Assembly: GCA_946186925.1 (NCBI GenBank) | Contig: CAMHPA010000005.1 | Span: forward strand, 1 to 64,000 | Direction: 5' to 3' | DNA from: an uncultured Bacteroidota bacterium | Lineage (GTDB): Bacteria > Bacteroidota > Bacteroidia > Bacteroidales > SZUA-534 | DNA length: 64,000 nt | Part shown: positions 1 through 64,000 of the stretch, one piece after another | How positions within the stretch are numbered: the stretch's first letter is position 1 | Layout: every line of letters begins with the position of its first letter | Position numbers and translations under genes: made by a program | Notes under the pieces: model-generated | Told to the model about the DNA's origin: nothing | The model's input: only the letters and a program-made list of their open reading frames with translations | Database searches by the model: none

Positions 1-357
1 GTTGTAACGCCCGTCATCGATGCGCTTCATAGCGTGCAAAACACGGCGCTGCACAGGTTTCAGGCCATCGTCGATGTGCGGAACGGCACGGTCCAGAATC
101 ACGTACGAAGCGTAATCAAGGAACCAGTTCTGATACATACCCGTAACGCTCGAGATGTCGGTCAGGTCGTTGGCAAGTCCGCTGAACGGCTTCACGTCCT
201 CAACATCGAATACTTCCTCGCCTTCAACATCCTCGGGCTGATTCTCGTCGCTATTAAATTCTTCTGAATCAATTTCTTCCGAAGCCGATTCCTGATTCTC
301 GTTCAGTTCCTCGTTTTCAGAATCCATTGGTGTCTTGTCGTCAAATTCGTCTGACAT
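1..357 (-). CDS. parC: DNA topoisomerase IV subunit A, N-terminal part (runs off window start)
   Basis: Minus-strand translation from 357 gives [12 protein letters not shown]...[47 protein letters not shown], a type IIA topoisomerase A N-terminus; adjacent to parE. Confidence 0.88.
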
Positions 358-369
358 ATTCTATGCTTA

Positions 370-2337
370 TTATTTTTCCTCTTCAACCAAATCCTCTTCA
401 ATTCGCAGATTATCAATGATAAACTGTTGGCGCTGCGGTGTGTTTTTGCCCATATAGTACGATAGCAAGTTGGCAATGCTATCGCCTTTCTTCACGTTCA
501 CTGCATCGAGCCGTATGTCTTTGCCAATGAAGAATTTAAACTCATCGGCCGAAATCTCGCCCAAACCTTTGAATCGTGTTATCTCTGCCGTCGAGCCGAT
601 TTCTTTTGCCGCCGCGTCGCGCTCAGCCTCGCTGTAGCAGTATTTCGTCACCTTCTTGTTGCGCACGCGGAAGAGCGGCGTCTGCAAAATATAGACGTGG
701 TTCTTGCGAATCAAATCGGGAAAGAATTGCAGGAAGAAAGTGATGATTAACAGGCGGATATGCATTCCGTCGACATCGGCATCGGTGGCGATTATCACCT
801 TGTTGTAGCGAAGGTCGTCAAGGCTTTCCTCGATGTTGAGCGCAGCCTGCAGATTATTGAACTCTTCGTGCTCATACACAACCTTTTTGGTCATTCCGTA
901 GCAGTTGAGCGGCTTACCGCGAAGGCTGAAAACCGCCTGAGTCTCAACGTTTCGGCTCTTGGTGATGGAACCCGACGCCGAATCGCCCTCGGTGATGAAA
1001 ATCGATGACTCATAGCGCAAATCCACCTTTTCCTCAACGTCTGACTTCTCGGTAACGCCTTTCGGATAGGTTACCTTGCTGTCGTTCAGGTGAATACGAC
1101 AGTCGCGCAGTTTGTCGTTATGCAGATTGACTTTTTTGGCTAAATCGCGCGCTTTTTTCTGCACACCCGACATCAGTTTGCGTTCTTTTTCAGCGTCTTG
1201 TATCTTCTTTAACAGGATGTTGGCCGTGTCGGGATTCTTGTGCAGGAAATCGTCAACTTCTTTCTTGATGAAATCGCCCACGAACTTGTTCACACTCACG
1301 CCGCTCAACTCGTACGGGTGGCCGTCGCTGTCCTTGTCGGGCGCCATATTGGCCGAGCCGAGTTTCACCTTGGTCTGACTCTCGAACGTCGGCTCGATGA
1401 CGTTGATGGCGATGGTTGCCACAATGCCGCCGCGAATGTCAGAGAGTTCGAAATTCTTCTGATAAAAATCTTTTATTGTGCGCGAAAGATGCTCACGCAG
1501 AGCACTTTGGTGCGTTCCACCCTGCGTGGTGTACTGTCCGTTGACAAACGAATAATAATCCTCGCCGTATTGGTCGATGTGGGTGAAGGCGATTTCAATG
1601 TCGTCGCCTTTCAGGTGGACAATCGGATAGAGCGGCTCTTCGCTGTTGCGCTCTTGCAGCAAATCGAGCAAGCCGTTGCGCGACACAAACTTCTGCCCGT
1701 TGAAAACCAGCGTCAGACCAGTGTTCAGGTAGGTATAGTTGCGCAACATTGTCTCAATGTAGTCGGTGTTGAAGTTGTATGGCCCGAATACCGACTCGTC
1801 GGGCGTGAACTGCACCTTGGTGCCGTTGCGCTCGGTGGTGGGCTGCAAATCGTACTCTTTAATGAGTTTACCCGCTTCAAAATCAGCCTGTTTAACCATT
1901 CCGTCGCGGAACGACCAAACCGAAAACTTCGACGACAGCGCATTGACGGCCTTTGTGCCCACGCCGTTCAGACCAACCGATTTTTGGAACGATTTGGTGT
2001 CATACTTCGCGCCAGTATTCATAATGGAAACGGCAGCCACCATCTTGCCTTGCGGAATGCCGCGGCCATAGTCGCGCACGGTGAGCGTGTGGTCCTCGAG
2101 TCGGATGTCGATAGTTGACCCGAACTTCATTCTAAACTCGTCTATCGAGTTGTCAATCACCTCTTTGAGTAGTACATAAATACCGTCGTCGGCGCTGCTG
2201 CCGTCGCCCAGTTTACCAATGTACATACCAGGCCGCAACCGCACGTGTTCAAGGCCTTCGAGCGTTTTAATGTTGTCGTCGCCGTAATCGCTACCCACAA
2301 TGCCGTTCAAAGCATTGTTATCGTCACTGATTGCCAT
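370..2337 (-). CDS. parE: DNA topoisomerase IV subunit B
   Basis: GHKL/TOPRIM motifs ([54 protein letters not shown]). ORF opens at 2496 but homology-like sequence starts near MAISDDNN at 2337. Confidence 0.93.
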
Positions 2338-2774
2338 ATTATGGTGTATTCTTAAAGAAAATTTCGCCAAATATAGAAATTTGAGTTTGGGAGGATTTGA
2401 CGATTTTTCAACAATGGACGGTTGAAAGCAGATATGGGTATTGCGGTATTTTATGAAGAAGTAATTAATGTCGGATTTGAACTGCGCGCGATTCACCCTT
2501 CATCAGCGCATTTTTCCGTTGAAAGGCTCAATGTATCGGGATTAAGCCGTATAGATGATAATCTCCAACGTATTTGTGTTTCAATTGATTGAAAAAGGTA
2601 TATTTTACATTTATTTGATATAAAATAATTTGCATAAGATTTGCAACCGATTGCAATACAAATTGCTACGATTTGTTCGGACGCAATTATCTGAAATTGC
2701 AAACGAAATATCCAGAATTGCAAGACGCACCATCCCATCCACAATAGTTTTATAGCTATCTAATTTAAATTATT

Positions 2775-5318
2775 ATGAATACTAAAATTATTGCAACAAT
2801 GCTGCTCGGAAGTCTTGCATTGGCTTCGAGCGCACAACAAGTTTCAGATTCGACGGCAGCAATTCCGTTAGTCTATCCGATGGAGAACACAGGCATGTTA
2901 TTTGAAAAACCTGCAATTCTTACAGCCGACCAAATGGAAAGCTGCGCAACTTTACCCGACCCTTTTGCCTGGTCTGACGGTTCTGGCCGCTCAGAAGAGT
3001 TTGCCGATTGGGCAAAACGCCGCAATGAGATCAAGAGCGAGGTCGAATATTATGAAATAGGTGTCAAGCCTGATGTGGACCGTGACCAAGTCGACGCTAA
3101 CTATGTGGTTACCTACTACGAAAAGGATACTGCGATACGGGAGTTTTCTTGGGCGACATGGAGTTTCGACACTGTGTACCACAAAAAAGGCGAACTTAAA
3201 TCTTCTAATCTTGAGGTTTTTGTTACCGTAAACGATTCAACAGCACGCCTGACATCAAGTATAACCATACCTGAAGGCGATGGACCGTTCCCGGTATTCA
3301 TCAGCCTGGGCGGCTCGGGTTTTGCCGGCGATTTCCCCGGTTGCATCCAATTGAGTTTCAATACTGACCAAGTGGCCACATATGGAAGCTCAAGTGCCCG
3401 ATATGACGGCGACATTTCCAAACAGAAAGATCAATTTAACTCACTTTATCCAGAACTATATGGCAACGGCAACTACAGCAAATGGGCCTGGGGTGTGAGC
3501 CGTTTGATTGACGGTCTGGAAATTGCCAATGAAAAAGGGCAACTGAAAGCTGATATAGCGCACATAGCGCTTAGCGGATGCTCGTATGCCGGCAAAATGG
3601 CCATGTTCTGCGGCGCATTCGATGAGCGCGTTGCTCTTACCATAGCCCAGGAACCTGGTGGCGGCGGCGCAAGCGCATGGCGTACCATCGATTATGTTAA
3701 TAAGAACAACGTAATGAAAAAACGCAGCGACGGTGTTGAAGGTCTCGGCAACACTAACTACTCTTGGTTTATGGCCAGCCTCCAAAAATTCAACGGTAAG
3801 GCCGACCTTCTTCCACACGACCACCACGAGATTCTGGCGATGTGCGCCCCACGTGCACTGTTAGTACTCGGCAACACTGACATGGAGTGGCTTTGCGACT
3901 ACTCGACTTACATCACTTGCCGCGCCGCCGAAAAAGTGTACGAGACATTCGGCATTGAGGACCGCTTCGGATTTGTTATTGACGGCGGACACGACCACTG
4001 CTCGGCAACAACCGCTGAAAGAAACGCTGTTAAAGCTTTTGCCGCCAAATTCATCTTTGGCGATACCACATCCAACACGCTTATCCGCACGGCCCTCAAC
4101 GGCAGCCAATACGACATTGAGGACGCCGACTACGAAAGTTGGATTGAAGAATGGAAACCTGCCGACCCGAATCGTCCGAGTATCAGCATTGTAGAACCAA
4201 CCTCCAGCACAACTTACAGAGCTGAAGATGCACCTGAATCTGTCAAATTTAAAGCGCAGGTTGAAGACAAAAACAATGATGTTGCAAAAGTTGAATTCTT
4301 TGTGAACGGCACTGTGGCAAAAACTGTGACAGCCGCTCCGTACGAATTTGAACTGAAACTTACCGAACCTGGCGACTACAACGTTTATGCAATTGTAACC
4401 GATGCCACCAATTTATATAAGAGGTCGGGAACAATCTCAATTGTAGTAAAAACCCCCGAGGTAGGCGTCAAGCGCACCCCTGCCGCTCCAAAAATCGACG
4501 GCTTACTCGACGATGTTTGGACCAATGTCGAAAAACTATATGCTAAAAATGTGGTTCAAGGTTCATTTGACGATGAGGAAGATTTAAGCGGCCACGTCCA
4601 ACTGCTGTGGGATGACACTTACATATACGCATTTGCAACCGTTGTCGACAATGAACTTAAAAACGACAGTGGCTCTGATGTTTACAAAGATGACAACATT
4701 GAGTTGTACTTCGACTGCAACAACTCGAAGGGCGGCTCTTACGACTCCGACGATGTTCAATTCTCGTTCAACTATGGTAGCACAAGCATATATACCAAAT
4801 CAGGTTCGGGCGACAACCAATATTCCACTGAAGGAATCGAATTTGTGATAGACGAAAACCGTGATGGTTACAATGTTGAAGTTGCAATTCCCTGGGCTAC
4901 AATCAAGTGCGAACAACCCAAGGATGGATTGAAGATAGGATTCGAATTTATGATTGATGACGACGATGATGGCGGCGACCGCGATGGCAAGCTCGCTTGG
5001 AACTCAACCGAAGATAATGCTTGGCAGAGCGCATTTTCGTTTGGAACCATCACAATTGTGAACGATGTTGTCAATACCGCTATTGGTGAAGAATTGAAAC
5101 AGCTGGCTTCGCTATACCCGAGTCCGGCAACTGATTTTGTATTCGTAAACGGATTTGAAGGTGATTTCAATTATGAAGTTTTTGATGTATACGGAATAGT
5201 AAAAGCTGCGGGTACGGCCAGCAAACGCATCAGCGTGGCAACACTACCCAAAGGCCTCTACATTGTTCGAATCAAAGATGGAATTTTGACTCGCAACTTG
5301 CGGTTTGTTAAAGAATAA
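2775..5318 (+). CDS. Secreted CE15-like glucuronoyl esterase with Ig-like, CBM9-like and T9SS type A sorting domains
   Basis: Signal peptide; ALSGCSYAGKMAMFCGAFDERV nucleophile region, EPGGGGAS, GGHDHCS; Ig-like module near SISIVEPTSSTTY; CBM9-like KIDGLLDDVWTN...LLWDDTYIYAFATVVD; C-terminal SLYPSPATDFVFV...LPKGLYIVRIKDGILTRNLRFVKE. Confidence 0.82.
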   Translation: MNTKIIATMLLGSLALASSAQQVSDSTAAIPLVYPMENTGMLFEKPAILTADQMESCATLPDPFAWSDGSGRSEEFADWAKRRNEIKSEVEYYEIGVKPDVDRDQVDANYVVTYYEKDTAIREFSWATWSFDTVYHKKGELKSSNLEVFVTVNDSTARLTSSITIPEGDGPFPVFISLGGSGFAGDFPGCIQLSFNTDQVATYGSSSARYDGDISKQKDQFNSLYPELYGNGNYSKWAWGVSRLIDGLEIANEKGQLKADIAHIALSGCSYAGKMAMFCGAFDERVALTIAQEPGGGGASAWRTIDYVNKNNVMKKRSDGVEGLGNTNYSWFMASLQKFNGKADLLPHDHHEILAMCAPRALLVLGNTDMEWLCDYSTYITCRAAEKVYETFGIEDRFGFVIDGGHDHCSATTAERNAVKAFAAKFIFGDTTSNTLIRTALNGSQYDIEDADYESWIEEWKPADPNRPSISIVEPTSSTTYRAEDAPESVKFKAQVEDKNNDVAKVEFFVNGTVAKTVTAAPYEFELKLTEPGDYNVYAIVTDATNLYKRSGTISIVVKTPEVGVKRTPAAPKIDGLLDDVWTNVEKLYAKNVVQGSFDDEEDLSGHVQLLWDDTYIYAFATVVDNELKNDSGSDVYKDDNIELYFDCNNSKGGSYDSDDVQFSFNYGSTSIYTKSGSGDNQYSTEGIEFVIDENRDGYNVEVAIPWATIKCEQPKDGLKIGFEFMIDDDDDGGDRDGKLAWNSTEDNAWQSAFSFGTITIVNDVVNTAIGEELKQLASLYPSPATDFVFVNGFEGDFNYEVFDVYGIVKAAGTASKRISVATLPKGLYIVRIKDGILTRNLRFVKE

Positions 5319-5338
5319 CACTGTTACTCTATAATTGG

Positions 5339-5376
5339 GAAAGTCGCTTTCGGTTGCCGGAAGCGGCTTTCTTTTT
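5339..5376 (+). terminator. Rho-independent terminator downstream of the CE15-like gene
   Basis: GAAAGTCGCTTTCGG-TTG-CCGGAAGCGGCTTTC followed by TTTTT. Confidence 0.8.
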
Positions 5377-5382
5377 GAACAC

Positions 5383-5413
5383 AAAAAAACGGAACCTTGC
5401 GGCTCCGTTTTTC
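5383..5413 (-). terminator. Terminator for trpB2 (bidirectional-looking)
   Basis: ACGGAACC-TTGC-GGCTCCGT hairpin with A-run on the left and T-run on the right; lies just after the trpB2 stop on the minus strand. Confidence 0.75.
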
Positions 5414-5437
5414 TGACAATCAACGTTTTATAATCGA

Positions 5438-6802
5438 TTAAATAATCTTCTCAAGTTTCGATACGTTGCGGTCAATATCCTCTTGCGGCAACTCGAAGTT
5501 GGTCAGGTCGCCGGCCAGATATTGGTCGTAAGCGGTCATATCGATGAGTCCGTGTCCCGAAAGGTTGAACAGAATGGTCTTCTGCTTGCCTTCTTCTTTG
5601 CATTTGTTGGCCTCGCGAATGGTGGCGGCGATTGCGTGCGCCGACTCTGGTGCGGGAATGATGCCCTCAACCTGTGCAAACAACGTTGCTGCCTGGAACG
5701 ACTCAAGTTGCGGAATATCAACACCTTTCATCATACCGTCTTTAAGCAGCTGGCTCACAATGGTTCCGGCGCCGTGATAGCGCAAACCGCCTGCGTGAAT
5801 GTGAGCCGGTGCAAAATCGTGGCCCAGAGTGAACATCGGCAGCAGCGGTGTGTAGCCGGCTTCGTCGCCAAAATCGTACTGGAACACGCCGCGCGTCAGT
5901 TTCGGGCACGATGAAGGTTCGGCGGCGATAAACTCTGTAGTCTTGCCATCGACAAGGTTGTGGCGCATAAACGGGAACGAAATTCCACTGAAGTTTGAGC
6001 CACCACCGAAGCAGCCAATCACCATATCGGGATACTCGCCTGCCATAGCCATCTGTTTTTCGGCCTCAAGACCGATAACTGTCTGATGCAGAGAGACGTG
6101 GTTCAGAACGCTGCCGAGAACATATTTGCAGTTCGGGGTTTGCATTGCTAGTTCAACAGCCTCCGAGATGGCCGTTCCAAGGCTTCCCTGATAAGTCGGG
6201 TTGGCGGTCAGAATGTTCTTTCCCGCACGCGTGCCCATTGATGGCGATGCAATCACCTGTGCGCCATAAGTTTGCATAATCAGTCGGCGATATGGTTTTT
6301 GGTTGTAGCTCACCTTCACCATAAACACAGCCAAATCGAGTCCGAAGACTTTGGCGGCATACGACAGAGCCGCACCCCACTGACCTGCGCCTGTCTCGGT
6401 GGTGATGTTGGTCACGCCTTCTTTCTTGCAGTAGTAAGCCTGCGCCAGAGCCGAATTCAGCTTGTGCGAACCCACAGGGCTGACACTCTCGTTCTTGAAG
6501 TAGATGTGCGCGGGGGTGTCGAGCGCTTTCTCAAGACCATAGGCGCGCACCAGCGGTGTCGAACGGTAGTTTTTGTACTGATTGCGCACCTCCTCCGGGA
6601 TGTCAATCCAGCGGTCGGTGGTGTTCAGCTCCTGCTCCGAGCAGGCGCGGTTGAACAGTCCCGACATCTCGTCGACCGTGAGCGGCTTGCGAGTTCCCGG
6701 GTTAAGCATCGGCAGCGGCTTGTTTTTCATATCGGCCACAATATTGTACCATTGTGTTGGTATCTCGTTCTCCGTCAGGAAGAACCTCTTTTGTTTTTCC
6801 AT
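5438..6802 (-). CDS. trpB: TrpB2-type (TrpB-like) tryptophan synthase beta chain
   Basis: PLP fold-type II motifs: SHKLNSALAQAYYCKKEG, TETGAGQWGAALSYA, GCFGGGSNFSGI, HAGGLRYHG, NLSGHG; 454-aa length typical of TrpB2. Confidence 0.9.
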   Translation of the reverse strand: MEKQKRFFLTENEIPTQWYNIVADMKNKPLPMLNPGTRKPLTVDEMSGLFNRACSEQELNTTDRWIDIPEEVRNQYKNYRSTPLVRAYGLEKALDTPAHIYFKNESVSPVGSHKLNSALAQAYYCKKEGVTNITTETGAGQWGAALSYAAKVFGLDLAVFMVKVSYNQKPYRRLIMQTYGAQVIASPSMGTRAGKNILTANPTYQGSLGTAISEAVELAMQTPNCKYVLGSVLNHVSLHQTVIGLEAEKQMAMAGEYPDMVIGCFGGGSNFSGISFPFMRHNLVDGKTTEFIAAEPSSCPKLTRGVFQYDFGDEAGYTPLLPMFTLGHDFAPAHIHAGGLRYHGAGTIVSQLLKDGMMKGVDIPQLESFQAATLFAQVEGIIPAPESAHAIAATIREANKCKEEGKQKTILFNLSGHGLIDMTAYDQYLAGDLTNFELPQEDIDRNVSKLEKII

Positions 6803-6852
6803 TTTTTGATAGTTTTTAATTGATGTTTAAATGTACCTTCAGAATATTAAAA

Positions 6853-6881
6853 AAGCCCGCAAGTGGAGTGCTTACGGGCTT
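6853..6881 (-). terminator. Attenuator terminator of the trpB2 leader
   Basis: Minus-strand AAGCCCGTAAG-CACTCCA-CTTGCGGGCTT (11-bp stem, one G-U) followed by TTTT, between the leader ORF and trpB2. Confidence 0.9.
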
Positions 6882-6904
6882 AAATCTTACAACAAACCGA
6901 CGGG

Positions 6905-6976
6905 CTAATCCTCCACTTTAATTTCGGACTGGCGCCACCACCATTGTTTGCTGTTCAAATTGTTTACGTTGTTCAT
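6905..6976 (-). CDS. trp leader peptide MNNVNNLNSKQWWWRQSEIKVED
   Basis: 24-codon ORF with three tandem TGG codons upstream of an intrinsic terminator and a tryptophan synthase gene. Confidence 0.85.
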   Translation of the reverse strand: MNNVNNLNSKQWWWRQSEIKVED

Positions 6977-7072
6977 TTTTTTTCTTGTCAAAACGTTGCG
7001 AAGTAAAAATTTTTTTTGTGAAAGTGCAAGCGTTTTCTTGAGATTGTGTTTCAATAAAATGTGTCACACTGT

Positions 7073-8044
7073 TCACACCACAAACTGCATAATCTCTCGT
7101 GCCAGAACCGAGTACAGTCCGCCAAGCACCATTACTATTTTAATAAGTGTGCTGATGCGCTTGTAATGCTTCACCTCGCTTGCGCGGATGGTCATAAATG
7201 CGGCGGCGCAGGCGGGGGCAATCAGAAGGGCGGCAATGTAGATAAGTGTCAGAAAATCGTGCAGAAACAGCTGGTAAACGGCCAACAGGCAGGCTATCAT
7301 AAGCAGAAAGAGCGACACAACAACAATCTTCGATATTCGCATACCGAAGTGGATGGGGAGCGTGTCGCAGCCGCAGTAGCAGTCGCCTTCAACGTCCTCC
7401 ATATCTTTCACAATCTCACGGATAAGGTTGGTGAGGAAGGCGAAAAATGCGAATCCTGCGGTCCAATATAATATTGGTTTGAAAGTCAGACCGTTGGCGA
7501 TTATGCTGAATCCGTATGCGCGGGTCAGTTCGGCGCACTCAAAAATGCCTTCTTGTATTGGTATTGAGGCGGTTACTAGTGCAACAACAATGTTGCCGAC
7601 AAGCAGTTGCTTTTTGTAAGTGGTTGAATATAACCAATATAATCCTGAAATCATCAGGTAGAAAAGAAGTATCGATATTCGGCCGAAATGCCACGCAAAT
7701 ACCGCCGCAAGCAAAATGGCCGCCGCGTTGAGTGCGGAGTGGTAGATTATGGCGTGCCGGCGCGGCAGCGTACGGTCCACAATCACCTTGTCGGGACGGT
7801 TGATGGTGTCAATCCGGCGGTCGAAATAGTCGTTGATTACATATCCGGCGGCGCCTTGCAGCACATTAATCAGTATCAGAATGGTGAAGTAAAAGCCTGA
7901 CAATTGCAAAGATACAACTTCGCCAAGCTGAATCGAATACTGATAGTCGAGTATCGGCTTGATGATGCAGTAGCGCATCAGAATCATTGTGAACGGCACA
8001 ATCAGCAGGTTCGGCCATCGTATTATCGACAGATATTTGTACAT
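7073..8044 (-). CDS. UbiA-family prenyltransferase (geranylgeranylglycerol-phosphate geranylgeranyltransferase-like)
   Basis: NDYFDRRIDTINRPDK Asp-rich motif, multiple TM segments, second motif near REIVKDMEDVEGD. Confidence 0.8.
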   Translation of the reverse strand: MYKYLSIIRWPNLLIVPFTMILMRYCIIKPILDYQYSIQLGEVVSLQLSGFYFTILILINVLQGAAGYVINDYFDRRIDTINRPDKVIVDRTLPRRHAIIYHSALNAAAILLAAVFAWHFGRISILLFYLMISGLYWLYSTTYKKQLLVGNIVVALVTASIPIQEGIFECAELTRAYGFSIIANGLTFKPILYWTAGFAFFAFLTNLIREIVKDMEDVEGDCYCGCDTLPIHFGMRISKIVVVSLFLLMIACLLAVYQLFLHDFLTLIYIAALLIAPACAAAFMTIRASEVKHYKRISTLIKIVMVLGGLYSVLAREIMQFVV

Positions 8045-8059
8045 AGTGCGCCTGTTTTT

Positions 8060-8587
8060 TTACAGAAAATTCTCTGTCTCAAAATTCACCCATCGGCCCT
8101 GGGCGCGCAAAACCTGCTCAATCACATCGCGCACGCAGCCGTGGCCGCCGTTGAGGTCCGACACGTATTTCACAAACGGTTTGATGTCGTTCACGGCGTC
8201 GGCGGGGCAGGTGGGCACACCGGCGCGTTTCAGAATGGGGTAATCGGGCACGTCGTCGCCCATATAGAGCACGTCGTCGTCGGTCAGGTTGTGGCGTTTC
8301 AGAAAATCGTCGAAGGCCGGAACTTTTGCCAGGCTGCCGATGTAGAGGTCGGTGAGGCCGAGGCTCTCAAAGCGTTTCACTACTCCGGCGTTGTTCTTGC
8401 CCGCACTGATGATGGCGATGGGGTAGCCCTGCTCGTGGGCGAATCGCAGCGCAAAGCCGTCGCGGGTGTTCGACTGGCGCACCTGCTGGCCGTCGGCCAG
8501 ACAAATCATTGTGGCGTCGGTGCAGACACCGTCAATATCGAAGGCAAACGCCTTCACTTTCATCAAATCTTCCTTGAAATTTGCCAT
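8060..8587 (-). CDS. kdsC: HAD phosphatase, KdsC-like
   Basis: FAFDIDGVCTDA, NTRDGFALR, YMGDDVPDYPILKRAGVPTCPADA. Confidence 0.82.
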   Translation of the reverse strand: MANFKEDLMKVKAFAFDIDGVCTDATMICLADGQQVRQSNTRDGFALRFAHEQGYPIAIISAGKNNAGVVKRFESLGLTDLYIGSLAKVPAFDDFLKRHNLTDDDVLYMGDDVPDYPILKRAGVPTCPADAVNDIKPFVKYVSDLNGGHGCVRDVIEQVLRAQGRWVNFETENFL

Positions 8588-8625
8588 TTGTGTAAATTTT
8601 TGATTTTCTGGCAAATGCAGTCGAA

Positions 8626-9396
8626 TCAGTTGCCTTTCGGCTTGTATCTGCCTTGAATCCTTTCCGACACAAAACTATACAATTTTTGCAACTCAGAGTC
8701 GGGCAGCGATTGCATTTGGCGGTTCATAACCTTTGAGTCGCCACGGCGGGCCGGGCCGGTTTGTGCTGCCACAGGGCCGAGTTCGGCGGCTTTGACGGCC
8801 GTTTCGGCAATCAGCTCACGCATAATATCAAATGGTATGTTGCTGTTTTTCAGGATGGTTTCGGCCTCGGCATACATACTGTTGGCAAAGTTGCTGGCAA
8901 ACACTGCGGCAATGTGCAGTTGGGCGCGTTGCGCGGTTGTCATCGGGCGCACGTTGTTGCTCAAAGTGCGGGCGAGTGTGGCAAGCGTTTCGGCCGTTTG
9001 CCCGCTGTTGCCCTCAATGCAGAATGGCACGCGGCTGACATCGATTTTCCGGCTTTTGCTGAACGACTGCAGCGGATAAAGCACTCCGTGGCTGCTGAAA
9101 CGGCTCAGCACGCTCATCGGAACGCTTCCGGCAGTGTGTGCCACAACGCCTTCAACATCAGGCATTTGTGCAACCACGTCGGCAATGCTGTCATCGCTTA
9201 CGCTGATAAGGTAGATGTCGGCGTTGGCGGGTATTTGGCTGATTTTGTCAAACGGTTTGGCATTCAGCGCTTTCGCGAGTTCCTTGGTGTGCCCGAAGTT
9301 GCGCCCGCACACTCCGGCAATTGTGTGTCCGGCTTTGAGCATCGCGCTCGACAGGTGCGTGGCCACATTTCCCGAGCCGATAATGAAAACAATCAT
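8626..9396 (-). CDS. Rossmann-fold DUF2520-type oxidoreductase
   Basis: VFIIGSGNVATHLSSAMLKAGH dinucleotide-binding start; VLYPLQSFSK and TGPARRGD motifs of DUF2520 proteins. Confidence 0.78.
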   Translation of the reverse strand: MIVFIIGSGNVATHLSSAMLKAGHTIAGVCGRNFGHTKELAKALNAKPFDKISQIPANADIYLISVSDDSIADVVAQMPDVEGVVAHTAGSVPMSVLSRFSSHGVLYPLQSFSKSRKIDVSRVPFCIEGNSGQTAETLATLARTLSNNVRPMTTAQRAQLHIAAVFASNFANSMYAEAETILKNSNIPFDIMRELIAETAVKAAELGPVAAQTGPARRGDSKVMNRQMQSLPDSELQKLYSFVSERIQGRYKPKGN

Positions 9397-9418
9397 GGCA
9401 ATTTTTTTATCAGTTATC

Positions 9419-10414
9419 TCATTTTCTGTAGAAATCGGGTCCTAGTACAATCGATTCAATGAGCCGGTCGTCAGTGCCAATGAACCGGAAATCAACGTAG
9501 CCATCATTTAGCATTGCCATGCGCACGGCGTACAGGTCGGCGACAAATCTCCAAAGTTCGTTTTTCGCCAGTTTTTCTAATCCAGCATGGTTGGGCGCCC
9601 CTTTCCGTCGGCTTCTAAGGTTCAATGCAAGTTTGTTGGCGCCATAATCCATTTTTATGGCCGATAGCTGTATCCTTTCGGCAATGTCGTATGGAATCTC
9701 TTTTGCGGCAGATCTTAAGACTCGTTCGAAATCTTTCTGCGGACAGCGGAATGGCCCGGTTGCGTTTAATGCCTGCTCCATATCTTTCGGGTGAATTACG
9801 ATGGTGTAGATGGGAAAATCAGTGGATTCGCGGAAAGCGTAACGAATTTGTAGAGAGTCGTCTATGCATGTTTTGAGCAGTTTTGCGTCCTCGTCGCGCA
9901 GGTTTTTCAGCGCTTCGGAGTGCCTGAATTTCGATTCGCAAATCAGCCGGTCGTCAGAGTAGTCCTGAATGTGGGTGTTGGGTAGCCGCATTGTAAACAT
10001 CATGTATTTTTTATGTAGAGAGATGCTGTCGTACACAATGCCATCTTTCACCAGCGGCAGTGTCGCCATTTTTGCTTTGACAATGGCTTCCAAAGCATCG
10101 TATTTCAATCCGGCAGCTTCTCGTGCTTGTAGCTCGTGTTTGTCTTTCTGATTTTGAATCAGCCACATAATGCCCATGGCAATGCCAAACGCCACAATCA
10201 GTGTGGCGGTTAGTATTTTCGTGGCAGATTTCTGCGAGCCGCCAATCATCGACTCTTCAAGGTCGGCAATTTCATGGGCTGAGGCTTGTAAATCGGCGCA
10301 ATGCTTGTCGAATGTTGGTTTGTTATCAGTCAGGCCGCACACTATGCCGCGTTCCATGTCGCGTTTCGATTTCTTGCAAATGGCGCAGTATTTTATTTTG
10401 TCCGATAGTTCCAT
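9419..10414 (-). CDS. Hypothetical protein, N-terminal Cys-rich segment and one TM
   Basis: 331-aa ORF; CAICKKSKRDMERGIVCGLTDNKPTFDKHC then TM helix ILTATLIVAFGIAMGIMWLIQ. Confidence 0.65.
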   Translation of the reverse strand: MELSDKIKYCAICKKSKRDMERGIVCGLTDNKPTFDKHCADLQASAHEIADLEESMIGGSQKSATKILTATLIVAFGIAMGIMWLIQNQKDKHELQAREAAGLKYDALEAIVKAKMATLPLVKDGIVYDSISLHKKYMMFTMRLPNTHIQDYSDDRLICESKFRHSEALKNLRDEDAKLLKTCIDDSLQIRYAFRESTDFPIYTIVIHPKDMEQALNATGPFRCPQKDFERVLRSAAKEIPYDIAERIQLSAIKMDYGANKLALNLRSRRKGAPNHAGLEKLAKNELWRFVADLYAVRMAMLNDGYVDFRFIGTDDRLIESIVLGPDFYRK

Positions 10415-10512
10415 AGTTATTTTATTTTGGAGTTAGTAATTAGGATTTTATTCAAGTTGTTTATGTGTCAGTTTTATGTGTCAGTCAATAAGTCATTCAA
10501 CCATTCGGTTAA

Positions 10513-11124
10513 TCAGTTTTTGTATGGTACTCGATTCAAGATGGAGCGTCCTAATGTTATTTCATCTGTGTATTCGAGCTCGTCGCCCACCGAGAGGCCT
10601 CGCGCTAGTGTGGTTATAGGCACGCCAAATGGGCATAACCGTCTGAACAAGTAGAAATTGGTGGTGTCGCCCTCGATGGTGGTACTGGTAGCCAGAATCA
10701 CTTCAGCGATAGTGTTTTCTTGCATTCGCCGCTCGAGGCTGTCGATGTTTAAATTTTTTGGTCCGATGCCGTCCATTGGCGATATGCGGCCGCCCAGCAC
10801 ATGGTAGAGCCCGTGGTACTGACCGGTATTCTCGATAGCGATCAGTTCACGGATTGTTTCCACAACACAGATGATCGAGTGGTCGCGGCGTTCGTCGGCG
10901 CATATGTCGCACAATCCTTCTGATTCTGTGATGTTGTGGCATTCCGGGCAAATCATAATATCGGTTTTCATTTGGCTGATGGACGATACGAACGCTTCCA
11001 CATCCTCATTAGGTTGGTTGAGCAGGTGCAGTGTGAGTCGCAGTGCGGTTTTTTTGCCGATTCCTGGCAATTTGCCGAACTCATTCACCACATTATCTAG
11101 CAGTCGCGATGGTAACTGTTGCAT
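10513..11124 (-). CDS. recR: Recombination protein RecR
   Basis: [15 protein letters not shown], zinc finger [17 protein letters not shown], Toprim ICVVE...[20 protein letters not shown]. Confidence 0.95.
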
Positions 11125-11301
11125 TATTTTGTTTTATAGTGTAAATGTAACGGAAAAGTGAGGCGTATCCTACAAAATCTGCAATTATTTTAAAAAAATG
11201 AGTCTGTTGTGCGTATTTTATTGATAGTCATGATTTATGGAATAATTTATATGCATTACTTACGTGAGTTGGCCAGTTGGAATAGCAAGCTTGCTAATAA
11301 A

Positions 11302-11335
11302 AAAAGGAAATCCCCACTGTGAGAATTTCCCTTTT
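11302..11335 (-). terminator. Terminator after 194-aa secreted protein gene
   Basis: Minus-strand AAAAGGGAAATTC...GGATTTCCTTTTTTT hairpin with T-run. Confidence 0.65.
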
Positions 11336-11361
11336 CTATTTGATAACAAATTATCAGTCTT

Positions 11362-11946
11362 TCATTTGCAAGCCTTTTTGACTTTTCCTGCCAACACTTT
11401 TCCTGCTCGTGCATAAGCTTCGCCGACGCGGTCGGCAACAGAAAAGTCATAGCCCATGGCCGTATAGCCTAATGATTTGAGAATCTGCACGGTGGCCACT
11501 TCCTTATTCGAATTCTCTGTGTCAAGAATTCTAATGGTCACGTTGATATAAGCATCCTGGCGCATAACACCGACATTGAATCCCGGCTCAAAAAAATCGG
11601 TATTTACCTGAATATCATATTTCTGCTTTTCGTCTTTGCAGATGATTTCGCTGTGCTTGGTAAACAATTCGCGGAATTTTGCCGGATAAACATTCTGCTT
11701 GTCGCTTTCCCACGCTTCGCGCCATTTGTCACCACGACCGGCTTCTTTTTCGTTGCCTTCCGTAGTTTTTTTCGTAATGTAGTCAGCTTCAGTCATTTTC
11801 CCCACTTGCATATTATCGTAGGTGAAGTTAACACTGACAGCATCAACACCTTTCAGGCATTTCAGGTCACCTTTCACAATCACTTTTTGTGCCGATGCAA
11901 ACAAGCACGCGCACAGGCCAATAGCCAATAATGATAATTTTTTCAT
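11362..11946 (-). CDS. Secreted hypothetical protein (194 aa)
   Basis: Signal peptide MKKLSLLAIGLCACLFASAQ; no family recognised. Confidence 0.65.
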   Translation of the reverse strand: MKKLSLLAIGLCACLFASAQKVIVKGDLKCLKGVDAVSVNFTYDNMQVGKMTEADYITKKTTEGNEKEAGRGDKWREAWESDKQNVYPAKFRELFTKHSEIICKDEKQKYDIQVNTDFFEPGFNVGVMRQDAYINVTIRILDTENSNKEVATVQILKSLGYTAMGYDFSVADRVGEAYARAGKVLAGKVKKACK

Positions 11947-12079
11947 TGTTTATTTGTTTTTAGTAATGATAAAGGTATGAGTTTTTCCCTTTTGATAACA
12001 CCTGCCGTTATAATATATAATTTATTGAAAATTAGCGAATAAGGATTGCGGAATAAAATTATTCAAAAATATCTTGTTT

Positions 12080-12119
12080 GTTACCGACAGGTTACATACT
12101 TTTGTAACCGGCAAGTAAC
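12080..12119 (+). promoter_or_regulatory. Nested palindromic operator overlapping a TAnnTTTG promoter element
   Basis: GTTAC-n5-GGTTACA-TACTTT-TGTAACC-n5-GTAAC; TACTTTTG (12097-12104) fits the Bacteroidetes -7 consensus; immediately upstream of the TetR gene. Confidence 0.72.
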
Positions 12120-12130
12120 ATAGATGAATT

Positions 12131-12718
12131 ATGACAACAAAAGACAGAAACCAAACCGAGCGGCGCATTCTCGACGCCGTTGGGACGATTGTTGAGACCG
12201 AAGGCTTTGAAGCCGTGGGCGTTAACGCAGTGGCGAGCGCGTCGGGTGTGTCGAAGGTGCTGATTTACAGATATTTTGGCTCGATTGAGCAATTGCTGGC
12301 CAAGTATTTGGAAGACAACGATTTCTGGCTCAACACCGAATTTCCCATTCAGCAGTATGACAATGTGAAAGAGTTTTCAAAAGCCGTTTTCCGCGCGTAT
12401 ATCGATATGCTGCGCAAGTCGCCCGCACTTCGCAAACTCTACCGCTGGGAACTCACAACCAACAATCCTGCTATTGCGGGCCTGCGCGAGCGCCGCGAAC
12501 GGACGGCAATGGACATTATCAATGCCGTGAGTCGGCAGTCGGGGCAGGACATTGACCAAGTGGCTGGCATTTCAACTCTTATAACGGGCTCGGTATCATA
12601 CCTTTGCATTCTTGCCGAGAATTGCGCAGTCTATAACTCGCTCGAAATCAACAGCGATTCGGGTTGGAATAAGTTGCTGAAAACCATTGATTTTATGTTC
12701 GACAAAATATTTGATTGA
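12131..12718 (+). CDS. TetR/AcrR family transcriptional regulator
   Basis: N-terminal HTH: RRILDAVGTIVETEGFEAVGVNAVASASGVSKVLIYRYFGSIEQLLAKYL. Confidence 0.9.
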   Translation: MTTKDRNQTERRILDAVGTIVETEGFEAVGVNAVASASGVSKVLIYRYFGSIEQLLAKYLEDNDFWLNTEFPIQQYDNVKEFSKAVFRAYIDMLRKSPALRKLYRWELTTNNPAIAGLRERRERTAMDIINAVSRQSGQDIDQVAGISTLITGSVSYLCILAENCAVYNSLEINSDSGWNKLLKTIDFMFDKIFD

Positions 12719-13683
12719 AGATGGAAAGTTTGACATTTTTTGAAATAGCGAAAATCCTGATTTCGTTTGCCGTTTGCGCGCCGTCGGGACACAACTCGCA
12801 GCCTTGGAAGTTCCAAGTTGTTGGAAATACGATAGTTATCGCGCCCGATTTCACGAAACGGCTGGCGGTGGTCGATTCGTCGGACAAAGAGTTGTTTATC
12901 AGTCTTGGTTGCGCGCTCGAGAATATGCAGATTGCCGCAACCAACTACGGCTACACGTCCGACTACGATTACACAGATGGAAAAATCGTTGTAACATTCA
13001 CAAAATCGGACAGTTGCGCGACTGATACACTTTTTGCGCACATTAAAACGCGTCACACGCACCGCGGAAGTTTCACTGGCAAAAAGATTCCGCAAGAGCA
13101 GATTGATGCACTAAAAACAATTGATAATAAGAGCGTTGCCATTTTTGCTTCGTGCACGCCACAGGCCGATTTCATTTGCCGAGGAATTGCTGAAGGCAAT
13201 GATATTCAGATGAGCGACACGGCTTTCAAACGCGAACTGCTGTCGTGGATGCGGTTCAACAAAAAGCACATTGCGCAGACGCAAAACGGCTTGTGCTACA
13301 ATGTTTTGGGCTTTCCTTCCACACCAAAGCCGATGGGGCGGATGTTTGTGAAGATGGCCCTGAATCCGAAATCGCAAAACAAAACCGATGGCAAGGTAAA
13401 TGCTTCTGCGTCACACTTTTGCGTATTGAGCACCAACGGTACTTCACCAAAAGATTATATTGCCCTTGGCAAAACGCTTGAGCGACTGCTGCTTACGGTA
13501 TGCGGCTCGGGTTTGGCCTACAATTTCAGCAATCAACCTTGCGAGATTCCCGCACTCACCGAAAAACTGCGTTCGGAATTGAAAATCAGCGGTTATCCTG
13601 CTATAACTCTGCGACTTGGCTATGCCGATGCGCCAAAATTCTACGCGCCGCGCAAGAGCGTTGATGAGGTGATGGTGGAGTAG
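12715..13683 (+). CDS. Nitroreductase-family protein
   Basis: APSGHNSQPWKFQV, RHTHRGSF; overlaps the TetR gene by 4 bp (ATGA). Confidence 0.82.
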   Translation: MKMESLTFFEIAKILISFAVCAPSGHNSQPWKFQVVGNTIVIAPDFTKRLAVVDSSDKELFISLGCALENMQIAATNYGYTSDYDYTDGKIVVTFTKSDSCATDTLFAHIKTRHTHRGSFTGKKIPQEQIDALKTIDNKSVAIFASCTPQADFICRGIAEGNDIQMSDTAFKRELLSWMRFNKKHIAQTQNGLCYNVLGFPSTPKPMGRMFVKMALNPKSQNKTDGKVNASASHFCVLSTNGTSPKDYIALGKTLERLLLTVCGSGLAYNFSNQPCEIPALTEKLRSELKISGYPAITLRLGYADAPKFYAPRKSVDEVMVE

Positions 13684-13709
13684 GACAGCAATCGACAGTT
13701 AGGTGTAAT

Positions 13710-13746
13710 CGGGGTTGACCGACTTTTTGGTCGCCCCGTTTTTTTA
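13710..13746 (+). terminator. Terminator after nitroreductase gene
   Basis: CGGGGTTGACC-GACTTTTT-GGTCGCCCCG then T-run. Confidence 0.75.
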
Positions 13747-13789
13747 TTGGCGTCATTTTTAATAACATTGCGCCAAAATCGATAGCAGA

Positions 13790-14299
13790 ATGTTAATCTA
13801 CCTAATAGGATATATGGGTGCGGGCAAAACCACTTACGGCAAGCGGCTTGCGCGCGACATCAACTACAACTTCATCGACCTTGACCAAAAAATTGAGGCC
13901 GAGCAGGGCAAGACCATTGCCGAAATCTTTGCCGAACGTGGCGAGGACGGCTTCCGCCAAATCGAGCGCGAGGCGATGATGCAGACTTTCGGACTCGAGA
14001 ACACCATTGTGGCTACGGGCGGCGGCACGCCTTGCTTTTTCGACAATATGCAGCAACTAAATGCTCACGGCGCCACGCTCTATATTGAGATGACGCCCAA
14101 AGCGCTCGTCTGGAACCTGATGAACTCGCACAAGGACCGCCCGCTGCTGCACGACAAGACCTACGAGGAACTTGTTGAGTACATTGAGACCACGCTGCAG
14201 AAGCGGCTGCCGTTCTACTCGCAGGCGAAATACGTGGTTGACGGCATCGGCATCACATCGCAGAAAATGATTGATGCACTTCACGATTGCAAGTTATGA
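13790..14299 (+). CDS. aroK: Shikimate kinase
   Basis: Walker A GYMGAGKTTYGKRLA, DLDQKIE, GEDGFRQIE, VATGGGTPC. Confidence 0.93.
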   Translation: MLIYLIGYMGAGKTTYGKRLARDINYNFIDLDQKIEAEQGKTIAEIFAERGEDGFRQIEREAMMQTFGLENTIVATGGGTPCFFDNMQQLNAHGATLYIEMTPKALVWNLMNSHKDRPLLHDKTYEELVEYIETTLQKRLPFYSQAKYVVDGIGITSQKMIDALHDCKL

Positions 14300-14967
14300 A
14301 CCGCAGCGTTATCATAGTGGCAGGTGGCTCGGGCAGCCGAATGGGCGGCGATGTGCCAAAGCAGTTTCTGCCGTTGGCTGGGCGTCCGATTCTGATGCAC
14401 ACCATCGAGGCTTTTCATCGGTTTGATAATCAGATGAATATTGTGCTTGTTCTGCCATCAAAGCAGCACGATTACTGGCGACAACTTTGCAGTGAATATT
14501 CGTTCGATAAGATTGATTATCAGTTGGTTGATGGCGGCGAGACGCGCTTCCATTCCACATTGAATGGGTTGGCGAAAGTCCCTGCCAACGGCATTGTGGC
14601 CGTTCACGATGGTGTGCGGCCGTTGGTGTCGCAAGAGACGCTGCAACGTTGCTTCAGCGCCGCCGAGCAGTGCAAGGCGGTGGTTCCCGCAATTCCTGTC
14701 AACGAGTCGGTGCGGCAGATTGAGCCCGATGGCGGCAACCACGCTGTCGACCGCAGCACTTACCTATTGGTGCAGACGCCGCAGGTTTTCGATGCCGCCA
14801 CGCTGCATCAGGCTTTCCGTCAGCCATATAGCCCGCTTTTCACCGACGATGCATCGGTGGTTGAGCGTATGGGCGTGAAAGTATCGATTGTTGAAGGCAA
14901 CTTTGAGAACATCAAAATCACTCGGCCTGTGGATTTGGTTCTGGCTGAGGCGATTATAAAATGGTAG
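14296..14967 (+). CDS. ispD: 2-C-methyl-D-erythritol 4-phosphate cytidylyltransferase
   Basis: IVAGGSGSRMGGDVPKQFLPLAGRPILMHTIEAF, VAVHDGVRPLV, TPQVF; ATGA overlap with aroK. Confidence 0.93.
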   Translation: MNRSVIIVAGGSGSRMGGDVPKQFLPLAGRPILMHTIEAFHRFDNQMNIVLVLPSKQHDYWRQLCSEYSFDKIDYQLVDGGETRFHSTLNGLAKVPANGIVAVHDGVRPLVSQETLQRCFSAAEQCKAVVPAIPVNESVRQIEPDGGNHAVDRSTYLLVQTPQVFDAATLHQAFRQPYSPLFTDDASVVERMGVKVSIVEGNFENIKITRPVDLVLAEAIIKW

Positions 14968-15118
14968 AGGTGCGGATTATGGATTTTTGATGTCGTTTCG
15001 CGAGAAATTATTAGAAAATTCAATTCAAAATTTTACAAAATCCTATTCTTTTGATTTTGAGAAATTTTGTTGAAAATTTTTTTGACATTTCCGCCAGTAG
15101 GGCGCACCGTTGAATTTG

Positions 15119-15589
15119 TTATTTTAGTATCGCGTCAATCAATCCATTACAAGCGTCGTCGAGCAAATCGAGTACAAGTTCAAAATCGCTGTCGCCGCCA
15201 TAGTACGGGTCGGGTACAGAATTGACACGGTAAGTCTGACAATAATCACTCATCTTGCTGATTTTCTGGCACGATTGTTCGTCGGGTGCTATTTCGAGCA
15301 GGCGGCGGATGTTGTCGTCGTCCATACCTATAATATAATCGAAGTGGCTGAAATCGGCGGTGGTAATCTTCCGGGCGATGCTGGTGATGTTGATTCCGCG
15401 TTTGGCGGCGTGATGGCGCATCCGCGGGTCGGCTTTCTCGCCTGAGTGATAACTGATTAGCCCTGCCGAATCAATTTCAAAATCGGATTCCATACCGCGT
15501 TGAGCAACAACTTGTTTCATCACGGCTTCGGCGCAGGCCGAACGGCAGATATTGCCCAAGCACACAAAAAGAATTTTTGTTTTACCCAT
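15119..15589 (-). CDS. Low-molecular-weight protein-tyrosine phosphatase
   Basis: ILFVCLGNICRSACAEAV (CX5R P-loop) and VPDPYYGG. Confidence 0.9.
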   Translation of the reverse strand: MGKTKILFVCLGNICRSACAEAVMKQVVAQRGMESDFEIDSAGLISYHSGEKADPRMRHHAAKRGINITSIARKITTADFSHFDYIIGMDDDNIRRLLEIAPDEQSCQKISKMSDYCQTYRVNSVPDPYYGGDSDFELVLDLLDDACNGLIDAILK

Positions 15590-15675
15590 CGATGTCAGAT
15601 TTTGCGGCAAATTTCAATAAAATCGGCATAATCTTGCTGTAATTCGAAGCAAAAAATTACTTTTGCGCCGCGTTT

Positions 15676-15748
<73 letters not shown>

Positions 15749-15756
15749 CAGGCAAA

Positions 15757-15791
15757 GGCTGAACCTGTTTGGGTTCAGTCTTTTTTTTTTT
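15757..15791 (+). terminator. Terminator downstream of tRNA-Thr
   Basis: GGCTGAACC-TGTTTG-GGTTCAGTC followed by T11. Confidence 0.85.
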
Positions 15792-15856
15792 GCGTGTTCG
15801 GTTTGCTTGAGAGCCGATTGTTTTGTATTTTTCCACCATAAAAATTCGAAGAAAAA

Positions 15857-16618
15857 ATGGGAAAATTGGTATTGATACGTCATGGCGAGTCGGTGTGGAA
15901 CGGCCGCAGTTTGTTCACAGGTTGGGTTGATGTGCCGCTTACGCAGGCTGGAATTGTTGAAGCTTCTCGAGCAAGCCACAAGATTGCCAATATTGATTTC
16001 GATGTCGTTTATGCATCGGCACTCATCCGCTCACTACAGACAGCATTCATTGTTTTGCTCAGCGACTCACGTCGCCGCACCCCCTATCTGGTTCACTCTT
16101 CCGATTTTTTCCATCGAAAATGGTATCATACGTTCAGCCACACTGAGCAGAAAAATATGATTCCCGTGTACCGCTGCTGGCAATTAAACGAGCGATTCTA
16201 TGGTGATTTACAAGGACTTAGCAAATCAAAGATTGCCGATATTTTTGGTGTCGACAAAGTGGTGAGCTGGCGTCGCGGTTACACTGAGCGTCCGCCAAAG
16301 GGCGAGAGTCTTCAGGATACATCACGCAGAGTTATCCCATTCTTTAACAAAGAGATAGTCAAGCAATTGGAAGCCGGCAAAAACGTTCTTGTATCGGCGC
16401 ATTCAAACACTCTGCGCTCAATTGTGATGAATATTGAACAAATGGATGAAGCGCAAGTGGTTGGTTTGGAAGTGGATACAGCAAATTTGATAATTTACGA
16501 CTATAGTGGTGGCGAATACATTCGCGAGACTTTGCCCGAAATGCCAATAGAGATGCCGAACGGCCCAAGAGCTGGAATGCCTGGCAAGCCAAACGGTGAA
16601 ATGCCCGATCAGGCTTAA
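15857..16618 (+). CDS. gpmA: 2,3-bisphosphoglycerate-dependent phosphoglycerate mutase
   Basis: LIRHGESVWNGRSLFTGWVDVPLT, RFYGDLQGLSK, RRGYTERPPKGESLQDT, VSAHSNTLRSIV. Confidence 0.9.
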   Translation: MGKLVLIRHGESVWNGRSLFTGWVDVPLTQAGIVEASRASHKIANIDFDVVYASALIRSLQTAFIVLLSDSRRRTPYLVHSSDFFHRKWYHTFSHTEQKNMIPVYRCWQLNERFYGDLQGLSKSKIADIFGVDKVVSWRRGYTERPPKGESLQDTSRRVIPFFNKEIVKQLEAGKNVLVSAHSNTLRSIVMNIEQMDEAQVVGLEVDTANLIIYDYSGGEYIRETLPEMPIEMPNGPRAGMPGKPNGEMPDQA

Positions 16619-16670
16619 GATACAAGGAATCAAAAGCTTAGAAAAACAAATAGACTATCATTCTCGCATT

Positions 16671-16718
16671 CAGTTAATCAATCCATCAGTTAATCAATCC
16701 ATCAGTTAATCAATCCTT
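16671..16718 (+). repeat. Three tandem copies of a 16-bp unit CAGTTAATCAATCCAT
   Basis: Copies 16671-16686, 16687-16702 (identical) and 16703-16718 (CAGTTAATCAATCCTT), ending 3 bp before the asnB ATG. Confidence 0.95.
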
Positions 16719-16721
16719 GCA

Positions 16722-18608
16722 ATGTGCGGAATAGCAGGCATTTATGCAGTTACACCCGAAGGGGCTGAAAAATTTCCGTTAGTGAACGATGCCGTGCGGC
16801 TACTGTCGCGGCGCGGCCCCGACTGCCAAAAGGTTTACACCGACAAGCGCATCTGTCTGGGACACGCGCGGCTGTCGGTCATCGACTTGAGCGAAAAAGC
16901 CAATCAGCCGATGCACGATTCCACGGGGCGCTACACCATAGTATATAATGGCGAAGTGTTCAACTACAGGCGTCTGCGCGAAAAACTCATCGACAAAGGA
17001 TACAAGTTTACATCTGAAAGTGACGCTGAAGTTGTTTTGTACCAATACATTAACGACGGCCCGAAGTGCCTTGACAAGTTTGTGGGCTTTTTTGCGTTTG
17101 CCATCTACGACAAAGTTGACGACGTGCTTTTCATTGCCCGCGACCGCATGGGGCAGAAACCGCTGCTCTACTGGCAGGGGCACGACCGCATTGTTTTTGC
17201 GTCGGAAATGAAGGCGATGATGGCGCTCGGCGTGCCACGAAAACTTGATATGACATCGCTTTTCGCCTATTTGCAGTTCAATTATATTCCGTCGCCCGAC
17301 ACCATTTTTGAGAACGTGAAAAAACTCAATCCTGGGCATTACCTGATGGTGAGCAACGGACAGACGAAGGAAGTCAGATATTACTCAATACCATACAATT
17401 ACAGTAATCTGGAAGTGATGGATTACGAGCACGCGCAGCGGATGTTGCGCGAGTTGATTGAGCAGTCGGTGGCAGAGCGTCTGGCGGCCGATGTGCCTGT
17501 TGGTGCGTTTTTGAGCGGCGGCATCGATTCGTCGGTTATTGTGGCCGAAGCATCGAAGCACGTTGATCAACTCGACACATTTTCAATCGGTTACGCCGAT
17601 GATCCGTTCTTTGACGAGACTCGCTACGCGCAACTGGTGGCCGACAAGTTCCACACCAACCATCACGTTTTCAAACTCACCAACAACGACCTTTTCGGCT
17701 GTCTTTACAACGTTCTCGACTACCTTGACGAGCCGTTTGCCGACTCGTCGGCCATTGCGGTGAACATCTTGAGCCGCGAGACGCGCAAGCACGTAACGGT
17801 GGCGCTTTCAGGCGATGGCGCCGACGAAGTTTTTGGCGGCTACAACAAGCATCTGGCGCACTACAGAGCGCTCAAGGGCGGTCTTGCAAACACTCTTGTC
17901 AGGATGGCTAGCCCACTTTATGAAATGCTTCCGCAGTCGCGCAACACAAAGTTCAGCAACAAGATACGCCAACTGAACCGATTCGCCAAAGGATTGAAAT
18001 TGAGCGAACAAGACCGTTATATGGCCTGGGCGTCGCTGATGGACGAAGACACCGCATCGCGAATGCTCAACCGCAAAGTGCTGATTCAGGACAATAACCG
18101 TCGCAAGTTCAACATTATCAGTTGTATACGCGACGATAAGCAGATTGGCGACATTCTGTACGCCGATATGCAACTGGTGCTGGTGAGCGATATGCTTTTC
18201 AAGGTTGACATGATGAGTATGGCCGAAAGCCTTGAAGTGCGCAGCCCGTTCCTTGACCACCGACTGGTGAATTTCGCATTCTCGCTACCATGCAACTATC
18301 TGGTAAACAGTCGAAAACGCAAAATGATTCTGCAGGACGCATATCGTCAGCAACTGCCATACGAACTCTACAACCGCCCGAAACACGGATTCGAAGTGCC
18401 GTTGCTCAACTGGTTCCGCGGTGAGTTGCGCTCAACCATCGAGACTGATTATCTGAACGATGACTTCATCCGTGAGCAGAATATTTTCAATCCCGAAATG
18501 GTGCGGCAACTCAAGGAACAGATGCTCTCGAAAAGCCCCGCCGACTCACAGGCACACATCTGGGCGCTCATCGTCTTTCAGCATTGGTGGAAGAAATATA
18601 TGCTTTAG
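16722..18608 (+). CDS. asnB: Asparagine synthase (glutamine-hydrolysing)
   Basis: MCGIAGIYAV N-terminal Cys, YNGEVFNYRRLREKL, LSGGIDSSVIVAEASKH, VALSGDGADEVFGGYNKH. Confidence 0.9.
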   Translation: MCGIAGIYAVTPEGAEKFPLVNDAVRLLSRRGPDCQKVYTDKRICLGHARLSVIDLSEKANQPMHDSTGRYTIVYNGEVFNYRRLREKLIDKGYKFTSESDAEVVLYQYINDGPKCLDKFVGFFAFAIYDKVDDVLFIARDRMGQKPLLYWQGHDRIVFASEMKAMMALGVPRKLDMTSLFAYLQFNYIPSPDTIFENVKKLNPGHYLMVSNGQTKEVRYYSIPYNYSNLEVMDYEHAQRMLRELIEQSVAERLAADVPVGAFLSGGIDSSVIVAEASKHVDQLDTFSIGYADDPFFDETRYAQLVADKFHTNHHVFKLTNNDLFGCLYNVLDYLDEPFADSSAIAVNILSRETRKHVTVALSGDGADEVFGGYNKHLAHYRALKGGLANTLVRMASPLYEMLPQSRNTKFSNKIRQLNRFAKGLKLSEQDRYMAWASLMDEDTASRMLNRKVLIQDNNRRKFNIISCIRDDKQIGDILYADMQLVLVSDMLFKVDMMSMAESLEVRSPFLDHRLVNFAFSLPCNYLVNSRKRKMILQDAYRQQLPYELYNRPKHGFEVPLLNWFRGELRSTIETDYLNDDFIREQNIFNPEMVRQLKEQMLSKSPADSQAHIWALIVFQHWWKKYML

Positions 18609-18713
18609 TCCATTTTAGGCGGTTCGCCATAAAATAAAAGCCCGCGACATAAGCAAAAACTGCAGTTTTTTAGCAAATTGCGAAGCATTTGCACGAAAAA
18701 CGGGGGGAAGATT

Positions 18714-19961
18714 ATGCCGCGTATTTTGAGAATAATAAACAGATTTAATTTGGGTGGTCCGACATACAACGCGGCATATCTATCGCGCTATATGCCAAAC
18801 AATTACGAGACCTTGCTTGTGGGCGGCATCAAAGAAGACGACGAAGAAAGTTCGGAATATATTGTGCGGGGACTGGGCATTGAGCCGATTGTAATTCCCG
18901 AAATGCGCCGCCAACTGAACGCCCAAAACGATTTGGCGGCCTACCGCAAAATTACCGAACTGATTCACGATTTCAAACCCGACATTGTGCACACGCACGC
19001 GTCGAAGGCGGGAACTGTTGGGCGTTTGGCGGCCATCCGCAGCCACGTGCCTGTCATTGTCCACACCTTCCACGGACACGTTTTTCACTCGTATTTTGGC
19101 AAGAAGCAGACGAAAATGTTTCTAAACATTGAACGCGGGCTGGCCGAACACACGTCGCGCATCATCGCCATCAGTCAAAAGCAGAAAGATGAGTTGTGCG
19201 ACACCTTCAAAATAGCACCGTCAGACAAGTTCAGTATTATTCCACTTGGCTTTGATTTACAACGCTTTACCGAAGATAAGGAACAACGCCGACGCAAGTT
19301 CCGCTCAACATTCAATCTGGCCGACGACGAAGTGGCCATCGGCATTGTGGGGCGACTGGCGCCTGTCAAAAACCACAAGCTTTTCATTGATGCCATCGCG
19401 AAAGCGAAACAGCAGACAACGTGCAAGTTACGGGCATTTATCATTGGCGATGGCGAGTTGAAGGCCAACCTGATGGCGCAGTGCGCCGAACTTGGGTTGA
19501 GCACGGCCACGACTGACGGTTACGAGCCCGCCACGGTGGCCGATGTCACCTTCACATCGTGGATTCGGAACGTTGAAGTGGTCTATCCTGGACTCGACGT
19601 GGTGGCTATGACATCGCTCAACGAAGGCACGCCCGTGAGCCTGATTGAAGCGCAGGCGGCCAACGTACCGATTGTCACTACCAATGTGGGCGGAATTGAA
19701 AATATTGTAATACAGAACGATACAGCCGTGCTTGCGGCCAACGGCGATGCCGATGATTTTGTCGAAAAACTGCTACCTGTGGTCGAAAGCGCCGAAATGC
19801 GCCAACGGATGTCGGCCAACGGCTGGACTTATGTGAAAGACAAGTTCCACTACACGCGGCTTGTGGCCGATGTGGACAGGCTGTATCAGGAACTGCTTGC
19901 CGACGCTGAAAAACAAAACAAGCGGCAAAGGCATTTTTTTATAAATTCGCAACCTGAATGA
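18714..19961 (+). CDS. Glycosyltransferase family 4
   Basis: HTHASKAGTVGRLAA, GIVGRLAPVKNHKLFIDAI, TSLNEGTPVSLIEAQAANVPIVTTNVGG; start taken at MPRILRIINRF. Confidence 0.85.
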   Translation: MPRILRIINRFNLGGPTYNAAYLSRYMPNNYETLLVGGIKEDDEESSEYIVRGLGIEPIVIPEMRRQLNAQNDLAAYRKITELIHDFKPDIVHTHASKAGTVGRLAAIRSHVPVIVHTFHGHVFHSYFGKKQTKMFLNIERGLAEHTSRIIAISQKQKDELCDTFKIAPSDKFSIIPLGFDLQRFTEDKEQRRRKFRSTFNLADDEVAIGIVGRLAPVKNHKLFIDAIAKAKQQTTCKLRAFIIGDGELKANLMAQCAELGLSTATTDGYEPATVADVTFTSWIRNVEVVYPGLDVVAMTSLNEGTPVSLIEAQAANVPIVTTNVGGIENIVIQNDTAVLAANGDADDFVEKLLPVVESAEMRQRMSANGWTYVKDKFHYTRLVADVDRLYQELLADAEKQNKRQRHFFINSQPE

Positions 19962-20722
19962 AACGTTTAAAAACGATATCGCTAATTGTTGCCGCGCTTT
20001 GTGGATTGAACCTGATGCAAAGTTGCAAAGTATTGTATCCCAATCAGATGCTCAAAACCGATTCGGGTTACAATTTCGACGATGTTGAAGAGAACCAACC
20101 CGAATACGTCATCAATCTTTACGACAAACTCGATGTTCGCGTCTACACTAACAATGGCGTGCAACTAATTAATACAGAACAAGGTGGCGGGGCTGTTCAG
20201 CAGCATACAAACACTGTAGGCTATCTGGTCGACAGCGACAGCACCGTCAAACTGCCAACCATCGGACGCGTGAAAGTGGCAGGAATGACCGTCACTGCCA
20301 CCGAAACGCTGCTTGAAGGAATGTACAAGCAGTATTATCAGGAACCATTTGTAAAAGTGAACGTTACCAACCGCCGCGTGATAATTTTCCGTTCAGGAAG
20401 CAGCAGCGGCAGCGTGCTCAACATCAACAACGAAAAGTTCACCCTGATTGAAGCGCTGGCACAGGCTGGCGGCATCGACGACTTGGGCAAAGCCTACAGA
20501 ATCAAGGTTTTGCGTGGCAATCTGAAGAACCCGAAAGTCTTTCTCTACGACATTTCGAGCATCGAAGACGTAAAAAAATCGAACCTTGTACTGCAATCGA
20601 ACGATATAATCTACGTTGAAAGGCGTCCGCGATACGTCAACCGCACCCTTTCCGAAATAATGCCATACGTATCGATATTCAATACGGCGATACTTATCTA
20701 TCTGACAGCAAAGAATTTATAA
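19958..20722 (+). CDS. Polysaccharide export lipoprotein (Wza-like)
   Basis: Lipobox LMQSC; YDKLDVRVYTNNG; LPTIGRVKVAGMT; SLBB-like region; NDIIYVERRPR. Confidence 0.88.
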   Translation: MKRLKTISLIVAALCGLNLMQSCKVLYPNQMLKTDSGYNFDDVEENQPEYVINLYDKLDVRVYTNNGVQLINTEQGGGAVQQHTNTVGYLVDSDSTVKLPTIGRVKVAGMTVTATETLLEGMYKQYYQEPFVKVNVTNRRVIIFRSGSSSGSVLNINNEKFTLIEALAQAGGIDDLGKAYRIKVLRGNLKNPKVFLYDISSIEDVKKSNLVLQSNDIIYVERRPRYVNRTLSEIMPYVSIFNTAILIYLTAKNL

Positions 20723-20725
20723 CAA

Positions 20726-23110
20726 ATGAAACAAACACGCATACCGCTGATTAACGACAATTTCGACTTGTCAATCTTTCTGCAGATTCTGCGCAAAGGC
20801 TGGTGGGTGTGCGCTGCGATGCTTCTGCTGTCGGGCACGGCCGCATTCCTGTATATGCGCTACACAGCGCCGCTCTATGAGTCGTCATGCGTGATTCAAA
20901 TCAACGAAGAAGACCGCAACGCAAGTATGCTCAACTTCTCGAATCAGTACAACAAAACCGACCTGTCGAAAGTGCTTGAGTTGATGCGCTCGAAAGAGTT
21001 TCTGAAAAAGGCTCTGAGCGAGTTGCCGCTTGAGATTTCGTACTTCAACGAAGGCACGTTCATGTCGTTCGAGATGTACCCCGACACACCTTTCAAAATT
21101 GAACTGGCATCGCATAATGGCGACCTTTACAACAAGCCGTTTTATGTTGATTTCACCGACTCGCTGACAGCAAAAATCACTTTTAAAAACGCAAGAAATG
21201 CTGGTTCACAAACAATTAAACTCGATGAGTGGGAACAGGTGGGTAACACTATGCTCAAGTGCTCGGTGAACAACCGAAAGGCCATCGACGAGCATGCATC
21301 GCGCCTTGGCGAACGCTATTTTGTGATTATCAACAACCCGAACAACATCATCAGCGAGCACAGTCGCAACCTTGATATCACGCTGCTCAACTCGGCCGCG
21401 CAGACCATCAAGATTACCTACGCAAGCCACAACGCCAACAAAACATGGCACATTGTGAACACCATTGCTGAAGAGTATCTGAAATACGATGTTCGGAACA
21501 AGCGCGAGAGTTCGGCCAACATTCTGGCTTTCATCGATGAGCAACTGAAGTCGATTTACAGCAGCCTTGACGAGACCGAAAAGCAGATTCAGTCGTTCAA
21601 AAAAGAGAACAAGATTAAGTCGCAAAACGGCCCCGCAGTGAGCGCTTCGACGCAGAAAATTGAGAGCCTTGAAGAAAAAGTCAGTGAGATTGACTACGAA
21701 CTGCTTGCTATTGAGCAAATTAAGGCAAAACTTGAAGCGGGCGGCGACATCAACACCTACGAGATGCAGGCGGCGCTGGCTGGAACCAAAGCCGCACAGA
21801 CAATGGGCAACATCCTGGCCAATCTGCAACGCATAATCGACGAACGTCAGCAACTGCTTAACAGCCTGACAATCGACAACATAAAGGTGAAACAAGTTGA
21901 GAAGCAACTCGACAATCAGATTACGCTCACCATCGATTTTGTGAGTACCATTCTCACCCGTATGCGCGAGCAACGCGCTGAATATCAAGTGCAAATCAGC
22001 GAACTTGAAAAATGGCTGTTCAACGAGAAAAACTACGACGAACTTGAATACGCACGTCTGCAACGGATGTACGATGTGAATCAGACCTACTATAACCAAC
22101 TGATTGACAAGAAGGCAGAGTATCTGATTTCGCAGGCGGGCTACATCTCGCGCAACACCATTCTTGAGTCGGCCACAATGCCTGTTGAGCCCATATCGCC
22201 AAAAGCGGGCAGCATCTATCCCGTATTCATTCTGCTTGGGTTGATTATTGGTTGCATCTATTTGATTATCCGATATTTAGTATATAACGAAATTACATCG
22301 GCGAGTATGGTGCAAAACTACACCAAGGCACCGATTCTGGGGGTGATTCCGCAATATGAAAGCCCCGTCGAAGTGTCGCAACTGCTGGTGATGAAAGACC
22401 CGCATTCGCCTTTCTCTGAAGCATTTAGGTCGATACGGTCGAACCTGCAATTCATTTCGCACGGCGCCGAAGCCAACATTCTGACCGTGTCGTCGACCAT
22501 CTCGGGCGAAGGCAAAACGTTTGTGGCCATCAACCTTGCGGGCATCATCGCCACATCGGGCAAAAAGGTGGTTCTGCTCGACCTTGACTTGCGCCGCCCG
22601 CGCATCCATCAGGGTTTCAAAGTTGAGAACCAATGCGGCATCAGCACCATTCTGATTGGCCGAAACAAGATTGAAGATTGCATCCATCACACTGAAATTG
22701 AGAACTTTGATTTCATTACGGCAGGGCCGATTCCGCCCAATCCGTCGGAATTGGCGGGTAGCAAAGAGATGGACAATCTGGTTGACGAACTTCAGAAAAA
22801 GTACGACATCATCATCATCGATACACCGCCTGTGGGCATTGTGTCGGACGCTGTAGTTAGTTTGCACAGAGCCACTTACCCGATTTATGTGATGAAAGTG
22901 GGCGTGTCGAAACGGCAGTTTATTGAGAACGTGAACCTGCTGCGCACTGAAAAGGGAATGGAATATCTGTCGATAATTTTGAACGGCGCCAATATAAAAA
23001 CGCATTCCTACAACGGTTACGGATACGGCTATGGTTACGGCTACGGCTATGGCTACGGCGAGACAAAAAAGAAAACTCGGCACTTGTTCGGTGCCAAAAA
23101 AACGGTTTAG
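20726..23110 (+). CDS. Wzc-like polysaccharide co-polymerase / BY-kinase
   Basis: Wzz-like N-terminus with TM, coiled coil, ISGEGKTFVAINLAGIIATSGKKVVLLDLDLRRP, IIIDTPPVGIVSDA, C-terminal (GY)n cluster. Confidence 0.92.
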   Translation: MKQTRIPLINDNFDLSIFLQILRKGWWVCAAMLLLSGTAAFLYMRYTAPLYESSCVIQINEEDRNASMLNFSNQYNKTDLSKVLELMRSKEFLKKALSELPLEISYFNEGTFMSFEMYPDTPFKIELASHNGDLYNKPFYVDFTDSLTAKITFKNARNAGSQTIKLDEWEQVGNTMLKCSVNNRKAIDEHASRLGERYFVIINNPNNIISEHSRNLDITLLNSAAQTIKITYASHNANKTWHIVNTIAEEYLKYDVRNKRESSANILAFIDEQLKSIYSSLDETEKQIQSFKKENKIKSQNGPAVSASTQKIESLEEKVSEIDYELLAIEQIKAKLEAGGDINTYEMQAALAGTKAAQTMGNILANLQRIIDERQQLLNSLTIDNIKVKQVEKQLDNQITLTIDFVSTILTRMREQRAEYQVQISELEKWLFNEKNYDELEYARLQRMYDVNQTYYNQLIDKKAEYLISQAGYISRNTILESATMPVEPISPKAGSIYPVFILLGLIIGCIYLIIRYLVYNEITSASMVQNYTKAPILGVIPQYESPVEVSQLLVMKDPHSPFSEAFRSIRSNLQFISHGAEANILTVSSTISGEGKTFVAINLAGIIATSGKKVVLLDLDLRRPRIHQGFKVENQCGISTILIGRNKIEDCIHHTEIENFDFITAGPIPPNPSELAGSKEMDNLVDELQKKYDIIIIDTPPVGIVSDAVVSLHRATYPIYVMKVGVSKRQFIENVNLLRTEKGMEYLSIILNGANIKTHSYNGYGYGYGYGYGYGYGETKKKTRHLFGAKKTV
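23015..23059 (+). repeat. Hexanucleotide-type coding repeat encoding (Gly-Tyr)n
   Basis: GGTTACGGATACGGCTATGGTTACGGCTACGGCTATGGCTACGGC within the BY-kinase C-terminus. Confidence 0.9.
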
Positions 23111-23116
23111 CGGACT

Positions 23117-24175
23117 ATGACTTTGTATTTTAGCATATTTTTTCTGTCGGTTTTTTGTTTGACAATGGGCGTGCACGCTTTTTTCTTGTCGCGTTCGCAA
23201 CGTCAAAACATTAAGAAACACAACATTACAGGCGAGCGATGGGCGTCGCAGCGCAAACCGATGCTTGGCGGCGTCGGTTTTTTTGCGGGCTTTGCGATAG
23301 GTGTTCTGGGATGGATTATCTTTGGCTCTCGCTCGGCACAAACAGTTGACGGACAACTTGTTGCTGGTATTTTGGCGGCCGTCAGCCTGGCGTTTGTTAT
23401 GGGGCTGATTGACGATGTTTTCAACACTTCGCCAATGTTCAAGTTTGCAATGCAGTTTGCCGTGGGCGCGATTCTGATTGTGTGCGGAATCTATATTCAG
23501 ATATTTGATAATCAGTGGCTTAATTATGCGTTGACGCTGTTTTGGGTTGTCGGCATAATGAACTCGCTCAATATGCTCGACAATATGGATTCCGTCACCA
23601 ACACAATGTGCGTGATTGTGCTTGCGGGCATTCTGGTGATGCTTCTTTCGCCTGTGCGCGATATGTTTTTTGTCCTGCTGATTTTGTCCACACTTGCTTC
23701 AATGATAGCCTTTTACAAGTTTAACTGGCATCCATCGAAAATGTATATGGGCGACAACGGCTCGCAGTTTTTGGGCGCGTTTATGGCCATTATGAGCATC
23801 CGCTACCTGTGGAATCCTGCGGCGGCCGAACTGTCGAACCCCGTTTATCCGTTTCTGATTGTCTATCTGGCATTTCTGATACCTATTACCGATACGGCCA
23901 CCGTCACCATCAACCGTTTGATGCGCGGTCAGTCGCCGTTTGTCGGTGGCACCGACCACACCACGCATCACCTTTCGTACCGCGGCTTGAGCGACCGTCA
24001 GGTGGTTTGCCTGCTGGGCGCCATCAACATTGTTTCGACATCGGTGGCAGTGTGGTTCCTGCTGATGCCGCCAAAACAAGCGTGGCCGCTGTGGGTGGCA
24101 GGCTGCGCCGCAGTTGTGGTGTCGGGGTTGCTCTATGCCAACACCAAGGTTACCAAACCCAAACAGAAAAAATAA
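23117..24175 (+). CDS. WecA/MraY-like phospho-sugar undecaprenyl transferase
   Basis: Polytopic; PMLGGVGFF, GLIDDVF, NMLDNMDSVTN, KMYMGDNGSQFLG, GGTDHTTHHLSYRGLSDRQ. Confidence 0.85.
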   Translation: MTLYFSIFFLSVFCLTMGVHAFFLSRSQRQNIKKHNITGERWASQRKPMLGGVGFFAGFAIGVLGWIIFGSRSAQTVDGQLVAGILAAVSLAFVMGLIDDVFNTSPMFKFAMQFAVGAILIVCGIYIQIFDNQWLNYALTLFWVVGIMNSLNMLDNMDSVTNTMCVIVLAGILVMLLSPVRDMFFVLLILSTLASMIAFYKFNWHPSKMYMGDNGSQFLGAFMAIMSIRYLWNPAAAELSNPVYPFLIVYLAFLIPITDTATVTINRLMRGQSPFVGGTDHTTHHLSYRGLSDRQVVCLLGAINIVSTSVAVWFLLMPPKQAWPLWVAGCAAVVVSGLLYANTKVTKPKQKK

Positions 24176-24220
24176 TGTAGGGACGCGATTCATCGTGTCC
24201 GTTCGTGCAATTCGCAAATT

Positions 24221-25177
24221 ATGAAAAATCAGATAATTACAATTATAGTTTCGGCGTTGGTTTCGGCCGCTGTGGCGTTTGCCGTGGTGCGGTTTTTCAA
24301 TACGTCCAACGAGTTCACCGTCAGTCAGGTTACCGATGCGGTGCCAATGCCTGACAATCTGATATTTATGGGCGAAACGGTGCCAATCCACAACTTCGAC
24401 ACCCGCGAGAGCCTTGACCGTGAGTTGCAGGTGAACCGCCTTTGGCACTCGCAAACCATTCTGATGCTCAAACGCGCTCACCGCTATTTCCCTGTCATTG
24501 AGCCGATTCTGAAAGAAAACGAAGTGCCCGACGACCTGAAGTACATTGCCGTTATTGAGAGTTCGCTGATGAACGTGGTGTCGCCGTCGGGCGCCAAAGG
24601 ATTCTGGCAGTTTCTGGGCGGCACGGCAAAAGATTTCGGCCTTGAAGTGAACGATGAAGTGGATGAACGCTACAATCTTGAGAAATCGACCATCGCCGCA
24701 ATCGCGTACTTCAAGCGGATGAAAGACAAGTTTGGCTCGTGGACAATGGCCGCGGCGTCATACAACATCGGTGGCAACGGTCTGGCCAAATTCGCAGGGC
24801 AGCAAAAGAGCAACAACTACTACGACCTTGTGCTTGGCGAAGAAGCGGGGCGCTACGTTTTCCGCGCCATCGCCATCAAACAGATAATGGAAAATCCTGA
24901 AACATACGGATTTGCAATGCCGAAAGACGAACTCTATCAGCCGATTCCCTACTCGGTTGTGGAAGTTGACAGCACCATTGCCGATATGGCCGACTTCGCC
25001 TTTGAGCACGGCACTAACTACAAGATGCTCAAACTGATGAACCCCTGGCTTCGCAGCACAAAACTCACCAATCCGAAGCGCAAAACGTACTCGATAAAAA
25101 TCATCGACCCGAAGTATCGGATTGTTGAAACTGACACGTCGCTGTTCGTCTTGCCGCAAGACATTGAACTGAATTAG
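24221..25177 (+). CDS. Lytic transglycosylase (SLT domain)
   Basis: LKYIAVIESSLMNVVSPSGAKGFWQF, ERYNLEKSTIAAIAYF, WTMAAASYNIGGNGLAK. Confidence 0.88.
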   Translation: MKNQIITIIVSALVSAAVAFAVVRFFNTSNEFTVSQVTDAVPMPDNLIFMGETVPIHNFDTRESLDRELQVNRLWHSQTILMLKRAHRYFPVIEPILKENEVPDDLKYIAVIESSLMNVVSPSGAKGFWQFLGGTAKDFGLEVNDEVDERYNLEKSTIAAIAYFKRMKDKFGSWTMAAASYNIGGNGLAKFAGQQKSNNYYDLVLGEEAGRYVFRAIAIKQIMENPETYGFAMPKDELYQPIPYSVVEVDSTIADMADFAFEHGTNYKMLKLMNPWLRSTKLTNPKRKTYSIKIIDPKYRIVETDTSLFVLPQDIELN

Positions 25178-25433
25178 CCCCTATTTGGCGCCCGCCGCCG
25201 CCGAACATTGCCCCAATTCATCGAAAAAAATCATCGCCACACGCTATAAACGATTGATTTTTTGACTAATATCGCCAATCGATTTTCTAATCGAAAAAAC
25301 AGCGCTTATTGATAAATAGTAAAAAATACAATTTATATTTGAGTGGCTGATTTTCGGTTACGAGAGTCGGATTAAAAAAAAACAAACGTTTGCTTTGGCA
25401 GACACAATTACTACTAAACTAAATACTTTTAAA

Positions 25434-26615
25434 ATGAAAAAGGTTTTATTTGCATTGAGTGCCTTGGCTATGGTTGCCTGCACTTCGAAACAGCAATGCC
25501 AACTTCCGCTTGCCGACAAGGCGAATTTCGCGAAAGAAGTTGACGGAAAACAAGTTAGTTTGTTCACCATTAAGAACGATGCTGGCGTGACAGCACAAAT
25601 CACCAACTACGGCGGACGTATTGTCAATCTTTTCGTTCCCGACAAAAACGGTGCTTTTCAGGATGTTGTGATGGGTTTTGACAACCTTGACCAATATCAG
25701 TCATCGAATGACGGTCTCTATTTTGGCGCACTCATCGGCCGCTACGGCAACCGCATCGGTGGCGCATCGTTCAAGATTGGCGAAGAGACTTTCAATGTTG
25801 ACGCCAACGAGCGCCGCAACTCGCTGCACGGTGGCAAAAAAGGCTATTTTGCAGTGGTTTGGGACGGCAAACAACTCAACGACAGCACTTTGGAACTGTC
25901 TTACCTGTCGGCTGACGGCGAAGCAGGTTTCCCTGGCAACCTGAACGTGAAGGTTGTTTACACCATCACCAAATGCAACGCCATCAAGATTGAGTACTTT
26001 GCCGAGACTGACAAACCGACTGTTTGCAACCTTACAAACCACTCGTTCTTCAACCTTTCGGGCGATGCTTCGACAACCATCAACGACCACGTGCTGATGA
26101 TTAACGCCGACAGTTACACCCCTGTTGACTGGTCGCTGATTCCGACTGGCGAAATCGCTTCGCTCGACAACACCCCGCTCGACTTCCGCACACCGACTGC
26201 CGTTGGTGCCCGCATCGACAGCGTTCGTGGCGGATATGACCACAACTATGTTCTGAACGACTCGGCTAAATGCTGCAAGAGCGGTCTGACACTCGCTGCC
26301 ACAGTTACAAGCCCTGTTTCGGGTATCACAATGAAGGTGCTCACCAACGAGCCTGGTCTGCAATTCTATGCAGGCAACTTCATCTCTGGCAAAGAGACTG
26401 GCAAATACGGCAAACTCTATCCGCGCCGCGGCGCTCTCTGCCTTGAGACTCAACACTTCCCCGACAGCCCGAACAAAGAGAACTTCCCGTCGGTTGTGCT
26501 GAATCCTGGTGAGAAATACTACAGCGTCTGCGTTTACGCCTTCTGCAACAAAGAGTGCTGCGAGAAAGACGGCAACAAAGAATGTTGCGAGAAAGAAAAT
26601 TGCGAGAATAAGTAA
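25434..26615 (+). CDS. galM: Aldose 1-epimerase lipoprotein with Cys-rich C-terminal tail
   Basis: Lipobox LAMVACTSK; TNYGGRIVNLFVPDKNG, RRNSLHGGKKGY, LTNHSFFNLSG; tail CNKECCEKDGNKECCEKENCENK. Confidence 0.9.
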   Translation: MKKVLFALSALAMVACTSKQQCQLPLADKANFAKEVDGKQVSLFTIKNDAGVTAQITNYGGRIVNLFVPDKNGAFQDVVMGFDNLDQYQSSNDGLYFGALIGRYGNRIGGASFKIGEETFNVDANERRNSLHGGKKGYFAVVWDGKQLNDSTLELSYLSADGEAGFPGNLNVKVVYTITKCNAIKIEYFAETDKPTVCNLTNHSFFNLSGDASTTINDHVLMINADSYTPVDWSLIPTGEIASLDNTPLDFRTPTAVGARIDSVRGGYDHNYVLNDSAKCCKSGLTLAATVTSPVSGITMKVLTNEPGLQFYAGNFISGKETGKYGKLYPRRGALCLETQHFPDSPNKENFPSVVLNPGEKYYSVCVYAFCNKECCEKDGNKECCEKENCENK

Positions 26616-26655
26616 ATCAACAATTTACAATACGTAATAATCAAAACAATTTTTT

Positions 26656-28614
26656 ATGAGACAAATTTTAGACAGTTTGGCTAACAACGGTTTCGCGGTT
26701 GCTGACTACGCTGTGTTCATCGTCTACATTTTGATTCTTGTGGGCTGCGGCGTGTTCATCCCGAAATGGATGGCCAAAAAGAAAGGTGCCAACGGCGCCG
26801 AAAACTCAAAGGACTACTTCCTTGCAGGTAACTCATTGACTTGGTGGGCGGTAGGTGCTTCGCTGATTGCAGCCAACATCTCGGCTGAACAGTTCATCGG
26901 AATGTCGGGCTCGGCTTACGCATCGGGCATCGCCATTGCGGCTTACGAACTGATGGCCGCCGCAACTCTGCTTGTTGTGGCCAAATTCCTTCTGCCTGTG
27001 ATGATTCGCAAGAACATCTTCACCATCCCGCAGTTCTTGAGCGACCGCTACAACTGGGGCGTTGGTCTGGCGTTCTCGTCGTTCTGGCTGTTCCTTTATG
27101 TGTTCATCAACCTGACATCGGTGGCTTGGCTTGGCGCTTTGGCTATCAAACAGATTCTCGGTCTGCCGACAATCATCGGAATGTTCGGAATGGATATGAC
27201 ACTGGTGGGTATCATTCTGATTCTCTACCTGATAGCAGGCGCCTACTCAATCTACGGCGGTCTGGCGTCAGTTGCCTGGACCGACGTTATGCAGGTTACC
27301 TTCCTGGTTGGTGGCGGCCTTATCACGGCTTACTTCACACTCGATTTCATTGCACCGCTTCTGGGTGCCGACGGCGCAGTTTCGGCTCTTGGCGCAGTTA
27401 TGGACAAACTTGGAACCATCGAAGGCGACAAGCACTTCAACCTTGTGGTTGACCGCAACAGCGGACTTTATCCGAACATCACCGACGACCCGTACTTCAC
27501 ACTGCCTGGTCTGGCGCTGATTATTGGCGCGCTCTGGCTGACTAACATCGGCTACTGGGGCTTCAACCAATACATCATTCAGAAAGGTCTGGCCGCAAAG
27601 AGTCTCGACGAAGCAAAGAAGGGCCTTTTGTTCGCCGCTTTCCTGAAGATTTTGATTCCGTTCATCGTCTGCATTCCTGGTGTTTGCGCATTCCTTATCT
27701 GGCAACATCCTGACTTGTTGAGCGGCTCAATCGATTTGCACGGAACCATCGAGCGCTCTGACGACGCTTATCCGTTCCTTATCCGCAACTTCACGCCTGT
27801 TGTTGTGAAAGGTCTGTCGTTTGCCGCATTGACCGCCGCCGTCATCTCGTCGCTGGCTTCAATGTTCAACTCAACATCGACCATCTTCACAATGGACGTT
27901 TACAAGAAGTTCATCAACAAGGAAGCATCTGAACGCAAACTCGTGAGCGTTGGCCGTATTACTTCAATCGTGGCTCTGCTGCTGGCTTTGGTGGCTGTTT
28001 ACCCGATTATGGGCGGTGCCGACCAAGCGTTCCAAATCATTCAGGAATACTCTGGATTCGTTTATCCTGGCGTGGTTGTAATCTTCGGACTTGGCCTGCT
28101 GTGGAAACGTTCGTCGGGTCCTGCCGCTGTTGTGGCAGCCATCGGCACGTTCTTCTTCAGCATCCTGTTCAAGTTCATTATGCCTGAAACGCCGTTCCTG
28201 CTTCGTATGGGCTATGTGTTTATGGTTCTGGTTGTTCTGTTCATCGGAATTTCGATTTTCTGCAACAAGAAGAACGAAGTTGCCGCTGCCGAAATGGACG
28301 GTCAGACTGTCAAAATGCAGCGCACCTGGTCGAACATTCTGCTCGGCGTTGGCGCTATCTGCCTGATACTCGGCATTGTACAGTTGATTGCTAAAATTGA
28401 ATTCCTGCAGATTTACGGCTTTGAAGCCATATTCTTCCTTGCCGCAATGCTGCTCACGCTGGGCTTCTACCTGCGTTCGAACGCCAACGACTCGGTTCAG
28501 GACCACAAGGCTGTTGGTACCGACCTTGAACTGTTCCACACCGACAAGGTGTTCAACATTGGCGCTCTGGCAGTTATAGCAATTTTGGCTGTTCTCTACA
28601 TTGCTTTGTGGTAG
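26656..28614 (+). CDS. Sodium:solute symporter (SSS/SGLT family)
   Basis: ~14 TM helices; DYFLAGNSLTWWAVGASLIAANISAEQFIGMSG; adjacent to arabinose genes. Confidence 0.9.
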   Translation: MRQILDSLANNGFAVADYAVFIVYILILVGCGVFIPKWMAKKKGANGAENSKDYFLAGNSLTWWAVGASLIAANISAEQFIGMSGSAYASGIAIAAYELMAAATLLVVAKFLLPVMIRKNIFTIPQFLSDRYNWGVGLAFSSFWLFLYVFINLTSVAWLGALAIKQILGLPTIIGMFGMDMTLVGIILILYLIAGAYSIYGGLASVAWTDVMQVTFLVGGGLITAYFTLDFIAPLLGADGAVSALGAVMDKLGTIEGDKHFNLVVDRNSGLYPNITDDPYFTLPGLALIIGALWLTNIGYWGFNQYIIQKGLAAKSLDEAKKGLLFAAFLKILIPFIVCIPGVCAFLIWQHPDLLSGSIDLHGTIERSDDAYPFLIRNFTPVVVKGLSFAALTAAVISSLASMFNSTSTIFTMDVYKKFINKEASERKLVSVGRITSIVALLLALVAVYPIMGGADQAFQIIQEYSGFVYPGVVVIFGLGLLWKRSSGPAAVVAAIGTFFFSILFKFIMPETPFLLRMGYVFMVLVVLFIGISIFCNKKNEVAAAEMDGQTVKMQRTWSNILLGVGAICLILGIVQLIAKIEFLQIYGFEAIFFLAAMLLTLGFYLRSNANDSVQDHKAVGTDLELFHTDKVFNIGALAVIAILAVLYIALW

Positions 28615-28644
28615 AATTGGCCCGACTTATTGTTGAATAATAGT

Positions 28645-28690
28645 GACTGCTGTTTTCGATGTCGCAATGTCGGGAACAGCAGTCTTTTTT
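28645..28690 (+). terminator. Terminator after SSS symporter
   Basis: GACTGCTGTT...GAACAGCAGTC followed by TTTTTT. Confidence 0.8.
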
Positions 28691-28800
28691 AAGTAGAATA
28701 TACTTTTTGCAAGACGTTAAGGATGAGATGGTTAAGATAGTTTAAGGTTTTAGAAGTTTAGAAAGTAGAGAGAGTTGAGAAGGTTGAGTTGTTTAGAAAA

Positions 28801-28871
28801 CTAAACAGCGAAGCACTAAACTTTCTAAACAGCGAAGCGCTAAACTTCTCAACCGCGAAGCGCTCAGCCTT
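28801..28871. repeat. Three diverged tandem units around CAGCGAAGCGCTAAAC
   Basis: CTAAACAGCGAAGCACTAAACTTT / CTAAACAGCGAAGCGCTAAACTTCT / CAACCGCGAAGCGCTCAGCCTT between SSS and araD; related copy at 58948-58967. Confidence 0.85.
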
Positions 28872-28901
28872 AAAAATCTTGCAGAACAAAAAAATGACGA
28901 T

Positions 28902-29612
28902 ATGTTAGAAGAATTAAAAGAAAAAGTGTTCAAGGCCAATCTCGACCTTGTGAAACAGGGACTCGTGATTTTCACCTGGGGCAACGTTTCGGGCATCGAC
29001 CGCGAAAAGGGCCTTGTGGTTATCAAGCCTTCGGGCGTGTCGTACGACGAAATGAAGGCTTCAGATATGGTGGTTGTCGATTTACAGAGCGGCAAGGTGG
29101 TTGAAGGCGACTTGAATCCGTCGAGCGATACCCCAACGCATCTGGCTCTATACAAGGCTTTTCCGAACATCAAGGGTGTTGTGCACACACACTCAACCTA
29201 TGCTACAGCGTTTGCGCAGGCTGGCCGCGACATTCCGAATATCGGCACCACTCACGCCGACTATTTCTACAAGGACATTCCCTGCACCCGCGATATGACA
29301 AAGGCCGAAGTTGAAGGTCAGTATGAGTTGGAAACAGGCAATGTGATTGTTGACGAGTTCTTGAATATCAGAAAGATAAATCCAGACCACACGCCTGGCG
29401 TACTGGTCAAGAACCACGGCCCGTTCTCGTGGGGCACATCGCCCGACAACGCCGTCTACAACGCCAAAGTAATGGAACAATGCGCTAAAATGGCGTTTGT
29501 GGCGTTCTCAGTGAATCCGAACACAACAATGAATCCGTTGCTTATCGAGAAACACTATAGCCGCAAGCACGGACCAAACGCTTACTACGGACAAAAAGGA
29601 CAAAAACATTAA
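28902..29612 (+). CDS. araD: L-ribulose-5-phosphate 4-epimerase
   Basis: [60 protein letters not shown]. Confidence 0.94.
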
Positions 29613-29645
29613 TTATCATATAATTAAATCAAAAAAAATAAAATT

Positions 29646-31187
29646 ATGAGCAAAGCATTTGAAAATCTTGAAATCTGGTGGGTAACTGGTGCGCAGTTAC
29701 TGTATGGTGGCGACGCTGTTGTTGCAGTTGACGGCCACTCGAAGGAAATGGTTGAAGGCTTGAACAAGAGCGGCAACATTCCTGTGAAAATAGTTTACAA
29801 AGGTACTGCTAATAGCAGCAAGGAAGTTGAAGACGTGATGAAGGCCGCCAACAACGACGCAAAGTGCGCGGGCATTATCACTTGGATGCACACTTTCTCT
29901 CCCGCAAAAATGTGGATTAAAGGTCTGCAAGCACTCGAGAAACCGCTGTTGCACTTCCACACACAGTACAACGCCGAAATTCCTTGGGACAAAATCGATA
30001 TGGATTTTATGAACCTGAACCAATCGGCTCACGGCGACATTGAGTTCGGACATATCTGCACCCGTATGCGCGTGGCTCGCAAGGTGGTTTGCGGCTATTG
30101 GAAAGACGCACAGACTCAGAAGCAGATTGCCGTTTGGGCACGCGTTGCCGCTGGCGTGGCCGACGCTCACAACGTCCGCTGCCTGATGTTCGGTATGAAT
30201 ATGAACAACGTTGCCGTTACCGATGGCGACCGCGTTGAATTCGAGCAACGTTTGGGTTATCACGTTGATTACTATCCTGTTTCATCGCTGATGGAATACT
30301 TCAAGAAAGTTACCGACAAGGAAGCCGACGAACTTGTTGAAGAATACAAGAAACTGTATACCATTAAGATAGACGAGTCGGGCGAGAAGGTTTATTGGGA
30401 AAAGGTGAAGAACGCCGCTAAAGCAGAAATCGCTCTGCGCCGCGTGCTCAAAGACGAAGGTGCAACTGCCTTCACTACCAACTTCGACGACCTTGGCGAT
30501 GCCAACATCGACGACCCGAACTTTGTCGGCTTCGACCAAATTCCTGGTCTGGCATCACAGCGCTTGATGCAGGAAGGCATCGGCTTTGGCGCTGAAGGCG
30601 ACTGGAAGACAGCCTGCCTCTGCCGCACTCTGTGGGTTATCCAGCAGGGAATGCCGAAGGGTTGCTCGTTCTTGGAAGACTACACGCTGAACTTTGCTGG
30701 CGACCGCAGTTCGTGCCTGCAGAGCCATATGCTCGAAATCTGCCCGCTCATTGCTGTCGACAAACCGAAACTCGAAGTACACTTCCTTGGCATCGGCATC
30801 CGCAAGCAGCAGACAGCCCGTCTGGTGTTCACATCGAAGACAGGCCGCGGCATCAAAGCCACCGTTGTCGACCTTGGCAACCGCTTCCGTCTTATCAGTC
30901 AGGAAGTTGAGTGCATCGAGCCGAAACCAATGCCTAAACTTCCCGTTGCATCGGCCTTGTGGGTTCCGCAACCGACATTCGAGATTGGCGCAGGCGCCTG
31001 GATTCTGGCTGGCGGCACGCACCACAGCGCATTCTCGTACGACATCGACGAAGAGTATTGGGAAGATTTTGCAGAGATGACTGGCATCGAGTATGTCCGC
31101 ATCAACAAAAACACCAACCTCGGCGATTTCAAACAGACACTGCGCAACAACGAAGTGTACTATATGCTGAATAAATCACTGAAATAG
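29646..31187 (+). CDS. araA: L-arabinose isomerase
   Basis: IWWVTGAQLLYG, GIITWMHTFSPAKMWI, LHFHTQYNAEIPW, LNQSAHGDIEFG, LAGGTHHSAFSY. Confidence 0.96.
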   Translation: MSKAFENLEIWWVTGAQLLYGGDAVVAVDGHSKEMVEGLNKSGNIPVKIVYKGTANSSKEVEDVMKAANNDAKCAGIITWMHTFSPAKMWIKGLQALEKPLLHFHTQYNAEIPWDKIDMDFMNLNQSAHGDIEFGHICTRMRVARKVVCGYWKDAQTQKQIAVWARVAAGVADAHNVRCLMFGMNMNNVAVTDGDRVEFEQRLGYHVDYYPVSSLMEYFKKVTDKEADELVEEYKKLYTIKIDESGEKVYWEKVKNAAKAEIALRRVLKDEGATAFTTNFDDLGDANIDDPNFVGFDQIPGLASQRLMQEGIGFGAEGDWKTACLCRTLWVIQQGMPKGCSFLEDYTLNFAGDRSSCLQSHMLEICPLIAVDKPKLEVHFLGIGIRKQQTARLVFTSKTGRGIKATVVDLGNRFRLISQEVECIEPKPMPKLPVASALWVPQPTFEIGAGAWILAGGTHHSAFSYDIDEEYWEDFAEMTGIEYVRINKNTNLGDFKQTLRNNEVYYMLNKSLK

Positions 31188-31199
31188 TTCTCTAATTGT

Positions 31200-31247
31200 C
31201 ACCGAATTGAACGAATAAACTAATATTTGTTCATTCGGTGATTTTTT
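31200..31247 (+). terminator. Terminator-like hairpin after araA
   Basis: CACCGAATTGAACGAATA / TATTTGTTCATTCGGTG followed by ATTTTTT. Confidence 0.72.
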
Positions 31248-31287
31248 AACGAATGCGCTAACGCGCTGACGAATCAGGCAAATAGTT

Positions 31288-31674
31288 ATGGAAAGTGTTT
31301 TGTACAAGTCCGAATCATACAACATTGTTGGGGCATTGTATGCTGTCCATAACGAACTTGGTTGCGGGTTCCTCGAACCCGTTTATCAAGAAGCGCTTGA
31401 AATAGAATTACGTTCGCAAGGAATACCATTTGAAAGAGAAAAGGAATTCGATGTTTTCTATAAATCGGAAAAACTTGACAAAAAATATAGGGTTGATTTT
31501 TTATGTTACAACAAGATAATTGTTGAGTTAAAAGCCGTTACAGAGATGCGACCTGAATTTCAGGCGCAAACACTTAATTATATGAAAATGGCGAAAATCA
31601 AATTGGGTTTGCTTGTTAATTTTGGTTTGCCAAAATTGGAAATTCAGCGTTTGGTTCGTATGCAAGGCTGGTAG
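31288..31674 (+). CDS. GxxExxY protein (PDDEXK_3-type)
   Basis: GCGFLEPVYQEALEIEL motif; KYRVDFLCYNKIIVELKAV (D...ExK). Confidence 0.9.
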   Translation: MESVLYKSESYNIVGALYAVHNELGCGFLEPVYQEALEIELRSQGIPFEREKEFDVFYKSEKLDKKYRVDFLCYNKIIVELKAVTEMRPEFQAQTLNYMKMAKIKLGLLVNFGLPKLEIQRLVRMQGW

Positions 31675-31777
31675 TTTGTCGATACGTTCAATTCGTCATA
31701 TCCGCTTGCGGATATTTGTTAAACAGGAATAAGAATTAGTTATAATTTGTTTAATTCGGTGATTAATAATAAATAAG

Positions 31778-33370
31778 ATGAATGCAAAAGATTTAATAGT
31801 TAGTGGTAAAGCCATTCTCGGCATTGAGTTTGGCTCAACCCGCATCAAGGCCGTTCTGATTGACGGTGACAACAAACCTATCGCGCAGGGCTCGCACGAG
31901 TGGGAAAACCAACTCGTCGACGGCCTGTGGACATACAGCATCGACGCCATTTGGGGCGGACTGCAGGATTGCTACGCCAACCTTCGCGCCGACGTTAAAC
32001 AACAGTATGGTGTTGAGATTGAGAACCTTGCGGCCATCGGCATTAGTGCAATGATGCACGGCTATATGGCTTTCGACAGCAAGCAGCAGATTTTGGTGCC
32101 GTTCCGCACTTGGCGCAACACCAATACTGGTCAGGCGGCTGCCGAACTGTCGAAGTTATTCAACTACAACATTCCGCTTCGCTGGTCGATTTCGCACCTC
32201 TATCAGTGCATTCTGAATGGCGACAAGCACGTTTCCGACATCGATTTTCTGACCACGCTGGCTGGTTACATTCACTGGCAACTCACTGGCGAGAAGGTTC
32301 TTGGCGTGGGCGATGCGTCGGGAATGATTCCTGTCGACCCGAAAACCAAAACCTACGACGCCGCAATGGTTGAGAAGTTCGACAAACTGATTGCGCCAAA
32401 GAAGTTGGGTTGGAAGTTGCTCGACATTCTGCCAAAATCGCTTAACGCAGGTGCCGATGCTGGTAAACTCACCGCCGAAGGCGCCAAACGTCTCGACCCA
32501 TCGGGACACCTGAAAGCAGGCATTCCACTCTGCCCGCCCGAAGGCGACGCAGGAACGGGAATGGTGGCCACCAACGCCGTGAAGCAGCGCACTGGCAACG
32601 TTTCGGCTGGAACATCGTCGTTCTCGATGATTGTCCTCGAAAAAGAACTCTCGAAACCATACGAGATGATTGATATGGTGACAACCCCCGATGGCAGCCT
32701 GGTGGCAATGGTTCACTGCAACAACTGCACAAGCGACCTGAACGCCTGGGTTGGAATCTTCCGCGAGTTCGAAGAGTTGATGGGCATGAAAGTTGATATG
32801 AACGAGCTCTTTGGCAAACTTTACAACAACGCGCTCACTGGCGATGCCGATTGCGGCGGACTGCTCTCGTACAACTACATTTCGGGTGAGCCCGTTACTG
32901 GCCTTGCCGAAGGACGGCCTCTGTTTGTGCGCTCGGCCAACGACAAGTTTACGCTTGCCAACTTTATGCGCGCGCACCTTTACGGCTCGGTTGGCGTGCT
33001 CAAACTCGGCAACGACATTTTGTTCAAGCAAGAGAACGTGAAGGTTGACCGCATCACTGGCCACGGTGGTTTGTTCAAGACCAAAGGCGTTGGCCAGCGC
33101 GTGCTTGCGGCCGCTATCAACTCGCCAATCTCGGTTATGGAAACCGCTGGCGAAGGTGGCGCCTGGGGCATTGCCCTGTTGGCCGCTTATGCCGTTAACA
33201 ATGCTAATAACCAAACACTTGCCGACTGGCTCGATGCAAAAGTATTTGCAGGAAACACTGGCGTTGAGATAGCCCCGACTGCCGAAGATGTTGCAGGCTT
33301 CAACCGCTACATCGAGAACTACAAAGCGGGCCTGGCCATTGAGAAAGCCGCTGTTGAGGCGAAGAAATAA
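31778..33370 (+). CDS. FGGY-family carbohydrate kinase (ribulokinase/xylulokinase-like)
   Basis: [72 protein letters not shown]. Confidence 0.88.
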
Positions 33371-33391
33371 GCAGATTTTTCTGATACAATG

Positions 33392-33424
33392 AAAGGCAAT
33401 CTCCGAAAGGTGGTTGCCTTTTTT
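33392..33424 (+). terminator. Terminator after FGGY kinase
   Basis: AAAGGCAATC...GGTTGCCTTTTTT. Confidence 0.7.
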
Positions 33425-33585
33425 GTTTGAATGAAAATCGACGATTTACCGCAAAAAAAGCAAGGTTTGTGCTTGTATATCAATTTTAAATGTATTTTTG
33501 TGATAATCAATTTAGTATTAACCGGAAATGGGATTGTGAGCGGTAAACGAATCGTTATCCGATTTTCTATTAATTAATTCAAAAA

Positions 33586-35649
33586 ATGCCTATGAAAACT
33601 TTGACAATCAAAAAGATGCTATTGATGGCTTTGATGCTGCTGCCATCACTTTTCCAATCGTGCGATATTCAGTCATTGTTAGATGAAATGAACAACGAGG
33701 ATGAGGAAGAAAACTACTCCTACAACAACGATATTGGCGGCAAGACAACCGAGTACGGAACAAAGTCGTGGGCTGCGTTGTCTGACAAGGCGCCGTTTAT
33801 CAGTAAATTCGAGGCTGTCGGCAGCGATTTGAACTACAGTTCATATTCGACCGGCGTTCGCGATGGCGAGCGAGTGGAGGAGGTGCATTTTGAACGAGCA
33901 ACCACTGATGATGAGGCTGCGGCCTACATTAAAAAAATGCTTGCCGGCGGCTACGTATTCACCTTCGGTGATGGTGCTTTGAAAGGATACAAGATTGATT
34001 CGGAAGGAGTTAAGTACGAAATAGAGTATGGCAATAACCAGTATTGCTATCGAAAAACCGAAATCAGCAGTCAGAAAAAAGATTCGGCCGCAAAGTTGTA
34101 TTCCGATGAATTGAAAAATCAGTCGGGTACAAAAATTTATACCAACTGGGCGCAAGTTTCGAAGGATGTATCGTGGCTTCAGATTTTTCCGGAAGCTGGC
34201 GGTGTTTACGCATTGAGCAAGGCTTCGGGCAACGAGGTCAAACTGTATGGCGATATTAGTTATGAAACCATCGACAAGTTGGTTGAGAATGCGTTAGCTA
34301 ATGGTTTTAGTGAGTTTAACTGGGGTAGTTCGTTTGAGAAAGAAATCAACGGCAACCGTTACGTGCTGACAACAAGCTACGATGTTTTGACCTTCCAGCG
34401 TATTCTGGCTGATGGCAACAATGGCAATAATGATATTCCCGACAATCCAACGCCGTCTGAAAACCAGGAAAATAATGGCGAAAACGGTAATGGTGAGGCC
34501 CCAGTTGACGGTGGCACACCCGAGGAAAATAACAACAACGAAGAAAACAACGACAATCAACAGTCTGTATCGGCCGACGATTTCAATGCTGACGGAAAAA
34601 TCGATTGGCGCGACAAATTCTACAAGCTGGCAGCGACAAGCGGCGTCAGCACCAAAACCCGCAAAACCTACAATGGCGAAGTGTCGTTCTATAATTTCTC
34701 ATCGTCGTATGGCGGCATTCAGGTTTACGATTCTGTGGCAGGCTTCGATGCCAGCCAGTATTACTACGACCTTTCGGTCAAAGGCGGAATGTATTACAAG
34801 TATGAGAAAGGCGCCTGGCGCTATACAAGCAGTGTGTTCAAAGACCGTAACAAACCTGCCGACGAGGGTTACAAAAGCGAGTTCAGTTCGATAGTTTATT
34901 GGGCTCCGACATCGTGGGGCGATGCTAATTCAAGTTTTGTCACTTCAAACTGGACTAAGGTTGGCAGCAAAACTTATGCTGGCCGCCAATGCACTGAGTA
35001 TAACTATTCTGGCACCACATATTATATTGATAACGAGACCGATGCGTGCCTATATTACAATGGCTCCGGTGTCGAATTTGAAACTTTGGAATTCACGGTT
35101 GGCGCAAAACTGTCGGTTCCTGAACACAGAGAATGCAAGGCCGATTTCCCGACAAACGTGAAAATTACAACAACCGATACAGTTAAACTGTTCGGCACCA
35201 CAGTTACTAATCTGACTATCATTAAGCTAGGCAACGAGTGGATGTGCACTGATGGCAAGGGAACATATCAATATTGGAAGTTCGACAACAATGGCGTAAC
35301 ACTGAAAGCAATGGTGAAAGATGATGGTGACGAAAGCTGGACATCGGTTTTGGACGACAGCCATTGGCAGGATTTCGACTACTTTGCACAAAAATGCGAT
35401 TTCAGCTTCATTTTCAGCAACTCAACACCCAAAGGCAGCTGCTACAGCGAGTGCAACCCAACAAGTGAAACGCTCACCGTTTGTGGCGTTGAGTGCGTGA
35501 AATATGGCGGCTCAAGCGTTCTGGATACAAAGTATGAATTTTATGTAAATGAGCGCAACAATGTGGTTTACAAGGCGAAGGATGTTTCATACAGTGAGAT
35601 AACTGGCTGGGACACTTCGGTGACCGCGTTTGAGATTCCTGCGCCATAA
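33586..35649 (+). CDS. Large uncharacterised lipoprotein with Asn/Glu-rich linker
   Basis: Lipobox LFQSCD; low-complexity PDNPTPSENQENNGENGNGEAPVDGGTPEENNNNEENNDNQQ linker, then DFNADGKIDWRDKFYK. Confidence 0.75.
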   Translation: MPMKTLTIKKMLLMALMLLPSLFQSCDIQSLLDEMNNEDEEENYSYNNDIGGKTTEYGTKSWAALSDKAPFISKFEAVGSDLNYSSYSTGVRDGERVEEVHFERATTDDEAAAYIKKMLAGGYVFTFGDGALKGYKIDSEGVKYEIEYGNNQYCYRKTEISSQKKDSAAKLYSDELKNQSGTKIYTNWAQVSKDVSWLQIFPEAGGVYALSKASGNEVKLYGDISYETIDKLVENALANGFSEFNWGSSFEKEINGNRYVLTTSYDVLTFQRILADGNNGNNDIPDNPTPSENQENNGENGNGEAPVDGGTPEENNNNEENNDNQQSVSADDFNADGKIDWRDKFYKLAATSGVSTKTRKTYNGEVSFYNFSSSYGGIQVYDSVAGFDASQYYYDLSVKGGMYYKYEKGAWRYTSSVFKDRNKPADEGYKSEFSSIVYWAPTSWGDANSSFVTSNWTKVGSKTYAGRQCTEYNYSGTTYYIDNETDACLYYNGSGVEFETLEFTVGAKLSVPEHRECKADFPTNVKITTTDTVKLFGTTVTNLTIIKLGNEWMCTDGKGTYQYWKFDNNGVTLKAMVKDDGDESWTSVLDDSHWQDFDYFAQKCDFSFIFSNSTPKGSCYSECNPTSETLTVCGVECVKYGGSSVLDTKYEFYVNERNNVVYKAKDVSYSEITGWDTSVTAFEIPAP

Positions 35650-35697
35650 AAAGTAGATACAAGTGAAGCAATATTTGTAATAGAGCTATAAAACAAC

Positions 35698-35727
35698 AAA
35701 GGCCTGGATATGCAATCCGGGCCTTTT
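35698..35727 (+). terminator. Terminator after 687-aa lipoprotein
   Basis: AAAGGCCTGGAT-ATGCA-ATCCGGGCCTTTTT. Confidence 0.78.
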
Positions 35728-35753
35728 TGCTTAGTTATAGTCAATCGGACAAT

Positions 35754-35984
35754 CTATTCGTCGTCGTCTTCGTCGTCATTTTCGTCGGTCTCTTCGTTTT
35801 CATCATCTGCATCTTCGTCATCCTCATCGTCGCTGCGGCGTTTAGTCGACACTTTTTCGCGCTCGGCCAGTTTTTCGGCCCAGTATGAGTATTCTCGCGC
35901 CAGTTTTGGGTATTCCTCAAGTGTGGCTCTAAAAAGCAGATGTTCCAAGTGCTCAACTTTTTCCTTTATGTCTTTAGTATCCAT
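35754..35984 (-). CDS. Small protein with highly acidic C-terminal tail
   Basis: MDTKDIKEKVEHLEHLLFRATLEEYPKLAREYSYWAEKLAEREKVSTKRRSDDEDDEDADDENEETDENDDEDDDE. Confidence 0.65.
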   Translation of the reverse strand: MDTKDIKEKVEHLEHLLFRATLEEYPKLAREYSYWAEKLAEREKVSTKRRSDDEDDEDADDENEETDENDDEDDDE

Positions 35985-36039
35985 ATCAGTTATTTTTTTT
36001 GACACTGCAATTATAATGTATCTGTACAATTATCCAACA

Positions 36040-36660
36040 TCACATTTCCAAATGAACAATTTTTTTGGTTTCGAAAAACGGCTCGTCAAAAAAGTCAGAA
36101 ATGTTGAAAATGGTTGTTTTTCGGTTAACGCGTTTCAGTTCATCATTAAAATCACCGCCTTTTAGGTAGAGGATACCGTTGGTAATCATGTTTTTTCCGC
36201 CAGGCGCCACGCATTCCCGCGTCATATTGTAGAATGTGTCGAGACGGGTGACTGCACGGCTCACAACAAAATCGAATTTCTCTGTTACTTGCTCAACTCG
36301 GGTGTGAACGCCTTCAACGTTTTTCAGCCCAAGTGCGTTGGCAACGGCATTCACTACGGTTATTTTTTTGCCGATGCTGTCGACGAGTTTGAAACTGCAG
36401 TCGGGGAACATGATGGCCAGTGGTATGCCCGGGAACCCGCCGCCTGTGCCAACATCTATAATTCGGGTTCCATCAATAAAACTCACCACTTTGGCAATGG
36501 CCAGTGAGTGTAATATGTGGTTAATATACAGGTTATCAATATCTTTACGCGATATGACATTGATTTTGGCATTCCAGTCAATGTATAGCGATTGTAGTTT
36601 ATTGAAACTATCAATCTGATTGCCAGTTAGATTTGGAAAATACTTAAGAATGCAATCCAT
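36040..36660 (-). CDS. rsmG: 16S rRNA (guanine527-N7)-methyltransferase
   Basis: NVISRKDIDNLYINHILHSLAI, IIDVGTGGGFPGIPLAIMFPD, VVSRAV. Confidence 0.93.
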   Translation of the reverse strand: MDCILKYFPNLTGNQIDSFNKLQSLYIDWNAKINVISRKDIDNLYINHILHSLAIAKVVSFIDGTRIIDVGTGGGFPGIPLAIMFPDCSFKLVDSIGKKITVVNAVANALGLKNVEGVHTRVEQVTEKFDFVVSRAVTRLDTFYNMTRECVAPGGKNMITNGILYLKGGDFNDELKRVNRKTTIFNISDFFDEPFFETKKIVHLEM

Positions 36661-36662
36661 GG

Positions 36663-37295
36663 TTAGACTAAATGGTCGCTGCGGTCTTTCAGCATCTCAT
36701 AGAGCATCTCTCGTGCCCTAAACAGCTGCGCCTTGACAGTACCGAGAGGGAATCCAAGTTTTTCGGAAATCTCTTCATACGACAGCTCTTTGAAATAGCG
36801 CATCTCAACCAGTTCGCGGTAGCGTGGTTTGAGGTTGGCTACCACATTTCGCAGCATGGCATGTTTCTGCTGAAGAATTATGTTCTCTTCGGGGTCGGGA
36901 GCGTCATACTTCAGTGCCAATGTGGCTTCTTTTGCGAAAACATCACCCAAACTGTTCTCATCGTCTGATGTCGAAGTGCTAACAATGTCAAGCTGGCGTG
37001 TTTTCTGTCGGCGTAGGAAATCGATACAGTTGTTAGATGCAATTCTGAACAGCCAAGTGCTGAATGCGAATTCTGGAGAATACTGGTCAATATTGCGGAA
37101 TGCTTTGCCAAATGCTTCAATGGTCAGGTCTTCAGCATCAATTTTGCTTTTCACCATCTTGAAGATGGTAAAGTAGATAGAATCCTTATATATGGCGAGC
37201 AATTCAGCAAAAGCTTTCTCGTCGCCTTTTTGGGCACGCTCAACCAGCGCATAATCGCGTTTGGCCTTGTCCGAAAATTCAGGATTCAAGTTCAT
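36663..37295 (-). CDS. RNA polymerase sigma-70 family factor
   Basis: Region 2 DLTIEAFGKAFRNIDQYSPEFAFSTWLFRIASNNCIDFLRR; region 4 ELVEMRYFKELSYEEISEKLGFPLGTVKAQLFRAREML. Confidence 0.9.
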   Translation of the reverse strand: MNLNPEFSDKAKRDYALVERAQKGDEKAFAELLAIYKDSIYFTIFKMVKSKIDAEDLTIEAFGKAFRNIDQYSPEFAFSTWLFRIASNNCIDFLRRQKTRQLDIVSTSTSDDENSLGDVFAKEATLALKYDAPDPEENIILQQKHAMLRNVVANLKPRYRELVEMRYFKELSYEEISEKLGFPLGTVKAQLFRAREMLYEMLKDRSDHLV

Positions 37296-38419
37296 TGACA
37301 GCGTTTGTCTCTTAAATTCAATATGTTAAATGCCAATTGCAAAATAGGCAAAGTGATGTCAAATATAGGAATTAAAAATAAAAATCCACGCTCTCTAAAT
37401 TTTCGCATGTTTAATTTGTATACAATCAATTGGATCAGCAGTCGGAATCCATATGCTGCAGCTGCTTCAATGTATAGTTCGAACTTGCAGATTGCCAGTA
37501 TCATAACTGCGTAGAACAGCAGCCGGCTCAGCAGTTCGTAGCTCAAAATAATTTTTGTTCCCAGCCGGTAGTATGTCCATGTTGAAAGGTGGCGTTTTTT
37601 CTGACTTACCCATTGTGCGAAGCTTTCACAGGGGACTGACAATGTTCGGCTCTCATTTGATGTGGCGATTCGTGTGTTGCGTTTTGTAGCGCGCTCATTC
37701 ACAAACAAGTCATCGTCGCCCGACATCAGGTAGTAGTGCGACTGAAAGCCGTTTTTCTCGAAGAACACGCTGCGGGTGTATGACATGTTACGCCCCACAC
37801 CCATATAGGGGTGACCGGCTTTTGCCCAACCCATATACTGCATGGCAATAGTCAGGGTGTCGAAACGTATAATCTTGTTGAGCAGTCCTTTGCGCGGTTC
37901 GTAGCCACCGTAGCCAAGAACTATCTGAGTGTTGTCGGTGTAGCAGGCCATAATATTGGTGAGCCATTGGTCGCTCACGGGGTAGCAGTCGGCGTCGGTC
38001 AGCACAACATGCTCGTTTTTTGCCGATTTCAAGCCAACAGTGACGGCTAGTTTCTTGCCATGCGAGAATTTGCGGTCAATCTCGATGCTTGTGTGGCGCA
38101 GGTTCTTGTAGGTGAGTTCCATTTCCGCCAGAATCATCAGCGTGTCGTCTTCCGAGCAGTCATTCACCACAATAACTTCAAAATCGGGGTAGTCCTGTGT
38201 CAGGATTTTCGGAAGAAACTGTTTAAGATTCTCGCCTTCGTTGCGGGCGCAGATGATGACTGACACCGTTGGCAGATTGTCGCCCGGTTGCGGCTGTTTG
38301 TTGCAGACAGGTCGCAGCCCGACGCTTAAATAGTACACCACCTGAATCAGTAGCGCGAAAGCAAACACCAATAGCACAATCAGTTGCCATTGGTCAAGCG
38401 AGTTAAGATATTGTTCCAC
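37292..38419 (-). CDS. Glycosyltransferase family 2, membrane-anchored
   Basis: VSVIICARNEGENLKQFLPKILTQDYPDFEVIVVNDCSED, DADCYP, GDDDLFVN; C-terminal TM; overlaps the sigma factor gene by 4 bp. Confidence 0.87.
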   Translation of the reverse strand: MEQYLNSLDQWQLIVLLVFAFALLIQVVYYLSVGLRPVCNKQPQPGDNLPTVSVIICARNEGENLKQFLPKILTQDYPDFEVIVVNDCSEDDTLMILAEMELTYKNLRHTSIEIDRKFSHGKKLAVTVGLKSAKNEHVVLTDADCYPVSDQWLTNIMACYTDNTQIVLGYGGYEPRKGLLNKIIRFDTLTIAMQYMGWAKAGHPYMGVGRNMSYTRSVFFEKNGFQSHYYLMSGDDDLFVNERATKRNTRIATSNESRTLSVPCESFAQWVSQKKRHLSTWTYYRLGTKIILSYELLSRLLFYAVMILAICKFELYIEAAAAYGFRLLIQLIVYKLNMRKFRERGFLFLIPIFDITLPILQLAFNILNLRDKRCQ

Positions 38420-38566
38420 TTTTGTGCAGATTAACTGATTGCAATATCATGCGAAACTCAAAAAAAAGTTTTTCTGATTTCTCAATTTTATTGACACAGC
38501 ATGGTTAATATGTGTCGCGGCTTCCGGTTTGCCGGAAATTGGCCATGTGAGACTATAAATCAAACT

Positions 38567-41005
38567 TTATTGTTTTGCGCCTGTGCAGTATTTGCAGTAG
38601 TCCGATTTGACATTCTCATTCTCGAACACGCGAAGTGAGAATCCTTCGCCCTTGCCGCTCAACAGTTTGCAGTAGGTCTCGGGTTCAATCTGCTGAATGC
38701 GTGACATGGCTGTATCGAAGGCCGCTGTGTGCATCAGATTCTCAAAAAGCGAGCAGAGCGACACGTATGTGAGCAGAATCTGCATATTGGTGGTGCTGCC
38801 AACCCATGGTTCCAATGTCTTGATTGTCAGCATGTAGTCTTTGTTGTCGAGAAACAGTTCCGCCAGTTTCAGGCTGTTGTCCATCGACTCAGTTTTCACA
38901 TCAACAATCTTCTTTATGCGGTCGACGCAGGCGGTTTTCACCGAGCGCACGTGCGTAATCGAGTCCACTTCGCTGATGGTTTTGAGTTGTAGGCGAAGGT
39001 TCAGCTTGTCGATGGTTTCCTTCTTCAGTGTTGTTGAGTAAAGTCTGTCGATGCCCGATTGCAGGCGGCTGCCGATGTCTTTGAACAGTCCGTCGGGGTA
39101 GGTGATTTGTATCAGCAAGTCGTTGAAGGCGATGTACTCGTTGTAGGGGCTCATTTCGGCCAAAGCGCTGATTTTCTCTTTCAGCTCGGCATCCTTCACC
39201 TGTCCCAGCCTGTGGCGCAGCCAAAGGTCGTTCATGGCCAGGCCGGCAAATTCGGGTGTCGCAGGAATCCGCATCTCATCGAGTGCGTCGGGGGTGTAAT
39301 CGCCGGTCAGAATGCGCTTCATAACCAGTTTTTGTATCGACAGTGCCAGCACGCGGTCCGACGAGTCGCACGCTTCGCTGAACTTGCGCAGTACGAACGG
39401 ACGCTCGTTCTTGCCTGTCACATCGTACACAATGCGCATGCTGATGCGGGCGTAGCGGTGTTTCTGCAGAATGGGTTCAAGCTCTTTGGCCAGATTTTTC
39501 TTTAGAATGGTGTCCTGCACCTGTTCAATATTGAGTCGTGCCAGATTGCTGTATTTTGTTGAGCGGATGTCAGTTGCAAAGTCGTCCCAGTTGTAGTCGG
39601 TTATAATTTCGGTTGTGGTTGAGTCCATCTGCCGTTTTTCGAGCGCGCGGACAATGCTTTCGGCGCGGCGGCGCTGCAGGTTGCGGTTCACCGAGTCGCT
39701 GCCTTCAACCGACGAGTAGGCCGTGATACTCATGTTCAGGATTTTAAAGTCGCGTTGCTCGAGTGCTTCCAGAAACGGTTCAATGTCCGCTTCGTTGTAG
39801 TCGGCCTTGTTGCCTTTGAACGGAATCACAAACTCAAGGTCGGCGCTGTCGGGCACGGGTTTGTAGCCGCCGAATCGCGAGTTGATTGAGATGGTGTCGG
39901 CCAGCAGTTTCACGTTGTTTTTGTAAGTGCCTTTAATCGGGTAGATGAACGATTTCGGCACACTTGTGCATACTGCGCCATCCTGCACAATGAGCAGGTT
40001 TATCTCGCTGTTGGCCAAATCCACTTCAGGCGGCAAATCGGCAACTTTCGTCTTGATGGCTTTGGGCCGGCCTTCTTTGGCTGCCAGATTCTTCTTGAAA
40101 AGTTTTTTTGCTTTCACCGGCTTGGTCAGCACGCCGCGGTTGAAACGGTTGTAATCCAGAATGTTGCGTTCGAGACTGCAGTCGTATTGTTCTTTTTGCA
40201 GAATGTCGAGAGCCAGCGCGTCGGTGTTGTTGCGCAGCAGCTTTTGCAGCGGCTTGGCGTTTTCCATATCGATGTAAACCTGTCTGTCTTCAATCACAAG
40301 CGCGTCGCGGAACTCATGCAGGTTGGTCATGCGGTTCACGCGCTTGCACACTTCGGGGTCGTAGACGTCGAGCCCCATGTTTTTCTCGGTGTACGGCACT
40401 TTCAGTTGGCTGCGGTTGCGCATTCCTTCGTTGAACGAACGGAAATTGCCAAGAACAACACTTACAAATACACGTTTACCATCGGCGTCGATATGTGATG
40501 AAACACCTATATATCTGTATTTTGTGCTTTCAAAGAGTGCGGCAATTTTACTATTCGACATCCATCGGAAAACCAGTTCCTCAGCCATCTGGTAATACGA
40601 TAGTTCCAGTTTGCCCTTAACTACATTGATTTTGGCCGTTATCTCATCAGCTTCGCTTGAACCTCCAAAGGCCTGCATACGTTCGCCCACAGGTAGTTTC
40701 AACTTCGCATTAGGGTCATCCTTTGCCATCAGGGCCATGTATTCTGATTGTTCGTTGGCCACGGCAAACATGAGCTGCCGGAAATGTAAAGGCTCGCAGT
40801 CGCGCTCATATAGAATGTAGTTTATTTGGTCGATGATGATGCTATCGAGCAGTTTTGGGTAGAAATCATCGGGGTCGATCGGTGTGATTGCCGCTATCGG
40901 CTCACCTTCAATATGATAGATTTTGCGAGCCACATTCTGCTGTGCCGTTACAATCAGTGAGCCGGCAAGAATAATCAGTAGGGCGAGTGCTATCTTTTTA
41001 GCCAT
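38567..41005 (-). CDS. Large secreted protein with CAP-like N-terminus and OmpA-like segment
   Basis: Signal peptide; LLDSIIIDQINYILYERDCEPLHFRQLMFAVANEQSEYMA; ITAYSSVEGSDSVNRNLQRRRAESIVRALEKRQ (OmpA_C-like). Confidence 0.62.
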   Translation of the reverse strand: MAKKIALALLIILAGSLIVTAQQNVARKIYHIEGEPIAAITPIDPDDFYPKLLDSIIIDQINYILYERDCEPLHFRQLMFAVANEQSEYMALMAKDDPNAKLKLPVGERMQAFGGSSEADEITAKINVVKGKLELSYYQMAEELVFRWMSNSKIAALFESTKYRYIGVSSHIDADGKRVFVSVVLGNFRSFNEGMRNRSQLKVPYTEKNMGLDVYDPEVCKRVNRMTNLHEFRDALVIEDRQVYIDMENAKPLQKLLRNNTDALALDILQKEQYDCSLERNILDYNRFNRGVLTKPVKAKKLFKKNLAAKEGRPKAIKTKVADLPPEVDLANSEINLLIVQDGAVCTSVPKSFIYPIKGTYKNNVKLLADTISINSRFGGYKPVPDSADLEFVIPFKGNKADYNEADIEPFLEALEQRDFKILNMSITAYSSVEGSDSVNRNLQRRRAESIVRALEKRQMDSTTTEIITDYNWDDFATDIRSTKYSNLARLNIEQVQDTILKKNLAKELEPILQKHRYARISMRIVYDVTGKNERPFVLRKFSEACDSSDRVLALSIQKLVMKRILTGDYTPDALDEMRIPATPEFAGLAMNDLWLRHRLGQVKDAELKEKISALAEMSPYNEYIAFNDLLIQITYPDGLFKDIGSRLQSGIDRLYSTTLKKETIDKLNLRLQLKTISEVDSITHVRSVKTACVDRIKKIVDVKTESMDNSLKLAELFLDNKDYMLTIKTLEPWVGSTTNMQILLTYVSLCSLFENLMHTAAFDTAMSRIQQIEPETYCKLLSGKGEGFSLRVFENENVKSDYCKYCTGAKQ

Positions 41006-41069
41006 CAGTTTCCTTTTTCTAAAAAACTCGCAAATCTACAAATTATTGTTAGTCTGCCTATAGCGATTT

Positions 41070-41297
41070 TCATTTTTGCATATTGGGGTCGGTGGCGCAG
41101 ATGGCCGCCAGCCGTTCCACAAATTTCCGTTCCGACGGATGTTTCTCGTACATGTAGAGCAGCATTTCGTCTTGCGCTTCACGCGATTGCCTGAGAATGG
41201 ACAGCGCCGTGGTTATCAGGCCCTGACTATAGCGCAGCCGCTGCATTTGGTCGAGCAGCGATAACTCTTTGGGCGATAGCGGGTTGCGGTTTTGCAT
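41070..41297 (-). CDS. Small hypothetical protein
   Basis: MQNRNPLSPKELSLLDQMQRLRYSQG...; short but colinear with neighbours. Confidence 0.5.
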   Translation of the reverse strand: MQNRNPLSPKELSLLDQMQRLRYSQGLITTALSILRQSREAQDEMLLYMYEKHPSERKFVERLAAICATDPNMQK

Positions 41298-41310
41298 TGG
41301 TTGCGGACGG

Positions 41311-41793
41311 CTAAATGTTTGCAAGAAACTCTTTTATAAAATAATAAATCATCGCGCTCGACAGAATGAGTTTCAAAACCAGTCCGGTCATGATTCCGAC
41401 AAACGACCCCAAAGCGGCGTACAGAGAGCGGTCAGTATCATTGTTGCCGGTGTACTCGCCAATGAAAGCGCCAATGAGCGGGCAGAACACAATTCCGGGC
41501 AAACCGAAAAACATCCCCACAAAAACACCGATTGTGGCGCCCCAGGTTCCGCGCTTGGTGCCGCCGAACTTTTTTGTGCCCCACGCTGGTACAATGTAGT
41601 CGAGCACCACGGCGGCCACAGCCAGCACGGCCATGGTAACCATAAACGCGGTGCTGAAATTGCCCCATCGTGTGAATTGCAGCATCAGCAGCGACAGAAA
41701 ACTCAATGGCGGTCCTGGAATGACCGGCACAAAACAGCCGAAAAATCCCGCCAAAGCCAGAAAAACGCCGAGTGTCAGAAGAATGTAATCCAT
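41311..41793 (-). CDS. DUF456-family membrane protein
   Basis: GCFVPVIPGPPLSFLSLLML, GTWGATIGVFVGMFFGLPGIVFCPLIGAFIGEY. Confidence 0.82.
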   Translation of the reverse strand: MDYILLTLGVFLALAGFFGCFVPVIPGPPLSFLSLLMLQFTRWGNFSTAFMVTMAVLAVAAVVLDYIVPAWGTKKFGGTKRGTWGATIGVFVGMFFGLPGIVFCPLIGAFIGEYTGNNDTDRSLYAALGSFVGIMTGLVLKLILSSAMIYYFIKEFLANI

Positions 41794-41863
41794 AACTTTG
41801 TAAATATAGTGTTTACATATGTTTGATTTGCACAATTAGTATAGTTTGGCAATGATGCGTCGG

Positions 41864-44368
41864 CTACTTTCCCTTCATCTCAACCACCTGTCCCTTAACC
41901 GTTTCCACATCATACTCAAAGTATTTTCCAAACTCGGGCTGACCGATGCTTGCCTTTTCCGACACAATCGGCTCTTTCACATCAGCCGACACAAGCAGAG
42001 CGTTCGGGCAAGTGCCTTCGGCGGGTTTTAGGCCAGCGCCTTCGAGTTCAACGGCCGAGCGGATTCGCAGTGTTCCGCCGATGGTCGATGTGATTTTTGC
42101 CGACGCCAGTTTGCCGCCATTCCAATCCATATCAACCACAAATCCGCCGCGGGCGCACAAGCCGCTCACACTGCCGTCGGCCCAAACGTCGGGCAGGGCA
42201 GGCAGAAGATGCACGGCGCCATCGTGGCTCTGCAGCAGCATTTCGGCCACGCCAGCGCAGAATCCGAAGTTGCCGTCAATTTGGAAAGGCGGATGCGCGT
42301 CGAACAGATTGGCATAGGTGCGTCCGTTGCCGCGTGCCATCCACGGGTTTCCGCCCGACGGCAGCAGATTGAGCATATTGCAGATAATCCGATAAGCGTG
42401 ATTGCCGTCGAGCAGACGCGCCCAAAGGTTGATTTTCCAGCCGATAGACCAGCCAGTGGCCATATCGCCACGCTGCGTGAGCGTGTTTTTGGCGGCCTCA
42501 AACAGTTGCGGTTGCTTGAATGGCGAAATCTGATTCGACGGATACAGCCCGTACAGATGCGACACGTGGCGGTGTTGGTCGGTCGGGTCGTCGGCGTCAA
42601 CAAGCCACTCTTGCAGTTGGTTGTGCTGCCCAATCGCCATTGGCGCGATGCGGCCGAGAACGGTCTGCGCCGAATCGCGGAAAGCGGCATCAACACCGAG
42701 CACCGCCGAAGCCGCAATTGCCTGATTCAGAACATCAAAAACAATTTGATTGTCCATCGTGCAGCCCGCCGTCATCGACGAGCCGTCGTTGGTGTAGCCG
42801 TGTTCGGGCGATGTCGAAGGCGTGGTCACCAGATAGCCCAGCGTGGGGTGCTCAACCATCGCCGTCATATAGAATCGGGCGCTCTCTTTCAATATGTTAT
42901 AGTTGTCGGCAAGGAATTTTCGGTCGCCAGTGAACAGATAATGCTGCCAGATGTGCGTTGTGAGCCAGCCGCCGCCGTTGGGCCACATTCCCCAGTAGGC
43001 GCCGTCAATCGGGCCCGTCACACGCCATATGTCGGTGTTGTGGTGAGCCACCCAGCCGTCGGCGTTGTACATCTGCCGAGCCGTGGCGCGGCCAGTCTGC
43101 GCAAGGTCGCCAATGAGCGAGAACAGCGGCTGATGGCATTCGCTCAAGTTGGTCACTTCGGCAGGCCAGTAGTTCATTTCAGCGTTGATGTTTATGGTGT
43201 ATTTGCTGTCCCACGGCGCGTCGACCATATTGTTCCAGATGCCCTGCAGGTTGGCCGCCTGCCCGCCAGGCTGCGACGACGAGATGAGCAGATAGCGCCC
43301 GTATTGGAACATCAGCGCCACCATTGCTTGGTCGTTGCCCTTGTTGAAGGCTTCCAACCGACGGTCGGTCTCAATGGCCGAACTGTCCGATTTTGGCAAC
43401 TCAAGCCGCACGCGGTCAAATTGCTTTTTGTATGCTGATATATGATTGGCTAACAGTTGCTTATAATCTTTCTCAACGGCTTTCGCCAATGCCGATTCAG
43501 CCGCTTCTTCGGCATTTCCGCTCACATCGTTGTAGTTCACAAAATTGGTTGCCGATGCAATGTAGATGGTTGCCGACGATGCGCCGCGCACCATCAGTTT
43601 GTTCTCGCCAGCCAGATTGGTACCGTCGCTTTTCACTGTAACTGCCAGATATGCACCCAGTTTGGCATCAACGCCTTCCTGCGATTTTCCGTCAATCTTG
43701 ACAATCATTTTCACATCTTCGGCGCTTTTGAAGCCACCAGTGCCAACAATTGTTGTCTTATTGTCCTTCACATCGATGGTGTTCGGCAGCGGGCAGTTGT
43801 GACTGATGTCGAAATTCAGCGCCTTCCGTTGGTCCGAGTCAATGCGCACAACTATCACATTATCAGTCAGTGAAGCGAAAGCCGTGCGCGTGATGTTGGC
43901 GCCATTGGCCGCAAAACGCGTGGTGGCTGTGGCATTGCTGATATTCAAGTCGCGATAGTAGTTGCTAACATCTTGAATATCTGATATATCGATAAACAAA
44001 CTGCCCAGCGTTAGATAGCCCATACCGTTCTGTCCTGTAAAGAAATTCTGATTCACAACATCTTGTGCTTCAGCAAATTTGCCGTCAAAAATCAGTTTCC
44101 TGACCTTTGGCAGAGCCGCGTTGGCCTTTTCAGGGATATTGTTGTGCGGACCGCCAGCCCAGAACGTCTCGTCGTTGAGTTGGATTTCCTCGTGTCCCGT
44201 GCCGCCGAAAATCATTCCGCCCAAATGCGAGTTTCCGATGGGCAGCGCCTCGGTCCAGGCCTTTGCAGGCTGCGAGTACCACAACTTAAGTTCTTCATTG
44301 TCAGCCTTGTTGCCGCACGAGCAGACAACCGCGCCAACCATTAACGCTAATGCAATTTGTTTCTTCAT
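41864..44368 (-). CDS. GH95 glycoside hydrolase (alpha-L-fucosidase/alpha-L-galactosidase family)
   Basis: [113 protein letters not shown]. Confidence 0.93.
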
Positions 44369-44460
44369 ACAGAGTGTGTTTTGTTTTCGTAAATATATCT
44401 AAAAGTATTTTGTACTTTTATAAATATGGGGAAAATTTTGTGCGCGCTTTCCGCGAAAGT

Positions 44461-44538
44461 CCCGCCTGCCGCTATCTTACAGCATTGAGCACAGTTTCGG
44501 GCAACGTTCCCAAAAGGGTTATGGCAGAGAGTTTGCGG
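44461..44538. repeat. ~78-bp direct repeat, copy A (C-terminal coding end of RhuM)
   Basis: About 90% identical (8 mismatches counted by eye) to 45408-45485. Confidence 0.9.
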
Positions 44539-45311
44539 CCAATGTCTTTAAGCGAGTGGCCGCAGTGGTATAGGTTGTTATCGACAATGAGCCAGCGGTC
44601 GTGCGAAGGGGCGGTCCAAATGTGCGTGTCAATTGGCTCAACGCCAGCGGCAGAGTTGTGGATATTGCGCAGCGCGGTCAGGTCTTTGCCAGAATAAATA
44701 TCGGCGGTAACGCCAGAGCCGCGCACATCGAGCATCTCAAATGTTGCGGCATCAACATACGCATCGATTATGACAACTCGCTGTGTGGCGCTTTTTATGA
44801 GTCGCTCAAGCAGAGCCCGCGCCTCAAAAAACTGCCCGTCGAAAAACACTTGCTCAACGGGCAGAGCGTTGGTTCGCACAAAGAAGTCGATTTTGTTTTC
44901 GGCATCAGTCATACGCTGTTCAAGCCTTTCAAAACGCTGATTAACAGCATATCCTTTTAGCAGATAGTCTTTCAGTACACGATTCGCCCATTGGCGGAAT
45001 TGAGTGGCATTACGGGAACTAATTCTGTAACCAACTGATAGAATAGCGTCTAAATTGTAATGTTGAACATCCCGCTTAACCATACGCGAACCTTCAAGTC
45101 GAACTACCGAGAAAACCTCGGTAGTTGAGTTTTTGTCCAGTTCCTGTTCTTGAAATATGTTCTTCAAATGCAAGCCCACATTATCGGTAGAGCATCCGAA
45201 CAACAATGCTATCTGCTGCTGCGTCAGCCACACCGTTTCCTCGCTTAACCGCACTTCGAGTTTTACGGCTTCGTCGGGTTGGTATAGTATGATTTCGTTT
45301 CTATCTGTCAT
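44472..45311 (-). CDS. RhuM-family protein
   Basis: VWLTQQQIALLFGCSTDNVGLHLKNIF, VQHYNLDAILSVGYRISSRNATQFRQWANRVLKDYLLKGYAVN. Confidence 0.88.
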   Translation of the reverse strand: MTDRNEIILYQPDEAVKLEVRLSEETVWLTQQQIALLFGCSTDNVGLHLKNIFQEQELDKNSTTEVFSVVRLEGSRMVKRDVQHYNLDAILSVGYRISSRNATQFRQWANRVLKDYLLKGYAVNQRFERLEQRMTDAENKIDFFVRTNALPVEQVFFDGQFFEARALLERLIKSATQRVVIIDAYVDAATFEMLDVRGSGVTADIYSGKDLTALRNIHNSAAGVEPIDTHIWTAPSHDRWLIVDNNLYHCGHSLKDIGRKLSAITLLGTLPETVLNAVR

Positions 45312-45407
45312 AATGTTTGCTTGGCAAAGTGTTCTTGTACAGAGCAATACAAATGTATAAAAGTCAACTTGAAAAAGAAAACGTTTTTGAATATACCGTT
45401 CAGAAGC

Positions 45408-45485
45408 CCCGCTTGCCGCTATCTTACAGCACAGAGCACCGTTTCGGGCAGCGTTCCCATAAGGGTTATGACTGAGAGTTTGCGG
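45408..45485. repeat. ~78-bp direct repeat, copy B (RhuM C-terminus remnant)
   Basis: Minus strand reads RKLSVITLMGTLPETVLCAVR*, versus RKLSAITLLGTLPETVLNAVR* in the intact RhuM. Confidence 0.88.
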
Positions 45486-45762
45486 ATTCTTCCTTTTCTT
45501 CTTCCTCTTTCTTTCTTTTAAACTTGGCTTTCAGCCGTTTAACGCCTTCCACTCCCAGGATTGTCAGGCCGCCGTATTGGCAGGTTTTGGCCAGGCCGAA
45601 AAGCACAACCCACAGCGCGCCTTTGACTTGCGGCGAAAGGAACGGAAAAGCCATCTGTGCAAACGACAGAATGTAGAACGGAATGCAAAGCAGCAGAATC
45701 ACCACACCCGTCCTGAACGACAGCCCTTTAAGGAAGTTTTTTATCTTTTCCAACATTTTCAA
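45466..45762 (-). CDS. Small membrane protein with charged C-terminus
   Basis: Two TM segments; KFKRKKEEEEKEESANSQS tail runs into the RhuM remnant. Confidence 0.6.
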   Translation of the reverse strand: MKMLEKIKNFLKGLSFRTGVVILLLCIPFYILSFAQMAFPFLSPQVKGALWVVLFGLAKTCQYGGLTILGVEGVKRLKAKFKRKKEEEEKEESANSQS

Positions 45763-45783
45763 TCGCGCGTTTTTGCAAATATA

Positions 45784-48354
45784 TCAATCTTCCAGCCATC
45801 CAAAAACCTTTGCCTCAATGATTTTGGCATTCTCGGGCGAACCGAAATTGAGTTTTAAGAATCTCATTGTCAGGTCATTGTGCTCAATAACGATTTTTTG
45901 CGGCGCGCGGTCGTAGTGCGCAAGTTGAATGTAATAGCCGCCATCGTTTGATATTGAGACGGTTACATCGTCGGTGGCACTGCCGAGCGTCACTTCAACG
46001 CGCTTGAGCGTAATGCCGCGCTCGGTGTCCAGAACCCATTGCGGCGCCTTGTCGGTTGGGGCGGGCTGCCAAAAGGTCCGCTCGTCGCCGTCGGCGGCCA
46101 TACCAGCCGAATGGCCAGGCGCGTTGCTGTGCGCAAATGTCGGGTTGTTGGTGCCCAGAATCTGAATATCGTCATCTGTTCTTGCCTTGCGTTTCTGAAT
46201 GTACGGGCGGTCGGCAACCACAGGCGTTTTGCCCTCAACAAACCGTTCGCCGCCCACAAACTCAAGTTCAATGGTGCCCGAAGCCAGTCCGTCCGACGTT
46301 GCCTCAACAACCGTTTTGCCCGACTGATACGCACGCATCTCAATGGCGCACAATCCGTCAAGAATCTGAATGTCAGAGTTTTTCGAGAAGCAAATCTCTC
46401 TGCCTGTCGGGAATTCGCCAGGGCCCGAAACAATGCGCAGTCGCACGTCGGGCGAGTTCGAAATGAGCCGTCCGCTTGCGTCTAAAACGCTGACTGTCAG
46501 CCGCACATCGTCGGTTCCGTCGGTCAGTATGCCTTTGGTTTTGGTCGATTCGATTTTCAAAGCCGCGGGTTCGCCTTCGGTTGGCCATTCGGGCGGCGCA
46601 ATGCCCGCGTATTCGTTTCTGTACCAATAATATGCACGTTTCGGAATGCGGAAATAATCGATGATTCCCGTCTTGCCCAACTGACTGCCGAAAATGCTTC
46701 CGTGGTCGAACCCGCACCAAATGCACTGTCCGCCGCGCCACTCAACACCCTTGTAGGCATCGTCTTTCTGCAAATCGGCCCACCCAGGGTCGTACACGCC
46801 AGGGCGAATAGCCGTTGTGGTGCTGTATTCCGACACCAGCGACGGAATGCCAGGCCGAATGAAGTCGGGAATGGTTGCGCCGTCGCCGTTGTAGCCAACA
46901 GCGTCGCCAAGCAGGTCGAAGCGGTCGGCGCCGAGCGGACGCTGAGCCCCACCAATGGCCGCATAGCGCGTCGTGTCGAGTTGGTGGGTGCGCTCAACCA
47001 TCTTGCGCAGCAGATTTTTGGTGGCCGCAATTGTCTGACGCTGAGTGAAAAACACTTCGTTACACATCGACCACGCGAAAATCGAAGGTTGGTTCCGATT
47101 GATAACAATCATCTCTTCGAGTTGTTGCAAAACGCTCTGCTCAAAAGCCGCAGTGTCTTCATTATTAATAGGATAGGCGCTTGCATACCAATATCCGTCC
47201 TGTTGGTTGCCGCCCGTTCCCCAAAACGCCATTTCCGACCAAAACAAAATGCCCTGACGCGAGCACTCGTCGGCAAAAGCGGGCGAATGCGGATAGTGCG
47301 AGCCGCGTATCATATTGAAACCTGCCTCTTTAATCATCCGCACGTCGCGGCGGACGGCCTCTTCGGTAATGGCGTCGCACCAGCCAGCGTGGTCTTGGTG
47401 AACATTGGCGCCGCGCAGGTATAAGTGCTTGCCGTTCAGGAAGAAACCGTGGTCGGCGGTCCAGTCGAGCCAACGGAACCCGAAAACCGACGATTGCGAA
47501 TCTATCACCTTAGTGCCATCAACTATCTGACATTCAGCCGTATAAAGTGTAGGCGAATCAACCGACCAAAGCATTGGGTTGGCAATTTCCGCTGTCGCGA
47601 TATTGGCGGTCAAGCGCTCGCCAGCCTTCATTTTCAGTTCTTTATCGCTTTGCGCGACGATTGCGCCCTTGCCGTCTTTGACAATCAGCCGCAAAGTGGC
47701 CGTTTTGTCCGCATTAGCCTGATTTTCAATGGTTACATCGGTACTAACCGCAGCCGATTTGCCTTCGGTTTCCTTCAGACCAGGCGTTGTGATTTGCAGA
47801 CCGCACCACGCAATGTGCGTCGGGTTTTTCTTGGCCAGCCGCACCGTGCGGTAAATGCCGCCGTTGAAGTTGTGCTCGCCCGCACGCGGTGCAACTTTTG
47901 GATTCCAAATGTTGTTAACTCTCACTGCCACAATATTTTCGCCCACTACGGCATTCTCGGTAATATCAATGCTGAAACCCGTGTAACCGCCTGTGTGCGA
48001 GCCGCTTGGCTTGCCATTGACAAATATCTCAGCTTCCTGAAAAACGCCGTCGAATTCAATGAACAGTCTGTTTTTCAAGTCGTTGGCCGAAAGGTTGATT
48101 TTCTTGCGATACCAGCCGTAGCCCGTGTAAAAATCGCGCGACATAAAGTAAGGTATTGCAAATGAGTGCGGTATCCCAATCTTCTGCCACTGCGAATCGT
48201 CGAAATCCGCGTTTTGCGCGCCATCGAAATCGCCCAACGCAAAAGTCCAATTGGCATTTATCACTTCAGTGCCGTAATCGGTTGTTTTTGTGCACGATAC
48301 CGCTATTGCAAATACGGCAGTCAGGGCGGCGAGTGAGAGTTTGTGTATCTTCAT
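45784..48354 (-). CDS. GH2 beta-galactosidase-like enzyme
   Basis: WYRKKINLSANDLKNRLFIEFDGVFQEAEIFVNGKPSGSHTGGYTGFSIDIT, LRGANVHQDHAGWCDA, RGSHYPHSPAFADECSRQGILFWSE, WSMCNE; C-terminal discoidin-like module. Confidence 0.9.
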   Translation of the reverse strand: MKIHKLSLAALTAVFAIAVSCTKTTDYGTEVINANWTFALGDFDGAQNADFDDSQWQKIGIPHSFAIPYFMSRDFYTGYGWYRKKINLSANDLKNRLFIEFDGVFQEAEIFVNGKPSGSHTGGYTGFSIDITENAVVGENIVAVRVNNIWNPKVAPRAGEHNFNGGIYRTVRLAKKNPTHIAWCGLQITTPGLKETEGKSAAVSTDVTIENQANADKTATLRLIVKDGKGAIVAQSDKELKMKAGERLTANIATAEIANPMLWSVDSPTLYTAECQIVDGTKVIDSQSSVFGFRWLDWTADHGFFLNGKHLYLRGANVHQDHAGWCDAITEEAVRRDVRMIKEAGFNMIRGSHYPHSPAFADECSRQGILFWSEMAFWGTGGNQQDGYWYASAYPINNEDTAAFEQSVLQQLEEMIVINRNQPSIFAWSMCNEVFFTQRQTIAATKNLLRKMVERTHQLDTTRYAAIGGAQRPLGADRFDLLGDAVGYNGDGATIPDFIRPGIPSLVSEYSTTTAIRPGVYDPGWADLQKDDAYKGVEWRGGQCIWCGFDHGSIFGSQLGKTGIIDYFRIPKRAYYWYRNEYAGIAPPEWPTEGEPAALKIESTKTKGILTDGTDDVRLTVSVLDASGRLISNSPDVRLRIVSGPGEFPTGREICFSKNSDIQILDGLCAIEMRAYQSGKTVVEATSDGLASGTIELEFVGGERFVEGKTPVVADRPYIQKRKARTDDDIQILGTNNPTFAHSNAPGHSAGMAADGDERTFWQPAPTDKAPQWVLDTERGITLKRVEVTLGSATDDVTVSISNDGGYYIQLAHYDRAPQKIVIEHNDLTMRFLKLNFGSPENAKIIEAKVFGWLED

Positions 48355-48402
48355 AATCAGTTGGTTAAATATTTGCAAATAAGTTTTTTGCGTTCGAAAA
48401 CA

Positions 48403-48438
48403 AAAAAATCCGACACACTTTGACCGTGTCGGATTTTT
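48403..48438 (-). terminator. Terminator hairpin between GH97 and GH2 genes
   Basis: AAATCCGACAC-ACTTTGACC-GTGTCGGATTT flanked by A- and T-runs. Confidence 0.78.
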
Positions 48439-48445
48439 GTTTCAA

Positions 48446-50392
48446 CTATTCGCAAATCACCACGCCGCCATTGCACGGAATGGTAATCGCAACTTGCTGT
48501 TTCTTGTTAATTTTAAAATCTTTAACACTGCCGTTCAGGTTGGCGTCGTCGCTGTAGAGTTTCACGGTTGAGTTGGCGTTGAGCATTGGCAGGTTCAGGT
48601 TGAGTTTAAGCGTTTCCTTCTGCGCGTTAATGCCCACAATGTACCATTTGTCGGCGTGGCGGCGCGCCAGAACAGCGTACTTTCCAGGATAGCCGTCAAT
48701 GAACTTCACCTCGTCCCAGGTTGTCGGCACCTGTTTCATAAAATCGACGGCCCAGACGGGTGCGTCGGTCAGGTTGTTGGGCGCCATAGCAAAGTGATTC
48801 ACAGCCGTTTGGAACATAACCGAAATGGCCAGCGCAAACACATCCGACGTGCGGCGCGTGTTGCCGTGCTGATTGTCGTAGGCGTAGTGCTTGTTGAGCG
48901 TGCTGCCGCCCCAGTCCATACTGCCCACCGTGTTGCGAATGAACGGGTGCAGAGTGGCGCAGAAAGCCTCGTTGTCGCACTCGTTTTGGCCGAAAGCCAG
49001 ATTCTCGCTTGCGCGGACGGCCTCACAAGCCGCAAAGTTCGGGTACATACGTTCCCAACCGCGCGGAAGCGTGCAGCCGTGGAAGATTACCAGCAGACCG
49101 TAGTCATTGGCGTCGTTCAGAATATCCTCGTAGAGTTGCATCATCGGCTGCTTGTCGCTGCCAAAGAAATCCACCTTAATTCCGCGAATACCAATGCTTT
49201 GCATCCATTTCATCTCGGCGCGGCGGGTGATTATGTTGTCCATAATTCCGCGCGGACTCTGCGGCGCGTCGTTCCAGTAGCCGTTCGAGTTGTACCACAA
49301 GTAGATAGCCACGTTTTTCTGCTTTCCGTAGTCGGCCAGTTCCTTTATTTTGTCGCGGCCGATTTGAGTGTCCCAAAGCGCGTCAATCAGCACCGACTCG
49401 AAGCCCATTGCGGCCGAAAAATCGATATACTTCTTCTGCACATCGAAGTTGGTATTGCCGTCCATTCCGATAATCCACGACCACGAGCCGCGTCCGTACT
49501 TGTATTCCTGCGACGCCTCGTAGAGCGGTTTCACATAGTCGAATGCTACCGTAGTCTCAACAATCGGTGCCAGAGTTTTGCCCAAAGTTATTGTGCGCCA
49601 AGGTGTTGACGACGGCAGAGTCATTCCAGGCGTTGAAGAGCCCAGACCGTTCATCTCGCCCTCTTGCGGAAGGCCGATAGTGTAGAGCCCGCCGTTGCCG
49701 CCCATCAGTCGGCCACCAAAGTAGCGGCCGTTCACGCCAGTTTCCGAAATCAGAATCCAGCCCTTGTCGGCGTTCTTGAACAGGCACGGGAAGGTGTAGC
49801 CTTGTCCCCAGCCGTTCTTTCCAAGTGCGTCATCCACAGTGTAATGCGTCTCGTACGAAGGTGTTGTACGCGCGAAACCGCCCATTGGGGTGGCCTGCGG
49901 GCAAAGGAAAGTGGTGGCGCCGTCGGGCAAGCGGAAGCCCGAAGCCTCTTCTTTGACCACGCAGCAGAACGTAGGACGCTGAGCCATAAGATTATAGCGG
50001 AACACAACATCGCGGTTCGACACGTAGAACTCGACACTGTAAACGTTTTTGCCGCCCTTGGCGAAGGTGAAAATGCCGCCGTTGGCCTCAACGTCAATCT
50101 TGCTCTGTTTCGAGTTGCGCAGCGTGTAACTGTCGGTGTATTTCAGGTCTTCCTTGCTGTCGGTCAGCGACATACCGTTGGTGTAGTCGCCCAAATCGAG
50201 CACCAAACCCAGCGGCGACTGCTCAAGAAACACATCGCCGTTCAGTTTCACCGAATACGACGGCTTTCCATCGGCATCCGATATGGTTACAACTATTTGT
50301 CCGTCAGGACTTTTAATCTCTTTCTCTGTCGATTGCGCACCAAAGAATCCGCACGCCAAAACCAGACCTAATAAAACCTTTTTCATTTGCAT
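48446..50392 (-). CDS. GH97 glycoside hydrolase (copy 1)
   Basis: ATPMGGFARTTPSYETHY, SWIIGMDGNTNFDVQKKYIDFSAAMGFESVLIDALWD, GIRGIKVDFFGSDKQPMMQLYEDIL, HGCTLPRGWERMYPNFAACEAVRASE. Confidence 0.9.
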   Translation of the reverse strand: MQMKKVLLGLVLACGFFGAQSTEKEIKSPDGQIVVTISDADGKPSYSVKLNGDVFLEQSPLGLVLDLGDYTNGMSLTDSKEDLKYTDSYTLRNSKQSKIDVEANGGIFTFAKGGKNVYSVEFYVSNRDVVFRYNLMAQRPTFCCVVKEEASGFRLPDGATTFLCPQATPMGGFARTTPSYETHYTVDDALGKNGWGQGYTFPCLFKNADKGWILISETGVNGRYFGGRLMGGNGGLYTIGLPQEGEMNGLGSSTPGMTLPSSTPWRTITLGKTLAPIVETTVAFDYVKPLYEASQEYKYGRGSWSWIIGMDGNTNFDVQKKYIDFSAAMGFESVLIDALWDTQIGRDKIKELADYGKQKNVAIYLWYNSNGYWNDAPQSPRGIMDNIITRRAEMKWMQSIGIRGIKVDFFGSDKQPMMQLYEDILNDANDYGLLVIFHGCTLPRGWERMYPNFAACEAVRASENLAFGQNECDNEAFCATLHPFIRNTVGSMDWGGSTLNKHYAYDNQHGNTRRTSDVFALAISVMFQTAVNHFAMAPNNLTDAPVWAVDFMKQVPTTWDEVKFIDGYPGKYAVLARRHADKWYIVGINAQKETLKLNLNLPMLNANSTVKLYSDDANLNGSVKDFKINKKQQVAITIPCNGGVVICE

Positions 50393-50609
50393 AGTGTTGA
50401 TTACGTGTTGTTTATAAATTGTATTAATAGTTTCCCCTAATTGAATTGTTAACACAAATGTAATCAAATTTTTTATAAAAAGTAAAAAATACTTTTATTT
50501 CTTTTTTGAAAAGAAAAATCGGGCGGATATTGTTTGTTGATGATAAAAACGTATTTTTGTTGGCAAAATGGTGACTGTATGGCCACCTTTTAATAAATAT
50601 TTTTGAATT

Positions 50610-51683
50610 ATGAGATACCTGACATTAGAAAAAGCCATCAGCGAATGGCAGAAAATCCAGCCGCTTTCGGAAAGTGACAAAGCGCGTTTGAGCCGCAGAT
50701 TCACCATCGATTTCAACTACAATTCGAACCACATCGAAGGTAACACGCTGACTTACGGACAGACCGAGATTCTTCTGCTTTTCGGAAAAATCATAGGTGA
50801 AGCCTATGTGAAAGATGTTCAGGATATGGCGGCAAGCAATGTCACGCTCAAAATGATGAAAGAAGAAGCACTTGTGCGGGAAACACCTTTAACTCAAAAT
50901 TTTATCCGCACGCTTCACAAAACGTTGCTGCGCGAAGATTATACCGTTTACCGTAATCTGCCAGGCGGTATGCAGACAAGTTATACCATTCACGCGGGGC
51001 AGTACAAAACGCGCCCAAACAGCGTCATCACCCGCTATGGCGACCGCTTTGAGTACGCATCACCCGAAGAAACGCCCGCGCTGATGACCGACCTTGTTGA
51101 TTGGTACAATCAGGCCGAAACCGAAGGCCGCTTGTCGCCTGTTGAAATTGCTGCGTTGTTCCACTACCGTTATATCCGCATCCACCCGTTTGAAGATGGC
51201 AACGGACGCATTGCACGGCTGTTGGTCAATTATATACTGACAAAGCACGATTACCCGATGATAGTTGTGCGCAGCCGACTGAAAAGCGAGTATCTTGAAG
51301 CCTTGCACGCAGCCGATATGCTAGTTGGTTCGGCACCACATTTGGGCGCAAACGCATCGCTTCAAGACATAAGACCTTTTTTGCAGTATTTCAAGAATTT
51401 AGTGGCGCGTGAAGTTTACAATGATGTTTGTTTCTTGACCGAACACGATGAAAATCTTTGGTGGTACGATGGTGAACGTATCGCTTTCCGTTCACCGAAT
51501 TATGGCAAACTTCTAATGCTAATGATGACCGAACCATCTTTGACTCTGACAGATATTCAGAACCATTTGGAAATCAATATGTCGGCAATTAAGAAATTAG
51601 TCGGGCAACTGATTGACAAACACTACATTGAACGTGGCACGACAGATGGTTCGTGGCGAGTTTTCATCACACCGTCGGTGTAG
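50610..51683 (+). CDS. Fic-domain protein (putative AMPylase)
   Basis: HPFEDGNGRIARLLVNYIL matches HxFx(D/E)GNGRxxR; N-terminal SNHIEGN resembles the (S/T)xxxE(G/N) inhibitory motif; C-terminal wHTH-like region. Confidence 0.92.
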   Translation: MRYLTLEKAISEWQKIQPLSESDKARLSRRFTIDFNYNSNHIEGNTLTYGQTEILLLFGKIIGEAYVKDVQDMAASNVTLKMMKEEALVRETPLTQNFIRTLHKTLLREDYTVYRNLPGGMQTSYTIHAGQYKTRPNSVITRYGDRFEYASPEETPALMTDLVDWYNQAETEGRLSPVEIAALFHYRYIRIHPFEDGNGRIARLLVNYILTKHDYPMIVVRSRLKSEYLEALHAADMLVGSAPHLGANASLQDIRPFLQYFKNLVAREVYNDVCFLTEHDENLWWYDGERIAFRSPNYGKLLMLMMTEPSLTLTDIQNHLEINMSAIKKLVGQLIDKHYIERGTTDGSWRVFITPSV

Positions 51684-51702
51684 GGTTTAACTTCTTCAAT
51701 AA

Positions 51703-51736
51703 AAAAGGCCTGACACCGAAGCATCAAGCCTTTAAA
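51703..51736 (-). terminator. Terminator between convergent fic and CE6-CE1 genes
   Basis: AAAGGCCTGA...TCAAGCCTTT with A-run (T-run on minus strand). Confidence 0.6.
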
Positions 51737-51754
51737 ATTCAGCGCTTTCGACGG

Positions 51755-53761
<2,007 letters not shown>

Positions 53762-53856
53762 TCAATCGATTCTTTTGGCACAAATATAGCAATTCGTCAA
53801 TTCAAAGAGTGCCGATTGTGCGATTTGCGAAGAAATGGGCGAATGGCGGGGTTTTG

Positions 53857-53908
53857 TCTTTTATATCGGATAAAACTTGTTGATTTTATCTTTTATAATG
53901 GATAAAAC
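53857..53908. promoter_or_regulatory. Paired ~20-bp direct repeats TCTTTTATAtCGGATAAAAC / TCTTTTATAaTGGATAAAAC
   Basis: Copies 53857-53876 and 53889-53908, start-to-start spacing 32 bp; upstream of the CE6-CE1 gene. Confidence 0.6.
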
Positions 53909-53958
53909 ACAAAAAAAACGCAATTGCCGCAAAGTGTTGGCAAATTCTAATAGCACCG

Positions 53959-55878
53959 TTAATTTTTAGAAGATTCTTCCGCAATCACAAATCCCCCGCG
54001 CGGCAGCAGTTTCACCGTTTTGGGCAGATTGTTGGCGTCGATATTGGTGATTGTCCACGGGTTATCGGGATTGCCGCTGTCGGCGAACATTTTGAACTTG
54101 CCGCTCTTGATAAAATCAAGATTCAGAGCGATTTCGCGCTCGCTGTCGCTGCCGTTGATTCCTGCCACATACCATTTGTCGTTGCGCTCGCGGGCCATTA
54201 CGGCGTACTCGCCAGGGTAGCCGCAAACGAGTTTCGTCTCGTCCCAAACGGTCGGCAGGTTGGTGAAGAACCGCTGAACTTCAGTTGGTTGCGACAGGTA
54301 ACTTGTCGGGCGGTCGGCAAGGTGCAGCACGGCCGATTCAAAAAGCACCGTCAGCGCCAACTCGTGGGCGTGCGTGGTGATGTGCGGAAACTGCGAATCG
54401 GTGAAGGTGCAAGGCGTGTAGTCCATTGAGCCCACCACGCCGCGGGTGAACGGCAGAGTGGCGTTGTGCATTGCGGCCCTGTCGGTCAGGAATGGGGCGT
54501 TGTTGTACCATTCGGCACCCATAACTGCTTCTGTACTAACCAGATTCGGATATGTTCGCTGCCAGCCGCGCGGCAGTGTGGCGCCGTGGAAATTGACCAG
54601 CAAATGGTGCTTTGCGGCGCTCTCGAGCAGTTCAATGCAGTATTGGTTTGTGCGCTGCTTGTCGCCTTCAAAGAAATCGATTTTAACGCCCGCTATGCCA
54701 TTATCTTCCAGCCATTTGAATTCTTTTTCTCGGTCTTCGGCCTTGTTCAGCCGATATTTCGGACCAGGGGCGCGGTCAACCCATTTAGTGGTTGAATTAT
54801 ACCACATTAGCAGTTTCACGCCCTTCTGTTTCGCGTAGGCGATGGCTTCGTAGATGTTGCCGCCGTGCATTTCGTCCCATTCGGCGTCGATGAGCGTGTA
54901 GGGCAGTTTCAGTTCGGCGGCCAAGTCAATGTATTGTTTTACAATCTGATAATCGCTCGAACCGTGGTTGTAGGCCCAGTAAATCCACGATGCCACACCA
55001 GGCTTAATCCATTCATTATCAGCAATTCTGCACGGCGTGCTCACGTCAGTCACAAGAGTCGATTCCACCACGTCGGCCAGCGACCCGATGATGGCCACGC
55101 GCCACGGCGTCTGCCAGCCGTCGCTCAGTGCAAGGCGGTTTTCGTCGTTTTGGATTTTGTAACTCGACGCGGCGGTGTTTCTCAAACTTGAGCCACTGTT
55201 TTTGCCTGTCATATCTGCTTCAGTGATAAGAATATACAGACTGTCTTTCGGTTCAAAAAGCGACGGGTAGGCCCAGTGGCAGCCTTCGCGTTCCTTCGGA
55301 TTTGGCCAGTAAAACTTTTCGTACGAGTCGTCGAAGCGCTGCAGCCAGCGTTTGGTCGAATCGGCAAAATGGTAGGTGGTCTGCTCTTGCAGGAAGTTGC
55401 ACTCGCTGTATCCCTTGGCCAGCGCAAAGCGGAAAGCCACGCCGTTGTTGTAGGCGCGCACAATCACGTTCTGTGTGCGGTTGTTGCGGTCAACAAAACT
55501 GAAGGTGCGCTCGGTTGCCTGATTGATGCAGTGCAAACGCTTGCCCGACAGCATTTTATAGTTGTCTTGGATGTCGATGGTTTTCGATGCGTTTTTGTAC
55601 GACAGAAAAGCGTCAGCCCCTTCTGTGAGTCCGAATTTTGGAATCGAAATCACCTTATCCCATTCACCGTCAGTCATATAATAGACGTTGAGCGACGGAA
55701 TGTTATCGACGTTCAATTCGCATTGGAAACGGATTTTGCCGTTGGGCGATGTCAGGCCCAATTTTTGGTCGAACTTGCCGTCGGCGGCACTCGAAGCACC
55801 CAGCAACGCAACTATCAGACATACAGCCGATAGGAAGATGCACGCAAGGGCACAAATCAGAAGTGAGCGTTTGTTCAT
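53959..55878 (-). CDS. GH97 glycoside hydrolase (copy 2)
   Basis: SWIYWAYNHGSSDYQIVKQYIDLAAELKLPYTLIDAEWDEMHG, GIAGVKIDFFEGDKQRTNQYC, HGATLPRGWQRTYPNLVSTEAVMGAEWYNN. Confidence 0.9.
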   Translation of the reverse strand: MNKRSLLICALACIFLSAVCLIVALLGASSAADGKFDQKLGLTSPNGKIRFQCELNVDNIPSLNVYYMTDGEWDKVISIPKFGLTEGADAFLSYKNASKTIDIQDNYKMLSGKRLHCINQATERTFSFVDRNNRTQNVIVRAYNNGVAFRFALAKGYSECNFLQEQTTYHFADSTKRWLQRFDDSYEKFYWPNPKEREGCHWAYPSLFEPKDSLYILITEADMTGKNSGSSLRNTAASSYKIQNDENRLALSDGWQTPWRVAIIGSLADVVESTLVTDVSTPCRIADNEWIKPGVASWIYWAYNHGSSDYQIVKQYIDLAAELKLPYTLIDAEWDEMHGGNIYEAIAYAKQKGVKLLMWYNSTTKWVDRAPGPKYRLNKAEDREKEFKWLEDNGIAGVKIDFFEGDKQRTNQYCIELLESAAKHHLLVNFHGATLPRGWQRTYPNLVSTEAVMGAEWYNNAPFLTDRAAMHNATLPFTRGVVGSMDYTPCTFTDSQFPHITTHAHELALTVLFESAVLHLADRPTSYLSQPTEVQRFFTNLPTVWDETKLVCGYPGEYAVMARERNDKWYVAGINGSDSEREIALNLDFIKSGKFKMFADSGNPDNPWTITNIDANNLPKTVKLLPRGGFVIAEESSKN

Positions 55879-56008
55879 TTGTCTAATCGTTTAATTGTTC
55901 AATCGGTCAATCGTTTAATCGATTATTCATTTAATTGTATTTTAAGTACTTACCATTCGTTCCCAATCATTCAATTCACCGTTTCACCAGTTCACCAATT
56001 CACCGTCA
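55878..56008. repeat. Arrays of short degenerate motifs (CTAATCGTTTAATTGTTCAATCGGTCAATCG; ATTCACCGTTTCACCAGTTCACCAATTCACCG)
   Basis: Direct reading of the intergenic region between two GH97 genes. Confidence 0.75.
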
Positions 56009-57877
56009 ATTCTGCGCAATCACAAATCCTCCGCGCGGCAGCAATTTCACCGTTTTCGGCAGACTGTTGGCGTCGATATTTTCGATTGTCCACGGGCTGT
56101 CGGCATTGCCGCTGTCGGCGAACATTGTGAACTTTCCGTCTTTTATAAAGTCAAGATTCACAGCAATTTCGCGTTCGTTGTCGGTGCCGTTGATGCCCGC
56201 AACGTACCATTTGCCATTGCTTTGGCGCGCAACAACCGCATAATCAGCAGGATAGCCGCCAACGAATTTCGTTTCGTTCCAGGCGGCAGGCAATTGCCCG
56301 AAGAAGTTTTGCACTTCCTGCGGCTGCGCCAGAAGGCTCTCGGGGCGGTCGGCAAGGTGCTGCAGGCCAGACTCAAAGAGCACCGTCAGCGCCAACTCGT
56401 GGGCGTGCGTGGTGATGTGCGGATGCTGCGAATCGGAAAAAGCGCACGGCGTGTAGTCCATTGAGCCGACAACGTTGCGCGTGAACGGCAGCGTGGCGTT
56501 GTGTGCAGCGGCCTTGTTGGTGAAGGTCGGTACGTTGTTGTACCACTCGGCGCCGTAAACCGCTTCGGTGCTCAACAGATTGGGATAGGTGCGCTGCCAG
56601 CCGCGCGGCAGGGTGGCGCCGTGGAAATTCACCGTAAGATGGTGGCGTGCAGCCGATTGCAGCAAATCGATGCAATAACTCATATTCATTTGATTGTCGC
56701 CCGAGAAAAAGTCGATTTTCACGCCCGCAACCCCGATTTTCTCGAGCCACGCGAACTCTTTCTCGCGGTCTTCGGGCTTGTTCAGGCGGAACTTCGGCCC
56801 AGGCGCGCCGTCAATCCAGCCAACCGACGAACTGTACCAAATCAGTGGCTTAACCCCCTGACTAACAGCGTATCGCACGGCGTCTTCAATGGTTTTGCCG
56901 TCCTTCATTTCGTCCCATTCGGCGTCGATGAGCGCGTACGGAAGTTTCAGACTGACAGCCAAATCCACATATTTTTTGATGATGTTGTAATCGTTCGAGC
57001 CGTGATTGTAGGCCCAGTAAATCCACGAAACCACGCCAGGCTCAATCCATTTGGTGTCGTCGATTTGGCAGTCGTCGGCCACGTCGGTAATCAGCGTAGA
57101 TTCCACAATATCAGCCAGATTGCCGATAATCGCCACGCGCCACGGCGTCAGGTGCGAGCCGCTGATTTCGGTCTCGTTCTTGTCGGGGCGGACGTTAAAA
57201 ATCTCGATGTTGTCGCCGTCGTTCCAAAGGCACGAAGCGCTGTTGTCGGCGCCCACGCCCGATTCGCTCAAAAGCACAAAAACGCTGTCCGACGGCTGCA
57301 TAAGCGCGGGGTACGACCAGCGGCAGCACCAGCCGTTTTTCACGAAAGTGCCTGAAAAACTGAACACTGCCTTCTGCTTTGCGGTGGTGTCGGGCGTGAA
57401 AAATCCTTCGTACGACTCGGCCCACTGCATAAACCAGCGGCGCGTGCCTTCCCGAATCTCGTAAGATGTTAATTCTGTGGGAATTGCCATTGGCTCGGCC
57501 ACGTTGTGGAACTGATAGCGGAAGGCGATTCCGTTGTTATAGACGCGGAAAATCAGGTCGGTGTTCGCGTCCAGCGCGGCCGTGTACTCGTTGGCCTGAT
57601 TGGTGCAGTGCGACCGCTTGCCAGCAATCATTGAGTAGTCGGCGCTCACCGCTTGCGCGAATTTCAGTTCGGGGGCGGCGGCAAGGCTGTCGTAGCCGAT
57701 TCGGGCGATTGTAAGTGCGTCATTATCAAGATATTTCACAAGATACTTGCCCGTTTCGGCATAAACGGTTATCCGTCCGTCGGGCGAAACTGCGACTTGT
57801 TCTTTTTTTGAACTGCAACTTGCTGAAATCAAAGCAATTGCAATCGCAAACAGCGATATGGCACTGCTTCTTTTCAT
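56006..57877 (-). CDS. GH97 glycoside hydrolase (copy 3)
   Basis: SWIYWAYNHGSNDYNIIKKYVDLAVSLKLPYALIDAEWDEMKDG, GVAGVKIDFFSGDNQMNMSYC; closely similar to copy 2. Confidence 0.9.
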   Translation of the reverse strand: MKRSSAISLFAIAIALISASCSSKKEQVAVSPDGRITVYAETGKYLVKYLDNDALTIARIGYDSLAAAPELKFAQAVSADYSMIAGKRSHCTNQANEYTAALDANTDLIFRVYNNGIAFRYQFHNVAEPMAIPTELTSYEIREGTRRWFMQWAESYEGFFTPDTTAKQKAVFSFSGTFVKNGWCCRWSYPALMQPSDSVFVLLSESGVGADNSASCLWNDGDNIEIFNVRPDKNETEISGSHLTPWRVAIIGNLADIVESTLITDVADDCQIDDTKWIEPGVVSWIYWAYNHGSNDYNIIKKYVDLAVSLKLPYALIDAEWDEMKDGKTIEDAVRYAVSQGVKPLIWYSSSVGWIDGAPGPKFRLNKPEDREKEFAWLEKIGVAGVKIDFFSGDNQMNMSYCIDLLQSAARHHLTVNFHGATLPRGWQRTYPNLLSTEAVYGAEWYNNVPTFTNKAAAHNATLPFTRNVVGSMDYTPCAFSDSQHPHITTHAHELALTVLFESGLQHLADRPESLLAQPQEVQNFFGQLPAAWNETKFVGGYPADYAVVARQSNGKWYVAGINGTDNEREIAVNLDFIKDGKFTMFADSGNADSPWTIENIDANSLPKTVKLLPRGGFVIAQN

Positions 57878-57883
57878 ATCAAT

Positions 57884-58882
57884 TTATTTTGTCTGATTAA
57901 CGAATTTGATTGTTCCGTCGGCGTTGAATTCCATTTCGTCAACGCAAACCGAGCGGCGTCCGATGGCGCCCTTCACGCCGTCGATTTCGAGCGTGGCGTT
58001 GTGGTAGAACAGCCACCATTTGCCGCAGAACTCAACCACCCCAGGGTGGATTGTGAAACTGTTCGCGGCTTCGCCCGTAACCTGCCCGCGGGGTGTCCAC
58101 GGGCCGCTGAACGACGGCGCTGTGGCATAGTCGATGGCTTCGCCGCCACGGCCCCACGACGCGTAAATCAGGTAGCAGGTGTCGTTGCGCTTTGTGAGCC
58201 ACGGGCCTTCGGTGTATTTCGGTACGTTAACCACCTGAATGTCACTGTCTAACTCAATCATATTGGGCTTGAGTTTGGCCATAAAGCAAGTGCCGTTGCC
58301 CCAGCAGAGCCAGGCGTCGTCGCCGTCGATGTAAACGGTCGGGTCGATGTCGTTCCACCAACCGCGAGCACCGTTCGAAGTCATTGTGTCACAAATAATT
58401 GGCTTGCCGATTGCGTCAACAAACGGACCCGTCGGCGAGTCGCTCACAGCCACGCCGATGGCGTAACCCGAGTACGGCTGCTTGCCTTGGCAGGTGATGT
58501 AGTAGTAGAATTTGCCGTTGCGCTCAACCACTTGCGCAGCCCAGGCCGTGCCCACTTTGGGCGTCACGGTATCGGCCCACGCAAAATCGCCAGGGCGCAG
58601 CACCGAGCCGTGGTCGGTCCAGGTTTCCATATCGGCGGTCGAGTAGCAGAGCCACTCGGTGATGTTGAATTCCTTGCCGCCGCCAGCGCTGTCCTGACCA
58701 GGATAGAACTCGTCGTGGCCAACGTACAGATAGAGCCTGTCACCCGAAACCATTGGTGCGGGGTCGGCAGTGAACTTATTGCGAATGAGCGGGTTGCCTT
58801 CGAAAGTGAAGGTGTTTTGCGATTGCTGCGCCGTGCAGCCAACCGCCAGCAGAGCCAGCCCGAAAAGAAGGTTTTTGTTCAT
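57884..58882 (-). CDS. GH43 glycoside hydrolase (arabinofuranosidase/xylosidase-like) lipoprotein
   Basis: LAVGCTAQ lipobox; NPLIRNKFTADPAPMVSGDRLYLYVGHDE, IDPTVYIDGDDAWLCWGNG, YTEGPWLTKRNDTCYLIYAS. Confidence 0.92.
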   Translation of the reverse strand: MNKNLLFGLALLAVGCTAQQSQNTFTFEGNPLIRNKFTADPAPMVSGDRLYLYVGHDEFYPGQDSAGGGKEFNITEWLCYSTADMETWTDHGSVLRPGDFAWADTVTPKVGTAWAAQVVERNGKFYYYITCQGKQPYSGYAIGVAVSDSPTGPFVDAIGKPIICDTMTSNGARGWWNDIDPTVYIDGDDAWLCWGNGTCFMAKLKPNMIELDSDIQVVNVPKYTEGPWLTKRNDTCYLIYASWGRGGEAIDYATAPSFSGPWTPRGQVTGEAANSFTIHPGVVEFCGKWWLFYHNATLEIDGVKGAIGRRSVCVDEMEFNADGTIKFVNQTK

Positions 58883-59054
58883 TGTTTTAATGTTTAATCG
58901 GTGAATTGGTGAATCGGTGAATCGTTTAAGGGTTTAAAAGTTTAAGACTAAACAGCGAAGCGACTTACCCCCTAAACCCTTACCAACACCCAACACCTAA
59001 CACCCAACACCATTCTGTTAACAACTTATAACTTAATAACTTATAACTTAAAAC
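58883..59054. repeat. Intergenic mosaic of several short-word repeat blocks
   Basis: GGTGAATTGGTGAATCGGTGAATCG; CTAAACAGCGAAGCG; ACCAACACCCAACACCTAACACCCAACACC; AACTTATAACTTAATAACTTATAACTTAAAACTTA. Confidence 0.85.
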
Positions 59055-60206
<1,152 letters not shown>

Positions 60207-60640
60207 TTATAGTTTTTTTTGACATTAAATTCATATTGGCAAACATAATTAAATGGTTTTTAACCACAATTTTCCGCAATATTGAAAATCGGCTTATTCG
60301 TGCGCCGCAGATTGGTGTTCGTAGATTTTTTGTTTTGCCTTGCGGCGAATGGCGGTGAATGGCGGCGGTTTTCGTGCATTGTCCCGATGGTGTTTTTTAT
60401 CGCACAGACGATACCGCCACGATAGTTGTTGGGAACACGGATTTTTTGAACGCAGATGACGCAGATTTAACGGATTGGCGCAGATTTTTCTATGCAACAC
60501 CAATGCCCGCCCGCATGTAGATGCGGCGCGCTGCGTCTCTGCGTTTTGTGCACCCAATATAAACCTGCAAGGCCGCTATCCTTGCAATGTTTTGCGTTTG
60601 TTCTTGCACTGCCCCCAATAACTATCGGGAAATCTGCCAA

Positions 60641-61507
60641 TCAGTTTATGGCTTCGCGAATGGTGGCGTTAAGAATATGCACATCGGTCAGATTGCCGCC
60701 GGTCCATACAACCCAGTATATGCCGCGCTCGCCATCATCGTCGGCCAGCTCGAGCATGTGCCGGATTTCGCCCAAAGTACATGTAAACGATTGTTCGCCA
60801 ATCTTTTTCAGTATTATGTTCCGCCCGGGGCAGACGGCTTCAATCACATCGGCGCTTGAGCATACCATGCCGATTACCCAGTTGTTCATGGGCACGACAG
60901 TGCCCGAATCAGACACGAAGGTCATCTCGCCATTGGCGTAGTAGTTGAATGAAACCAAAGCTTCATCGCTATAGCCGTCGAATTCCGATGCGTCGATAAA
61001 GCTGTCGTGCATTTTTAACTCATGGTTTTCGCCATACTGTGTCGCCTTGCGGAATTCCGCGCTTTTAACAACAATGTCGCATGGGCGCTTACTCATCACG
61101 TAGGCTTCAACCACGTGCGATTTGCCTTCCGGGTCAAGGTCGACGCGCAAGGTTGTGCGGCCGTTGACTATCGGTGCCGACTCTGATGTTATAATACTCG
61201 ATGTTGTGTATCTGACATTCAGGAAAAGTGTTGTGGTATCGGTGGTGATGTTGTCAACCGTCACAACCAACTGGTCGTAATCGCTGAAGTTGGCGGCAGG
61301 TTTAATGCTGTCGTCGCCAAACGACCAACCGCACCCTGCCCAGTTTTCAGTGTAGTGCATGCGGTGTGTCTCCGCGTTATATTCGCCACGCCAAGTAAGG
61401 TTTACTTCATCGGGGCTAAGTATGTATTTTGTGTCGCTTGGTGTGCTGCACGCAACGGCAAAAGCTGCTGTGGCCAGCACTACAATTTTATTAAAAGTTG
61501 TTTTCAT
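60641..61507 (-). CDS. Uncharacterised lipoprotein (twin copy 2)
   Basis: Lipobox FAVACSTPS; LTWRGEYNAETHRMHYTENWAGCGWSFGDDS...; strongly similar to 61589-62461. Confidence 0.8.
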   Translation of the reverse strand: MKTTFNKIVVLATAAFAVACSTPSDTKYILSPDEVNLTWRGEYNAETHRMHYTENWAGCGWSFGDDSIKPAANFSDYDQLVVTVDNITTDTTTLFLNVRYTTSSIITSESAPIVNGRTTLRVDLDPEGKSHVVEAYVMSKRPCDIVVKSAEFRKATQYGENHELKMHDSFIDASEFDGYSDEALVSFNYYANGEMTFVSDSGTVVPMNNWVIGMVCSSADVIEAVCPGRNIILKKIGEQSFTCTLGEIRHMLELADDDGERGIYWVVWTGGNLTDVHILNATIREAIN

Positions 61508-61588
61508 TTATTTATTCTTAACGGATATACTTACGTATTTTTTTCTCTCTTGTCATATTTTGCAAGGTTTCTTACGAGTTCTGTTCGA

Positions 61589-62461
61589 TTAGTTTATAGC
61601 CTCACGGATGGTTGTGTTAAGCATATGGACATCAGTTAGATTTCCGCCCTTCCATACGTTCCAATAAAGGCCATACTCACCATCATCGTCTTCAAGATCA
61701 AGCATATAGCGAATGTCACCCAAGCGGCAATCAAATGATTGCTCGCCAATTTTTTTCAAAATTATGCGGCGGCCGGGGCATACAGCCTCAATAGGGTCGG
61801 CACTTGAGCAAACAACGCCGATTCCCCAGTTGTTCATTGGCGCAATACGCCCCGAATCGGTGTCCATGTAAGTCATCTCGCCATCAGCGAAAAATTTGAA
61901 CGACACCAGCGCGTCATCGCTGTAGCCGTCAAATTCCGATGCCTCGATAAATTTGCCGTGCATCCTCAGCTTACGTTCTCTCCCATATTGTATTGCCTTG
62001 CGGAAGGCACCCCCTAACAAAGTCAGCTCGCACGGATATTTGCTCATTACATAGACTTCAAGTATGTGCGATTTTCCCTCTGGGTCAAGGTCAAGACGCA
62101 AGGTGGTGCGTCCGTTAACGATTGGTGCGGTTTCCGACGATATGATATCGGTATTTGTGTATCTTGCATTAAGAAAGAGGGTTACACTATCGCCAACAAT
62201 GCTGTCAACATCTACAACCAGCTGGTCATAGTCGCTAAAGTCGCCAGAAGGCATAGTACTATCGTCACCAAACCACCAACCGCATCCAGCCCATTTGTCC
62301 AGGTATGTCATGCGGTGTGTTTCTTGGTCATAGTCGCCACGCCAGGTTAAATCAGCTTTGCCGGGCTTCAAAACGAATCTCTTATTGGAAGGTTTTGATG
62401 TGCAGCATGCTAAGAAAATGACCGTTAAAACCAACAATATGCCGTTGTATGTGGTTCTCAT
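61589..62461 (-). CDS. Uncharacterised lipoprotein (twin copy 1)
   Basis: Lipobox FLACCTSKPS; LTWRGDYDQETHRMTYLDKWAGCGWWFGDDS...; tandem paralogue of 60641-61507. Confidence 0.8.
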   Translation of the reverse strand: MRTTYNGILLVLTVIFLACCTSKPSNKRFVLKPGKADLTWRGDYDQETHRMTYLDKWAGCGWWFGDDSTMPSGDFSDYDQLVVDVDSIVGDSVTLFLNARYTNTDIISSETAPIVNGRTTLRLDLDPEGKSHILEVYVMSKYPCELTLLGGAFRKAIQYGRERKLRMHGKFIEASEFDGYSDDALVSFKFFADGEMTYMDTDSGRIAPMNNWGIGVVCSSADPIEAVCPGRRIILKKIGEQSFDCRLGDIRYMLDLEDDDGEYGLYWNVWKGGNLTDVHMLNTTIREAIN

Positions 62462-62555
62462 CCTCTTTTTTATTCAGTGACTTTTATACGTATTGGAAAT
62501 GTCTTTGTTACTCGATATTTCTCATATTTATGAATGAAGAATATAAACATATCAG

Positions 62556-62599
62556 TAAAAAAACTGCCGGCTGACATCAAGATTGTGCTAGCCGGCAGT
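62556..62599 (-). terminator. Terminator after the CE1 gene at 62621
   Basis: Minus-strand ACTGCCGGCT...AGCCGGCAGT followed by TTTTTTT. Confidence 0.8.
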
Positions 62600-62620
62600 A
62601 TCATTTAAGTGCATAAGTTT

Positions 62621-63733
62621 TTATTTGAACAGCCTTTGAGCGAACAGATACAAATCCTCGCGCCAAACGGGCCAGGTGTGACCGCCTTCTTTCGAATCGT
62701 AGAATTCGTATTTAATACCCATAGTATCAAACTTTTGCATCATTACTTTGCAGTTGTTGTAGGCAATGTCGGTTGAACTGCCTTGCGACAGCCACAGCAG
62801 TTTGATGTTCTTGTTGAACTGGTCTTTGTTGGCTTCCAAATACTTGTAGCATTTGGTGCCGGGGTCGTTGTCGCCGCCGCGGTTGTTGGCAAACCAGCCC
62901 GAGCTGAACACGCCCAGATAGTTGAAGAAATCGTTGTGCGGCATACCCACGTGCATTGTGTAGAGTCCGCCCATCGACAGGCCGGCAAGAGCGCGCATTT
63001 GCGGACGTGCGTCGACGCGGTAGTTTTTCTCAACAAACGGTACAATGTTGTCCATAATCTCTTTCTCGATGTCATCGTAGCCGCCCACGTTGGCGTCGAG
63101 GCTGACAAGAATCATCGGCACAGCCTTGCCTTCGGCGGCCAGATTGTCGAGAATGATGTTTCCGCGACCTTGGTTAACCCAGCCGCGGCAGTCCTCGCCA
63201 CCGCCGTGGATAATGTAGAACACGGGATATTTCTTATTGGTGTCTTTATCGTAGCCGGCGGGGGTGTAGACGTACATTGTGCGCCACGATTTGGTCACGC
63301 TTGAGAAGTAGTTCTCGGTGCGGATGCAGCCGTGCGGAACGTCCTGAATCTGATATTGTTTGCCACCGTCGAGGTAGGGCACTTCAACGCAGCTCATCAT
63401 ACGGCCGCAGCCGAAGAAGGTCTCGCTGCCCGGGTCGTTCACCGACACGCCGTCCACAATCAGGCTGTAGTACTGAATGCCGCTCACAATGCGCTCGGTC
63501 TTGCCCGACCATACGCCGTCGGCGTTTTTAGTCATATCGTACTTTTTCCCGCAAATGTCAACCTGCACCTTTTGCGCTTCGGGTGCGCGCAGTTGGAACT
63601 CGATGGTGTTGTCGGGGTAGATGGCGGGATATTTGCTACCCTGAATGTTGGTTGTGGCAGGTGTCTGTGCCACTGCAGATGCGCAAAGTGCCAGAGCCGG
63701 CAGCAGTTGCAGCGTTCTTTTGAATTTGTTCAT
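62621..63733 (-). CDS. CE1-type esterase with N-terminal E-set/CBM48-like module
   Basis: NTIEFQLRAPEAQKVQVDICGKKYDMTKNADGVW; RTMYVYTPAGYDKDTNKKYPVFYIIHGGGED; ALAGLSMGGLYTMH; EGGHTWPVWREDL. Confidence 0.91.
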   Translation of the reverse strand: MNKFKRTLQLLPALALCASAVAQTPATTNIQGSKYPAIYPDNTIEFQLRAPEAQKVQVDICGKKYDMTKNADGVWSGKTERIVSGIQYYSLIVDGVSVNDPGSETFFGCGRMMSCVEVPYLDGGKQYQIQDVPHGCIRTENYFSSVTKSWRTMYVYTPAGYDKDTNKKYPVFYIIHGGGEDCRGWVNQGRGNIILDNLAAEGKAVPMILVSLDANVGGYDDIEKEIMDNIVPFVEKNYRVDARPQMRALAGLSMGGLYTMHVGMPHNDFFNYLGVFSSGWFANNRGGDNDPGTKCYKYLEANKDQFNKNIKLLWLSQGSSTDIAYNNCKVMMQKFDTMGIKYEFYDSKEGGHTWPVWREDLYLFAQRLFK

Positions 63734-63759
63734 TTTTTATTCCGATTAAAGTTTAGTGT

Positions 63760-64000
63760 TTATAGTTTAATGATAGTTTCTTTTCCTTCATATTCAACGC
63801 TTTGCGCGATATCAGTTCCCGCAACTTTCACGTTGAAAGTGCGTTTTGCGGGCATTCCGGCAAATGAGCCTTTGCGCTCGCCAATGGTCAGTGTGCGCGC
63901 TGCATCGTTCCAAACAAATTGTATTTCAGACGATTGACCTTTCAGGTAATCGTTGTTAGAGCCTTCGTCTTCGTAGAGTGTGAATGTGGCGTCAGCCTTC
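63760..64000 (-). CDS. C-terminus of GH31-like protein (DUF5110-like domain), partial
   Basis: Minus-strand translation KADATFTLYEDEGSNNDYLKGQSSEIQFVWNDAARTLTIGERKGSFAGMPAKRTFNVKVAGTDIAQSVEYEGKETIIKL*. Confidence 0.75.
   Translation of the reverse strand, partial: KADATFTLYEDEGSNNDYLKGQSSEIQFVWNDAARTLTIGERKGSFAGMPAKRTFNVKVAGTDIAQSVEYEGKETIIKL

Follow-up and report, generated by a model that had tools for sequence, protein, structure and literature searches.

The RNA family RF01692 (Bacteroid-trp) was listed in 2010 as a cis-regulatory candidate of Bacteroidetes (PMC2864571). In the genomes that we examined, it corresponds to an attenuator with a WWW leader ahead of the Bacteroidales trp operon. 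A search of 119 Bacteroidales genomes returned nine matches, seven located before trpB1 and two before trpE, all with a WW(W) leader and none located before trpB2. In most matches, a UCGUGAG-like strand can form a duplex with the upper part of the terminator. A second family, RF00513 (the E. coli trpL type), combines a leader containing Trp codons with a 1:2 hairpin, an antiterminator and a terminator. The trpB motif RF04312 consists of two hairpins, the second of which is a terminator, and is sometimes found before a trpB gene. It is a proposed riboswitch of Firmicutes and Fusobacteria. The authors of a survey from 2010 stated that they knew of no leader-peptide system demonstrated beyond Proteobacteria and Actinobacteria until their own Firmicutes case (PMC2965389).

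Here, we analysed a stretch of 64,000 nucleotides (the window) from a Bacteroidales metagenome assembly, whose nearest named records are rumen MAGs labelled Salinivirgaceae. A sequence-only reading had proposed a trp attenuator upstream of a solo trpB2 on the minus strand. Like RF01692, this element belongs to Bacteroidales and has a terminator downstream of a WW(W) leader. However, RF01692 lies in front of the trp operon, whereas the window element sits on a solo trpB2, and the core pairing is UCGUGAG:CUCACGA in RF01692 but AAGUGGAG:CUCCACUU in the window. RF01692 had no match in the window at its gathering score (49 bits), and none in the genome at E ≤ 0.001. The UCGUGAG core itself was also seen in the trpB2 attenuators of loci L064, L065, L072 and L077, as if they derived from the Bacteroid-trp element of the trp operon by copying or by descent.

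The window shares with RF00513 the Trp-codon leader and the 1:2, antiterminator and terminator states. This model aligns its own Trp codons and terminator to the window with 23.2 bits, below its gathering score of 41. Unlike RF00513, the window element would regulate trpB2 alone. Furthermore, the textbook E. coli trp antiterminator takes the 5′ arm of the terminator, whereas the antiterminator in the window invades the terminator loop and the 3′ arm. With RF04312, the element shares the two hairpins, of which the second is a terminator, and the position before a trpB, but that family was described from other phyla. At gathering score, neither the window nor 20 related loci gave a match to a cis-regulatory Rfam family; no Rfam model matched at trpB2 in this analysis. 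At lax E-values, the hits of relevance were RF00513 and RF04312, both sub-threshold. A literature search, with subscription papers mostly outside its reach, returned no report of a trpB2 attenuator. The trpB2 element is a well-formed, conserved and apparently uncatalogued case of classical trp attenuation, in which the target gene is new but the mechanism is not. Nor is it unique to this genome, as it is shared across Bacteroidota.

The trpB2 gene and its leader region

The gene product is a TrpB2 of the PRK12391/TIGR01415 family, as profile searches gave 693.5 bits with NF009057/PRK12391 (cut-off 366) and 598 bits with TIGR01415 (cut-off 518.85). The motifs GSHK, ETGAGQ and GGGSN were found in the protein, and the closest solved structures are the tryptophan synthase beta chains 6hul, 4qys and 6hte. 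Upstream of the leader, at a distance of 96 nt and on the same strand, lies a prenyltransferase gene (7073-8044). trpB2 probably forms a single-gene transcription unit, because its downstream neighbour (2775-5318) is convergent and because the leader and a plausible promoter separate it from the prenyltransferase gene. The features of the locus are collected in Table 1.

Table 1. Features of the trpB2 locus; positions refer to the window
Feature	Position	Strand	Basis
trpB2, putatively regulated gene	5438..6802	(-)	ORF reading and profile matches
Intrinsic terminator, 11-bp stem and 7-nt loop, then U-run at 6849-6852	6853..6881	(-)	Sequence and fold
Segment 3, CUCCACUU, terminator loop and top of 3′ arm, partner of segment 2	6861..6868	(-)	Sequence
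3′ strand of the 1:2 hairpin	6883..6911	(-)	Minimum-free-energy fold; P(antiterminator) ≤0.36 while intact
Leader ORF MNNVNNLNSKQWWWRQSEIKVED, 23 codons, stop TAG	6905..6976	(-)	ORF reading; Trp-codon leaders at 31/88 trpB2 loci
Segment 2, antiterminator strand AAGUGGAG, 25 nt from start of first Trp codon	6911..6918	(-)	Complementarity, folding, relatives
Segment 1, 5′ strand of the 1:2 hairpin, includes the Trp codons	6926..6961	(-)	Minimum-free-energy fold
Three consecutive Trp codons TGG TGG TGG (TGGTGGTGG), putative sensing site	6935..6943	(-)	Sequence; in-frame Trp codons common to leaders
Candidate -7 element TACTTCG	6999..7005	(-)	Read from sequence
Candidate -33 element TTGC, Bacteroidales-type promoter	7026..7029	(-)	Read from sequence

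The promoter consensus of Bacteroidales is TTTG-N19-21-TAnnTTTG. The candidate promoter in the window reads TTG, 21 nt, TACTTCG, and sister loci harbour TTTGC...TATTTCG at the matching position. From these boxes, the transcription start is expected approximately 15-20 nt 5′ of the leader ATG. Most of the other attenuated loci also have a TAnnTTTG box, about 25-50 nt 5′ of the leader ATG. Loci that lack a leader mostly have a promoter-like box near trpB2; where such a box was found, it mostly lies about 35-110 nt 5′ of trpB2 itself.

The 23-aa leader with its three TGG codons and the 11-bp terminator are both present where the sequence-only reading had placed them. The terminator (6881..6853) reads AAGCCCGTAAG-CACTCCA-CTTGCGGGCTT with a T-run and is located 50 nt before the trpB2 ATG at 6802. 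The claimed complementarity between segments 2 and 3 is likewise exact, as AAGTGGAG at 6918..6911 can form 8 bp with CTCCACTT at 6868..6861. In addition, we found a long competing 1:2 hairpin, in which 6961-6926 pairs with 6911-6883 and which was absent from the list of that reading. At the leader stop, the sequence AGCCCGU (6900-6906, minus strand) repeats the core of the terminator 5′ arm. This second copy could in principle pair with the terminator 3′ arm and would then be a weaker second antiterminator.

We folded the leader RNA of the window with the ribosome at different positions. Once CUCCACUU had emerged, the antiterminator probability was about 1.0 for a ribosome stalled on the first Trp codon; it was 0.00 for a ribosome at the leader stop. 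Without a ribosome, it reached at most 0.36, held down by hairpin 1:2. Once the whole 3′ arm of the terminator was out, the terminator was preferred over the antiterminator in every state, including the stalled one. Antitermination would therefore have to be a kinetic race, a timed event ahead of the full 3′ arm, and its kinetics lie outside what these folds model. This is the least certain step of the proposed mechanism.

We interpret the element, with a probability of roughly 0.9, as a ribosome-mediated transcription attenuator of the stand-alone trpB2, with charged tRNA-Trp as the sensed signal. RNA polymerase would start just 5′ of the leader ORF. When tryptophan is ample, the ribosome would clear the WWW codons, reach the stop and mask the antiterminator strand, and after its release hairpin 1:2 would sequester this strand. 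The terminator would then form and transcription would end before trpB2. Under a shortage of Trp-tRNA, the ribosome would stall on WWW, melt hairpin 1:2 and free AAGUGGAG. The freed strand would pair with CUCCACUU on its emergence, ahead of the remaining 3′ arm of the terminator, and the polymerase would then read through into trpB2. The anatomy of the element, its conservation, the covariation and the folding behaviour are shown here by computation, and from them we infer leader translation, the start site, stalling, readthrough and the physiological role.

Conservation of the predicted attenuator at trpB2 loci

Judged on the window alone, the pairing between segments 2 and 3 is borderline, and the case for an attenuator is strong only through the relatives. 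The 8-bp complementarity gave p = 0.058 against dinucleotide shuffles, the fold energy of the whole leader gave z = -2.2, and terminator-like sites were not above chance (3 found in the stretch versus 2.8 expected). The number of terminator-like sites, the borderline complementarity and the nearby prenyltransferase gene on the same strand would also fit an ordinary terminator of that gene, with a Trp-rich ORF arising by chance. We consider this very improbable, because the arrangement recurs at trpB2 in many lineages and because both the pairing position and the switch are far above shuffles. Moreover, a stricter filter, which required an ATG start, WW or WxW and a good terminator, returned a single match among roughly 260 other genes on the same contigs. 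A looser filter returned nine matches, mostly with TTG/GTG starts or widely spaced W.

To compare the attenuator among relatives, we gathered trpB2 loci from named genomes (80 loci) and from 11 genomes of the genus, followed by samples of the order and the phylum. A Trp-codon leader with a terminator was present at 31 of 88 trpB2 loci. A strict script found 28 of these, and visual inspection added L074, L077 and L060, the last of which has only one Trp codon and starts with GTG. Leaders were also present at 23 of the 68 trpB2 genes examined in the order sample (Bacteroidales) and at 7 of 29 in the phylum sample (wider Bacteroidota). Paludibacter sp. 221 is one of the relatives that have the element. 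The leader peptides are almost wholly different, for instance MKNLISYNRWWWRS, MTNTNKYWWWWQILS, MNLLNNTFSWRWQNLVVVSNEV and MNFLSRNWQGWRHLHSQRS, and the feature they have in common is in-frame TGG. Their Trp codons are arranged as WWW, WRW, WCW, WHW, WQGW or WRWRWW, with WCW, WHW, WWLW and WRWRWW as further patterns in the order sample. As the patterns vary and the Trp codons are always in frame, it is the codons that are selected. In L014 and L077, short extra ORFs (MNTFREDEVFRWRKMINERLGK and MTTGDWRDVEKVITKTEK, respectively) are located between the terminator and trpB2.

The codon patterns also bear on a small-molecule riboswitch, with a tryptophan or indole aptamer as in RF04312 and a short ORF that would be incidental. 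RF04312 scores 25 bits at the window, and its authors favour a riboswitch for their motif, with a classic attenuator still possible for them (PMC11109978). However, this score is far below the gathering score of 59 bits and the model is non-specific, with many matches in every relative and 18 in this genome at E ≤ 10, so that we rejected an identity with RF04312. What is constant among the loci is in-frame TGG with arbitrary codons in between (WRW, WCW, WHW, WQGW), and not a conserved core sequence. A riboswitch at this locus is therefore hardly probable.

Within the genus, segments 2 and 3 show a compensatory change from G-C to U-A in L084 and L089. In L084, the counterpart of the window pairing AAGUGGAG:CUCCACUU is AAGUGGAUUG:CAAUCCACUU, in which both strands have changed and pairs were gained. 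The terminator arms also vary on both sides within the genus. Across lineages, too, the competing pairings are kept by compensatory change. In L084, L088 and L089, the leader stop is located before, or at the start of, the pairing strand, and the RNA pairing is kept. Since the stop codon has moved and the pairing has not been lost, selection acts on the RNA and not on the tail of the peptide. The sequence-only reading had assigned the pairing strand to the KVE codons of the leader; the strand is indeed located there, but the KVE residues are not what is conserved, and a role for them as peptide was rejected on the basis of these three loci. The same reading had pointed to conserved Trp codons and covariation in relatives as a check, and both the recurring in-frame Trp codons and the compensatory changes were found.

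A role in trans has been documented for a trp leader peptide in Sinorhizobium, peTrpL (PMC7298713). For trpB2, action mainly in trans, by the leader peptide or by the terminated leader RNA, is the least probable of the explanations weighed here, because the peptide is not conserved outside the Trp run and the cis pairing shows compensatory change. A trans role would be at most additional to attenuation in cis.

We compared the predicted attenuators with shuffled sequences. For each locus, the best pairing partner of the upper part of the terminator was taken as the test strand, and its position and behaviour were then scored. A locus was counted as a switch when the pairing probability was >0.9 with the RNA covered by a stalled ribosome removed and <0.5 with that RNA present. 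In 20 divergent loci, the antiterminator strand always started 19-31 nt after the first Trp codon (20/20 versus 28% of shuffles), and the mean antiterminator stem was 7.75 bp compared to 5.33 bp in shuffles (z = 8.6). Switch behaviour was observed in 80% of these loci versus 8% of shuffles (z = 11.5); because the best duplex was chosen as antiterminator, a high stalled probability arises partly by construction, for which the shuffles control. In 30 out-of-sample loci, which had not been used to set up the tests, the stem gave z = 8.3, the strand was at the right position in 80% (29% of shuffles) and 47% behaved as a switch (9% of shuffles). The logic proposed by the sequence-only reading, in which a stall on WWW frees AAGUGGAG and a ribosome at the stop masks it, agrees with the folding of the window and with the statistics of both sets of loci.

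The loci are not uniform. In 4 of 26 elements (L012, L014, L077 and L072), masking of the strand by a ribosome at the stop would be incomplete, and in some loci (L011, L025, L048, L064 and L084) the free leader fails to suppress the pairing. The same folding test gave no switch at L067.

Tryptophan genes elsewhere in the genome and the role of TrpB2

The sequence-only reading had described the attenuator as acting on trpB2 rather than on a trp operon. This opposition does not hold, as the same genome contains a complete trpBEGDCFA operon (order B-E-G-D-C-F-A; locus L106, contig C33, G000:C33:30745-23809) with its own WWW attenuator. That attenuator consists of the leader MNTFFGNGNWWWRLQIQICE and a terminator, and its computed switch is as at trpB2. 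The two elements have the same architecture but differ in leader, in core (UUGUGAGU:ACUCACGA at the operon) and in the genes they would control, trpBEGDCFA and trpB2, respectively. Two loci in this genome thus appear to be under separate Trp attenuators. Because the operon is separately attenuated, trpB2 would join an attenuated operon and not replace one. At another locus of this genome (L104, G000:C37:7485-7606, minus strand), a leader with many Phe/Tyr codons, MLNTPSYFAYYFFYYFSN, and a GC-based strong terminator precede a prephenate dehydratase gene; this is a third candidate, likely an aromatic amino acid attenuator.

The physiological role of TrpB2, a tryptophan synthase beta chain, is unsettled, and the regulation of trpB2 informs this role. 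The TrpB2 of T. maritima has an indole KM below 1 uM (PMC11535334). BT_RS23500 of Bacteroides thetaiotaomicron is 59% identical to the Thermotoga TrpB2, and with it an E. coli trpA mutant grows beside wild-type cells, as its authors suggest via indole uptake (PMC11535334). TrpB2 enzymes have also been reported to use O-phospho-L-serine (Busch 2014, as cited in PMC11917138). A search of the genome with TIGR02617 found no tryptophanase. The indole would accordingly be supplied by the community or leak from the enzymes of the trp operon. Control by Trp codons implies that TrpB2 would be wanted when the cell is short of tryptophan, which favours the synthesis of tryptophan from scavenged indole over other possible roles of TrpB2. 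Induction by tryptophan shortage fits an indole-salvage role without proving it. TrpB2 probably recycles indole, and would most likely turn scavenged indole into tryptophan in parallel with the trp operon, which has its own attenuator.

Distribution of the predicted trpB2 attenuator in Bacteroidota

To ask whether the attenuator had one origin, we built a TrpB2 tree. Well-supported branches require at least 8 changes of the attenuator state, and the best tree has 14; this is a quick tree in which gain and loss are not separable. Among genomes of the same genus, L090, L091 and L092 harbour a different TrpB2, which is 77% identical, groups elsewhere in the tree and is leaderless. This suggests a gene replacement in these genomes.

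On balance, we lean towards the view that stand-alone trpB2 genes across Bacteroidota have repeatedly been put under, or have lost, a Trp-codon attenuator of their own, apart from that of the trp operon. If this is true, TrpB2 would be an indole-salvage enzyme induced by tryptophan starvation, and attenuation would be a common and labile mode of regulation in a phylum in which it has been little studied. The many variants that occur naturally at trpB2 loci could be used to find out which of the pairing rules matter, and the trpB2 element points to leader-peptide attenuation as a widespread and evolutionarily labile mode in Bacteroidota.
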